Origin: Blattamonas nauphoetae
Taxonomy: Eukaryota; Preaxostyla; Oxymonadida
Direction: 5' to 3'
Assembly (NCBI GenBank): GCA_033064195.1
Contig: JARBJD010000124.1
Coordinates: 62,001-126,000 of the forward strand
Length of the DNA: 64,000 nt
Shown piece after piece: positions 1 to 64,000 of the stretch (the stretch's first letter is position 1; each line of letters starts with the position of its first letter). Under the pieces are notes generated by a model that had not been told where the DNA came from, did not search any database, and was given only the letters and a program-made list of their open reading frames with translations. The translations under genes were made by a program, and so were the position numbers.

Positions 1-482
1 TTCAGAAACGGGAACATTGCAGGCAGGCCGCGATGAACGAGGAACGAGTCTGACTCACAGATTCTGCGACGTTTGCAGGAAGTGACAAAGACCAAACGAC
101 AGACACATTTGGAGAACACCAAAACAACAAAGTGAGACATCCTCGCAGGTGGATGAAGAAGAGGTGAGACTGGACAGGACAAACAAGGCAGATGGCGGAA
201 ACGGACTGATCTTGTGAAGAAGTCACGCATCGCCGAAGCACAGCAACATCACGCTCTCCATGAGGTGCTTCCCGACAGAACAGGCACTTGTGGAGCGGAA
301 CAAGAGATGGACAGAAAACGACAAGAGAATGTGAAACAGTTGACATATTCGTCCATTTATCTAAAACATGACAGCTCCCCTGCTCTTTTGTTTCGATATC
401 ACCTATGTTGAGTGTCCTTGTCAACCTCAACTTTGAACCTTTCGGCCATACTTTTTTCTCATTCTACTGTTATTAACAAACA
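1..482. repeat. Repeated 5' flank of the Crinkler/RHS-like genes
   Basis: This stretch matches 16,331-16,815 closely, base for base over long runs, and the part near 45,170-45,300 matches its first 130 bases in the opposite orientation. Both full copies lie directly upstream of a Crinkler/RHS-like gene, so it is most likely that gene's promoter and leader region, duplicated with it. Reading frames on either strand here differ between the copies and I do not regard them as coding. Confidence 0.6.
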
Positions 483-596
483 ATGGATCCGATCTTCCCA
501 TTCAACTCTTTTTTTGAAGAAAACGTCCACTTTGAAATGGACATATCAGCTCCAGCTGTGGTAGATGCGCTGACGCAGCAAGACAGCATCTAGGAC

Positions 597-3500
597 ATGG
601 TATTTGTGCTGTTCGAGACGACTGAAGAGACCACACCACCCATCCAAATATTTCTCCCTTTTGATCGTCATGTTCCAATTCAGACTGCCAAGCTACATTT
701 CCAGATGCAGTTCGCCGCCCAATATACGATTGAACATGCCCAGTCGATTGAGTGGCATACTATTTCAATCCAAGATTTGAACAGTGACCAACGGGTGACT
801 CTCTCTGAAATTGACGAATCAATGAGCCTGGGGGATCTCAGGCAGACTCAAAACACTCCTGATGGACGTTATCTCTCTTCGTTGCTGGTGATTATGACCT
901 TCTCGTCGACTGTTCTTGAAGACTCCCAATTCCAACATTCACAACAAATCTCTGACTTTGAAGATGTCACATGTGACGAATACTTGAAAAAGGACCTCCC
1001 AACGATTGCACGAAACGTTCTTGTAGCTATTGATTCATCGATTGGACCTTTGAGTCAATGTGAATTTCCGAACTACAACAAGCGACCTGACGAAGTCATG
1101 CCTCTGGACACGTCCAAGTTCATGATGAAGACAGTTGGAAGTTATTGGGGTACGGAAAATCTGGAACATCCTTTGAAAGACATCCTGTTTCGGCCATCGT
1201 GGTACTCTCTCCTCAGCCACATTTTGTTCAATTCCCAGAAGTATGAACGAAAACCCGATGATCAGAAAACTCGGCCGATGACTCATGTTGTGATAGGGTC
1301 ATCTGGAGTGGGAAAATCAGCGCTTCGCTTTCCCGCGATCACGCTTGCTCTGAGCCTTGGAGCAAAGGTTTGTGTCTTTTAATTTGTTGATGTTTTTAGG
1401 AAGTATGTTCAGCAAAAGCAGATGAATATCCTCTGAGATTTGTCCGAAAGACGATTGAAGTGACCACTCAATCAACCTCCCTCACGCAACCCGATCCCCA
1501 CCCCACACCACTCCCAACTGCAGATTCCCCCGCAAAGAAGCCGACAATGCGCGTAGCTCACGTCAACATGCCACCACGAGATGCTCCCATCACGCCAACC
1601 ACCTACAAATATGAAGTCTTCATCTCAAAAACAAAAGCCGAAATTGTTTATGACGACAACTTCTTCAAAACGGAATACTTCATACGACAAGAAATGGACC
1701 CCAACAATCCTGGAGAAGTGATCTACACGCAACCAAATGAAGAGAACTGGATCAAGCTGGGGGAAGTGGAAGTGCCAAGCATCCACCACTTCCCTCATTT
1801 CCTGCGTCTGTTTGTTGATCGCCGTGACCAAGTTCGCAACCCTCTTGAAGACAAGACATGGCACATTATTGATGAGTATGTTTCTATATCCTCTGCATTG
1901 CTCCTTTTTCTTGTCTAGTCTCGAGTTGGTTCCAGAACATTTCAAGCCATCCCAACACTACATCCTTCTGACCGCACCGAACCAGACACATTTGAAACAC
2001 ATTGTCGAAGCAAAGAAACCACTGAAAATTCCGCTTGTGATGTATGTTTCTCCGAGGTACACCGTTGCAGAGGAAGTGAACATGCTGAATGCCATTCCAT
2101 TCAAGTTCGAACCTTACTACGAAAGCTATGTTGCCGGACACAAAAAGATTGTCAAAACTCTCGGATTCACACCACGGAACATGCAGGATTACGTGCAGTA
2201 TGGCAGGGAGCTGGAGAGTCTGAAAAAACTCGCCAAAAAGGTGAAAGTGAGCGGAGATATCTTTGGACAGTCGATCTCCCACAATCTGATTGTGCTGGAC
2301 AGCCCGCAAGCCGACCCGCACAACTTCACAACAGCCTACGCATCGCCGCGTGCTGAAGAGCTCGTTGCAGAGAAGTGGAGGAAACATCTGAAGGCGCAGT
2401 GCGTTCACTTTGTCGATGGAACTGGAGTTATCAACACAACAGATGAAGTCAAAAAATTCATGATCCACGCACTCTTCAAACGGCTAACCAACAGCGCTGT
2501 TCGTCAGGGAGCACACTTTTCAAAAATGAAGATCAGAGGACAACCCGTCGTCTGCGAGGACGGGAAGCCGTTCTCGTTTCCTCCGACACCAACACGAAGT
2601 GGAGTGGACTCGAGCGGGACATGCGACACACTGCACGCCTTCCTTCCCAACATGGCCGAGTTTCAATGTTCGGAAGAGAACAGATTCGACGACGACAAGT
2701 GGGGCCGATTCTTCGTCAATGCAATGGAAGACGAACCTATCATGGGTGGACCAGTTGAGGAGAAGAAAGGAAAGTTTGTGTTCAAGAAGACAGACACACC
2801 GAATCCGATTGAAGTCGAAGTCGGGGGAATCACTCCGATCGACAGTGTGACTCCATCTGACGAGCAAACGATGGATCAACACGAACAGCCAACAGCACAA
2901 GATCATCGACACAACCCCTTCCACTTCTTCACCTTCCACCTCGTCCCACAAAGCTTGTACAACGCAGGCTTCGAGTCGATTCTGCTGTTCTTCCGAGTGG
3001 ACTCCACAAACAAGATCGACTCGCTGGGCGTGCACTTCCTGAAGTCGTCGATTGGAGATGGGGAGGAGATCGATGAAGTTGGAGCAAATGCGATGATGGC
3101 GTGGCTGGCTCTGCTGATGGATTTGTACGAACTTCGAGCAGACCAGATCTTCCCGCACTTCGTGTTTGTGGTGTCGGAGCGAGTGTTCGATCGATTTACA
3201 CCGAATACTCTATTCGTCACAGACTTCATTCCTGAAGACAACATTGTGATTGCTGCACTGACATCACCAACTGGGAACCTGAATGATCTGACAATCGAAG
3301 CAGAGGACACACTGTTGCTGGATACAGGACAGCGACTCCAGCCAAACAACGACCCAATGTGTTTGCGTTGTGGATTCTGTGGAGAAGTGATCGGAGGCGA
3401 GTTCTTTCATCATGAGTGCATCAACACGAAGAATGGTCGAAGTAATCTGAACTTCCAAAGACAGCTGCTCGATCCAACAACCAGACACTCGCTCTTCAAG

Positions 3501-5435
3501 AGCGAACCGCAATGGAAGAAGAAGATTGCCAAGTCAGCGTGTAACATAGTGTCTGAAGACGACCCAACGTTCTTCTACACACAGAAGACACTGGCGGAGA
3601 GAGAAGCAGACAGACAATCGGGATCGTCTGACCGACACGCCGACACGCACCCAGTTGGACTGCAAGTGAAGTACCCGTTCCCGACGATGGCTCGACCAAA
3701 TGCAAGAATGTCGGGGAACCATGTGACATTCGACGTTGTGCGAGTGACGATGGTGTCGCCTGTCGAAGCGCAGAGACTTGGGCGGAGACTGCTGACCGAC
3801 AGCTTCGGGAACACCGAGCACGCGACACTTCAGTCGATTTCAGTCACAGTCAGCCTGCCTCAGCCACTCCCTCCTCCATGTCACCTCTACCGCACTCCGT
3901 TCTGCCCACCACCACGACGACGATTTGAAGACCACATCGGTTTCCCTCAAAGAAAGAAAATCGGCATTGATCCCGAGGGGCATATTGCGGAAGTTGATGT
4001 TGTAATTGATGACTGGTCCGACGGGGAAATCTCCACTGATTATGATGAGGATGACCAGGATAGTTCAGAGGGCGAGGAGTCGACATCAGACGACTGGAGA
4101 CGAGAACTCGAACAGGCAGACGAGCAACAAACGTGGCGCGATCCTAATCAAACGGAACCAACCACTTCGGACATGGCAGACCAACTTGACACTTGGAGCG
4201 AGAGGATTTGGATCAAGATGGAGACAGATGGGAACACATGTTCTGCCAGAGCGACTTCCCTAAGTCCTTACACATCGCTTGAGTTTGAAGAACCATCGCC
4301 ATTTCTGGTCAATTGCGACGATTGTCTGGGGCAGATGATGCTTCCGTTCGAGCAGGTCGGCGAGTTGCGAGAGAGGATTCGGCGATCGTTCCCTGCGATT
4401 CATCCTTCCCTCCTCAGCCCTCACCCACACACTGAGAAATCACGTCCACAACTAATGATGGAGCTGTGTCTGTTGGTGATCCAGCAGGAACTGGAGCTGT
4501 TCTGGCAGATGCTGAGTCTGCCCAACATGACCGAACCAGATTTCGACTCGTCCTTCGGGTTCTCATTCTGCGGACTGCAAATGATTCTCCAAAAGTTCAG
4601 AATGTTCATCAAGTTCAGCGTCAATTTCCAGCGAGATCTCCGCTTGTTTGCAAAACAGCTGCTCTCCAAAACTTCTGCTGTCCAGGCTCGCATAGCGACA
4701 ATCACAAGAGGTCTTGTGTCTTCAACTCACATTGACATTCTGAACTGGTGTCACGTGACCATTTGGAGGGACACACACCCCAAAAGGGAAGATAGTCCAT
4801 CGGAGTCTCGAATAATACAGATGGAGGATGAGCTGAAAGCACTAGATCAATCTGTAATGAAGCCGATGTACGATTCACCATCAATCCCCAAAGATGCCGG
4901 AGACCAGACAACACCGAATGATTCCAAAATGTCCCCAGAATTGCTCGTGCAGCGAGAGATTCTCCTGAAGCAGAGAGAATCCCTCCTTCATCGTGCATGG
5001 ATGCTTTTTGACTTTTTTGGTTCGCTGGCCATGACTCTCCCAGCGAGCACTCTGACACCGCACACAATCGCCAGTGCTTATCAACCGATGAGCACAGTTT
5101 GGAAGGACAGAAAGGAGACAGACGTTCTGAAATCGATGCGATATGTGAGTGCGATCATCGGAGTTGTGGAGCAGAACTATTTCCAAACACTCGTCCAAAG
5201 CAGGCCTATCAACTACGACACATTGGAGATCGAAAGAGTGAAGTGCCTCGAAACCTTTCTGAAGCTCCGGGAGTATCTGACACCCACCCTCACCCTCGAA
5301 TTGAACTATCTCCGTGGCTTGGGTCAGAAGATCATAGAACGAAAGGAGAACTCGCGGATCCACAAGACCAGTGTCCAAAATAGTCTGGTGACGATCGAGA
5401 AGGTTACAGTCAGATTTGACACAGCCGGCAACTAA
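597..5435 (+). CDS. Crinkler/RHS-like P-loop NTPase protein, copy 1
   Basis: Large multi-domain protein of the Crinkler/RHS type. In order: a ubiquitin-like header (about 600-900) and a P-loop with the GSSGVGKS motif (about 1,291-1,315). After these come an NTPase core with a Walker B-like IIDD at a splice junction, the phrase YVSPRYTVAEEVNMLNA (about 2,044-2,094), and FTPRN near 2,165. A conserved region follows (about 2,920-3,300, FHLVPQSLYNAGFESILLFF), then a C-x2-C...H-x3-C cluster (about 3,364-3,420) and a helical C terminus. Two introns are clear from reading frame and splice signals: 1,368-1,399 (32 nt) and 1,876-1,918 (43 nt). Crinklers are secreted or nuclear effectors in some eukaryotes; RHS proteins are multigene nuclear proteins of trypanosomes. 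Role here is unknown. Start is uncertain: a conserved ATG shared by the other copies lies at 483. It looks largely whole, with perhaps one break. Confidence 0.6.
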
Positions 5436-6128
5436 TTGTGTCAGGTTTGAACGAGAGTGGAGATTCTGTCGGAGCGGTTCACTTCATTTCAATTTAAAAA
5501 TGTCATGATTAGAGCACATTTTTTGAAAAATCCAGTTTTCGTTGCGACGACATTCTAAGAGACGGGTTGAAGCACTTGGTTCAGGCAATTGAGTTGAGAT
5601 CCGAAATCAAGCACGGATTAAGGGGATGATCCATCAAACATGCCACCAAAGCACAAATCGGGGAGAACATGCTGTAAAACACAACCTACTCCTCGCGCAA
5701 AGCGTGTCCAATCTTCGAAGCCATTCGAACCAATCGTTCATTCAACAATTCCAGAAGCCGTCGAAATCAACAACGAATTCTCACTTAATGTACCTTCAAT
5801 CACATCAACAACTGATGTATTCACAATCACTGCCGATGACCGCAAATATATCCTAATTTCAAAGCAACTCCTGCATTCCGAAATGAAAAGAAAGCGAATC
5901 AAACTTCTGACAATGTCGGAGCAACCACACCTGGGTCAGAATTTTTGACATCATTCAAAAGTCCGACTGTCATAAACCAAAAACGAAATTGACCACTCTT
6001 GCCACGGCTTGATCAAAGATCTCGAAAATACTGTTCAATCGCGTCTTGCACTAATTCTAGAGAAAGGTCGATCCATTTCTCAAATACGAGAGGAAATTGG
6101 TTTTGAATGTTGGTTTTCGGGCTTTTGA
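5436..6128 (+). other. Intergenic DNA with a possible transposase-type HTH remnant
   Basis: Between the Crinkler-like gene and the helical-repeat gene. A short open frame at 5,640-5,948 (102 codons, Lys/Arg-rich) is followed, in another frame around 6,005-6,105, by a helix-turn-helix-like phrase (ILEKGRSISQIREEIGF). That phrase resembles the N-terminal DNA-binding part of Tc1/pogo-type transposases. I see no transposase core next to it. It may be a decayed fragment; no function is assigned. Confidence 0.25.
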
Positions 6129-8597
6129 ATGATGTCAAAAATTCTGACCCACCTGGAGAGTGATGAGATCTCTCTTCCTGCCTCCATCACGTCAGATTGG
6201 AGATTGGTCTTGCAGGATTCGATCACAACAGATGATCTTGAGCAAGGGTGTCTCTCGCTCTTCGATCAAATCAACACTACCCTGATTCTGTCCCAAACCG
6301 AAATAAATCATGCGATCCGATTCCTGCAATATGCAAAAATGCACATCGAACATCGAGGAAGGCCCGACAACCAACTCCTCGAGATCTTATTCTGGAAATC
6401 ACAGGAAAATTACATAAAACAGGTCTCGTCGTTGATCAACCTTCTCTCGCTTCCATCTTTCACCCTCCGAACAGCTGCTCTCGCATTCTTGGATGTCGGC
6501 AATCGTTTTACATCAAGGGACTTCGAAATTGAAATCGCTGCAACAGGATTGTTGCCTCAACTCTTCTCCGTCCTGAAGCCACTCGAAATTCCGCTGAACG
6601 ACACAACGATGGAGTTCCACCGACATCTCACTTCGATTGTGGACAGTTTTCTCTCCTTTGCCTCACCTGAGAAAATATGCAGCCATCTCAAAGACGAAGC
6701 GAGAGCATCCGAAATCATTGAACCACTTTACGAATTGTTCTGCTCGTATCTGCAGTATCTCATCGATGCACCAGTTTCCCACCCTGAACATCGCTCCGGA
6801 CCCACATTTCTGATGAACATGACACAATTCAGTCTCTATCACATCGATCAGCACTGTCGTTCCTCCTCTCCCACCGTCAAGCACTATTTTTGGGATGTTC
6901 GACGGAAACTTTACAACGAGATGAATTCACTATTTGGTCATCCCTCTTCGTTTGAAGTCCCAGACTTTATTCAGTTTGGCCTTCTTGATTCAAGTGTCAT
7001 TCGCTCCTTGGTGAGGGCGTTTGAACATCTGCTTGGAAGAGTGAGCGAGGGGACGACAATCTCAGATTTCGCAGTCAATGCTGTGGAAATCTTCCTTTCT
7101 CGTCTCTCCGACGACGTTCGACTGTATTTCTGGACAGATGACACATTTTGTCTCACAAGGGACAACACAATTGTCTCTTCGTCGAAATTGGACTCGAAAG
7201 CTCTGTGGTCTCTCTTCACGCCATCTCAGCTGCACCACACAACTGCTACTCTCACAGCGTTCAACTGGTTCGTAAAACGTGTGGACAATGTGACCCACAA
7301 GCTTTCTGTCTGGAATGGATGGTTCCCCAACTTCATCAACGCGGTTAATCCTTCAAAACTCCCCTTCACTCCTGAATTCACAAAACTCCACACTTTACTC
7401 ATCAAATTGTTGGGCGATCACTGCATGATGATCCGAGAATACGGATACGGCGGGGGGAAGCAGATGACGGATGAACTTCAAAGCGAACTGGACGAACTCT
7501 GTCTCGCGTTCTACAAACCGACGAAGGATTACATCGTCCATCTCTCGCTCCATCCGTTCGCTTTGGATTCCAAGCACGATGACAGGATTCTTGACTTTCT
7601 CAGAAACGACTATCTCTTGCCTGCCGAAGAAGGTCTGGCACGGGTTTGTCAAGAAGAAGTGAGACGGGAAATGGATGAAACAGCTTTCTCGTCGTCACAT
7701 CCTCCGTTCATCCTCACATCTGAACTCATTCATCGTCGCACACCCGATGACATCGTCAGCATTGTGGACAGAATTGTTGCTCTGCTCAAAAGCGACTCCC
7801 CTTTAGATGACGACACCATCCTTCGGATCTTCGCATTCCACAAAAAGGCTCTCAGTCGTGTCAATCTGCCCGATCTGTTCAGAACAGCTGGGAGGTCAAC
7901 TGAACAATACTTCCACGCACTCGAGTCCCTACTCACTCTCCACGTGAACTGCTCACCGCGAACACCAATCGACGGTCTCCTCTTCTCTCACCCAGATGAA
8001 TATCAACCAACATTCGACGAGTGGGACGATGTTGATCTGGAGACAGGGTCGATTCTGATGCGAGTGATCAACCAGTCCAGCATCTCCCTCACCTCTGACT
8101 CCCCTCAACCCAGCTAGCTCCTTCTTCATTTTTCCATCCACTGTCTGCCTCAAATTCGCCACTGCGCTGCTCGACTGCTTCAGCCCCAGCTCGAGCGACT
8201 CATTTCCCCATCCATCTCCATTCTTGGCACATACTTCGTCCAACCCCGTCCTTACGAGAAGCAAAAAGCTGAGATTCGAGAGACTGCATTCATCGACATC
8301 AGCAAATTGTGTGATCAGCGCGTGATTACTCGATGTGCCAGCAGAGCTGGATTCTTCTCTCGTCTCGTGGCTGATCTGCTCAACCGCAAGTTCGATCTCA
8401 GCGAGTCTTTGTTCCGTGTATTCGTTGATAACGGTTTTTACACGTTCGTTGAACCAGAAGAGCAGAAGACGATTCGAAAGACTGTTCCCCACTTTTTGGA
8501 GGAAGACTGGCAGGACGCTTTGGAGATCATCTTTGTGAAGGAGGATTGCATCGTAAAGAAGAGTATTCGAGATGAATCTTTTGTGATCAACCCTTAA
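6129..8597 (+). CDS. Helical-repeat (ARM/HEAT-like) protein of unknown role
   Basis: A long reading frame starting ATG ATG at 6,129 encodes a leucine-rich, wholly helical protein with no signal peptide or membrane segment. The style is that of ARM/HEAT scaffold proteins and of the large uncharacterised families of oxymonads. The first 662 codons end at TAG 8,115-8,117, but the same frame continues open to TAA at 8,595-8,597. That extension (LLLHFSIHCLPQIRHCAARLL and onward, 159 codons) has the same composition and looks like the natural C terminus, about 822 residues in all. No short in-frame intron removing the TAG was convincing: a GT...AG pair at 8,064-8,113 changes frame. So the TAG is a real nonsense mutation, a read-through or recoded stop, or an unseen intron. 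It faces the minus-strand gene at 8,777. Confidence 0.6.
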
Positions 8598-8776
8598 TAT
8601 AATTTACTTCAACAAAGTTGTTATTTTTTCAGGTTTTTTCGCAAAACCAAGCCAAAATTCATCCTCAAATGCAATATTATCACTGGAAATAACAAAAAAT
8701 CGCAAATTTCTCTCAGTTTCAAAATAGGACAAGAAAAAGTGGAGGTTGGACAGAAAGCGAGGAGGACAGGACAGTT
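8598..8776. other. Short convergent intergenic gap
   Basis: A 179-base AT-rich spacer between the 3' ends of two convergent host genes. It must hold both polyadenylation regions, but I see no distinctive signal beyond A/T-rich runs. Confidence 0.4.
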
Positions 8777-10331
8777 TTACATCATAAACGACATTCTCCG
8801 ACGTCTGAGCCGGCAATGACCAGAAGTCTTGTCAACATTCCACTCAGGAAAGCGGTGAAAAAAATCTGCGTCCAGTTCAACAGCATCTGAGAACCCCTCC
8901 TCCTCCAGCTCACGAAAAATCAATGTCAGTTGCTCTGGAGTCGGGATAGAACCTTCAGGAAAAAGAATCTTCTTGTAGATCTCATCGAAAAGATCTGATC
9001 TTGAATCAGAGCGATCCTCGAGAGTGAGATCATTGACAATGGCAGCAACTCCACCAACATCCTTCCAAAACAGGAGTGAGGTCACATTTTGGCAGATAAA
9101 GCCTGGAATGCATTCAACGAAGAAGCTCAATTTTGGTAGGAGCTGCGAGGTGGTCCTGCTGTGTGAGAGAAAAAGTTGACGAAAATAGGCACGAAGGGAA
9201 GGAGTATCAATTGGATTTGGGTCAGGGGAGTCATCAGAGAAGAGATGAGCCGACAGGAAAGATCTGATTGACTCATGGAAGCGAGTATTCTCGAGATCAA
9301 CTTCGAGAAAACCAGTACTGTGAACGAACTTGTTGAAAAAGGTGAACAAGAGTGATTTGTCTTCACTATCTGGGTTGCAGCATTTTGAACACGGAAACAA
9401 GAGTCCTGCGAGGACCGTCTTTGCTTTGTCGGAATTGAGTGTGATGAGTGGCTCGATGAGCGCGAGAAGATCAGCAAGTGGTGTCGAGGATTCTGGAAAG
9501 ACAAGGTCGAGTGAGATCAGGTCTTTTGAGTGATGAAGTGATAGAAGATCACCCAGAATCTGAACAAGGGAGAGGAGAGCTTCACTTCGAGTTGGGGATG
9601 GTGGAGTGTTGAGGAGAGAGCCAGCCCAGGCTCCAATCTGCTGCAGGACTCCCTTCGACATCAGGATCTCTTTTGGTTCTCCATTCTTTCTTCCAAGAAG
9701 TGCCAGACACGAGAACGTAGATGCAACAAGTCTGCAATGGTTGGAAAGAGTCTTCACATTGTCATCGCAAACATCAGTGAGGAGAGTGTCGATGGCGTTC
9801 ATCGATTCTGTCAGAAGAATCGAACATTTTCCCAAAAGTGTTTCTTCCTTTAGCGTCCCATCAGAATTCACAGAGAATGGTGTTGTTTCCGTAAAAAGCC
9901 ATTCCGGAAGAAGTGTTCCAAGTCGTAATCCATCCAGAGCGTCGTAAAGAACCTGCAGAACACACAATCGAGTTTCCAGCGACTCTGCTCCCATCAGACC
10001 ACACAAGAAGGATGTCATGGGATGAAGTTCGTGATTGATGAAAATGTTGCTGAATTTCATGATTCCAGGTATGAACACAATCTTCTGAATCAGCGGTTCG
10101 AAGAGGCCGAATGATTGAGACACTCGCAGAGCACGAGGACGGATCTCCTCCACACACTTCGATTTGACGAACGGAATGATTGTGTTCACAAAGTCCCGAG
10201 TATAGTAATTAAACAAGTAATGCGCTGTCGACAAACTCGCATGAGTTGTCATCGTACTCCACACTTCCCAGATCTGAGAAGAATCAAGGAAAATGAAAAG
10301 ATAACTTTCAAACACCCATCAATGGATTCAT
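8777..10331 (-). CDS. Helical-repeat protein of unknown role, two exons
   Basis: Minus-strand gene encoding a helical, leucine-rich protein of about 504 residues with no recognised domain. The likely start is ATG at 10,331, giving MNPLMG. A 40-nt intron (10,274-10,313, donor GTTTGA, acceptor TTCTCAG) then joins in phase to IWEVWSTMTTHASL. The alternative start inside the intron (MFESYLFIF) is the intron read through. The C terminus is basic (LRRRRMSFMM) and ends in TAA. The style matches the neighbour at 6,129, so both may belong to the same expanded family of ARM-like proteins. Upstream exons beyond 10,331 cannot be excluded. Confidence 0.6.
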
Positions 10332-10479
10332 TGGAAGGCACTGAGTGATAGTCCTCCCATCAACCCGTACTTGTTCATCAAGTCGTACGATAATCATTTC
10401 TTGTTGAATTGAATTTGTTTCATTCCATCTCCAGCTCCTTCCGTGTTTTGAATCTTTTCTGAAAAAGTGGACACTATCA

Positions 10480-12384
10480 ATGGGCTCATTTCAAATCAAA
10501 ATGGAGAATGGACCTGTATTGACACTGTCGGAGTTGCATGCGTACATCAGCGTGGATCAGAAAGACATCCACCCGCGCTCCCCGCACGTTGTCCTCTTGG
10601 ACGGGGCGGTGGTGAGGATGTCGCAGTTTAAACTGCCGTTTCTGGAAGGACTTCTGCGCCCAACCAGAATTCGTCATCTTACTGCATTTCTTCAAGGTGA
10701 AGAGATTGGGAGAACTGGGACTCGAGAATATCTCAATAAAGCTGAATCTACACAATTGCAGAAAGAGATCCTCGAACTGATCTCCAATGGCATTCACCCA
10801 ACGTACAAGGACGTCGGAAGGATGGTGTGTTCCGCAACAGTATCTTCCATCTTTTTTCAGGCTTTTTCGATTCGTCGAGATCGGTTGAGATATGTCTCAG
10901 TCGACATCCACGAACCATGCAGAAGCTGGGTCAGTGGATGGATCAAGAACCATCCTCTTTTCAAGGCTCTTAAGCCAATCTGTATGGAACAAAGAAGGCA
11001 GAATTCATTAACGAAAAGACATACACAACCGTTTTTTGAAAACTTGAAAAAGCTGATCGACGAACACGACTATCCACCAGAATTAGTCTACAACTTTGAT
11101 GAGACATCATTGGTTTCTACACAGTTCATTTATGAAAAAAGGATCACGACATACAGTAGTTCAGTCGCCTATTCAACGCCGCCGTCAATGATCTTCAGTC
11201 ACACGATGCTGTTCACAATCGCTGCTGATGGGGAGGCTCTAACTTCTCATCTGATCCTCCCAGCCAAAACGAACCAAGATTCCCTTTCCAGACATTTCCC
11301 TTCCCGCTTTTCTTTCCACACCTCACAAAAAGGGTGGATGAACAAGGAGCTCCTCTACGATATCCTGATCAATGGACTAGGTCCAGAAATTCAAGAGCGT
11401 AAAAGGAAAATCAAAAAGCCTCTCTCACGAGCGCTATTAATATTTGATGGACACTCGTCCAGGAATCAACCAACTCTGTGGAAACAACTTGCAGACTTGG
11501 GGATTGACAGTATCTGTCTCCCCTCCAATTGTTTCTCTATTATGCAACCCTGTGACCTCTACGTCAACTCCGCATTCAAGCGAAATCTTCAAAAACTCCC
11601 GCCACTACCATCAAAAACAAAACAGAATTCAGAACTAATTCCATGGCTATTAAAGGTGGAATCGGCTGCTTTAACTGCTCTTGATAATTCAGAACAAATT
11701 ATCGCAAGCTTTCGAGAATCTGGCATTTTTCCCTTCAACCCGGAAATTGTTACCAGTCAATTGCGAGACGGAAGTCCTGCAGAAGAAACTCGTCGTGGAT
11801 TCCCGCTTGGTTCGAAGGTCCTCTCAGATCCAGTTGTTCAAAGTGGGTGGAGAACACATCTGAAACTGCCAGACGTTGATGACGAACAAGATCTCGAAAC
11901 AGTGAATCCACTTTCGATTCAAGCTGAAATTGATGATACTGATCCATTTCTTGAAGCTCATCAGCTAGCTCTAAGAAAACGTCTGATGTTTCCCTCACAA
12001 TCTGAAAATGATGATGAATTTGAGAACCTCCCTATTTATGGAAGCGAAACTCCACTTAAACAGATTCCAACAGGCAATGAAACAACTACACATTCATCCT
12101 CACAGCCTTCATCGAATTTGGAGAGCCATCTACTACCTCAGTCACGCGGCCATCCACGAATGATCCGAGACGACGACGATGATGAACCTATTCCTCGCTT
12201 ACCAACGAAAACAAAGAGACAGAACTCGACGCCATCGACCATTCAATCCCCTGAGAGGCAGACAACAAAACAAGAGCGTCAGGAGACTCCTCCGTCGTTG
12301 CATACCTCGACTCCGAGACGATCGTCAACAACTCAGGGAGGACGAACAAAACATACTCCGGAGTGGTTTCGACAGTTCGGATAA
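10480..12384 (+). CDS. pogo/jerky-type DDE transposase
   Basis: 634-codon frame of the DDE_1 (pogo/Fot1/Tigger/jerky) class of Tc1/mariner transposases. An N-terminal DNA-binding region includes the CENP-B-like phrase SWVSGWIKNHPLF (about residues 149-161). The catalytic triad is visible: D207 in YNFDETS, D323 in LLIFDGHSS, and D359 in IMQPCDLYVNSAFKR, a DD35D spacing. The last 150 residues are acidic then basic and probably disordered. A 36-nt segment at 10,825-10,860 (GTGTGT...TTTTTTCAG) is a likely intron of length divisible by three, so the frame is open whether or not it is spliced. The core motifs are intact, so it could be active or domesticated. I found no convincing terminal inverted repeats around it. 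Confidence 0.75.
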   Translation: MGSFQIKMENGPVLTLSELHAYISVDQKDIHPRSPHVVLLDGAVVRMSQFKLPFLEGLLRPTRIRHLTAFLQGEEIGRTGTREYLNKAESTQLQKEILELISNGIHPTYKDVGRMVCSATVSSIFFQAFSIRRDRLRYVSVDIHEPCRSWVSGWIKNHPLFKALKPICMEQRRQNSLTKRHTQPFFENLKKLIDEHDYPPELVYNFDETSLVSTQFIYEKRITTYSSSVAYSTPPSMIFSHTMLFTIAADGEALTSHLILPAKTNQDSLSRHFPSRFSFHTSQKGWMNKELLYDILINGLGPEIQERKRKIKKPLSRALLIFDGHSSRNQPTLWKQLADLGIDSICLPSNCFSIMQPCDLYVNSAFKRNLQKLPPLPSKTKQNSELIPWLLKVESAALTALDNSEQIIASFRESGIFPFNPEIVTSQLRDGSPAEETRRGFPLGSKVLSDPVVQSGWRTHLKLPDVDDEQDLETVNPLSIQAEIDDTDPFLEAHQLALRKRLMFPSQSENDDEFENLPIYGSETPLKQIPTGNETTTHSSSQPSSNLESHLLPQSRGHPRMIRDDDDDEPIPRLPTKTKRQNSTPSTIQSPERQTTKQERQETPPSLHTSTPRRSSTTQGGRTKHTPEWFRQFG

Positions 12385-13989
12385 TCACTTCACATCTCCT
12401 ATTGATATTAGATTTTCACGTAATCGTCAGAGTAAAGGAGTGAGGTGAAGAAAAGAATTGAATGGTTTGATCAATGTCTCCCTCGTCAATTACAGTCGCT
12501 GTCACGTGGGTTCGCGGATCAAGGACGAAATTACACTCTTTCATTTCACATACTTTTTCTTTATTATCCTTTGCTCTACATCTGCTAGTATTCGACAAAC
12601 CCGAAAAAGTGGTTGATCTTGCGTGAAGTGAAAATGAAAAAGAGAATGGGTTAATCTCCAATGCCCACCAAGTGTTCCTCATTATCAACAATGAGTCGAG
12701 GATCCATTATTGACAAGAATTCAATCAATGATCATTATCAGCGTCAAGAGTGAAGATCTAATTGGATGAGTGGATCCTGCTACCATATGCTTCTACTGAC
12801 AAGTCTCGGTTTGTCAACTGTTTCAATATGAGTTTTTTTCAGGTTCTCTTTCATTTTGAAGCCAGAAATTCTCTGTTGTCAATAGATCTAGACATGGTGG
12901 AAACAAGTTCATTGGTGATCATGATTGTTTGACTATCAAACCGTAATGAGTGTTTGATTAGTTTCTGTTTGGTGTTTTGAAGTGATTACCTTCGATATTG
13001 GTATCTATCACGGAATCCACTGGCGGATTTGTTCAACGAATGTATGTCCTCTGTCCTTCTCATTGAAGTCCTGATTACTTCTGCCACGATTTCAAGAAGC
13101 TCAGAATCGTGGTTTAACCTTTGAGGATTCATCTTGCAAGGGGTACGACAGACCAACCAGCCATCTTTTTAGGAAGGATCTCTTTCTTCACATGTGGTTT
13201 TGGTTTTCATCTTGCTTGAGTCAACAAAAGGGGAAAAGAGAATGGAAAGAGAAGGACAGACTTTTTTTGAGAGTATACAAGGAACCATTCGATGGTATTT
13301 TCAAGTCCTTTTTGTGGGGGTTTTGATTCGTTCATTTTCAACTCCACACCTGTTCTTCACTGTTTTCCTTCATTTCTGAATCGATACCTGCTCTCAATTT
13401 AAGATTTATTTATCCCATTTCACAGAAAACATTCTCATTTGTTTTGTCCAGCGGTTCTCAACTTTCTGGGTCAGATCACGTGTCCCGTTTTCCTGGAAAA
13501 AAGGAGGAATGTCGAATAGCTGGATCGACATTAAGTGGTGACAAAAAGAGAATAAAGGGAAAAGAAAAGGCTAATATTGTGTGACACAATCGCGAAATCA
13601 TGTGATGGCGACTGTAAGGAGGAAATAGAGGGCTGAATAGCTGGACTGAAGGGATAAAGAATAGACTGTTCGTGCATTAACTTAGTACGCCTTGATGAAC
13701 AAGTCCGGCTTGGTCGGGGAACTATGAGCTAAAAGGGCATTAAAGAGTCCAGAGGATTCGAGTGATTTTGTGTAATCATATGGTACTACACCTAGGGAAC
13801 AAAATCAGAGTCACAAAATCGATACCACTGAGAGCGATCAGGAAGGAGATCAGTGCTTCCTGCGAATTGAATCGAGGAAGAAAGACACACGAAAACTGGT
13901 GTTGGATGGTTCTCATAAATCAGAAAGCTACAAATCCTCAAAATATTCACACGGAACAATTTGTTCACAAGAGAAGGATCTGATGAAGG
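12385..13989. other. 1.6 kb with no recognisable gene
   Basis: Only short frames of under 100 codons occur, none with recognisable motifs or good splice-linked continuation. The frame at 12,416-12,691 (minus) could be an isolated exon but nothing supports it. No terminal inverted repeats or tandem repeats were seen. It may contain the 3' end of the pogo-type element and degraded repeat DNA. Confidence 0.4.
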
Positions 13990-15120
13990 TCAGCAAGAAT
14001 CCGGCACAGACATGTCAGGTTGATTCGAAGAATGTTCAAAGCAGCCACTCTTTCTGATGCCGCTCCTTTCGACAATATCTCCACCAACTCTTCCAATCGA
14101 TCTTCCACATCCGCTTAGGAGAAGAAAAACAATGCTGAAGGCCCACACGGTTGGGAGGTTGATATGCTGCATCGGGAGTCAAATATGACGAAACGCGCCT
14201 TTGCACGTCCTTCACAAGAGACAACTTCCACTTCATAGCAAAGTCTCTATAGTTGCGAGAGTATAACTGTAGTACAGATTGAGATTCGTAGAGACAAAAA
14301 TGATTCTGGGTTTGCCATCCATAGAAATACCCTGTAAGGGTTCGATCAAGTTTCTCGATGAAAGTGGTGATGTCTTTATCAGTGCATGGAGATGTACTTT
14401 CATCCAGTCACTGTTTCATGTCTTCTCAGATTCACCTTGTTCCAACTCCTCTCATCACACTTCCACCGATGGATTTCACGTATCCATCGCAATTCTCCAT
14501 CATGCATACCACCATTGTTCACAACTCTTATAATCCTCCTTATTATTGGAGATCTGCTCTTCTTTCCGCCCCAGTCGAATCTGGAGTTGTCTCAATCACA
14601 ATCACGATTCTCTCAAAGCGAGGTCTGCTTAGTTCCTCTTCATAATTTGATCAGATGGTTACATTCGTTTTGGTTTGATGGATTACTCATCTCCAATTCC
14701 TGCAATTGGTGAAGAACTTGGGAATTATGTCAAAAGTCTGTTTTTCTCTCTTCTCATCTTCTCAGACTCTGTCGGTTTCGAAAAATCTGGTAATCTCTAC
14801 TACAACACTCCCTCATCCCGTTCACATGAATGTAGTCATTCTCGTCTGAATGAAGGAGGTTGTGTCCGAATGGAAGTTGATCTTGAGGCAACACCTTGAA
14901 CTGTCCGATTCTTTGTGAATGGTGTGGCTGGAGAATGTTACATGTCAGGAATCGCTTCATGAGTGCGAATTGGAGTCTGATTCTCTCTTCACTCATTTTT
15001 CTCTTTTTCAGTTTTCTGTTTATGGCGAAGGAACATCGATCAGAATTGACAACATTTCTCGCCTCTCCCAACCAACACCACTCTCAGAGGGAATGAACGA
15101 AGTGAAATGGTGAGCGTGGA
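13990..15120 (+). pseudogene. SPRY-type protein gene relic, copy A
   Basis: Recognisable pieces of a SPRY-domain protein lie in order. They include a segment around 14,025-14,220 (KAATLSDAAPFDN), a middle part around 14,440-14,640 (DFTYPSQFSIMHTTIVH), and GLMDYSSPIPAIGEELG around 14,672-14,725. The segment around 14,780-14,900 has the VRMEVDLEATP phrase, and the end is RIDNISRLSQPTP near 15,045-15,085. Reading frame changes several times and TAG replaces a Glu codon (GAG in the other copy) near 14,116, so this copy is broken. SPRY domains bind partner proteins; large SPRY families are typical of oxymonads. The other copy is at 46,390-47,604 on the minus strand. Confidence 0.55.
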
Positions 15121-15475
15121 CAGCCGCAGCACCACGCTCATTCCACCGCTCCAAAATGAACACTCGATCTCCTCTTTCCTCTTGCAAGAGTGTCAGAAAT
15201 GAGGGCAGGACGGGAAAGTGATATTCCCCACCGAAAAGGGAGTGCATCCATCTGCCAAAACAATGCAGTCCTCTCGAACAGGCGATGACCCCCAATGCGT
15301 GGAATCCTCTCGCCTGCGAACAAAGGAGTCCACCGACAGATGCTGAATCAGACTCATCTCGGAGCGAACAAGACTTTTCAATTGACCATCGAAAGAAGGA
15401 TTTGTTTGAAGAAAGAAAAGGAAGAATAAGAAAGGATTATGTCCTCAGGCGAAGTGAGAAAGGATAGAAACAACA

Positions 15476-16076
15476 GTGAAAATGGAAGAAACGCAAGAAC
15501 ATCCACTTGATGACAGACCCAATGAGGAAGAACAGCAACGAAAAGCAGGATCCAATAACCTCCAACAATTTGAGAAATCAACACGTGTTCTGTCTGTGAT
15601 CGGCCAAAAAAACGGAAGAACAACCCGAAATGGCAAACGTGATTGGGACTTGCCGCGTGTCTTTGACGAGTTCACGACGAACACAACAGATGCTCTCCAA
15701 CCGCGGCCCAACGCCATTCGTAAGTTTGATGTCACTTTCGAAGAGTGAAATCGAAGACATCGAAAACGATCTGGATATTTCTGTTTCAATGACTGTTCAA
15801 ACACTTCATCATGGACTCTGTCGTGAAGAACAAGCCACTGTCGGCAGCGGCGTGTTCATCACACAAAGCATTTGACAGCTCCATTCCTCCATTCACACAC
15901 ACCATTGAACCGCTCTTGATGCTCGGCTGACGATGGCCAGACATTGGAATGGTGAGAACGAGGGTGACTCGAAAGTGAGCAGGAATTGGGTGAATTGCGA
16001 GCAGTGTCTGATCGTGCAAATCATTCAGTGGATGATATTGATGCGGCTGAAGCAGACATTTCAAGTGGATTGACAA
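15476..16076. other. Conserved segment downstream of SPRY relic, coding strand unclear
   Basis: This region and its partner (45,543-46,150) keep similar predicted peptides on both strands. One strand gives PTPFVSLMSLSKSEIEDIEN; the other gives TIPMSGHRQPSIK...GSMVCVNGGMEL. Simple recent duplication would produce the same effect, so I cannot choose a strand. Acidic coiled-coil character on the plus strand of this copy fits the phrase KSEIEDIENDLDISVSM. No family recognised. Confidence 0.3.
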
Positions 16077-16330
16077 TGCTCACAACACAATAGACTCGAC
16101 ACAGGAAACATGAAAAAGAACACTCTACCCAACCAGAACTCGTCACAGTTGGACAGAAAATGAACACCGGAAACGAATTTCAAACAATTCTTGGTGAATG
16201 TGTGCAGAAGGAGCTTTCATTAGAACATTGGGAACAACACTCTGAAAAGGGCCCAGAAACAGAGAATATGAAAGTCAAGACTGAAGTGGCAAAGAATTGT
16301 GAGCAGAAATCATGCTGTTTGTGAGAACAT

Positions 16331-16815
16331 TCTTCAGAAACGGGAATATTGCAGACAGACCGCGATGAACGAGGTGCGAGTCTGACTCTCCGATTCTGCG
16401 ACATTTGCAGGAAGTGACATTGACCAAACGACAGACGCATTTGGAGAACACCAAAACAACAAAGCGAGACATCTTCGCAGGTGGATGAAGAAGAGGTGAG
16501 ACTGGACACGACGAAACAAGCCAGATGGCGGAAACGGACTGATCTTGTGAAGTAGTCACGCATCACCGAAGCACAACCACATCACACTCTCCATGAGGTG
16601 CTTCCCGACAGAACAGGCACTTGTGGAGCGGAACAGGAGAAGGACAGAAACAGGCGAGAGAATGTGAAACAGTTGACATATTCGTTCGTTTATCTTAAAC
16701 ATGACAGCTCCCTCGTCCTTTTGTTTCGATCTCACCTATGTTGAGTGTCCTAGTCAACCTCGACTCTGAACCTTTCGGCCATACTTTTTTCTAACTACAA
16801 AAGTAATAGCAAACA
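16331..16815. repeat. Repeated 5' flank of Crinkler/RHS-like copy 2
   Basis: Nearly the same sequence as 1-482, ending at the conserved ATGGATCCGATC start region shared with copy 1. It supports the view that 16,816 onward is a duplicated Crinkler/RHS-like locus with its leader. Confidence 0.6.
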
Positions 16816-16994
16816 ATGGATCCGATCCTCCACTTCACCTCATTTTTCTCAAGAAAACGTCCACTTTGAAATGGACTTATCAGCTCCAGCTGTGGTAGAT
16901 GCGCTGACGCAGCAAGACAGCATCCGGGACATGGTATTTGTGCTGTTCGAGACGCCTGAAGACGCAGCAACACCCATCCGAATTTTTCTACAGT

Positions 16995-18138
16995 CGAAAA
17001 GGTAAAACTGCAAGGCTGACGGAAGCATCCGTTTTAACTATTTCCTCCATTTCACGGTTTTTATGTATCTGAACTTTTCCAATAATAGACGCTGAGAAAC
17101 GAGGTCAATGATGTGACGAGAAAAAGCAACATCATGGTTTGATCTTCCTCTCCTCATCCTCTCACCGCGCCCAAACGCCTTCACCTCTCGCAACACGCAG
17201 TATTCGCACACTCAAATTAGAAATAGCGTTTCTTCCACCATCAAACATGAACTCCCACCAGATTCGACTGAAGTTCCATTTCCGCTCTACAACGGTGTGC
17301 ATTGGATTTAAGTTCAGTTTTATTTTAACGATTATCCCAATATTCATCATTTTTCAGAAATGCTCTTCCGAATGACGAGAGTTGGAGTCAAACTGAACAG
17401 AAACCTACGCTCGTTGACAGATCGCAACAAGATGCAATTCCACGTTAAGAACATAAACAATCCATGATTTCATCGGGTATCATCCCTTTTTCTTCATTAT
17501 TTCAGACCTTACGATGTTATCTCGCCGTTATTGTTCCATGGTTTCCAACTCTCTTCCCATCGAAGCCGAAATTGTGCATTCTTCGATAAATTTCTGGAAT
17601 CATTCTGTCGAACACCGACGCACTGCTGAATACCAAGATTTGGAGTGTTGAACATTGCGAAACGGAAGGAATGTCTCTGAGGAAAGGACAGGATCAGATA
17701 TTTCGACCCTTCAGCCGTTTGTCCTTCCAGCTCTAATTTCTGTTTTGATCAGATGTTTTCTGAGATGTCTCAGACTGAATAAGCTCAACCCTCAATACAC
17801 ATGTCGGAACTTCAAGTCAAAAATCAAAGCGACTGTCTCTCACTCTTCCACTCGAATGAAGACAACACATGACGAGATAAGTGATGAAGAGACCAATTTA
17901 CATTTGTTTGATCTCATATTTTCAATCGATTCGAAACTACGAAGTCGTCGTGACATCTCACTTTTCTAATAACAATCTTTTCTCTGTATAGCTCTCCATT
18001 TCAACAATGATTTGATATATCTCTGTTTTTCTGCCGAAATTGATGCTGAAAACCAAATTGAACAATTCCAATGATTGTTCTTGACAGAGATCGGATCCGT
18101 CCCCCAACTGAACATTTCACCTCCAAACTGACCAACAA
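16995..18138. other. Left interior of the TA-flanked element, no gene recognised
   Basis: About 1.1 kb of AT-rich DNA with only short frames (for example 17,655-17,969, 104 codons). No family recognised and no internal repeats seen. Confidence 0.35.
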
Positions 18139-18149
18139 GGGGGTACCTC

Positions 18150-18282
18150 AATTTTCAGGGGAAAAACTCGATCCCAGGGGAATATCTCAATCACAGGGGA
18201 GAATCTCAGTCACAGGGGAAAGTCTCAATCACAGGGGAAAATCTCGGGCCACAGGGGAAGAATCTCAAGGACAAGGGGATTG
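18150..18282. repeat. Tandem repeat of about 18-nt units in left arm
   Basis: Seven or so units of the form CAGGGGAAAATCTCAATCA with variable middle bases lie just inside the terminus. The mirror-image array is at 20,820-20,955. Subterminal arrays of this kind often bind a transposase; that role is inference. Confidence 0.65.
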
Positions 18283-18304
18283 AAGAAGAACACGATTTTG
18301 AACA

Positions 18305-18379
18305 TGTTTGGTTAAGCGGTAAGTACGTTGGACTTTGAGACGGCGGACCCGGGTTCGATTCCTGTCATCGACTTTTTTT
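18305..18379 (+). ncRNA. tRNA-like Pol III promoter unit (SINE-like), left arm
   Basis: A good A box (TGGTTAAGCGGTAAGTACG, 18,309-18,327) and B box (GGGTTCGATTCC, 18,351-18,362) are at tRNA spacing. A run of seven T follows immediately (18,373-18,379), as in a Pol III terminator. A T-arm with four pairs forms, but the acceptor stem does not pair and the anticodon stem closes only around an oversized loop, so it is not a functional tRNA. It resembles the tRNA-derived head of a SINE. Confidence 0.45.
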
Positions 18380-19007
18380 CCTTTTTTATTTCATTTTTTT
18401 CAGATATCAAATATTCTCTCTGTTTTCAAACCCTTTTTCTGCAAAAACTATTCATAAAGACTCTACGAGGAACAAAGCGTTGCTGATGAGCGGGCGATCA
18501 CGATCCTCCATTGGTTTTCAAATTCCGGCATGATTCCACAAAATAACTCAACACACAACATAACAATGAAATGTTTGATGTTTCTTCTTCTGATTTTCTC
18601 AATTCTTCAATTGTTTGGCGAGTTTGAAGGTTATTGTGGTGATCGCTCGTTCCACCATCGACTCGTCATCAGCTGAGTGGACAAGAGCTGTGTGATGGTG
18701 TAGAAAGAGTGCAAAATGATGCTTTTGAGACTCATCTTGAAGTTGACAGTGAGAGAAGATCTGCGAATGTCTGTCACTTCCACAGCCTTCATTACCTGAT
18801 GGCGCGAGAAGTTACATGTTGGGAGCGTGAATATCTGTGGAACACTCCAAAGGGCCTACAATAGTGATGTGAATCACTTTGAATTTGCTGTGAACTGTCA
18901 CATTCCATGAACAACAGACGATCGATCATTCCGAATTTGATTGTGACATCAAACAACAAACAAGTCGTCTTCCTGTAGAAATATTGCCGTTCTCGTCAAA
19001 ATTTACA

Positions 19008-20115
19008 TCATCCTTCATTTTTCTTTGATTTGGTGAACATAGACGAGACCAGACTCAGTGTGTACATCACCTTGATTTCCGTGAAGTCGAGATCAATCAT
19101 TAACGCACTGAAGAAGATAATAGTTGCAGATAGAGAACAGAACACACCCAGACAGTGGAGACTTAGTGTTTGAAGCTGTTCTTCAAATTGGGGAGAATTT
19201 TCGTCTTTTGTTGGAAGGAGATGTGTGAGCCAAATGGAGATGGGAGACGAAGATGATGTGTTTGATTCGGTTGTCTCATCCTTCGCAAGTTCCTGCTCTC
19301 CCATCACTTCTTTCTTCAGAATCTCGTTTTTCCTCTCTTCCTCCTTCCGATCAATTCGAGCTCCAAAAAACGACTCCAACTGAGCCAGTGTTCGCTCGCT
19401 TTTGAAATGATCTTCAGCTGGCTCTGCAATGAACGGGAAAGGAGACTGGAAGGGTGGTTGTATCGGCGCTGCTTGAACTGTGGACGAGGGAGACAGCGAA
19501 TATTGGTTTTGTGTCTTTTGAGTCCGATTTCTGCTAAAAATGGAGGTTTTGGTCGGAGCTGGCGATGGAGTGCGGATTGAGGGGTTGGGACTGGAGAGAG
19601 GCTCTCTGGTTGTGGTTCTGTGTCGATATGGATTGATTGAACGAGTGAGTTGTTTTATCTATAAGTGTGTCTGTGTGGATTTAGAGCGGATAATGAGCTG
19701 TTGGAGAGAGACGGGTTCGGCTGGGAATGGAAGAGAGGAATGAAGAGCGACACAACAGAGAAAAGGGAGGAGGGAGATGGAGTGAGTGGTGAGGACAGGA
19801 AATGAAGAGAAAATAGAACGAATAAAACAAACAATCCACTGTTGTGCGCAGTTGAGCTGAGTGTGTCGGAACAAGGCGCAATCTCTTCGAGATGGCTCAG
19901 AAGAGAGAGGAAGATCGCTTCGGTGTATTATCACGCGAAATTGGGAGACAGGTAACGACTTTGCTTTCGGTGGGATCGTGTTGAGTCTTCTCTTCGTGGT
20001 GCCATATCCGATCTCGCTCTCCTTTTTCCTCTCCGCCCTTCTCTTTAGCTGCTCCTCTCTCTCTTCTTCAGCCACATTGTTCCTTCCAGTTGCGTCTGGT
20101 TCAACTAGATCAGTT
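19008..20115 (-). CDS. Unrecognised spliced gene; weak Get2/CAML-like features
   Basis: Two coding blocks on the minus strand. The 5' block (19,957 to about 20,115) encodes a highly charged stretch, EEEREEQLKRRAERKKESEI followed by GYGTTKRRLNTIPPK. The 3' block (19,008-19,658, after an acceptor TTATAG) has a Pro/Ser-rich linker, an acidic/basic stretch (LESFFGARIDRKEEERKN), and a hydrophobic C terminus with one or two possible membrane spans (about 19,050-19,150). A charged N terminus with an RLN-x-I motif, a long linker and C-terminal membrane spans is the layout of Get2/CAML, the membrane receptor for tail-anchored protein insertion. That match is suggestive only. The gap of about 300 nt between blocks is long for introns here, and no ATG is clear. 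The gene sits inside a transposon, so it may be captured host DNA. Confidence 0.3.
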
Positions 20116-20733
20116 TATTTGATATCAATTGTCCATAAGAAGGGTGTGATTGTCAATCCAGTTCTTTGAGCGAAAACGCATCTGTGAGATTCGCTGAGAT
20201 AGACAAAATACGTAGCGGTGTTGTTGAAGTGGGGAACGTGTCTTGTTTTGATTCTGGCCTTGGATAGAGTGGTAGTCGCTGAGTCGAAGGATCGGGAGGC
20301 TCAGAGTCATCCATCAACAAATCTAGAGATGATGAGGATGTCTTTGAGACAAAACTGGACAAACGGGAGGTAAGCATATTGATAACATCAACCGAAAGTG
20401 CACAGTCTCAAGATTAGCCTTCGACGCATCGATTAGATGGATGAACAGACTGTTCGACCTTGGGTGAAAAGAACAAAGATTGTGAGAATGAGTGAATGTG
20501 AAATTGTGAATGGAGCACAAAGAAACATCAAACATTTCATTGTTATGTTGTGTGTTGAGTTATTTTGTGGAATCATGCCGGAATTTGAAAACCAATGGAG
20601 GATCGTGATCGCCCGCTCATCAGCAACGCTTTGTTCCTCGTAGAGTCTTTATGAATAGTTTTTGCAGAAAAAGGGATTGAAAACAGAGAGAATATTTGAT
20701 ATCTGAAAAAAATGAAATAAAAAAGGAAAAAAA

Positions 20734-20800
20734 GTCAATGACAGGAATCGAACCCGGGTCCGCCGTCTCAAAGTCCAACGTACTTACCGCTAAACCAAAC
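20734..20800 (-). ncRNA. tRNA-like Pol III promoter unit, right arm
   Basis: Mirror copy of the unit at 18,305-18,379 on the opposite strand. The B box is intact (GAATCGAACCC on the plus strand) and the A box reads TGGTTTAGCGGTAAGTACG, one base different from the left arm. Transcription from both arms would run inward. Confidence 0.4.
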
Positions 20801-23800
20801 ATGTTCAAAATCGTGTTCTTCTTCAATCCCCTTGTCCTTGAGATTCTTCCCCTGTGGCCCGAGATTTTCCCCTGTGATTGAGACTTTCCCCTGTGACTGA
20901 GATTCTCCCCTGTGATTGAGATATTCCCCTGGGATCGAGTTTTTCCCCTGAAAATTGAGACACCCCCAACAAGGCTGGTTTGGTTGTTGGCGTCAAAAAT
21001 ATCCTCACAGAACTCTGCTGTGAAGAGAATAAAACATAGGTCAGAATTCTTTCTTACATATTGCGTGCTTGCAGTTTTACATTTTCGACTGTACCTTTTG
21101 ATCGCCATGTTCCAGTTTATGTTGCCAAACATCTTTTTCAGATGCATTTCGCCGCCCAATATACGATTGAACATGCCCAGTCGATTGAATGGCATACCGT
21201 TTTGGTCCATGATTTGAACAGTGACCAACTGATGACTCTCTCTGAACTCGACGAATCAATGAGCTTGGAAGATCTCAGGCAGACTCAAAACACTCCTGAT
21301 GGACGTGATCTCTCTTCGTTGCTGATCATTATGACCTTCTCGTCGTCTGTTCTTGAGGACCCTCAATTTCAACATTCTCAACAAATCTCTGACTTTATCG
21401 GTGTCAGTTGCGATTTTGATTTGAACAAGGCACTCCCACGGATTGCACGGAACGTCATAGTGGCGATTGATTCGTCCATTGGCCCTTTGAGCCACAGTGA
21501 ATTTCCGAACTACAACAAGCGACCCGACGCAATCATGCCTCTGGACACGTCCAGGTTCATGCTGAAGACAGTTGAGAGTTATTGGAATCAAGAAAATCTG
21601 GAACATCCTTAGAAAGACATCGTGTTTCGGCCGTCGTGGTTCTCTCTCCTCAGCCACATTTTGTTCAATTCCCAGAAGTTTGTACAAAAGCCCATCGGTC
21701 AGAGACTTCGACCGATGGCTCATGTGGTGACAGGGTCATCTGGAGTTGGAAAATCAGCGCTTCGCATTCCAGCGATCACGCTTGCACTGAGCCTTGGAGC
21801 AGAGGTTTTTCTCTTTTGCTTTGTTGATGTTTGTAGGAAGTCTGTACAGCCAAGGCGAGTGAATATCCTCTGAAATTTGTCCGAAAGACGAGAGAAGAGT
21901 CCCCTCAATCAATATCCCTCCCGCAACCCGCTCCCCTCCTCACACCTCTCCCGACCGCAGCTCATGCAGCAAAGAAGCCAACAATGTGTGTCGCTCACGT
22001 AAACAAGCCTCCACGATATGTCGCCATCACGCCAACAACGTACAAATATGAAGTCTTCATCTCCAAAACAAAAGCAGATAAAGTTTATGACCGCACCGTG
22101 TTCGACGATGAAGACATCGCACGACAAGAAGTGGACCTCAGGAATACGGGAGAAGTGATGTGCACGCAACCAAATGAAGAGAACTGGATCAAGCTGGGGG
22201 AAGTGGAAGTGCCAAGCATCCACCACTTCCCTCATTTCCTGCGTCTGTTTGTTGATCGCAGTGACCAAGTTCACAACCCTCTTGAAGGAAAGACGTGGAA
22301 CATTGTCGACGAGTATGTTTCTTTATCATCTGCATTGTTCCTTTTTCTTGTCTAGTCTCAAGTTGGTTCCAGGCCATTTCAAGCCATCTCACCACTACAT
22401 CCTTCTGACCTCGCCAAATCAGACCTGTTGGAAACAAGCTGCCTCTATCACGAATCGGTCGCTGATGTCGATTGCCATTTATGTGCTGCCGACATTCACG
22501 CTGGCGGAGGAAGTGAACATGTTGAATGCCATTCCGTGCCAGTCAGATCGGTTGGACGTGTACGACCTCAAAAGACTGAAGCAAATCGTCGAAACTGACG
22601 GATTCACTCCCTGGTACATTCAACCTCCCTTGAACAAGGGACCTCCCCTGGAAGACCGAGCACAGAAAGTGATTGCGAGCGGAGATGTTCTTCGGCAGTC
22701 GATTTTTCACGACCTGATTGTTCTGGACAGCCCGCAAGTCGACCCGCACAACTTCACAACAGCCTACCCATCGCCGCGTGCTGAAGAGATCGTTGCAGAG
22801 AAGTGGACGACAAAACTGAAAGTGCAGCACAAATTCCTCGACGATCCTGCACATCGTTGCTCAACGGCTGAAGTCAAAAAATCCATGATCCACTCACTCT
22901 TCCAACGGCTGACCAACAGTGATGTTCGTCAGGGAGCACAATTTTCGAAAATGAAGATTGGAGAACAACCCGTCGTCCGCGAGGACAGGAAGCCGTTCTC
23001 GTTTCCTCCGACACCGACACGAAGTGGAGTGGACTCGAGCGGGACATGCGACACACTGCACGCCTTCCTTCCCAACATGGCCGAGTTTCAATGTTCGGAA
23101 GAGAACATCTTCGACGACAGGCTGTGGGGCCGATTCTTCGTCAATGCAATGGAAGACGAGCCTTTCAAGAGTGGATCAGTTGAGCAGCAGAAAGGAAAGT
23201 TTGTCTTTCAACCCAAAGAAACACCAAATCCGATTGAAGCCGAAGTCGGGGGAATCGCTCCGATCGGCAGCATCTCTCCATCTGAAGAGGAAACAACGGA
23301 TCGGCACGGACGTCGCTGCCAGAAACGAGCGTGCACCGCACCCATTCATCACTTCTTCACCTTCCACCTCGTCCCACACAGCTTGTACAACGCAGGCTTC
23401 GAGTCGATTCTGCTGTTCTTCCGAGTGGACTCCACAAACAAGATCGACTCGCTGGGCGTGCATTTCCTGAACTCGTCGATTGGAGATGAGGAGGAGATCG
23501 ATGAAGTCGGAGCAAATGCGATGATGGCGTGGCTGGTTCTGCTGATGGACTTGTCCGAACTTCGAGCAGACCAGATCTTCCCGCACTTCGTGTTTGTTGT
23601 GTCTGAGCGAGTGTTCGATCGATTTACGCCGAAAACTGGAAACATCACAGACTTCATGCCTGAAGAGAACATTGTGATTGCTGCACTGACATCACCAACT
23701 GGGAATCTTCGTGATCTGACAATCGAGGCAGAGGACGCACTGTTGCTGGACACAGGAAAGCGACTCCTGCCGAACAACGACCCAATGTGTGTGCGTTGTG

Positions 23801-24419
23801 GATTCTGCGGAGAAGTGATTGGAGACGAGTTCTTTCATCACGAATGCTGGGATTCACAGAAAGGATGGACGAATCTGAACTTCCCAAGACAGCTGCTCGA
23901 TCCAAAAACAAGACATTCGCTCTTCGAACACGAACCGGAATTGAGCAAGAAGATGGTCAAGTTGACCAATGTTGTTGTGTCTGAAGACGACCCAACGTTC
24001 TTCTACACACAGAAGACACTGGCGGAGAGAGAAGCTGACAGACAATCGACATCCTCTGACCGACACGCAGACACGCACCCAGTTGGACTGCAAGTGAAGT
24101 ACCCGTTCCCGACGATGGCTCGACCAAATGCAAGAATGTTGGGGAACCATCTGACATTTGACGTTGTGCGAGTGACGATGGTGTCGCCTGTGGAAGCGCA
24201 GAGACTTGGGCGAAGACTGCTGACCGACAGCTTCGTCTCTGCCGATCAAACGACGCCGCTGTCAATGTCTGTCACAGTCAACTTGCCTCAGCCACTCCCT
24301 CCCCCATGTCACCTCTACCGCTCTCCGTTCTGCCCACAACATCATCCGCGAATTGATGAAAGACACCTTCATTTGCCTCAAACAAAGAAAATAGGCATTG
24401 GTCCCGAGGGGCATATTCA

Positions 24420-24945
24420 GACATTAGGTAAGCTGGGCACAATGGCGACAAGCTGAGCACATCGGTGCTCAGCTTGTCGTCTGGGTGGCTGAGCACCGGC
24501 GCCGAAATAAGCGCTCCCGGTTTGGACTTTTTTCTGCGATTGTGCCGGAAAAAGTGGTTCAATTCCCCTTTGGAAGATTTTTTTAAGGTATTCCCACTTC
24601 TTGTGAAATGGTTCACTTAATCGTAAAATACTGGTTGTTGAAATCAAAAGTCACTGAGGAGAGGTGTGGATGAGTTTGGCTGGATCTGCCCCACTGAAAA
24701 ATATTTGTGTCACTGAGAATATTAATCATCCCACAAAACACCATGATTATTCGTAATTTAGTTCATTTCCGTCATAATTGACTATAGGCTGAGAACCTTA
24801 ATCATTTGCATCGCATTTAATGGTGAAAATGCTGACATGAGAAATGGTCGATCTAACTTTCTTACAAAGAAGACTTCATCATTCTAGGAAAAAATACACG
24901 TGAAATGTTCACCTAATACATAGATTTAAGAACTAGAAAATGGAA
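24420..24945. other. Foreign 0.5-kb segment in Crinkler-like copy 2
   Basis: Sequence here has no counterpart in copies 1, 3 or 4. It begins with a strong hairpin at 24,450-24,479 (GACAAGCTGAGCAC, loop ATCG or similar, GTGCTCAGCTTGTC). It has no visible terminal inverted repeat or target duplication. Probably an insertion or rearrangement product of unknown type. Confidence 0.4.
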
Positions 24946-26232
24946 TTCAAACAGCGGTTTAGAGCTGAGCTCTTCAAACTCAAGCGCTGCGTAAGGACTT
25001 TGGGAAGTCGCTCTGGCAGAACATGTGTTCCCATTTGTTTCCAGCTTGATCCATCTCCCATCCGTCCACTCATCAAGCACATCTGCCATGTCCGAAGTTG
25101 TTCGTTCCTCTTCTGCAAATCCCTCCTGGTCATTCTCATCCAAATCAGAGGAGCTGTCCTCGTCGGATGAGTCTTCAATTACAAGAACAGCTTCCGTTCG
25201 AACAGGTCGGCGAGTTGCGGGAGAGGATCCGGCGATCGTTCCCAGCGATTCATCCTTCCCTCCTCCGCCCTCCCCCACGCACTGCGACAGCACGTCCACA
25301 ACCAATGATGGAACAGTGTCTGTTGGTGATCCAGCAGGAACTGGAGCTGTTCTGGCAGATGCTGAGTCCACCAAGCATGTCCGAACCAGATTTCGACTCG
25401 TCCTTCGGGTTCTCATTCTGCGGACTGCAAATGATTCTCCAAAAGTTCAGAATGTTCATCAAGTTCAGCGTCCATTTCCAGCGAGATCTCCGCTTGTTTG
25501 CGAAACTGCTGCTCTACAGAGCTTCTGCTGTCAGGGCTCGCCTCGCCTTGATCAAAGGAGGTCTTGTGTCTTCTTCTAACATGGACATACCGAACTGGTG
25601 TCGCTTGACCATTTGGAAGGACACACACCCCAAAATGGAAGATGGTCCATCTGAGCTGCAACTCTCTCGGATGAAGGAAGAGCTGACGACGCTTTATCAG
25701 GAAGTGTATGAGCCTGTCGATGCTCTGAACATACAGCTCGAGGGAGCCCGCAACGATGAGGAACGTATATCCCTCAGAGAAACCGCAAACTTATCTGCGC
25801 TTCGAGCCAAACTCATTCTGAAGCGAACTACCCTCCTTCAACGTGCCTGGGCAGTTTATGAATTTTTTGGTTCGCTGGCTATGACTATCAATGCGGGAAC
25901 TCAATTCTCATCAGAAGGAGGCAATCCTCCTCCGCCGACGGGCGAGAAATGGATTGACGGAAAGGAGACACAAGTTCTGATGGCCATGCAACATGTGAGT
26001 TCTGTGATCGGGTATATCGAGTATTCGTACGTCCTAAGCGTCGCAAAACCTGGCATTCGCAGCAGTGAGTTCAAGAAAGAAAAAGCGAAGTGTCACGAAA
26101 TATTGACCGATCTTTGGGAGTATCTTCCCCAAGTGGCCCAAAAAATCAGGTCCTGCAAAAAAATCAGACTTTATTTTTGAAAAAATTGATTCAAAAATAT
26201 CACCTCTATAAAACAGAATTAAGTGTCCCCAC

Positions 26233-28202
26233 TAGGCATGGCTGACCGGCCAAAAGTCGCGGTCAGTGTCACTTCAGATTAATTTAAAGGGTCAGATCTT
26301 ACCTCCTCAATACAATGTCTTAAATGAACAAGAAATAGGTGAGTTTGTGGATTTCCATGTCAAATTTTGCTTCCTCTCACTGTTCGGTTCCCAACATTCC
26401 CTTATTTGAGCTTTCCACCTCGCCAAGTCAAGAACTGCTTTTCTCTTGTCCATTGTCGCTTTCAGCCTCTTCACCGTTTGTGAAAACCCAACTGTCACTT
26501 CACATCATCTTTCTTTTGACATCAGGCTTCCTCTCCTCCATCAACTGAACAATGACAACATCATCCCCACCAGTTCAAAATCTACCTCATCTGGATTGTC
26601 TTGTTCGTTGTACAGCGTGAGAAAGAGCTCTTCTGTAGAGAGAAAGATCGGAGAGAAAATGGGGGAACAAGAGGAGAACGATTCGAGTGATGGAGTGGAG
26701 TTATGCCTGATCTGAGTGGTCATTACGTTCTTCCATGATTTAAGCACATTATCCATCTTGACTTGTGGTTCATTCTCATGAAAAAAGTCGCTCTTATTGA
26801 TGCTCAACTTGTATGTTCTCGTCTTATTCTCATTCTTCTTCGCTTGATTTCCCAAGAGTCCATTATCTCATATACGTTCGTCTTCGACAAGACTGACCAA
26901 ATTTTCAAGCTTAGCATCGCCCTCGAGCCAGTTTTGTGTCGAAACGGCTTCTAAATTGTGAAAATCACTTCATGTCCTTTCGAATCGATCCACCACGACA
27001 AAGATTCTTTCAACTCCTTGTTTAGATGCTCTCAGTGGTATTTTCTCTCTTTCTGACATTTCTAATCAGTCTTACAAAGACCGTCCTACAGTTCCTCATC
27101 TTTTGTCTGATCTTCGCTTCTCGACTGCCGGAGCCTTATCAGAATCAAAGCTAAAGATCCAACTTGTGACAATCGAACAACTGTATTTCATTCAAACTGA
27201 TATCCCCTCAGATACGATTGATAGAAAAATGGAGTATCGATTCACGCAATTCGAGAAACTGGAGGACACTGTCAGGAGGAGAGAAGCCGGTCCTCATATC
27301 ATCGTCAGTTGTAATGTTCTCAAAAATGCTTGTGATTCTTTCTTCGCCTTGTCTCAAGAGGATCTCCACCATCCAATGATGATCATTGTCAAGAACTCTC
27401 CATCACTGTCATCTTTTCCGGATCTTATGACATTTCTCGTTCATGAACTGGCAACTAATTTCAAGTTCTGCATTTTCAAGACAGACAATCCATCAGGGTC
27501 TTTCACCATCCCATATGATCATCCAAAGCAAAAACTGGAATTTAACACGTAAATATCGAACAGACTGTTCTTCAACTGCTTGTCAACTCTTACCAAAGTT
27601 GATTGGTCCATCCATCTCCCTGTCGGTCAGACGATCCGAGAGAATGGGGATGGATTCGAAATGACACTGTCTTTTTAAGGGAGTGTTCCTAGTGACAAGC
27701 AGGAAATATGATGTGACACTCGAAGTTGCGGATGGAACAGGATTCGCGGCAGAGAAAGTCTCTTTCAGTAAAACAGATGGCACAACAACGTTCGCACTCA
27801 GATATCCAAACACTTCTTGTCTCTCGTCTTCAACCACATTTTCGATCGTTGATGTTAAGAAAATTGCTTCTGAAGCAACTTGCATTGAGTTGGAATTTGA
27901 AAGAGAAGCTAACCCAGACCAGCAGTTCGATCATGTCCCCACATCATTTTTTGTCATTATTTCGTTCGGAAATCTCTGAATATAAGAGTTAATCGGATTG
28001 ATTGAAATGATAACAAATTTCTTTTCACATTTCCACAGAGATAACGTGGATATTCTCGTCATTGACTAGTTATTCAGTGTGTTTTGGATTCCTCTTCGGA
28101 GAAATGGTAACTTTGGATTATGGTTTCTGATATTTCTCCGGTCAGTGACCGTCAGTACTTTTCGGCGAAAACTGACCGGTCAGTGCCGGTCAGCCATGCC
28201 TA
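26233..28202. mobile_element. hAT-type non-autonomous transposon (1.97 kb)
   Basis: Perfect 18-bp terminal inverted repeats (TAGGCATGGCTGACCGGC) are flanked by the 8-bp direct duplication GTCCCCAC (26,225-26,232 and 28,203-28,210). Subterminal copies of a CGGTCAGT motif lie inside both ends. The right arm of the surrounding inverted repeat (29,645-29,652) keeps the uninterrupted site with a single GTCCCCAC, a built-in empty-site control. TAGG-type ends and 8-bp duplication define hAT. No transposase recognised. Confidence 0.85.
27103..27979 (+). pseudogene. Unrecognised gene fragment carried in the hAT element
   Basis: Two open blocks, 27,103-27,552 and 27,683-27,979, in the same orientation. 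The second (YDVTLEVADGTGFAAEKVSF, then FALRYPNTSCLSSSTTFSIV) has the alternating pattern of a beta-sandwich, Ig-like repeat as in large surface proteins. The first has no recognised domain. The blocks are not joined by obvious splice sites, so they are probably a captured and decaying host fragment. Confidence 0.35.
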
Positions 28203-28611
28203 GTCCCCACAAAGCCGGAAAGATGCAGAAAACCAAACTCGGTCTGCAAACCCACAATTATGAACTTTCGAACTTCCTCCATTTCATAGTTTCTTCCTGA
28301 ACTCCTCCTTTTCTCAAAAGATTAATGAAAACTAATCTCAAAGTGTGTTGCATAGTTGACACTTGTTATGACATAATTTGTGTGTCAGCGAATGAAAGGA
28401 TCCTAGAGATCATCGACTGCTATGTGGACAAGGGAGGTGAGAACAATGTCAAGAAAATGGTCATGGTTCTGTTGGAGGTGGAGTAATATGAGAGGGCTGT
28501 TGGACACGTGCTTGCGTTCCAGGTACGAATGGAAGAGTTGAACTGACACTCGTCGATCGAGTGGATACGACTATTCCTATGTCAAGCTTAATTTTTCTCT
28601 TCTAATGACAT

Positions 28612-29243
28612 CCTTTTCAGCAATCAGCAATTCCGGATGTCTAACGTTGATTCCGTCTCCATAACGTTGGTCTCACTGACTGGACAGTTTCTTTTCTGTG
28701 AACCACATTTTTTCATGTATCTCGGCAACCAGGTGTAGAGAACACGCGGTGTTCTCCGCTATGACTATGTTCGAGAGCACTATCTTTGAGCTGAAATTTC
28801 AAGATCCGCTGAAGGTTTCCAAATGCCAAGTTTCACCTTGAATGTCACAAGTTAGACAATCATTGGTAGAATTCTCTCGCATCATCGACTTATTCCGGAA
28901 AAATATGGTCTAAATACGAGATAGTCAGAGTATGCAACGCGATCATATATTCACGAAGATGATAGTCTGTTAACAGCGAAGATTCATTCCACTTTTGTCA
29001 TACAGATGATGTGCACACAAATTGGTAGAGAGACACACAAGTTGAAAAGACTCAAAACCGACATCACAATATAGTGTCGAACAAATCACCTGTGTTCGTG
29101 AAGACAGTGCGCTGTGACATCTCGAGTTGAAGAGATACGACATGGACATTCTGTCATCAACTGGCAGCTCCATGCTCGTAGAAACACAAATGTAACAAGT
29201 AGAATTCCTCTAAAACGCCTGGAATTACGGATTGCGGATAAGT
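28612..29243. other. Spacer of the inverted-arm element, no gene seen
   Basis: 632 bases between the arms with only short frames (minus-strand 67 codons at 28,970-29,173). Nothing recognisable. Confidence 0.4.
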
Positions 29244-29823
29244 ATGTCATTAGAAGAGAAAAATTAAGCTTGACATAGGAATAGTCGTATCCACTCGATC
29301 GACGAGTGTCAGTTCAACTCTTCCATTCGTACCTGGAACGCAAGCACGTGTCCAACAGCCCTCTCATATTACTCCACCTCCAACAGAACCATGACCATTT
29401 TCTTGACATTGTTCTCACCTCCCTTGTCCACATAGCAGTCGATGATCTCTAGGATCCTTTCATTCGCTGACACACAAATTATGTCATAACAAGTGTCAAC
29501 TATGCAACACACTTTGAGATTAGTTTTCATTAATCTTTTGAGAAAAGGAGGAGTTCAGGAAGAAACTATGAAATGGAGGAAGTTCGAAAGTTCATAATTG
29601 TGGGTTTGCAGACCGAGTTTGGTTTTCTGCATCTTTCCGGCTTTGTGGGGACACTGGCATGATCCTACCCCGTGCCCCCCTCCAATATTTTAACAGGAGC
29701 TTTATTTAATACCATTTCACGATGTATTGGTATTTAATTATCGATTTGAGACCGGGTTTTGGAGATATAAATTCATCTACACTTCACCCGATCCTTTTTC
29801 CAGACACTTTTTCATAATGTCGG

Positions 29824-29873
29824 ATAGTCTTCACAGCCCCCCGCTCAAGAGCAGGGGGGGCTGTGAAGACTAT
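29824..29873. other. Strong 19-bp hairpin
   Basis: ATAGTCTTCACAGCCCCCC and its exact complement flank about a dozen bases containing GCTCAAGAGCA. The G/C tract gives a very stable stem. It lies in otherwise plain DNA between nested element ends; it could be a foldback tip or a structured RNA element. Confidence 0.6.
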
Positions 29874-30168
29874 TGGTGAATTCTCAAAAGTAACATAGAA
29901 AAAAGGATCTTTGTGAAGTGTTGAAACAAATAATGGGCTGGATCGGGCCAAAATGGGCAGCTTTTTTTCGCCCTCAAAATCACAAAATTTCATCAAAAGT
30001 GTGTTTAAGATTAAAATCCAGACATATTTGAAATTTTTCGTGAGGGGATATTTTTGAATCAATTTTTTCAAAAATAAAGTCTGATTTTTTTGCAGGACCT
30101 GATTTTTTGGGCCACTTCCAATACTTCGATCACATTTATAGTAGTGTCAATAACCCGTACATATTCAA

Positions 30169-30708
30169 AAACCCGTAACATGGGGCTTGAAAAATATACA
30201 TTGGTCAAACTAAGAAAACTAAAATTTGGTTCCGCGCCGAAACCCCTGTGTCGGGAGAAAACCTCAAAATACTGTTTCCTTTAGGAATCCACACATTTTT
30301 CTCAACTTTTTCCCCTTTTTTCTCCACAACCAGCCATCCGTTTTGAATCAAATAAAATGCATTGTGATCGTAAAGTTCTCGACAAAAGCTGCTCAAAAAA
30401 GAAAAGATATTTTTTTCTAAGAATTTTTTGTCGAGAAAAATATGGGTTTTTTTCCATTTTCCCAAATATCCAGAATTTTTTCTCCAACTTTTTTTTAAAA
30501 TGTTCATTTCACCAAAAAAACATGTTTGTGAAAAATTCCATCGAAATCGGTTCATGGGTTGTGAAGATATTACCGAAACGATTTTTTTGATCGGGCAAAA
30601 GGGGGTATTTTGAGGTTTTCTCCCGACACAGGGGTTTTGGCGCGGAACCAAATTTTAGTTTTCTTAGTTTGACCAATGTATATTTTTCAAGCCCCATGTT
30701 ACGGGTTT
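30169..30708. mobile_element. 540-bp MITE with about 104-nt inverted ends
   Basis: Bases 30,169-30,272 (AAACCCGTAACATGGGGC onward) recur inverted at 30,605-30,708 with few mismatches. The interior is AT-rich with T-runs and no convincing coding frame. Size and structure fit a miniature inverted-repeat element. No target duplication is obvious. Confidence 0.65.
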
Positions 30709-32191
30709 ATGAAAAGTTCGGTTTATTGAAAGGACTATTAGGGTATGCCACAAAACCCATCAAATCCACAAAAGTCAAACGTCCAGGAAAAATGGAAAGA
30801 ACAGTGGAAGAGACATTCAACCTCGAAGTATTATCTTGCGCAAACACCTGTGGGAGGAGATGAAGGTAAATCTTTATGAGTTGATCAACTTGAAAATAGT
30901 GTTTAAGGGGAACTGTTGAAACTGATTTTGTCCTATTATTTTCATTTCAGACGAATTAGCACCCATGTATTGATAATAATTGAGAGAAAACGTAGAATGA
31001 CGAACAAGTGATGTGACAAAACCCGATCACTTCAACCTCATCCAATGTCTCTGGTAGTGTGAGAGAATCGTTAAAGAGTGTATCATCCAGTCCTTTTGCA
31101 GCGTCTCAATGTGTTCTGTCTTTCCTCCAAATCTGTAACAGCTTGAGTGAGCGTAGGTTCGGTTTCCCTTCTTCATTTCCCTTGATCTGCTCGTCTTTGT
31201 TCATCGGGAGTTTGGTTTTGGAGAGATCTCAATTTCATTCTGTGTCTTCCTCACTTTTGTTGTTCTATTCGAATATTACCATGGTCGCAGAGCGAGGAGG
31301 GATCGACAGAAAGGCCATACAACATTCCACGCACTTGGAGAGTAGATGGACAGTGACAGAGGAGCGGACAAAGAGAGGAGGGAGATGGCACACAGGATGG
31401 TACTTGGTTGACATTTGGGAGTGATGTGAGAGGAACTACGAGAGAGGATGGAAAAAAGTGAAAAGTCAAACGATGTCGCTGTTTGGACTGATGATTCTCG
31501 GTTTCTTGTTTGAATGGATCGTGAAATGTTCATTGAGTGTCAACTGCTCACGAGTTCACAGAGAGGACGGAACGGGGTGAAGAGTAGACATCATTTCGTG
31601 GTTCGATTTTCGGTGCGAATGGGTAAAAAGAGTTTGCAGGGAGGATTCACTGACCCCGTCAGGAGAGTGAGATATTGCGAGGGCAATACGGGCGACGATT
31701 TGAGTCGTGGAAGCGTGGGATGTGGTAAGATTGAATGTGACTGTTTGATCACTTAATTCCTCAGTTGAAAGTCACCCTTAATTCATATAATCGTGTCTAC
31801 CCAGTGTTGTCTCTGATCGCTTCTGAGGTCAGACAGGGACACTGTGGGATGAACATCGGATCTCAAAAGAGCGACTTTGACGATTTGACATTGTGAATAT
31901 TGACTCTGCCATGGCTGTCGTCTCATGCGAGAACGGTGGATACAACACCACACACAGAATAAGAACAGGAATAATCTGTTCATGTTTCAGTGGAATGACT
32001 ATCGAGTGGTGAAGAATCGAAGACAACTTCTGCCTCAATCATCCTTTTCAATGTGAATCGAGACGATCTTCATGTGTCCCCTCTATCTCTCTTGGCCCAC
32101 TCACTCTAACTATATTGCCTCCATTCCCTGGTCTTCCACCTGAAGAAGTGAGCGTGAACGAGAAGAAGGATGCACATAGAGTACGTGTGGA
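30709..32191. other. 1.5 kb without a recognisable gene
   Basis: Short frames only, the longest at 31,059-31,424 (plus, 121 codons, Ser/Phe/Leu-rich), none with motifs. It might hold small exons of a gene continuing into 32,192-32,605, but I could not link them by splice sites. Confidence 0.35.
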
Positions 32192-32605
32192 GTGAAACGA
32201 ACGAACGGTCAACGTCGCCATCGATGCCCTCCACCCCATCCCCTTCGTATCCCCTCGACACATCCACTCCTTCTGTTCCTCGAAGTATGTCCAGTGAGCC
32301 TGGTTTGGGTCTTTCTGAAATCCGCTGGCGAGCTTGCTGACATTTTCAACTCTGAATTCCACACAGTACAACTTCCTCCAGCTAAAGTTTGGATAGATGG
32401 AGATCCTGAAAACAAAACCATGGATATTGTAGACTGGATGAACACAAGAAACTCGTTGGGTAATCGTATCAAAGGCTTGGACGACAACCGAATGCCACGA
32501 AGGGAAGCTAAAGAAAATGCATCAAAAACAGACACTCCTCAACAAAACTGTTCTAAACAACACGATATTGATTCAGATAAAGACAAACACGGAACATTGG
32601 TCTGA
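32192..32605 (+). CDS. Unrecognised exon or small gene
   Basis: 137-codon frame ending TGA. The second half (AGELADIFNSEFHTVQLPPA and MDIVDWMNTRNSLGNRIKGL) reads like a real globular or helical protein, followed by a Lys/Asp-rich tail (DIDSDKDKHGTLV). The first 30 residues look like a read-through intron or leader, so the true start may be an upstream exon. No family recognised. Confidence 0.35.
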   Translation: MKRTNGQRRHRCPPPHPLRIPSTHPLLLFLEVCPVSLVWVFLKSAGELADIFNSEFHTVQLPPAKVWIDGDPENKTMDIVDWMNTRNSLGNRIKGLDDNRMPRREAKENASKTDTPQQNCSKQHDIDSDKDKHGTLV

Positions 32606-32894
32606 GATGTCTTCCCACATCGTACCACCAGTTCAAATCTTCCCATACCCTGTGTCTTTCCATTAGCAACAACAGATCATCTGCATTTCGAGTGAATTAC
32701 TGATTTATGAAACACGTACCCAAAAATCCGTATCACTACCCGATCAGAGCACCCACCCACCACTCAACACCACCACAGCCCCATTCCCCACTCAGTGCCC
32801 TTCACATTCACAAGCGAAGTGTCCATCTCTCTTGTTGTCCTTTCCCTCGTCGCTGCCTCGCATGAGTCTGCTCCGTCCCCTCGGGTGTTGCTAC

Positions 32895-32990
32895 GCGCAG
32901 TCCGCGTAATGACTAGGGGCAGTCCGTTTTTTTGTGCTAGGGGCAGTCCGACTTTGCTAGGGGCAGTCCGAGCTTTGCTAGAGGCAGTCC
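32895..32990. repeat. CTAGGGGCAGTCCG array in the left MULE end
   Basis: Five spaced units of (G/C)TA-GGGGCAGTCCG; the mirror array is at 35,875-35,972. Possible transposase-binding array, by analogy with other Mutator elements. Confidence 0.65.
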
Positions 32991-33381
32991 GTCATTTTCT
33001 GGGTTATTATTGCAATTTTTCACTCTTTGATTTGCACCATGAGCACAATTACACATCTTCGAAGTCAGTAGCAGCGAAATCAACCAGATTCGGAAATTGA
33101 TAGCGAGAAAGAGGTCATTTTGTTTGATCTGACCGAAAATCAAGTATATGAGATAGAAAGTGTCAATACTATCCGAATAGCACCAACGATGAAGGATGAA
33201 ACACAAGAAAGAGATGATGAACAACATTTTATCCATTTCAATCCAGGATTGACCACAAAAAGTTTTGGATCTCCAACCACTCTCTCACACATATCTCCAC
33301 ATCATCGTCGTAATTTTCACCCTTTTATCTGGAATAAACTCTCGTTCCTATATTCTCTTTGCTGTTTAGATGTTGATCATG

Positions 33382-34257
33382 TCAGAAGTGGAACTCAACT
33401 CCCGCGTGTCTTTGTACTGCCAGCAGAAGCGACGAAGACCAGTGAAGGTGGAAGAAAGGAAGGCGGAGGGAGAGGAGCGTCGCCTTTGGTATGGCCTCAT
33501 CTGGCTGGGTCGTTGGAAGAGACAGTCGCGCTGGTGATGATGACGTCGGATCTGAACATGATGTGGGGGAGTGCTGTGACTGAAAGTGGGGTGTGTAGGG
33601 TTGTGGTGTATTTTGTGTTTTCGTTGTTAGCTCTGTTTCTTTGTCGTTCTTCCTGTTTTCTTTGATTCTTGAGTTTTTGGGTGGGTCACTCAGATTGTTG
33701 GAGAACTGCTGGTCTCGATCGGGAGACAACGACATGGTTGACAGTGCGCACGCAGCAACGGCTGGTGGGACAGCAAGGAAGGAGGGTGGGCAGGCGAGAG
33801 GAGGAGTTGAGAGGGCGGGTTGCGGGGTGGTCGTCTTCGGTGAGATGTCTGCTACGTCTGCTGAGAGGTCCGAGCGGCGGGAGACGCGTTGGAATGGTGC
33901 CGATGGGGCTTGTGAGCGCTGTTGATGTTTGTGAGCGGGTTCGACGACGCAGTGTTTGAGGGGTGTGAGGCGGAGGAAGGAAAGAGGGCTGTTTGCGAAG
34001 AGCTGCGGAGAGCGGGGAGGACGGTCGGGTTTGGGACGGAAGGATGGAGGTGAGGGAGATACATTGCCGCTGCTTGTTGTGTCGAGCGGGTGGAGGGAGG
34101 AATCAATGGAGGATTTGGGTGTCTCTGAGAAGGAACTTGCAGAGTGAGATGGGAGCGGCAGAGAGGAACGAGTCGGAGTTAGAGGAGATTGGGAAGAGGT
34201 AGGAGAGGGACAAAAAGAACAGAGACGAGGAAGAGGACGAGCAGGAATGGAGAACAT
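33382..34257 (-). other. Pro/Ser-rich open frame inside the MULE-like element
   Basis: 291-codon minus-strand frame, extremely rich in Pro, Ser and Thr (SPSPPSFRPKPDRPPRS), with a second such frame just upstream (34,261-34,629). The plus strand is strongly purine-biased through 33,660-34,470. The bias itself removes stops, so openness is weak evidence. It could be a captured exon for a disordered linker protein, or simple low-complexity DNA. Confidence 0.25.
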
Positions 34258-35263
34258 TTCCTAAAAGGATGGGTACAGGAAAACAAGTGAGAGGGACGAA
34301 TGGATGGAGGGTGAGATTGGGTGGATGGAGTCGGCGGTGAAGATGGAAGAGGAGGGTGAGGTCGGGTTCCGAGAGGCGGAAGAAGAGAGGGAGGGAGTGA
34401 GGGGGAGTGGGGTGTTGGAGGCACGAATATCGTCGATTGAGAGGGAGAAGATCGGGAAGAGCAGATGGGTGATTCTAAATGAATTGTTACCCGCGTATTT
34501 TCTTCTGCCAGACGTGCAGAAACTCTCTGCAATTTTCAGAACGCTCATATTCTCCTCCCCTCGACATGATGAAGGTGTTTTTTTGTCCTTCTGACTCTTC
34601 ATACATTCTTTTGTATCTGATTTCTGCATTCAGTCGACATTTTTCACCCAGACTTGTCTATACCTCCAAACATGTTCAAGTATCTCGTTTTAACACAAAC
34701 TTTGAAGCGGAAAACCATCGCTTGAACAGGATATATATTCTCATCTTCGCTTTCCAAGTCTTTGTTTCCATCATCTTCGATCCAACAACGAAACTTGACA
34801 TCTCATTGATTGATTGCAATTTTGAGGTTTTCCAACTCTTTTCCTTCAACTTTCTCATTCAGATCTGGTGATCCCGTTCTTCCCCTCAAACAGTTGACTT
34901 GTGAATTCTGATCTTCCTCCCTCTTCTATTGTAACCCTCAAAAATGATATCCATTCACAAATTCGCCTCAAAAATACCATATGGACGTTTTCGGATTCCT
35001 TTATGAAGATATTGCCTCTCTGACGCGAGGAAGTCAATCCATGTTTTTCAAGACTTTTTGAATGATTCGTGCTTTTGATTCGCTTTTTTCTCACATTTCC
35101 GTTCTTTTATATCGTTTTACACCATCGGTTGATTTTCTGGCACGTTTTGGGGAAATAAATGTGAAAAAAAGCCCCAATCAGAATAGGGCTCTCTCGAACG
35201 CGATCAAAACAAAATCTCCAAAATTTAGCACTTTTCTGTCCTGAAAACCTCTGACAGCTAATT

Positions 35264-35506
35264 CTACAAAAATTTTTTTTTGAGACGCACCATAGTCTTT
35301 TGTAACTTTTCATTTAGAATCACCCAGATGAGACACCAAAAGATCGAGCTAAGAAGAGAAGGAGATGGGGAGAATAAAAGAAAGCGGGACACTGCAGATT
35401 CTGCGAGTCCTTCTTTCGGTTTAAACTTGCCGGATTGGTGAAGTTGATGGAAGGCCGCGAGAAGAACGAGGCTGAGAGAGACGAGAGAGAGGAGGATCGA
35501 GATCAA
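35264..35506 (-). other. Hydrophobic short frame, possible membrane exon
   Basis: Minus-strand frame with two hydrophobic stretches (ILLSLVSLSLVLLAAF and SLLSSIFWCLIWVIL) inside the MULE-like element. It has no ATG at its head. It may be one exon of captured host DNA; no family recognised. Confidence 0.2.
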
Positions 35507-35991
35507 AACTAATCATCAAAATCAGGAGAAAATGGAGAAATGAAAGATTTTTGCAATTTTTTTTCACGATTCCCTTCATTCATTTCAAGAAACAGAGTCT
35601 GTAAGAAAGATGTTCACCATACATTGAAATGGTCATAATATGGTCCACCGTCTCTGCATCGCATCTTTCTCTTCTATATCAATGTCATTTCGATTTGATT
35701 GATCGTATAAAAGACTCGTCTCTCACAATTGGACAGATCACACAAATACCCTCATGAACAGTCATCAATTCACTAATCTTCCTATATTCACTGAATTTGA
35801 ATTAAAATATGTATAATTGTGGTCATAGTTCAAATCAAAGAGTGAAAAATTGCAATAATAACCCAGAAAATGATGGACTGCCTCTAGCAATACGCGGACT
35901 GCCCCTAGCAAAGTCGGACTGCCCCTAGTACAAAAAAACGGACTGCCCCTAGTCAAAACGCGGACTGCGCGTAGCACTACCCCGTCCCCTC

Positions 35992-36450
35992 GGCATTGGC
36001 ACAGCCTTCCCTCGCAGGCGCTCCTCACAAACACATCTCGACTGTTCATCAACACGTCTGGAGGACCCATCTTCAAATCCTTCCAGAATTTCCTCCTCTT
36101 TGTGTCCAGCATATCAATCATCATGTGCGATTGGATGTGAGACATCATTGTTGCCATCGCTCCCCCAACTAAGACCACTTTGGAGGGTTTCTGTTCATTT
36201 CTGCGACTCTGTCTGAACCGCAGAACATCGACAAGCCGTCCATCATCAAAGCTCCGATTGTCATCTCGCTCAAAACACCAGTCGCAAGCCCTGCTCATCT
36301 CCACCCTCCAACATCATCCATTCCACTCTTCACTCCGTACATTTCTGACTGGCTCCTCATTGCACCTCACAACCAGAAACTCGGCGAACCAACACGTCCC
36401 CGCCGCCATTCCTCCACCTCTCATCGGCTGTCATCTTGAATCTCATCCGA
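35992..36450 (+). CDS. Exons of an unrecognised host gene interrupted by the MULE
   Basis: Open blocks read ALLTNTSRLFINTSGGPIFK (about 36,020-36,080) up to a donor GTGAGA at 36,136. After an acceptor near 36,221 they read NIDKPSIIKAPIVISLKTPV and YISDWLLIAPHNQKLG (to about 36,430). The same frame continues upstream of the MULE (32,795-32,873) if the element and one target copy are set aside, so the transposon lies in or beside an exon. Helical, soluble protein style; function unknown. Confidence 0.4.
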
Positions 36451-36576
36451 CCGGCGGAGAGGCAGAACAGAAGACACCAGCCGTCAACGTGGCGAAGAGT
36501 CTCTCCGAGGAGCCAGCCATGATCCGCAAGGCAACGCACATAAAAGAAGCAATGCAGTTCTTCTCTTTGAATTCTG

Positions 36577-37462
36577 TTGACAGTCGATCTCCTTGGCAGC
36601 TACCGATATCTGCGGAACGTCTACACAGATACTAGCAAATGGGCGGAAGACGTACACATGCAACTGATGGAGATCCAGTTTGAACTTTGTGAGGAGGAGA
36701 AGCGGAAAACGCAAGAAAATGAAGGCCTTCTGAATCAACAGCAGGATGCTGAGAAAGCGAACAGTCTCCAAAAGTGCACAGAAGCGAGGGCTGGGGTCGG
36801 GCTGTGTCCTCCAAACAGAAAGGATGGGAATACTGGAGAGGAGAGTGCTGCATCTCATCAGCGATTCACCACCCAAATCCGATCACATTATCTCTGGTAT
36901 TAAGCAATCGCATGACCCGTACTCGCTCAAAAGTTTATTATTCACAGCAACAGCCATCCTCATCAACACTCTCTTCCGAATCTCTGAAGGCGGAGAGAGC
37001 GTATCAGCTGAGTTCGCCCAAAGCGCGAAGGCAATGCTCATGCACGAAATGTTCGATATTCTAAGCTTCCACGCAGTACTGATCTCCATCCGCACTCGAC
37101 TTGCCGAGCCAGCCCCCTTCGTGGAATGCCTTCATTGTGCCTTTGGCTCTGCAGCCTTGGCTGAGTGGCGACAGCGAATCGACAGGTGGCAATCAGAAGC
37201 AACGGCAGAAATCAGCTCACATGAGATTGCTGCGCTCGTGTATCTTTACCTTGGGTCATCTCTGAATGTGGAGAAGGAAATGAAGACGATTCTGCCAACT
37301 GTCGGTCTCGATTCGGAGCAGGACATCAAAGTGATAGCATCTCTCCGAGACATCGGCTGTGATCCGCACAATAACTCCAACACTTGGCTCCGACCAGGCA
37401 CTCTCAGCTTCGCCTGCCTCGCTTTCCACTCGAGCCCATTTCGGACCAGTCAGACTGACTAG
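36577..37462 (+). CDS. Unrecognised helical protein, probable continuation of the same gene
   Basis: Two overlapping frames, 36,577-36,903 and 36,746-37,462, must be joined by a short intron. The first is a charged coiled-coil (WAEDVHMQLMEIQFELCEEE KRK). The second is a helical block (SLLFTATAILINTLFRISEG, ALAEWRQRIDRWQSEA, IAALVYLYLGSSLN). It resembles helical solenoid proteins but matches no family I can name. Later exons may lie at 37,600-38,200 and 39,890-40,110. Confidence 0.45.
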
Positions 37463-39607
37463 AACTTTGTGGAGTCAGTTCAAGATCAGTTGTTCTCATT
37501 CTTCCTTCCTCACTGTGCCTCGTCCTTCCGCAGACTCCACCCTCCGCAATCCACACAATTCAATTCCTCGACTCGGATTTCAGGTGCTCAGTTGTAACTC
37601 CTGTGTTAACTGTCACTGCTGCTCTCCACGATGTCCACGTGTCGTTCTTAATCGGTGTTCTTTCGGTAGCTTCAACCTCTTGCTCCACTTTCTATCTCAC
37701 TGCCACCTCCACTTCCCTGTATCTTCCCCTCCCCACCGTCCACTTCCACACGATGACCTATCGCATCCCGCCTCAAATGCTCTTCTGGACCCTCCCTGTC
37801 AGCTCCCGATGCACAAGGTGCACATGCACATACCCTCGCTCATTTGCCGAGACGATGCGACTGTATCTGTTCTCCTCTCTTCCTTTCTGCACGAACAAAA
37901 TATAAATCAAGAAGATGAGACAATGAAGAACCTCTTCCAGCGAACATTTTCTTCTCACACGTCTTTGCCACAAGCTGGATGTAGGACGTCTTCCTGTGTG
38001 TCATCACTGGAAGAGCACAGACACCAACCGGTTTGTGTTGTGCCTGTTCATCTTCTCACTCTCCCCTTCTCCAGCAACCTCGTCACACTGCCCACCCATC
38101 CCCTTTATTTCGACCAAATATCTGTGCCACATCGTCTGCTTCTGGATTCTCTGCCAGTGCGAAGAACACCATCCCGAAGCTGTGGACGATTCAAATAGTG
38201 TGCAGATGATGATCCGACAAGGCTCTCGGTCGAGATGCTCTTTCTTCCTCCAATTCTACGCAAGAGCCATAAAACTGCCATCTTTTATTCCCCTCCTTCC
38301 TTTTTTCTCATCTCATGTTTTTTTAAGTCTTTCCTTACTGCCTCTCATTCTAAAAGTCAGATCAACCCAAATCTCATCTTTTCCGGAAGAGAATTCAAAT
38401 TGGTCGCTCAACGAAGAAAAGAGAGTAAACTCATAAACAATGACACGATTTAGACAGGAAACAACGATCATCCGATCACCACTGGAGATCGCACTGATTA
38501 TGGGTTCGAAATAAAGAATGGGCTTCATCTCCCCCAGTTTCAAAACGCGCACCCAAGTTCGGGTCCTCACTTATTTCTATTGTGATTCTCTTTCACTTTT
38601 TTCGGGACATTTGAGTTTTGTGGATTGGACGGGTTTTGTGGATTTCCCTTACACGAAGGTCAATCAACTTCGTCAGACAAACAGACAGGGACCACCAAGT
38701 TTCAACTTCAAAGATGACAAGTTGGACAAGGAACCGCTTTAATTGGGTCATGGACTTCCAGTCACTTCAGCCCATCTCATAGACCCTCCACAAACCCGTT
38801 TTTAAATATAAACCCGTCTTTATTCAAAAATAAGAAGAATAGTTGTCTCAACTCGACAGGGAGTCAAAGTGAAGTGTACAACAAACGAGTCGCAATATCT
38901 AGGCAATCTGCTTCTTATTTTCGATGTTCGGAATGGTTTTTGAAAGAATGGGTCACAAAATTATCGTTAACTTCTCTCCGATCATTATCTATGAATGATC
39001 CAAAATTTGGCATCTAACTCCTCTTCTCCATCATTCGATGCAATTTTTCAACCGTTTTCCTGATTCGAATACAAGTCAACGTTCACCACACACTCCAAGT
39101 CTCGACCCGCACACTCTCTCTTACCACAGCCTCTCACCATCCACCTAACATCATCGAAGTTCATCAGCCATACGTTTCATGCCGACTTCAGTCGATCATG
39201 TCCAGGCGGGGAAGATATTTACTCAGACACTTTCTGAAGCTATCTAGTCGCTGTGAACAAATCAAAATCAACCAAGCGCTCCACAAACAGATGAAAAAGC
39301 CAGCATGACTTCATTGGATGCAGAATATATCCAAATAAATCACACCATTCCGATTTTGCCCAACCAGACATCCATCATCCAAAAATACCCTCTAATCCTC
39401 CCAAAGACCTCGTGGGCCCATCAGAACAAGTAAATTAGATCAGGAGCGGACGTATCACAACCTTTTTCTTCGCAGCAGATTGAATCGGTACGAGTGATGG
39501 TCTCGCTGATCACACGTCCTCAACACCATCCGATTGGGCAGCTGACCGAAACGTAGCTGGAAATTGTTATTCACTCACTGTTTCCACTCTTCCTTGTAGG
39601 TAAACGC
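37463..39607. other. Pyrimidine-rich region with uncertain exons
   Basis: The plus strand is strongly C/T-rich through 37,500-38,300, so long frames such as 37,359-38,198 are weak evidence. Parts could be exons of the gene starting near 36 kb. From 38,450 to 39,600 nothing recognisable is present apart from the inverted end at 38,780. Confidence 0.3.
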
Positions 39608-40634
39608 GTGTCTAAACGCCTACAGATATGTTTCCGTCTGAACAACAGATCAACTCGCCACAAACGGAGAATGCCAAAAGCAAGAATGGAAGCTGGGAAG
39701 GAACTATTAAATCAACCAGAAACCAACAGTAGCGCTCACACGCTCCTGAGGTCTGCCTACTCACACCTTTTCGTCCACTTCTTCCTGTTCCTTGCCATTC
39801 ACTCCATTTCCCTCGACACAGCCTTCTTTCTATTTCTTCACCCTTCCCTCATGTTTTCCTCCTTACTTTTCCCTCTCCAGGTTCCCTCTCTCCCACATCT
39901 TCATCACCCCCTTCTCAACCGAAGAAGAGGCCAAGCATATAAAAGGCTTCTTTCTCAACAACGGTCCCTTCGGAGGCTCAATGGAAGTGCTCCGACATCT
40001 ATACACAATGCACAAATGTCATATTCCATTCACATGGACTCTGATCAAACACATTACACAATTGCTCGCTTGTGTGCATTGGATGCTGCCGCACGAGAAC
40101 CAGGACGGAAAGGATGAGCATTTTGTATCTTTCAATGTTTGTTGACATGAAATTCATTGGATTGGGGATATTTATCTCCTTTTCTCATCGCGTCTTTCCG
40201 TGTCATTTCTCCTCGATCTCATCAATTGTCCATAGTTCTCTCACTCTTCCTCTCCTTCCCCATCTCTCCCAGAAAACAAGCCCGCACTTCCGAATGCCAG
40301 ACATGAACAATCCTTGGACAACGACAGTCCCGCTCATAGAAGAACAATCACAGAAGCATCTGGGCATGCCCTCCACATCTTCTTCTCGTACATAAGAAAG
40401 CCACGACCAGCATCATCATCAAAGAAAAGGTATCGGAGTGAGAGAAAGATGCCCCATTGTTTGGAAACATTCACATTTCATCACTTCATTACCGGTTCAT
40501 TTTTCTCTCTAAATTTCATTGTCAACGTGTAAATAAGGGTTTAGAAGAAATGAAAATCACACTATTATTCGAATTCTGGGTCTTGGTGAATAAAAACGGG
40601 TTTATATATTTTAGACGGGTTTGTGGAGGGACTA
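38780..40634. repeat. Inverted 45-50-nt ends enclosing 1.85 kb
   Basis: TAGACCCTCCACAAACCCGT at 38,780 and its near-complement ending GTTTGTGGAGGGACTA at 40,634, with the AT-rich continuation also matching (to about 38,830 and from 40,585). Looks like an older transposon; the mariner element begins exactly at its right end. No target duplication recognised. Confidence 0.5.
39888..40145 (+). CDS. Unrecognised exon
   Basis: The block FITPFSTEEEAKHIKGFFLN...GPFGGSMEVLRHLYTMHKCH, then IPFTWTLIKHITQLLACVHW to TGA at 40,143, is convincing as protein, preceded by a pyrimidine tract and CAG acceptor around 39,880. Possibly the last conserved exon of the gene beginning near 36 kb, or a captured fragment within the inverted pair. 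Function unknown. Confidence 0.35.
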   Translation, partial: LSHIFITPFSTEEEAKHIKGFFLNNGPFGGSMEVLRHLYTMHKCHIPFTWTLIKHITQLLACVHWMLPHENQDGKDEHFVSFNVC

Positions 40635-41108
40635 CAGGTATGGCTCGAAGAACTGGGACCGAATTTTTCTCCCTCAATATTGCATTATTTCATTTTTCCT
40701 TTAAATTCACCAGTGAAAGTGGTCATTCTCCTTATTTTGAAAAAACACCGAGATAAACTAAAATTCTCCAAAATGAAATGCGGGTGTTTGCGATCAATTG
40801 TCCCTCGTCCTATCGAGTGATCCTCTGTGACTCTCGTCCAACAAACTTCGCCTCCATCATGTGTATGTTCCTCTTCTTCATTATTTCCGTCCTATCTGCC
40901 CTTTCCAGCGCGAATGAGTTTTATGACTTCCTCCTCACTCAATTAGGCAAAGATGAGCTATTGGACCCTGGAAATGGTATGACATGCTAGTTTAAGTCTT
41001 TTAACCTTTCTCTTCGATTTAGATGGTTGTCGTACCTTTTTGTGTACTTTAAGAGGATGATCGCAATAAATTGTCCGGTCTAATCATACTGCTCCTTGAT
41101 ACGTGACA
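40635..41108. repeat. Left inverted end of the mariner element
   Basis: About 475 nt matching 44,469-44,946 in reverse. Both arms contain a 70-codon frame with a hydrophobic, signal-like stretch (MCMFLFFIISVLSALSSA). Because the arms are copies, its presence in both is not independent evidence of coding. A diverged related stretch lies at 51,275-51,540. Confidence 0.8.
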
Positions 41109-41346
41109 ATCACCATAACCAAAGTGCGGAAATAACGCATTTTACCCGAATGAAGTCGAGACAGTAAACAAGATACAACCATAAGAGATTTTTGAAGATT
41201 GAGGAGAATCGGACAAGAGCCCAGGAGTTTTATCATATTACTGAATCTGTTTTCATTTCCACCCTTTTTCATTTCATTTCACATTGATTCATATACAATT
41301 AATTCTATTTTTTGTTCTCTTGTCTGATCTTGCCCATGATTTAAAA

Positions 41347-42364
41347 ATGTCATCTGCTCTTGTTCGATATCGTGATCGTTCGATCATCTATTTCTGTTTC
41401 CAACTCAAACTGACACAAAAAGAATGCCTTGTGAAATGTCGACTCGCCTTTCCAAAGGATCATCCTTCAAAATCGTCGATCTCTCGAATTTACGGAGAAT
41501 TACAGCAAAATCGGTTCCGTTTTATCACTCTCTCTCCTCCTGGACTCCCAAAAAATGTTGAAATTCGCGAAAAATTGCGGCAACTCGTCTCAGAAAATCC
41601 GCACGCATCCACAAGGTGGTTTGCGACACGAATACCCTGCGCAAGGACAACTGTGAAGAAGATTTTGAAAAATGAATTGAAATTACGAAAGGTCACAAAC
41701 CGGTATGTCCCTTTCGAACTGTCTCCCGAGCTGAAACTACAACGGATGATTCTCTCTCAATCCATGGGTGCATTTCTGCAATCCCAACGATCTACTCAGT
41801 TCCACAATATTCTAACAGGGGACGAATCATGGTTCTATTTAGAATACCAACACAAACATACCTGGATCGAGCAGGGGGCTCCGCTTCCGACAATCGTACG
41901 CAAATCAATAAGTGCCAAAAAAACAATGGCACTCATCTGGTGGGGGGTTGAGGACACCCCAGTTGTTAAATGTGTCGACCCTGACACAAACGTTGATTCC
42001 ATTGTATACATAGAAAATGTGTTGGAAAGGTTGAAAATATGGAGAGAAAGGGAAGGAAATGAAAGTAAAGAGGTATTCATACATCAGGATAATGCCAGTA
42101 TTCATCACTCTCGTATTTCGCTTGCGGCTTTGAGTCTGGCGAACCTCTCGATCCTCGAACACCCAGCCCATTCTCCAGATCTTGCGCCATCCGACTTTTT
42201 CCTCTTTCCGTACCTCAAATATAAGCTTCAAGGAATTTCAGCATCAAATCATCAACACATGGAGAGTCACTTGGCGAAACTGATGGCTGAGATCAGCCCC
42301 GAAACAAAAGTTATGGTTTTCGAAAATTGGATCACAAGACTAAGATGGGTTGTGGAACACAATG
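41347..42364 (+). CDS. mariner transposase (DD34D)
   Basis: Transposase of the mariner family, which cuts and pastes DNA at TA sites. I choose ATG 41,347 (MSSALVRYRDRSI); an upstream ATG at 41,284 adds a hydrophobic stretch atypical of the family. An N-terminal paired helix-turn-helix region is followed by the catalytic core. The first Asp is in LTGDESWFY (about 41,814-41,840), the second in HQDNASIHHS (about 42,083-42,112), and the third in HSPDLAPSDFFLF (about 42,172-42,210). Exactly 34 residues separate the last two, the classic mariner DD34D. The WVVEHNG near the end precedes the family's usual C terminus. The frame stays open across a likely 52-nt intron (42,365-42,416, GTGAGT...ATTAG) and splicing fuses it in frame to the OTU exon. 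All catalytic residues are present. Confidence 0.85.
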
Positions 42365-42416
42365 GTGAGTATTACAACGAAGGTTTCATTTTTATTACAT
42401 TACTCATCTGAATTAG

Positions 42417-43253
42417 GTCAGAAATGCGTGAATTCGTTCACATCATCACATCCTATCAACTCTCTCCCTTCTCCTCAACAAGCATCGAAACCTTCACAAC
42501 ACACACTCACAGATGAAGTGGCACCAATTCACAACTCAATCGAAACACTAGTCCATTCAACGAACACAATTCCAGCGGGCAGTTTTCCGACCACCAACTC
42601 TGTCGACCTACACATTCCTGCATCCATCCGAAAAGTATCCTTTGATCCTCCCAACCAAACTATTTCCCACATCAATCAAGTTGTAATGGGGTACACTCCT
42701 GATGATGCGGATTCGGATCTCCGCCATTTACGTTCTTTTACCGATCCAAGGTCATCACATCACAAATGGCCGGTAATGGGGGACGGAAACTGCTTCTTCC
42801 GAAGCGTTTCTGTCTCCCCTGACAAACACGGAGGATCATTTCTCTTATCTAAGACAAATCACCTGCGAGTATTTCAAACAACATTCTCAATTTTACCTAG
42901 GTTGTCTATCGCTCTTCACGCCCCCAATTTCAGCGGATCAATACTATAATGAGATGAAAGTGGACGGGACATATGCCGATTTCATCGCAAATCACTGTTT
43001 GTCACACGCTTTTCAACTCTCAATTGTGATTTGGACTCCTGACAATCCCTGCTTGCCATGCCCTGTTCATTTCACCGATGGCCGCATTATTCACCTCTCC
43101 TACTCAAGGGAGAGCCAGCATTTTCAACCACTGTTGTCTGACCTTCAGTGGGCTCAAGCGAACGTTTTGTACTCGCAAAATCCAATCGCTGGCAGGAAAC
43201 GACGGTTTGCCTTTCATTTTAGAATTTTCTTTTCGGAAGCAATCAGTGAGTAG
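42417..43253 (+). CDS. OTU-type cysteine protease domain, fused to mariner transposase
   Basis: Second exon of the mariner gene. A Ser/Thr/Pro-rich linker (about 42,420-42,770) leads to the OTU box GDGNCFFRSVS (42,782-42,815) with catalytic Cys and preceding Asp. The domain continues as YLRQITCEYFKQHSQF, QYYNEMKVDGTYADFI and AFQLSIVIW, ending at ESQHFQPLLSD with the catalytic His (43,119-43,121). The Cys-box part and the rest lie in different frames, with a shift between about 42,800 and 42,815, so this copy has either a frameshift or an unseen tiny intron. OTU proteases remove ubiquitin from proteins; some other eukaryotic transposons carry them. After the His come basic residues (GRKRRF). 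In-frame fusion to a mariner transposase is not something I know from described families. Confidence 0.7.
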
Positions 43254-43376
43254 CGAAAAGAAAAGAAAAAAAGCAAAACCAGCAGAAAAACCGTGCAGTG
43301 GGGAGACAAGCGACAAAAGAGAAGTGTAGGAAGTCCAAAGAAAAGAGGTATACCATCGAAGAAAAGATTGTAGCCT

Positions 43377-43850
43377 TTGGTTGCCGATAACTTCGGAAAA
43401 ATACGACTGAACCTCTCTTCGGGCTCCCGTATCGGCTCCCGTGCCAGTCTACCTCCTCTCCAACTGCAGCCTCTGCCTCCGCAACAGTCTGTCATCATCG
43501 CCAACCAGCACATGTCCTCCCGAAAGCTTCCCAAATACCGACACTCGCATCAATTCAGAACGAGCTGTCCGATTCACCCTAATCGAGTCTCTTCGCTCCG
43601 ATCCAAACGTGCAGTTGTTTTTGGTAAACCTGCTCACGTTCGGCACACAGCGCTTCACAAATGCCTCGTCCGTCTGGATCCTCGCTTCCCTCTACTTTCA
43701 ACACATCCTCCACAACACAGCCCGCGCAGCAGATGCTCTTTAGAAGGCCAAACAGTCCGTCCCTCACATCATCGAACGCTGGACTGAGTTCTGCTTCATG
43801 CGGGAGATGGAGCTGACAAAGGTGGCCGAAAACAGGCCAATTTTCTCATA
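43377..43850 (+). pseudogene. Host-like fragment, TmcB-style helical segment
   Basis: The plus-strand block around 43,530-43,850 reads INSERAVRFTLIESLRSDPN, VQLFLVNLLTFGTQRFTNAS, LYFQHILHNTARAADAL, then TAG at 43,741, then KAKQSVPHIIERWTEFCFM REMEL in the same frame. The spacing of A..L..A....P...R resembles the cytoplasmic helical part of TmcB-like (tiny macrocysts) multi-pass proteins that are often coupled to nucleotide cyclases in flagellates. It sits inside the mariner element between the OTU exon and the right end, so it may be a captured gene piece. Identification is tentative. Confidence 0.3.
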
Positions 43851-44468
43851 ATTTGGCTTTATCTGTGGCTATAAACAGGACAGGGGAATAAAAGACAGAC
43901 TTTAGGACTAGGGAAGTATCGAGACCTTGACATGTGGTTATTTTGGAGTTTCGTGATGGTCAAGAATGAAAACAACCGTCTGTCCACCTGCTGTGCGTCA
44001 ACCCTATCAATCAACTGAAGGGAATCAGGGTTTGACTTCAACTTTCTTATTTTGTTTCAAAGTCACCTGTTTGTACCGATCTTGATTGGACACAAAACAG
44101 AACATCGCAAAACACCGATCAGAAGGAGAAACGAGTGACTAATGAGCAAGATTGGACGTCCTCTTTGGAGAAAAATGCTGTTGAAGATCTTATTTGTTCA
44201 TTTTTAAGATTCCACATTTCACCAATCGCGATTGAATCAATTTGCCTCAGTGTGAAGAGGACTATGAAGAAAGAAAGGAGAAAGAGACATGAATGCGATG
44301 TGGAAGGAGTAGAATTACAGGAAAAAGGAATAGAGACACGATAAATGGGCAATCTCTGGTGTTTTCAGCGCTCCATTCTCGAACTTCAGGAACCTTCAAC
44401 AGAACCACATGTCAGGGTATCGAGACAGTTCTAGTCCAGAAATCTGTATTTAATTCTCCCTGTCCGGA

Positions 44469-44946
44469 TTTTTGTCACGTATCAAGGAGCAGTATGATTA
44501 GACCGGACAATTTATTGCGATCATCCTCTTAAAGTACACAAAAAGGTACGACAACCATCTAAATCGAAGAGAAAGGTTAAAAGACTTAAACTAGCATGTC
44601 ATACCATTTCCAGGGTCCAATAGCTCATCTTTGCCTAATTGAGTGAGGAGGAAGTCATAAAACTCATTCGCGCTGGAAAGGGCAGATAGGACGGAAATAA
44701 TGAAGAAGAGGAACATACACATGATGGAGGCGAAGTTTGTTGGACGAGAGTCACAGAGGATCACTCGATAGGACGAGGGACAATTGATCGCAAACACCCG
44801 CACTTCATTTTGGAGAATTTTAGTTTATCTCGGTGTTTTTTCAAAATAAGGAGAATGACCACTTTCACTGGTGAATTTAAAGGAAAAATGAAATAATGCA
44901 ATATTGAGGGAGAAAAATTCGGTCCCAGTTCTTCGAGCCATACCTG
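44469..44946. repeat. Right inverted end of the mariner element
   Basis: Mirror of 40,635-41,108. Just inside it, 44,390-44,475 is a diverged inverted copy of 43,865-43,945, so the right side is partly palindromic. Confidence 0.8.
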
Positions 44947-45542
44947 TATCAAAACCAGGGCTCCACTTCACTGTGATTCGGACCTGACAAGTGAAATGTT
45001 TTTATCAATGTGTAGGACTGACCAAATTCGTGTCAAATTCATGTGGGTGTTCTTTTACAAGTTCCCTAACTTGATTTCAAGGTTGATCTTGGTCACTTCA
45101 ATGAGATAGAATCATTCCAAAAACAAGTGAAAGTGAGCAATATTCTGACGACGTGGTTTGTTGTTTTGGTGTTCTCCAAACGAGTCTGTCGTCTGGTCTT
45201 CGTAGCTTCTTGCGAATGTCGCTGAATCGGTGAGTCAGACTCGTTCCTCGTTCATCGCGGCCTGCCTGCAATATTCCCATTTCCGAAGAATGCCCTCACA
45301 AACAGCTTGTTGTTTGCGCACAATTCTTTTCCATTTCAGTCTTGACTTCCATATTCTCTGTTTCTGGAGCCGTTTCAGAGTGTTGTTCCCAAAGTTCTAA
45401 AGAAAGTTCCTTCTTCACACCTTCGCCAAGAACTTTTTGAAATTTGTTCCCAATGTTCATTGTTTGTCGATTGTAGCGTGTTCTGGTTGGGCAAAGTGTT
45501 CTTTTTCATGTTTCCTGTGTCGAGTCATTTGTGTGATAAGTA

Positions 45543-46178
45543 TTGTCAATCCACTTGAAATTTCCGCTTCAGCCGCATCAAGACCCTCCACTGAACGATC
45601 TGCATGATCAGACACTGCTCGTAATTCAGCCAATTCCTGCTCACATTCGAGTCACTCTCGTTCCCACCATTCCAATGTCTGGTCATCGTCAGCCGAGCAT
45701 CAAGAACGGTTCAATGGTGTGTGTGAATGGAGGAATGGAGCTGTCAAATGCTTTGTGTGATGAACACGCCGCTGCCGACAGTGGCTTGTTCTTCACGACA
45801 GAGTCCAAGAAGAGGTGTTTGACAGTCATTGAAACAGAAATATCCAGATCGTTTTCGATGTCTTCGATTTCACTCTTCGAAAGTGACATCAAACTTACGA
45901 ATGGCGTTGGGCGACGGTTGGAGAGCATCTGTTGTGTTCGTCCGAACTGGTCAAAGACATGCGATAAGCTCCAATCTCGTTTGCCATTTCGGGTCCTTCT
46001 TCCTTTTAGTGGTAACCACAGACACAACACGCGCCTAAGTCTCAACTTGTTGGAGGGTGTTGATTCTTGCTGTTCTTCGCTGTTCTTCCTCATTGTGTCT
46101 GTCAAGAAGAGGATGTTCTGGCATTTCTTCCATTTGCACTGTTGTTCCAATCCTTTCTCACTTCGCTTGAGGTCATAA
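45543..46178. other. Conserved segment beside SPRY relic, coding strand unclear
   Basis: Open on the plus strand for 211 codons (SIHLKFPLQPHQDPPLNDL onward) and on the minus strand for 153 codons (including PTPFVSLMSLSKSEIEDIEN). The partner at 15,476-16,076 keeps both partially. The long plus frame has many Cys/Phe/Leu and an unnatural C terminus, so I lean slightly to the minus strand, which is also the strand of the adjacent SPRY gene. Confidence 0.3.
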
Positions 46179-46389
46179 TCCTTTCAAATTCTTCCTTTTC
46201 TTTCTTCAAACCAATCTTTCATTCGATGGACAATTGAAAAGACTTGCTCGCTCTGAAACGGGTCTGATTCAGCATCTGTCGGTGGACTCCATTGTTCGCA
46301 GGCGAGAAGATTCCACGCATTGGGGGTCATCGCTTGTTCGAGAAAGATTTCATTGTTTTGGCAGACAGACACACTCCCATTTCGGTGAG

Positions 46390-47604
46390 GAATATCATTT
46401 TTCCATCCTATTCTCATTTCTGACACTTTTGCAAGAGGAGAGAGGATCTCGAGTGTTCATTTTGGGGCTGTGGAATGCTCGTGGTGGTGTGGTTGTCCAC
46501 GCTGACCATCTGGATTCTCTCGTCCTTTCCTTGATAGGTGTTGGTTGGGAGAGGCGAGAAATGTTGTTAATTCGGAATGACGTTCCTTTTCCAGCGACAG
46601 AAAACTGAAAAAGAGAGAGATGTGAGAAAAGAGAATCAGACTCCAATTCGCACTGATGAAGGGATTCCTGACATGTAACACCTTCCAGCCTCGCCATTCA
46701 CAAAGAATTGCACTGTTCGAGGTGTTGAATCAAGATCAACTTCCATTCGGACACTATCTCCTCCATTCAGAGGAGAATGGCAAGGTGCATTTGAACGGGA
46801 TGATGGAGTGTTGAATTTGATATATCCAGATGTGTTGAGACTGACAGAGTCTGAGAAGATGAGAAGAGAAATAAAATGACTTTTGACATCATATCCAAGC
46901 TTTTCACCAATTTCATGGATTGGAGTGTTGGAATCCATCAAACCAGCAACAATATTGCCATCTGATCAAATTATGAGGAGGAATCAAGCACACATCGCTT
47001 TGAGAGAAGAGTCATTGTGATTGAGACAACTCCAGATGTGAATGGGTTGGAAAGAAGGACAGAACTCCAAAAGGAATTACCATTCGAATCATCAATTGCG
47101 TGAACAATGGTGGTATGCATGATGGAGAAATGCGATGGATAGGTGAAATCCATCGGTGGGAGTGTAACGAGAGGAGTTGGACCAAGGTGAACAAGGGAAG
47201 ACGAAAAACACTGACTGGATGAAAGTACATCTCCTCTCACTGATAAAGACATCTCCACTTTCAATCAAAATGTTGATCGAACCCTTACAAGGTTCTTTGA
47301 CCAGAATGGCAAACCCAGAATCATTTTGTCACTGCGAATCTTTGTCTGTTCTTCCAGCAAGTTTCCCGCAACTATCGAAAAGTCGTAATGAAGCGAAAGT
47401 TGTCTCTTGTGAAAGACAGACATAGGCAAATATCGTCATATTTGACTCAAGATGCAGCATATCAACATCCCAACCGTGTGGGCCTTCAGCATTGTTTGAT
47501 TTCTCCTCAGCGGATGTGGAAGATCGATTGGAAGAGTTGGTGGGGATATTGTCGAAAGGAGCGGCATCAGAAAGAGTGGCTGCTTTGAACATTCTTCGAA
47601 TCAA
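46390..47604 (-). pseudogene. SPRY-type protein gene, copy B
   Basis: Better preserved than copy A. In order on the minus strand: KAATLSDAAPFDNIPTNSSN (47,604-47,329, open 91 codons), then DFTYPSHFSIMHTTIVH and VLLSNPFTSGVVSITMTLLS (47,264-46,971). Next come MMDSNTPIHEIGEKLGYDV, SGYIKFNTPSSR, VRMEVDLDSTPRTVQFFVNG and RCYMSGIPSSVRIGV (46,941-46,636). The end is SFSVAGKGTSFRINNISRL near 46,550. The VQFFVNG...SVRIG phrase is the core of the SPRY beta-sandwich. Frames change between blocks; some changes may be short introns (the last one, near 46,610-46,640, has a plausible acceptor), others decay. SPRY domains mediate protein binding, often with ubiquitin ligases. Confidence 0.5.
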
Positions 47605-47640
47605 CCTGACATGTCTGTGACGGATTCTTGCTGACCTTCA

Positions 47641-48424
47641 TCAGATCCTTCCCTTGTGAACAAATTGTTCGCTTTGGATATTTCAATTTTGAACAGCTAA
47701 TGGTGCATGAAAATGACACTTCAAAACTCTGAGCCTTTGTAGGCGACTGCAACACAGAATGGTGTTTAAAGATTGTCCAACACAACAATCTCTTCATTAT
47801 TTCTCCGTGACTTCCAGTCAAACTCACCATACATCACCTCTCGATAGACGGGAATGCACAATCAAAGCATCAACCGACTCATTGTCAGAATTGCATAGAC
47901 AGCCAAAACCAGTGGATTTCCTCTTCGAAAAAAAGAACAGGGCAGGCTTTGCAGCTGTTCATCGCGAGATCAGTGACTGTTCGATGCCGATTCACTTTTT
48001 TCATGTTTTTCGTCCACCTCCACCAATCGACCATTTCTTCTCGCTTCTGGAAGTTCACCTGATGTCATACATCTGTTAGAATGTGTTTCACATGATTCTC
48101 TTTCAATATTAGCCAAATATGTTGTTATCTTGAACCGTGAAGTTGGAATGATTTCTGGTGGTGTGGAGAACCATATCGAAGTCAAAAATCTCACAGGGAC
48201 GTCGGGAGGGGGTTCGGAACAATGTGCAGAATGCTACACAGATGAGATGCATGCCAATAAGTCAAACTGTCCACTTTCACAAAATCCTTTCTCTGATTCT
48301 TCACCAAAAGTCAATTATTGTTCATAATTCGAGAAGAAATGGGTGTAAATGGATGTACAAATACTGAAATCGATTTGGTAAAGTGAGAATAAAGAGTATG
48401 CCGAGAAAAAAGGCTGTGAAACTC
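47641..48424. other. 0.8 kb without a recognisable gene
   Basis: Only short frames on both strands (for example 48,130-48,327 plus and 47,970-48,194 minus). Nothing recognisable; may contain the promoter of the SPRY relic. Confidence 0.35.
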
Positions 48425-48865
48425 TCACATGCTCAGAGAATCGATCCCACCTTGTTCTGTCGCTGTTTTCAGATTTTCCAGCTCATGAAGCCGCATTCTG
48501 ACCTTTTCAACTGACATGCTGTACAAGTCCGGCATTTGGGACAGACGGTTCATTTGCTTCCAGAGATCGCTGAACACTTCATGCAATACTCGCTTCTCTG
48601 CTCGCGATCTCTCCGTTTCCGGGTTCGGCATCTCACAAGAATAGGCATTCAGTTTGCATTGATGTTCTCGCTGCTTCATCGCTTTCTCAACTTCACGTTC
48701 AACTTTCAGGTTCACAAGTGCATCAATTTTCAGGCTTTCTGGGGTTTGCATATTGGTCATGGAGGAAGTGAGGGGCGGGAACCGGTAGCAATACAAATTG
48801 TCAGGAATGGTTTGCAGTTTATCGAGGATATTCAGAGGGTGGTTTCGTTCGTTCTTCCCAAATGT
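48425..48865 (-). CDS. Coiled-coil protein of unknown role
   Basis: Minus-strand block of 124 codons from 48,796, with the same frame continuing upstream as NILDKLQTIPDNLYCYRFPP to about 48,865. The rest is strongly helical and charged: LVNLKVEREVEKAMKQREHQ, ETERSRAEKRVLHEVFSDLW, MSVEKVRMRLHELENLKTAT. It ends TGA. No signal peptide or membrane span. The pattern fits a structural coiled-coil protein, for example cytoskeletal, but I recognise no family. A first exon probably lies upstream, before 49,060. Confidence 0.5.
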   Translation of the reverse strand, partial: TFGKNERNHPLNILDKLQTIPDNLYCYRFPPLTSSMTNMQTPESLKIDALVNLKVEREVEKAMKQREHQCKLNAYSCEMPNPETERSRAEKRVLHEVFSDLWKQMNRLSQMPDLYSMSVEKVRMRLHELENLKTATEQGGIDSLSM

Positions 48866-49143
48866 CCAAAGAAAAGTCCCAGTTCAAGACTCTGTCTTTC
48901 GTTTCGAGATCAGCAGGGATAGATTGAGAATAATCATGTGGAGAACAGAACTTTCAAGGAGAGAGCAGATCGTGATCGAACCCGTTCATCGTGGTGATGA
49001 TAACGAGAACGAAGTTACATACAAACCAACAAAAGGAATCAAGATGATGTAAGATATGACAAGTGGAAGAAGAAATGAAACCAAAGCCGAATGACTCGTA
49101 CTCCTCGATAAGGTTTAACTTTGTCTGCTCCCTCGGATCCCAA

Positions 49144-51258
49144 TCAACTTCCTGTCCTTTGGGAACTATTCATCAATGCTTCAATCTCCGAAGAAAGATA
49201 TTGAAGCTCCTTGAGATCGTTCGACCATTCTTTTGTTCGCATTTGGGATCGGTTCGCCATCATCTCAACGAAGTGGAATTGAGCCAACAAAGAGTGAAAA
49301 CGGTGAGCGGACACACGCTCAATCATTCGTGGTTGGTAGTGTTGCAAATAACTCTGATTCCCTCCAGCGAGAACACGATTCGCAATCTGCATGAGCTGTC
49401 TCTCGGTGAGTTCGTCGTCAATGTCCTGTGTGATCACATATCGAAAGAGAACTTCAACGAGCCCAGATTTCAGGATTTTCGGGAGATATCCGTCTCTCCA
49501 CGTTAGAATCTGCTTCACGATGCGAGCAACGGGCTGAGTGAGGTCGGGGACTCCCGTGGAGAGCAGAGTCGACAAGACGGAGAAGAATGTCTTGTGTGGT
49601 TTTTGTTGCTGAGGATGGATTGAACGGAAAATAAGATCGCTTCGATCATGCGAAAGTTCAATCACTTCCACAATCCCAACCACGCAGCTTCGCACAACTC
49701 GGATTGCGTCTTCTTTCACTGAAGTTCTGGAGTCCATCCACGATAGTTCCACGGCTGGATTCGCTCTCGTCAGAGAGTCTTCAAATTCGAGAGATTCGAG
49801 GAAGAACGAGAAACAATCCCCAAACAGACGAAGCATCCCACAGCCAAGCACCATTTCATGCAGTTGGTCCTCCCAATAGACAGCAGAGCTGAAGAGATTC
49901 GAGAGACCACTCATCACGTCACAGGTCGCAGAAATTCTTGGAGTGAGTGTCAAAACGTCGACGGATTCCGACGCATTTGTTGCACCAGTGTTCGAGTCAA
50001 GCAGCATCGCACTTTCCGATTCATTCGTCCACAACAACTGGATCTGCCCAATTTGTGTGCGGAGTCGGCTGAGATAGTTGTCGAACAGTTCTGCGACGAG
50101 TGTCATCATTGGAACCGATCGCGTGCTCCCATCGATCTGGGCGGCCGGGATTTGTTGCCTCATCGTTCCTGAAATATCAGGATTCGATGTGATTGTGTGC
50201 AGGACACGGAGAACAAGCAAAACGATGTTCGTCGAATTGTGTCGAAGAAGAGGCACAATCAATCGGACGAACTCGTTGTCCAGTCTAAACTGCTGACTTC
50301 CTTCCACAACCAGAATCAGAAGATTAAGACAGAGTTTGGTTGACTTGTCCTGCGATGATTCTCCAAAGAAAGCAATGTTGTCTCGAATGGAGAGGTGTTG
50401 ATGGTGGACTGGGAGGGTTGTCTGAAGCAAGAGAGAAAGCGACGGGAGAAGTGTGGGTCCGAGCTGAGACCGGATCAGATCGACTTTGTCAACTCCAAGA
50501 TTGATCAAACATTTGAGAACCTGAACAAGTGAGGAAAGAAGAAGAAACAAACCAGTTCTGCTGTTTCAGTCTCACTTGTTTTTAAAAGTTCGACCAGATC
50601 ATTGGAAATCGGTGAAGTTAACAGTGGACTGGCGGCTTCCGAACAATGATACGCTGTGCGAAGTCAATTTCGAAGAAAGGGCACACATAAACCCCAGATC
50701 AGCTCAAGAAATGTCTTCTGATAAAAGAAATGAATGAGGAAGCAAACATTTGGATTTTCTTTCGTGAACTGACTGTTCAGTGAAACGAGTGCTTCTATCC
50801 CATTCAATTCAACAAACACTGAGCAGAAACCAGCAAGGTGTGCCATTGATGAAAGCATAGCGAGATATCGATTGAGGGGATCACTTGTTTCCGTGTTCAT
50901 GGCAGTCAGAATGTCATTGATCGTTGAAGCCAGCTGGGAGACATCTAATGCAATAAGAAGATTCAACCTGTTCTCTGTCCATCGCATATTGTTGAGTGAG
51001 TGTGTTTTGGGTGATATCGCCGTCGAGTTCTTTTCCAATTTTGAATTGTTTCGAGCGACGAAGTGAAATCTGTGTCGATGATTCTGGCTTCTCGTCAGTG
51101 GTTTCATCATTAGATAAAATCGTTTCACGAGATAATAAACGGGTTGTGATATACATGAGCATATGAAGAAGGCGATGAAAACTCAATGAGAGAAGCGTCA
51201 GAAGATCAAACCATACAGACATGGCACAATGAAGTGGGACTGATTTCTTCTCCATCAA
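49144..51258 (-). CDS. Helical-repeat (ARM/HEAT-like) protein, at least four exons
   Basis: Minus-strand gene. Exon blocks: 49,144-50,520; a 32-nt intron 50,521-50,552 (GTTTGT...TTCAG); 50,553-50,653; a 39-nt intron 50,654-50,692 (GTTTAT...CACAG); 50,693 to about 50,970. A possible first exon starts at ATG 51,258 (MEKKSVPLHCAMSVWFDLLT). Both mapped introns restore one continuous frame (FLELIWG joined to AYHCSEAASPLL, then ETETAEL joined to VLKCLINLG), which is good evidence the model is right. The junction between first and second exon is unresolved. The product is a leucine-rich solenoid of about 650 residues without recognised domains, similar in style to those at 6,129 and 8,777. Role unknown; these often scaffold protein complexes. 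Confidence 0.6.
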
Positions 51259-51274
51259 TATAACGGTATTATTC

Positions 51275-51940
51275 TTTGTCCTATCGAGTGGTCCTCTGTG
51301 ACTCTTGTCTCAACAAACTTCGCCCCCATTGTGCGTATGTTCCTCTTCTTCATTATTTCCGTCCTATCTTGCCTTTTCAGCGCGAATGAGTTTGTTCCTT
51401 TCAGAACGTACAATTGGGCAAATATGAAGTGTGAATCCATGTGAATGGTATGTCTTGCTAGTTCAAATCTTTTTAAGCTTTATCTTCCATTTAGGGGTTG
51501 TTGTGCCTTTTTGTATCCTTTCAGAGGATGATCGCCAGAAACAGGCCAATTTTGTCGTAATTTGGCGAGATCTGTGACAACAAACAAGACGGGGGGAATT
51601 GAATACTGACTTTAGGACTGAGGAGGTATCGCCACCTTGGAAGATAGTTCCTTTGGAGTCACTTGGAAGATGTGTGGAAACTCCCGTCTGTCCAACTACT
51701 GTGCGTCAACCATATCAATCAACTGAAGGAAATAAGGGTTTGACTTTAACATTCTTATTTTGTTTCTATGCAACCTGTTTGTACCGATCTTGCTTGGAAA
51801 CAAAACAGAACCACTCAAAACACCAATCATAAGGAGAAACAAGTTCCAAATGAGCAAGATTGGACGTCCTCTTTGGATAGAAATGCTGTTGAATCTTTTA
51901 CCTCAGTGTGAGGGGAAGACGAAGAGAGAAAGGATATCAA
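51275..51940. repeat. Diverged short relative of the mariner element flanks
   Basis: 51,275-51,535 matches 40,813-41,060 (mariner left end) and runs directly into 51,536-51,940, which matches 43,826-44,285 (inside the mariner element, right side). The transposase-OTU region is absent. So this is either an internally deleted, older relative or the source sequence. It lies just upstream of Crinkler/RHS-like copy 3. Confidence 0.6.
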
Positions 51941-52109
51941 TACCTGTACGTGTGAATCTCATCTTTCAGAGGGTGATCCATCGACAAAATGGGTTTCAAG
52001 CAGGTGACAGCTCCAGATTGAGACTCTTCGTCAGATTCGACATCGAACCATTCGGCCATACTTATTGTTTTTTTAGCGTCTCACAATTCACAAACAATGG
52101 GTCCGATCT

Positions 52110-55100
52110 TTGTGTTCAAAACATTTTTCTGAAGAAAACATCCACATGGATATGGACGTCGATGTATCATCTACATATGCAAGAGATGCGCCAACGCCAC
52201 AAGACATAGCCAAAGACGTTGTATTTGTCCTGTTCTGGACGCCTGAAGCCATCACAACACCCATCGAATTATTGTTTCCATTAAATATTAATGAGACAAT
52301 TCGGACCGCCAAAGAAGACTTTTTGAAGTGGCTCAAGTGCCAATATCCGGAACAACCCGCAGATACAATTCAGTGGCTTGATATTAGTGTGATTCATCTG
52401 TTCACTGGCGAAGAGCAGTTACTCGCTGAAGTTGATGAATCAGAGAGTCTCAGGGATGTCCTTCAGCATCAAAATACTCTTGATGGAACTGATCTCTCTC
52501 GCTTGCTGGTAATTGTGCCCTTCTCGTGGCCGGATGGATCTCATCCCCAAGTTGACCATTCTCATCAAATCACTGACTTTGATAAAGTTAAACAAGAGCA
52601 TCGATTGGAGGAACCCTTCTCAAGGATTATGCGGAACGTGCTGGTGGCTATTGACTCGTCGATGGGCCCTTTGAGTCAAAGTGAGTTTCCGAATTACAAC
52701 AAGCGGCCCAGCAAAGTCTTGCCTCTGGACATCTCCAGGTTCATGATGAAGACAGTTGGGAGTTACAAAAACACGAAAAATCTGGAACTCCATCTGAAAG
52801 ACATTCTGTTCAGGCCGTCGTGGTTCTCTCTGCTGAGCCACATTTTGTTCAATTCACAGCAATTTGTTCGTAACTGCATAGGGGAGGAAACTCAATCGAT
52901 GATACATGTTGTTACAGGCTCACCTGGAATAGGGAAGTCAGCTCTTCGCTTCCCAGCAATCACGCTGGCACTAAGCCTCGGAGCAGAGGTTTGTGTCTTT
53001 TGATTTGTTTATGTTTTTTAGGCAGTTTGTACAGCCAAAGCAGGTGAATATCCTCTGATATTTGTCCGCACGAAGAGCGAAAAGACACGTCAAAAAACCG
53101 GCATCTCGCAGCCCAATCTCAGCCCCACACCAGACTCAATCCCGGCAACAGCGACATCCCAGGGGGATGAGAAGAGAAAGACAACCCTTGAAGAGAATGG
53201 CTCTGCCCAAAAAGTGAAAACAGAGAAACACGACCCTAACGACAACAGCTTCGACACCCCACCGACTTCCCCACTATTTTCACCGAGTTTGAACCTCCAC
53301 GCCGCTCTTGCTAAAAGAACCCATTCACTTGACAGTGAAGCCTCACATCATCTCAGTGCAGACACTTCGACACCTCCCGCGAAGCAACTGACCGTGCATG
53401 TCACTCACGCCAACAAGCCTCCGCGAGACATTGCCGTCACACCAACCATCTACAAATATGAGGTGTTTGCCTACAATGCACTTGTCCAAGCATCAAGCGA
53501 ACAAGAGGAGCAGTATGGGAAAGACCTCTTCCCGGAGGGTGGGAAATCAAGTTGGGGGAAGTGGAAGTGCCAAGCATCCACCACTTCCCTCATTTCCTGC
53601 GCCTGTTTCTCAATCGTCGCAACAAGATTAAAAACCGTCTTGAAGGAAAGACGTGGCATTTCGTTGATGAGTGTGTTTCTTTCACTTTCTTGATCGTTCT
53701 GTTTGTTTGTCTAGTCTCGTCTTGGTGCCAGGACAATTGAATCCCTCCCAACACTATGTGCTTCTGACCTCACCGAATCAGAATCGTTGGGCAGACATTG
53801 TCAAAGATGATGAAAAGCTGCTTCCTTTTGTTCTGTATGTGTCGCCTAGATACACTCTCTTCGAGGGAATCAACATGCTGAATGCCATCCCAAGCCAGAT
53901 CAAATCATCGGACCAAAATACACTTGCCAAACTTGAAAAACTCGAAACGGTCGTCGAAATGCTCGGATTCACACCACGGAACATACAGGATTACATGACG
54001 CAGGACGAGGTGCTGGATAGACTGGCAGAGCAAGCTTTGAACCCGAACGTGAGTGGAGACGTCTTTGGGGACGAAATCTCTCACAAGCTGATTGTGCTGG
54101 ACAGCCCCCAAGCTGATCCACACAACTTCACGATGGCCTACGCATCGCCCAAAGCGAAGGAGTTACTTGCACAGAAGTGGATGATATTTATGCAGAGTAA
54201 GTACAATGCATTCATGGAGGTCCCAGACACTCCGGTATCAGACACCGACCTCGTCGACCCGATGCTTTTCATGCTGTTCCAACGACTGACTCACAGCTCG
54301 ATTCGTCTGGGAGCGCAATTTTCAAAAATCAAGGACCTCGATGACATTGTAACCGAAGCCGATGAGAATATGTCCTTGTCGTATCCACCGGCGCCAACAC
54401 GAAGTGCGGTCGACTCGAGTGGGACATGCAACACCCACCATGCCTTCCTTCCCGACATGGCCGAGTTTCGATGCTTGGAACACAACAAATTCGACGACGA
54501 CAAGTGGGGCCGATTCTTTCTCAAATGCATGATTGGCGAACCTTCCGAGAGTGGACCAGTAGAGCTGACGGAAGGGAAGTATGTCTTCAAAAAGAAAGAA
54601 CCCACAACTCCGCTTGAAGAAGAGAGAGTCGATTCAGACGAGAGTGCCTCTTCCTCTGAAGAACCAACGGCTAGTGAACCCGAACAGCCCATCTCACAAG
54701 AACAGACATACAAAAGTGGACGCCCTAAGCGCTCAAACCAAGTAGTGAGATACTTCGACAAACCCAAAAAGCGCAAAAAGAAAGCAAAAGTTCCCGCACA
54801 ACCAAAGCCACACAAACAAGAACCATTCGAGTTTCCCCCATCCAAACTTCACTACTACACCTTCCACCTCGTGCCGCTTGGACAGTGCAACGCGGGTTTC
54901 GACTCGATTCTGCTGTTCTTCCGTGTGATCCCCAACGCACACCCCGGCCAACCGCCCGACCAACCACCCCAGATCCACTCGCTGGGTGTGCATTTCCTGC
55001 AGTCGACGATCAGAAAGAAGCACACCATCAGTAAGGTCGGGGCGAACCTGATGAAGGCGTGGCTTGTTCTGTTGATGGATGTTTACGGTCTGAGCATGAA

Positions 55101-57783
55101 CCAGATCTTCCCGCACTTCGTGTTTGTGGTCTCGGATAAAGTTTTCAAATCATTCAGGCCGGAGACGGTGGAGAACATCACATCCTTCATTCCTGCAGCC
55201 AACATTGTGATCGCCGCGTTGACATCACCAACGAAGAATCTGATCGAAATCAAAATCGAAGCAGAGGACGAATTGTTGCTGGACACAGGGGAGCGACTCC
55301 CTCCGAACAACGACGCAATGTGTGTGCGATGTGGGTTCTGCGGGGAGGTGATTGGAGACAGGTTCTATAATCATATCTGCGCGGAATCAATCGATGGTTC
55401 GAGCAATCTGAACTTCCGCAAAACGGTTTTCGACACAACGAACACCAACATACTCTTCGTGCGAAAGCCAGAAGGGAGCAAGAAGATGGACAAAGCAGAA
55501 AAAGACCTTGTCGCGGAGGACGACCCAACGTTCTTCTACAAGCGGAAGACGCTGGCGGAAAGACTATCCAACGGACAGTTGCCATGCTCCGACCCAGATT
55601 CAGACACAAACCTAATGGGACTCCAATTGAAGTACCCGTGCCCGGATGCGACAATACCGAATACCAAACAGTCGGGGAATTACTTCACGCCCTTGCTGAT
55701 GAATGTGACCATGGTGCCGCCTCTGGACGCCTTCAGCGAGCAAGATGAGAAGCTGAAACAGGAAGCCCGCCAGACATTGCCCGAAATGGAGACTCCTCTC
55801 ATATCGCTCGCAATGGAGACCTCTCCCACATCGCCTGGTGTGGAGACCCCTCCCACATCGCTCGACATGGAGACCCTTCTCACATCGCCTGGAGTGGTGA
55901 TGCAACCCACCGACGCATCAATAGAGGCGGAAATGACTGTCGAGGACATTCGAAAGACACTGCTAAATGATAGCTTTGGGGACGGTGAGACGGAGAAATT
56001 GATCTCGATGACGATCACAGTTTCCTCCCATCAGCCACTTCCTCCCCCGTGTCACCTGTACCGCACTCCCTTTTACGAACCACCTCGGAGAACGTATCCA
56101 ATACTCCCAGAATTGCGTAAAATTGAGACGTTTGCCAAAGATGGCCCGATGAATAAAGAAGAGACGGCGATCGCGAAGTTATTCAGGGATGACCCCTCAA
56201 GGAATAATCAAAAGAATGACGAGAAGAGTGATGAAAGAGAAGATTCACTTTCTGCGAACGATGAAAACGTGTATTCAGAACCAGACTATGCCGCCGAACC
56301 ACCAAGAGCGAGGAGACTCAGTCATGCGGACACAAGTACATCGCACATGGCAAAGATGATAAAAACTTGGATGGATGGGTTAATGATCGTGTTGGTGAAA
56401 CGTGGGAACACGTACTTCGGCGCAACGGGTACTTACAAGCCTCACGCAGATCTTGAGTATGAAGAGCCAACACCATATCTGATTAAATCGAACGAGTGCC
56501 TGGGACAGATGATGCTTCCGTTCGAGCACGTCGGCGAGTTGCGGGAGAGGATTCGGCGATCGTTCCCAGCGATTCATCCTTATCTCTTCAGACCTCGCAC
56601 GCCCCCTGCGATGAAACATCCACAACCAATTATAGAACTGTGTCTGTTGATGATCCAGCAGGAACTGGAGCTGTTCTGGCAGATGCTGAGTCTGTCCAAC
56701 ATGTCCGAACCAGATTTCGTCTCGTCCTTCGGGTTCCCCTTCAGCACGCTGCAAATGTTTCTGCAGAAGATGAAGTCGTTCATCGAATCCACCAGCCCTC
56801 CCATTCAAGACAACCACAAATTTTACAGTCAGCTTCTCTCCAAACTAACTGTTGTAAAGGCTCGACTTTCAGATGTCGGAAAAGATCGGGTTTCTGCGTT
56901 TGACACGGACATCCTGAACACCATCGATCACATCAACGTCGTAAACGATGTGTGGATCTGGTATCAACTGGAAGGATGGAAGGCCAAACTCCCCAAGATC
57001 GAAGACGAGATATCGGAGACACAAATACTTGAGATGGAGGAAAAGCTGAAAAAACTGAACCACTTTGTGTATGGCCATATGCATAATCAGAAAAAGACAG
57101 AATTTGATGAGAATCTAAAAACACTCGCCTTGAAGAAAACAGCCTTCCTTCCCCATGCGTGGACACTTTATGATTTCTTTGGTTCACTGGCCATGACTCT
57201 CCCTGCGGGAACAATATGCGAATCAAAGGGATTACTTCCTTATCAACCGATTGAAGGCCAGGAGTGGAAGGACAGAAAGAATGAAGATGTTATGAAGGCC
57301 ATGCAGTATGTGAGTTCTATCATCGGCCATCTCGAATATACGTATATTCACATCCTCAAAGACCATCCCGAGTCCCGTCTCCAATTTGAGGAGGAAAAAC
57401 CGAAATATTACAAAACAATGGAATATATCTGGGAGCATCTTCCACCTTTCTTGATTGAAATCATCGATAAGGACAGTGAAGATCCTCAGAAAGTCGCAAA
57501 TGAGGCGCAATGTTTAAAAAGTCCCCCTCCTCACGAGCGAGTTGCCCACAATATCCCATCCACCTCGAAGCCGAAGTTTTCCAGTCCCCCTCGCGTGCAA
57601 GTTGCCCAAAGTGGCCCATCCACCTCGAAGTCGAAGGATTTCAACTCCCCTCGCGTGCAAGTTGCCCAAAGTGGCCCATCCACCTCGAAGTCGAAGGATT
57701 TCAGTCCCCCTCACTGGCTACAAGGCCCAAAAAAACCCTCCACAGGCCAAGTGTCCAAACGAGAGCATAAACCCCTTTCATAA
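52110..57783 (+). CDS. Crinkler/RHS-like P-loop NTPase protein, copy 3
   Basis: Best-preserved family member. Ubiquitin-like header (about 52,215-52,530) and P-loop GSPGIGKS (about 52,918-52,942); introns 52,989-53,021 (33 nt) and 53,671-53,714 (44 nt) sit at the same places as in copy 1. The NTPase core has VSPRYTLFEGINMLNAIP (about 53,837-53,890) and FTPRNIQDY (about 53,968-53,995). A basic, NLS-like tract (PKKRKKKAKV) lies near 54,764-54,795. The conserved region (about 54,850-55,250) has GFDSILLFF then LGVHFLQSTI, recalling the C-terminal domain of RHS proteins, perhaps a nuclease-type fold (inference). A C-x2-C...H-x2-C-like cluster lies at 55,325-55,380. A 30-nt minisatellite (55,780-55,900) and a 60-nt tail repeat follow. 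Nuclear localisation is likely from the basic tract. Roughly one or two breaks. The gene is the left arm of the palindrome from 53,736 on. Confidence 0.65.
55780..55905. repeat. Minisatellite of about 30-33 nt units
   Basis: Four to five imperfect units encoding (M/V)ETPPTS(P/L)x. The partner at 61,832-61,957 has the same length but many more substitutions than anywhere else in the palindrome. Confidence 0.7.
57523..57715. repeat. Three 60-nt tandem repeats at the C terminus of copy 3
   Basis: Each unit encodes about 20 residues of the form RVQVAQSGPSTSKSKDFxSP. The last two are almost identical in DNA sequence, showing recent expansion. The same array lies mirrored at 60,022-60,214. Confidence 0.8.
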
Positions 57784-57904
57784 TTTGGACGAGAATTGAG
57801 ATTTACAGTTAGGAGCAGTCCACTTCACAGAAAGTTTCATGATTTCGTAAACAAGTGAAAAATTGGAGTTAGCAATTCGGATGTCCACTCCGTCAAATCT
57901 CAAC

Positions 57905-58288
57905 TTACAGTGAGTTGGGACATTTTCGTCTTGAATTTCGAGTTCGCACGAACGTCGTATGTATAATGATTTGGTCCTCTTTAAAACAAAAACTTCAAAC
58001 AAGGTATCATCTAAAATACAATGAGCGTCATAAAAAGAGTAATTGCTTGTTCCTTCTCCCGGTTTGTCTTTCTCCTTATTTCTTGTTCATTCCGACATAT
58101 TTTAGGTTCAATACCCACTCTTTCCCGCCACTCTCTCCATACCTACCTCGCAAGCGAGATTGATTGAGTTATTTTGCTTGTTTCATGACGATCATTCAAA
58201 CAGAGTCCATTATTTTTTTTAGTCTTGTCAGTCTTAAATGACGACTCAATATATTCCAATATTGAAGTGTTGTATATCAATTCGAGAT
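57905..58288. other. Palindrome spacer, left part
   Basis: About 380 bases of AT-rich DNA with no recognisable gene. Confidence 0.4.
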
Positions 58289-58296
58289 TAAGAACT

Positions 58297-59578
58297 TAGG
58301 CATTGCCAATCTCGGGCCCATCCCATAATGTGGAAGTAAAGTTTTCCCCTTTATTGGGATATTGTTTGTCAGAAAAACTTTAAATTGGTTTGCTCTGATC
58401 GAACAACCTCGTGAAGGGATTTCAATAGACTCTCTTCATTCCAACCATTGTCCTTCTCTTCATCTTATCTCTTCTCAATCCTCTCTATAGAAATCCTATT
58501 CACTCGAAAGTTTGCATTCTGATGTCATAGTCGAGCTCAGCTCGTGTACTGACCGTTGACTGCACGAACATGATGCAATGGTGAGTGAGTGGTGAATTAG
58601 AAACGATAGGGCTAATGAAGTGGTGAGCTGGCCAATCCATGAGATGGTAACAGTCCTAGCATTGATCGGTGCCATGTGGCCTCCACACCAAAAGGGGATC
58701 GATTTTTGGAGTGATGTTTGGTGGTAAACTGAGATTGGGTGAAGGGTACTTCCAGTCTTCGTGCCAGACGACCCAGATGTTCTCTGAATGGGAAAGTCTA
58801 TCAGTTTGATCCCAAAGTTGCGAAGAAGAGGATGAGAGGAACGGTGTCCGACGTGTTGAAGTGATCGAAGTTGAGATAATAAAGTGATTCCGCTCAACGA
58901 ATCATCTCACCAGTTCTAAATCCTCGTACTGATTATCCTCCACTTTTTGATAGCAGTAAGGAAGATGCCAATGGAATTGATGAGTGGGAAAATCAGTGAG
59001 CCTGAATAGAGCAGCGTGATGATGATTTCTGAACTGTAAGACTGACTCCACTGATAAGAGAAGACATCAGTTTGTGTGGATGTTTCTCTCCCTGTTAAAA
59101 AAATGCTTCCCTCTGCCATCTGCTCCAGAGCCACATAAGAAAATACTTTTTCGGTTGGTCAGAGTTGTTGGAAAAGAATCCCTTTTCTCCATGGTTTCGG
59201 TTGTGTTGAAGCATTGAAGCTTGTCGATTGGCTAGAGTATTGGAGACGGTGGGGTTGGGGAATCGAAAATGAGATTACTGAAGGAGGACAATTCAATGAA
59301 GCGAGATTTGGTCTGTCAGTTCGTGATGAGAGGGGAGATATCTGAATGGTGCCTTCTGTCGATGATGATAGATTTCGATCATTCTAAGATGATATCTGAA
59401 TTGAAATTCATGACGAATCTGTGAATGGAACAAGAAATGTCGATGGAAAACAAAAAGTCACATGAACAATGGAAAGATGATCGACATACAATTTGTATTT
59501 TTGGTCCCAAAGTGAACCCGACGGTCCCGGCCAAGTCCCGAAAAGTCCCGGAAAAAGGCCCGAGATTGGCAATGCCTA
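58297..59578. mobile_element. hAT-type non-autonomous transposon (1.28 kb) in palindrome spacer
   Basis: Perfect 22-bp inverted ends beginning TAGGCATTGCCAATCTCG are flanked by the 8-bp direct duplication TAAGAACT (58,289-58,296 and 59,579-59,586). The first bases match those of the hAT element at 26,233 (TAGGCAT), so the two may share a transposase. The interior has short frames only (133 codons minus at 58,496-58,897), no transposase. Confidence 0.85.
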
Positions 59579-59586
59579 TAAGAACT

Positions 59587-59832
59587 TTCAACCACTAATA
59601 ATTCATCGTAGACGACTATTTTCCTTTTTGTTGAAGCCGAAATCTGTCCCCATAACTTGCCGATCAAGAAATACAAGACGAAAATGTCCCAATTAATCAT
59701 CTCACCTTCGAACTCAATAATTTCAATTTTTTGCAGAGACAACTTCAGAAAAGATTGACAATTTTTACGCAAAACTCGACCAGGTGTGACAAAAATAGGG
59801 AGATAGGTCATTAAATGTATTATTCATTGTTC
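59587..59832. other. Palindrome spacer, right part
   Basis: About 250 bases without recognisable features, left after removing the hAT element; with 57,905-58,288 it gives an ancestral spacer of roughly 640 bases. Confidence 0.4.
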
Positions 59833-62800
59833 GTTGAGATTTGACGGAGTGGACATCCGAATTGCTAACTCCAATTTTTCACTTGTTTACGAAATCATGA
59901 AACTTTCTGTGAAGTGGACTGCTCCTAACTGTAAATCTCAATTCTCGTCCAAATTATGAAAGGGGTTTATGCTCTCGTTTGGACACTTGGCCTGTGGAGG
60001 GTTTTTTTGGGCCTTGTAGCCAGTGAGGGGGACTGAAATCCTTCGACTTCGAGGTGGATGGGCCACTTTGGGCAACTTGCACGCGAGGGGAGTTGAAATC
60101 CTTCGACTTCGAGGTGGATGGGCCACTTTGGGCAACTTGCACGCGAGGGGGACTGGAAAACTTCGGCTTCGAGGTGGATGGGATATTGTGGGCAACTCGC
60201 TCGTGAGGAGGGGGACTTTTTAAACATTGCGCCTCATTTGCGACTTTCTGAGGATCTTCACTGTCCTTATCGATGATTTCAATCAAGAAAGGTGGAAGAT
60301 GCTCCCAGATATATTCCATTGTTTTGTAATATTTCGGTTTTTCCTCCTCAAATTGGAGACGGGACTCGGGATGGTCTTTGAGGATGTGAATATACGTATA
60401 TTCGAGATGGCCGATGATAGAACTCACATACTGCATGGCCTTCATAACATCTTCATTCTTTCTGTCCTTCCACTCCTGGCCTTCAATCGGTTGATAAGGA
60501 AGTAATCCCTTTGATTCGCATATTGTTCCCGCAGGGAGAGTCATGGCCAGTGAACCAAAGAAATCATAAAGTGTCCACGCATGGGGAAGGAAGGCTGTTT
60601 TCTTCAAGGCGAGTGTTTTTAGATTCTCATCAAATTCTGTCTTTTTCTGATTATGCATATGGCCATACACAAAGTGGTTCAGTTTTTTCAGCTTTTCCTC
60701 CATCTCAAGTATTTGTGTCTCCGATATCTCGTCTTCGATCTTGGGGAGTTTGGCCTTCCATCCTTCCAGTTGATACCAGATCCACACATCGTTTACGACG
60801 TTGATGTGATCGATGGTGTTCAGGATGTCCGTGTCAAACGCAGAAACCCGATCTTTTCCGACATCTGAAAGTCGAGCCTTTACAACAGTTAGTTTGGAGA
60901 GAAGCTGACTGTAAAATTTGTGGTTGTCTTGAATGGGAGGGCTGGTGGATTCGATGAACGACTTCATCTTCTGCAGAAACATTTGCAGCGTGCTGAAGGG
61001 GAACCCGAAGGACGAGACGAAATCTGGTTCGGACATGTTGGACAGACTCAGCATCTGCCAGAACAGCTCCAGTTCCTGCTGGATCATCAACAGACACAGT
61101 TCTATAATTGGTTGTGGATGTTTCATCGCAGGGGCGTGCGAGGTCTGAAGAGATAAGGATGAATCGCTGGGAACGATCGCCGAATCCTCTCCCGCAACTC
61201 GCCGACGTGCTCGAACGGAAGCATCATCTGTCCCAGGCACTCGTTCGATTTAATCAGATATGGTGTTGGCTCTTCATACTCAAGATCTGCGTGAGGCTTG
61301 TAAGTACCCGTTGCGCCGAAGTACGTGTTCCCACGTTTCACCAACACGATCATTAACCCATCCATCCAAGTTTTTATCATCTTTGCCATGTGCGATGTAC
61401 TTGTGTCCGCATGACTGAGTCTCCTCGCTCTTGGTGGTTCGGCGGCATAGTCTGGTTCTGAATACACGTTTTCATCGTTCGCAGAAAGTGAATCTTCTCT
61501 TTCATCACTCTTCTCGTCATTCTTTTGATTATTCCTTGAGGGGTCATCCCTGAATAACTTCGCGATCGCCGTCTCTTCTTTATTCATCGGGCCATCTTTG
61601 GCAAACGTCTCAATTTTACGCAATTCTGGGAGTATTGGATACGTTCTCCGAGGTGGTTCGTAAAAGGGAGTGCGGTACAGGTGACACGGGGGAGGAAGTG
61701 GCTGATGGGAGGAAACTGTGATCGTCATCGAGATCAATTTCTCCGTCTCACCGTCCCCAAAGCTATCATTTAGCAGTGTCTTTCGAATGTCCTCGACAGT
61801 CATTTCCGCCTCTATTGATGCGTCGGTGGGTTGCATCACCACTCCAGGCGATGTGAGAAGGGTCTCCATGTCGAGCGATGTGGGAGGGGTCTCCACAACA
61901 GGCGATGGGGGAGGGGTCTCCATTGCGAGCGATATGAGAGGGTTCTCCACTGTGGACGAGATGAGAGGGGTCTCCTGTTTCAGCTTCTCATCTTGCTCGC
62001 TGAAGGCGTCCAGAGGCGGCACCATGGTCACATTCATCAGCAAGGGCGTGAAGTAATTCCCCGACTGTTTGGTATTCGGTATTGTCGCATCCGGGCACGG
62101 GTACTTCAATTGGAGTCCCATTAGGTTTGTGTCTGAATCTGGGTCGGAGCATGGCAACTGTCCGTTGGATAGTCTTTCCGCCAGCGTCTTCCGCTTGTAG
62201 AAGAACGTTGGGTCGTCCTCCGCGACAAGGGCTTTTTCTGCTTTGTCCATCTTCTTGCTCCCTTCTGGCTTTCGCACGAAGAGTATGTTGGTGTTCGTTG
62301 TGTCGAAAACCGTTTTGCGGAAGTTCAGATTGCTCGAACCATCGATTGATTCCGCGCAGATATGATTATAGAACCTGTCTCCAATCACCTCCCCGCAGAA
62401 CCCACATCGCACACACATTGCGTCGTTGTTCGGAGGGAGTCGCTCCCCTGTGTCCAGCAACAATTCGTCCTCTGCTTCGATTTTGATTTCGATCAGATTC
62501 TTCGTTGGTGATGTCAACGCGGCGATCACAATGTTGGCTGCAGGAATGAAGGATGTGATGTTCTCCACCGTCTCCGGCCTGAATGATTTGAAAACTTTAT
62601 CCGAGACCACAAACACGAAGTGCGGGAAGATCTGGTTCATGCTCAGACCGTAAACATCCATCAACAGAACAAGCCACGCCTTCATCAGGTTCGCCCCGAC
62701 CTTACTGATGGTGTGCTTCTTTCTGATCGTCGACTGCAGGAAATGCACACCCAGCGAGTGGATCTGGGGTGGTTGGTCGGGCGGTTGGCCGGGGTGTGCG

Positions 62801-64000
62801 TTGGGGATCACACGGAAGAACAGCAGAATCGAGTCGAAACCCGCGTTGCACTGTCCAAGCGGCACGAGGTGGAAGGTGTAGTAGTGAAGTTTGGATGGGG
62901 GAAACTCGAATGGTTCTTGTTTGTGTGGCTTTGGTTGTGCGGGAACTTTTGCTTTCTTTTTGCGCTTTTTGGGTTTGTCGAAGTATCTCACTACTTGGTT
63001 TGAGCGCTTAGGGCGTCCACTTTTGTATGTCTGTTCTTGTGAGATGGGCTGTTCGGGTTCACTAGCCGTTGGTTCTTCAGAGGAAGAGGCACTCTCGTCT
63101 GAATCGACTCTCTCTTCTTCAAGCGGAGTTGTGGGTTCTTTCTTTTTGAAGACATACTTCCCTTCCGTCAGCTCTACTGGTCCACTCTCGGAAGGTTCGC
63201 CAATCATGCATTTGAGAAAGAATCGGCCCCACTTGTCGTCGTCGAATTTGTTGTGTTCCAAGCATCGAAACTCGGCCATGTCGGGAAGGAAGGCATGGTG
63301 GGTGTTGCATGTCCCACTCGAGTCGACCGCACTTCGTGTTGGCGCCGGTGGATACGACAAGGACATATTCTCATCGGCTTCGGTTACAATGTCATCGAGG
63401 TCCTTGATTTTTGAAAATTGCGCTCCCAGACGAATCGAGCTGTGAGTCAGTCGTTGGAACAGCATGAAAAGCATCGGGTCGACGAGGTCGGTGTCTGATA
63501 CCGGAGTGTCTGGGACCTCCATGAATGCATTGTACTTACTCTGCATAAATATCATCCACTTCTGTGCAAGTAACTCCTTCGCTTTGGGCGATGCGTAGGC
63601 CATCGTGAAGTTGTGTGGATCAGCTTGGGGGCTGTCCAGCACAATCAGCTTGTGAGAGATTTCGTCCCCAAAGACGTCTCCACTCACGTTCGGGTTCAAA
63701 GCTTGCTCTGCCAGTCTATCCAGCACCTCGTCCTGCGTCATGTAATCCTGTATGTTCCGTGGTGTGAATCCGAGCATTTCGACGACCGTTTCGAGTTTTT
63801 CAAGTTTGGCAAGTGTATTTTGGTCCGATGATTTGATCTGGCTTGGGATGGCATTCAGCATGTTGATTCCCTCGAAGAGAGTGTATCTAGGCGACACATA
63901 CAGAACAAAAGGAAGCAGCTTTTCATCATCTTTGACAATGTCTGCCCAACGATTCTGATTCGGTGAGGTCAGAAGCACATAGTGTTGGGAGGGATTCAAT
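59833..64000. repeat. Right arm of giant palindrome (runs off the window)
   Basis: Inverted copy of 53,736-57,904, nearly identical outside the minisatellite. The window ends inside it, so its outer limit is not visible. Confidence 0.9.
59954..64000 (-). CDS. Crinkler/RHS-like protein, copy 4 (partial at window edge)
   Basis: Mirror of copy 3's third exon: NTPase core end, basic tract, conserved region with GFDSILLFF, Cys cluster (about 62,355-62,410 in minus orientation), minisatellite and 60-nt tail repeats. The header and P-loop exons would lie beyond the window. It looks nearly whole within the window, with about one break. Near-identity with copy 3 shows the duplication is recent or kept alike by gene conversion. 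Confidence 0.6.

Follow-up and report, generated by a model that had tools for sequence, protein, structure and literature searches.

A 4.3-kb mariner element encloses an OTU domain

The window, that is, the whole 64,000-nucleotide stretch of Blattamonas nauphoetae DNA analysed here, is C29:62001-126000; genome-wide searches covered the 88.31-Mb assembly of 837 contigs, and copies are named by contig. With a GC content of about 45%, the window holds a mariner element at 40635-44946 (4,312 bp), whose parts and flanks are as follows.

40633..40634, no strand: left TA flank (target-site duplication), found in four of four full-length copies with different flanks
40635..41109, plus strand: left terminal inverted repeat, 475 bp, starting CAGGTATGGCTCG; 99.8% identical to 44472-44946 inverted
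41347..42382, plus strand: exon 1, mariner DD34D transposase (Mos1 match, PF01359, spacing of the aspartates)
41821, 42088 and 42193, plus strand: aspartate codons of exon 1, read from the window sequence
42365..42370, plus strand: GTGAGT, the first-proposed donor, more likely coding for the NGEYY C-terminus
42383..42416, plus strand: proposed 34-nt phase-1 intron, GTTTCA...TTAG, with homologous candidate introns in other mariner families
42417..43222, plus strand: exon 2, linker and OTU; the frame of the window copy is broken between about 42816 and 43164
42417..42759, plus strand: linker, with no in-frame Met codon before 42686
42779..43161, plus strand: OTU domain, with Cys codon 42791 (GDGNC) and His codon 43119 (QHFQPL); PF02338 matches in other copies
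43254..44471, no strand: region from the OTU to the right inverted repeat, about 1.2 kb, present in C2, C57, C442 and C734
44472..44946, minus strand: right terminal inverted repeat, from the self-comparison
44947..44948, no strand: right TA flank, found in four of four full-length copies

When the window is compared with itself, 40633-41109 and 44472-44948 pair as inverted repeats, a 477-bp match that includes the TA. The original prediction had set the extent at 41347..43253, which is too short for the element and slightly too long for its coding part, which ends at 43222 by the frame of the C79 copy. Four copies are full length (4,291-4,312 bp: C29 in the window, C2, C57 and C442), each with TA on both sides and with different flanks. 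In all four, the terminal inverted repeats and TA duplication of a mariner were found, and they enclose both the transposase and the OTU. The C79 copy is missing the outermost bases of its left end as well as the entire right end. In C734 the contig begins inside the element, and the right flank is shared with C442, so it may represent the same insertion. For the insertions in the window and on C57, queries made of the two flanks joined together matched no empty site; in the window, the flank to the left of the element is itself repetitive.

In the region between the OTU and the right repeat, a Pfam scan of the ORFs at 43374-43784 and 43411-43740 found no domain, and neither Rfam families nor tRNA genes were detected in the window. 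A probable further element adjoins the mariner at 38780-40634, with 48-bp inverted ends (87.5% identical), and ends at the mariner's TA; copies of its right end occur in many contigs. A weaker internal inverted repeat (74%) at 43857-43968 and 44374-44486 adjoins the right end of the mariner, and the left flank of the C442 copy holds a 76%-identical piece of window 43825-44340, the trace of an older relative.

Exon 1 encodes a Mos1-related DD34D transposase

The frame from the ATG at 41347, which contains the GTGAGT at 42365, is open, and its earlier assignment to a DD34D mariner transposase held up. PF01359 (Transposase_1) matches the window transposase at 26.1 bits, just above the cut-off of 24, and the near-identical transposase of C79 matches the Mos1 structure 3hos_A over residues 8-295 (E 1.8e-28). 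The catalytic triad of C79 is D159, D248 and D283, with 34 residues separating the last two; both marks of a mariner, the D-D-34-D triad and the Mos1-related sequence, are present. The transposase part also matches mariner/DDE_3 families in Pfam and the Mos1, SETMAR and Sleeping Beauty structures, and no integrase. As a mariner, the element would move by cut-and-paste. At least 128 transposase matches were found genome-wide at E 0.001 or better, mostly to other families with 21-43% identity.

A candidate mini-intron joins the transposase frame to exon 2

In the original prediction, the two domains were spliced from a GTGAGT donor at 42365 to an AG ending at 42416. The acceptor is as described, and the linker frame behind it opens into the GDGNCFF box; the donor more likely lies at 42383. 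At 42365 the context reads GGT-GAG-TAT, the GEY codons of an NGEYY mariner end. We compared the C-termini of 18 mariner loci of the genome, and at the same place the other mariner families fetched have GEYY, GNYY, GNFY, GEYF, GEYI, GGYI or GEYC. Three of these families (L025, L026/L027 and L028/L029) have a candidate phase-1 GT donor 19 nt past the start of the motif Gly codon, followed by a candidate intron of 40 nt and then by an in-frame charged tail (DKKAELRYAQDQARLVDH, DKRAELLYAQDQNRDDHR, DKREEMRWRRERRRLRRLRDRNRRG). These introns were selected by visual inspection among the candidate GT-AG pairs, on account of their shared position, phase and tail; L025 and L026 are 76% identical.

An equal offset in the window element leads to GTTTCA at 42383, 18 nt downstream of GTGAGT. 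Paired with the acceptor at 42416, this donor gives the same phase and the same fused frame as the donor at 42365. We rejected the latter as unlikely, because it codes for the conserved GEY end and because three families have their candidate donor 18 nt downstream. Other loci vary at this position: in L011 and L013 the homologous donor site is GC instead of GT, and an AG there is followed by a similar charged tail; L014 has an immediate stop after it; L015, L016, L019 and L021-L024 stop at or just past the motif and have no such intron; and in L020 the frame continues for 26 residues past the motif. In chaperonin genes of this genome, the gaps between exon matches fit introns of about 36-69 nt with donors GTTTGT, GTTTCA or GTATAT, taken from candidate lists on sequence only. 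Unspliced, the frame of the window element ends in a normal-looking mariner C-terminus (GEYYNEGFIFITLLI). From these comparisons, 42383-42416 would be removed as an intron.

The two OTU boxes share one frame in other copies and not in the window copy

In the C79 copy, PF02338 matches the OTU at 39.6 bits (cut-off 23.3), and in an alignment with nine further OTUs of the genome, C471 and H580 occupy the Cys and His columns. The OTU of the element is a predicted deubiquitinase. Its match to viral OTU structures (best E 8e-6) was set aside as a basis for any inference, being weak and expected of many OTUs, and a database search with the OTU part alone found no related protein at E 0.001.

The window copy scores below the PF02338 cut-off (21.3 bits for 42777-43253), and its OTU is absent from the 38 matches of the genome-wide PF02338 search. 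The catalytic Cys and His are in one frame in C2, C57 and C79, and in different frames in the window copy. There, a run of C near 42816 has one base more than in the seven further copies in which the site survives (it is gone from C235), and a run of T near 43164 has one base fewer than in six of eight other copies. These one-base differences in run length shift the frame, so that the linker frame stops at about 42948. The profile searches bear out both domains of the original prediction, PF01359 in the window and PF02338 in C79; its statement that the Cys and His boxes are read through in one frame is wrong for the window copy, since the two boxes lie in different frames. The two joined exons of C79 give 613 aa, with an open frame through both domains; in C833 there is a gap of one base directly after the linker. 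Each assembled copy is truncated, interrupted in at least one exon, or both, which could be explained by assembly errors or by decay.

Transposase and OTU occur together across the family

Eleven loci with at least 56% transposase identity were taken as the family (C29, C79, C2, C442, C57, C734, C833, C235, C667, C308 and C154). The original prediction had asked whether other copies lack the OTU exon. OTU or OTU remains adjoin the transposase in nine of the 11, an outcome that favours the prediction. In the two exceptions, C667 and C154, no OTU was detected (for C154, as judged from genome-wide matches), and both are short relics. The OTU lies inside the inverted ends, follows the transposase at four different insertion sites and has kept its Cys and His. 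A chance neighbourhood is ruled out by the multiple copies that share this arrangement inside inverted ends.

OTU relatives without a detected transposase were found in the stretches examined of C191, C17 and C101; in C101 the linker is present with the OTU relative, in rearranged order. Genome-wide, every PF02338 match is more than 6 kb away from the mariner matches of other families; the closest such pairs are separated by about 6.5 kb (on C349) and 7 kb (on C148).

Coding constraint extends through the linker into the OTU

C79 and C833 are about 77% identical in DNA. Between them, dN/dS (Nei-Gojobori counts, by script) was 0.23 for the whole transposase (332/346 codons), 0.14 for its 3' half (160/161 codons), 0.11 for the OTU (152/153 codons), 0.45 for the linker (114/114 codons) and 0.59 for the linker upstream of Met436 (90/90 codons). 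The linker has no indel and no in-frame stop across its 114 codons. We also made comparisons with C308 and C235, decayed copies that both have linker deletions. These gave 0.28 and 0.26, respectively, for the transposase, 0.12 and 0.17 for its 3' half, 0.14 and 0.12 (49 codons) for the OTU, and 0.58 and 2.5 (12/114 codons) for the linker; with C308, the linker upstream of Met436 gave 1.77 (37/90 codons). The linker thus shows weak constraint against C833 and, by the 1.77 and 2.5 values, none in these two decayed copies.

Against the C101 relic, linker residues 379-435 have 23, 25 and 39 differences at codon positions 1, 2 and 3 (pS 0.77, pN 0.42). The third-position excess is lost in two shifted frames, each of which has three stops; residues 436-473 show one stop in the reading frame. 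In the spliced frame, then, the OTU is under strong purifying constraint and the linker under weaker constraint. Exon 2 of C79 has no Met before residue 436, and Met436 is the only one before the Cys box region. As the linker is constrained and lacks a Met, translation should come from upstream, in exon 1.

A fused protein is the preferred reading

Taken together, the element is probably a long mariner that encodes a two-domain protein, a DD34D transposase followed by an OTU, by way of a 34-nt phase-1 intron. That the fused protein is made we consider very likely. In its main point, a mariner transposase joined to an OTU by a small intron, the original prediction agrees with the copies, with selection (weaker on the linker) and with the candidate introns in three families, all of which are evidence from sequence.

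The same locus might instead yield two proteins, with the transposase stopping unspliced at 42409-42411 and the OTU made separately, either starting at the 42686 ATG or from a different transcript. The unspliced tail GEYYNEG... does look like the C-terminal end of other mariner transposases, the window group and C833 have an ATG in frame ahead of the OTU, and the OTU relative of C191, which has no detected transposase beside it, matches only from residue 431. However, the linker upstream of this ATG is open and under coding constraint without a Met, candidate homologous introns with similar exon-2 tails occur in other families, and the ATG site is TTG in the C308 relic. Two separate proteins are accordingly an improbable outcome.

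It is also conceivable, although on the whole unlikely, that the element is extinct, so that a fusion that once existed is now decaying in every copy, with a pseudogene in the window; as a history, this is compatible with the fused protein. Each full-length copy has its frame broken by small indels, and C79 has lost its right end. On the other hand, the copies of the window group differ mostly by length changes in one-base or two-base-repeat runs and by few substitutions, and the inverted ends are 99.8% identical, as would be expected of recent insertions. Homopolymer errors in repeats are common in Illumina-polished Nanopore R9.4 assemblies. The probable source assembly was made in this way, according to the available text of its description (PMC10703272), and the frame breaks may be errors of this kind. 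Least probable by far, and already disfavoured, is an inert OTU captured by chance in one lineage. Among the mariner families seen in the genome, only that of the window element has an adjoining OTU, which would suit such a capture, but the OTU has a dN/dS of about 0.11, keeps its catalytic residues and is present in diverged subfamily copies, and OTUs follow two other types of transposase in the same genome.

A possible role for the OTU in transposition

If the fused protein is made, splicing of the mini-intron would join the transposase frame to exon 2 and place the OTU behind a linker of about 110 residues. Exon 2, apparently a short charged tail in other families here, may have become the carrier of a captured OTU. 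The OTU would then act in cis on the transpososome and remove ubiquitin from the transposase or from cut-site proteins; degradation of the transposase would thereby be avoided, and excision or integration could be completed. The main alternative target would be repair or chromatin ubiquitin, and the simplest proposal is escape from ubiquitin-dependent degradation. Protection of the transposase and action on chromatin were also the roles suggested in the original prediction. We favour self-protection of the transposase over other targets of deubiquitination only tentatively. Because the pairing of transposase and OTU recurs, a general benefit for cut-and-paste transposition is likely.

Relation to known transposons

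The window element resembles mariners of the Tc1/mariner superfamily (Mos1, SETMAR type) in its DD34D triad, Mos1 match, TA flanks, inverted ends and GEYY-type C-terminus, and differs from them in the C-terminal OTU behind a candidate intron. It is also large. Classic mariners are about 1.3 kb long, and OTU-less mariner loci of this genome measure 1.6-2.2 kb (10 of 14 loci examined had pairable ends; L015 was measured by a second match), in contrast to 4.3 kb with 475-bp ends. The mariners L012, L014, L025, L026 and L028 have transposases 27-32% identical to that of the window element, TA adjoining their ends where these could be paired and, in several, a candidate 3' mini-intron. Unlike the window element, they have a short charged tail as their candidate exon 2 and no detected adjoining OTU.

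Helitrons are rolling-circle elements with a Rep/helicase. That OTUs are passengers of some other transposon groups, as the original prediction stated, is documented. In the available text of PMC2836005, Ginger1 elements are described as having a DDE cut-and-paste transposase, a C-terminal OTU in several families, 0-4 introns and TIRs of 44-270 bp, and their C-terminal OTU domains are suggested to aid transposition or repair. The accessible parts of PMC4067079, and also of PMC2836005, describe OTU proteins encoded by Helitron/Helentron elements. The likeness to Ginger1, whose C-terminal domain is an OTU or Ulp1, is one of architecture only and holds only if the candidate intron is spliced out; in Ginger1, as far as that source describes it, the transposase resembles a Gypsy integrase and has a zinc finger and a GPY/F motif, whereas that of the window element is mariner. 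We rejected membership in Ginger1, since the Mos1 match makes the transposase a mariner one and it lacks the Gypsy-integrase character. With Helitron/Helentron elements, the window element shares a transposon-encoded OTU; unlike it, they are rolling-circle elements without a DDE transposase.

The claim that no mariner-OTU fusion was known still stands, within the searches made. The open-licence literature searched, in the parts available, yielded no report of one, and among the protein-database matches listed for the fusion (120 of 163) none bears an OTU Pfam label. An OTU on a transposase is thus known from Ginger1 and, as far as these partly available sources go, apparently unreported on a mariner. 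Since few eukaryotic transposons are as simple or as well understood biochemically as mariners, it should be possible to measure directly what a fused deubiquitinase does to transposition. The arrangement also suggests that a new domain may dock at a 3'-terminal intron.

OTU domains behind other transposases of the genome

L067 (C57:89711-93022) encodes an IS1595/ISXO2-type transposase with a C-terminal OTU in one ORF; DDE_Tnp_IS1595 (PF12762) matches at 39.3 bits (cut-off 27) and PF02338 at 32.9 bits, over its cut-off. L077 and L065 are like L067 by near-identical sequence, L065 in its OTU end only. At L068 and L088 (C701:21399-25950), a 967-aa hAT-like ORF ends in an OTU (31.5 bits; NGSCF...GNHYQPM), and its hAT dimerisation region is below the cut-off (17.8 vs 21.4 bits). 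This ORF has many near-identical copies; L066, L070-L072, L074, L080 and L081 are similar. With the mariner, OTUs therefore follow three types of transposase, of which the hAT-like one is named less surely. An OTU on a mariner and on two further types suggests that transposases repeatedly face control by ubiquitin and that transposons answer it by fusion. More speculatively, and in our view rather unlikely, three or more unrelated DDE transposases (mariner, IS1595/ISXO2-type and hAT-like) may each have gained an OTU as a repeated counter-defence against a ubiquitin-based defence of the host.

Five further loci (L053, L054, L061, L063 and L064) have open frames of 1,369-1,756 aa with an OTU; the scanned part of L053 has no Pfam domain besides it. 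Elsewhere in the window, long ORFs at 1722-5435 and 53671-57783 (1,237 and 1,370 aa) have no Pfam match, and the ORF at 10408-12381 carries a DDE_1 transposase domain (49.4 bits).
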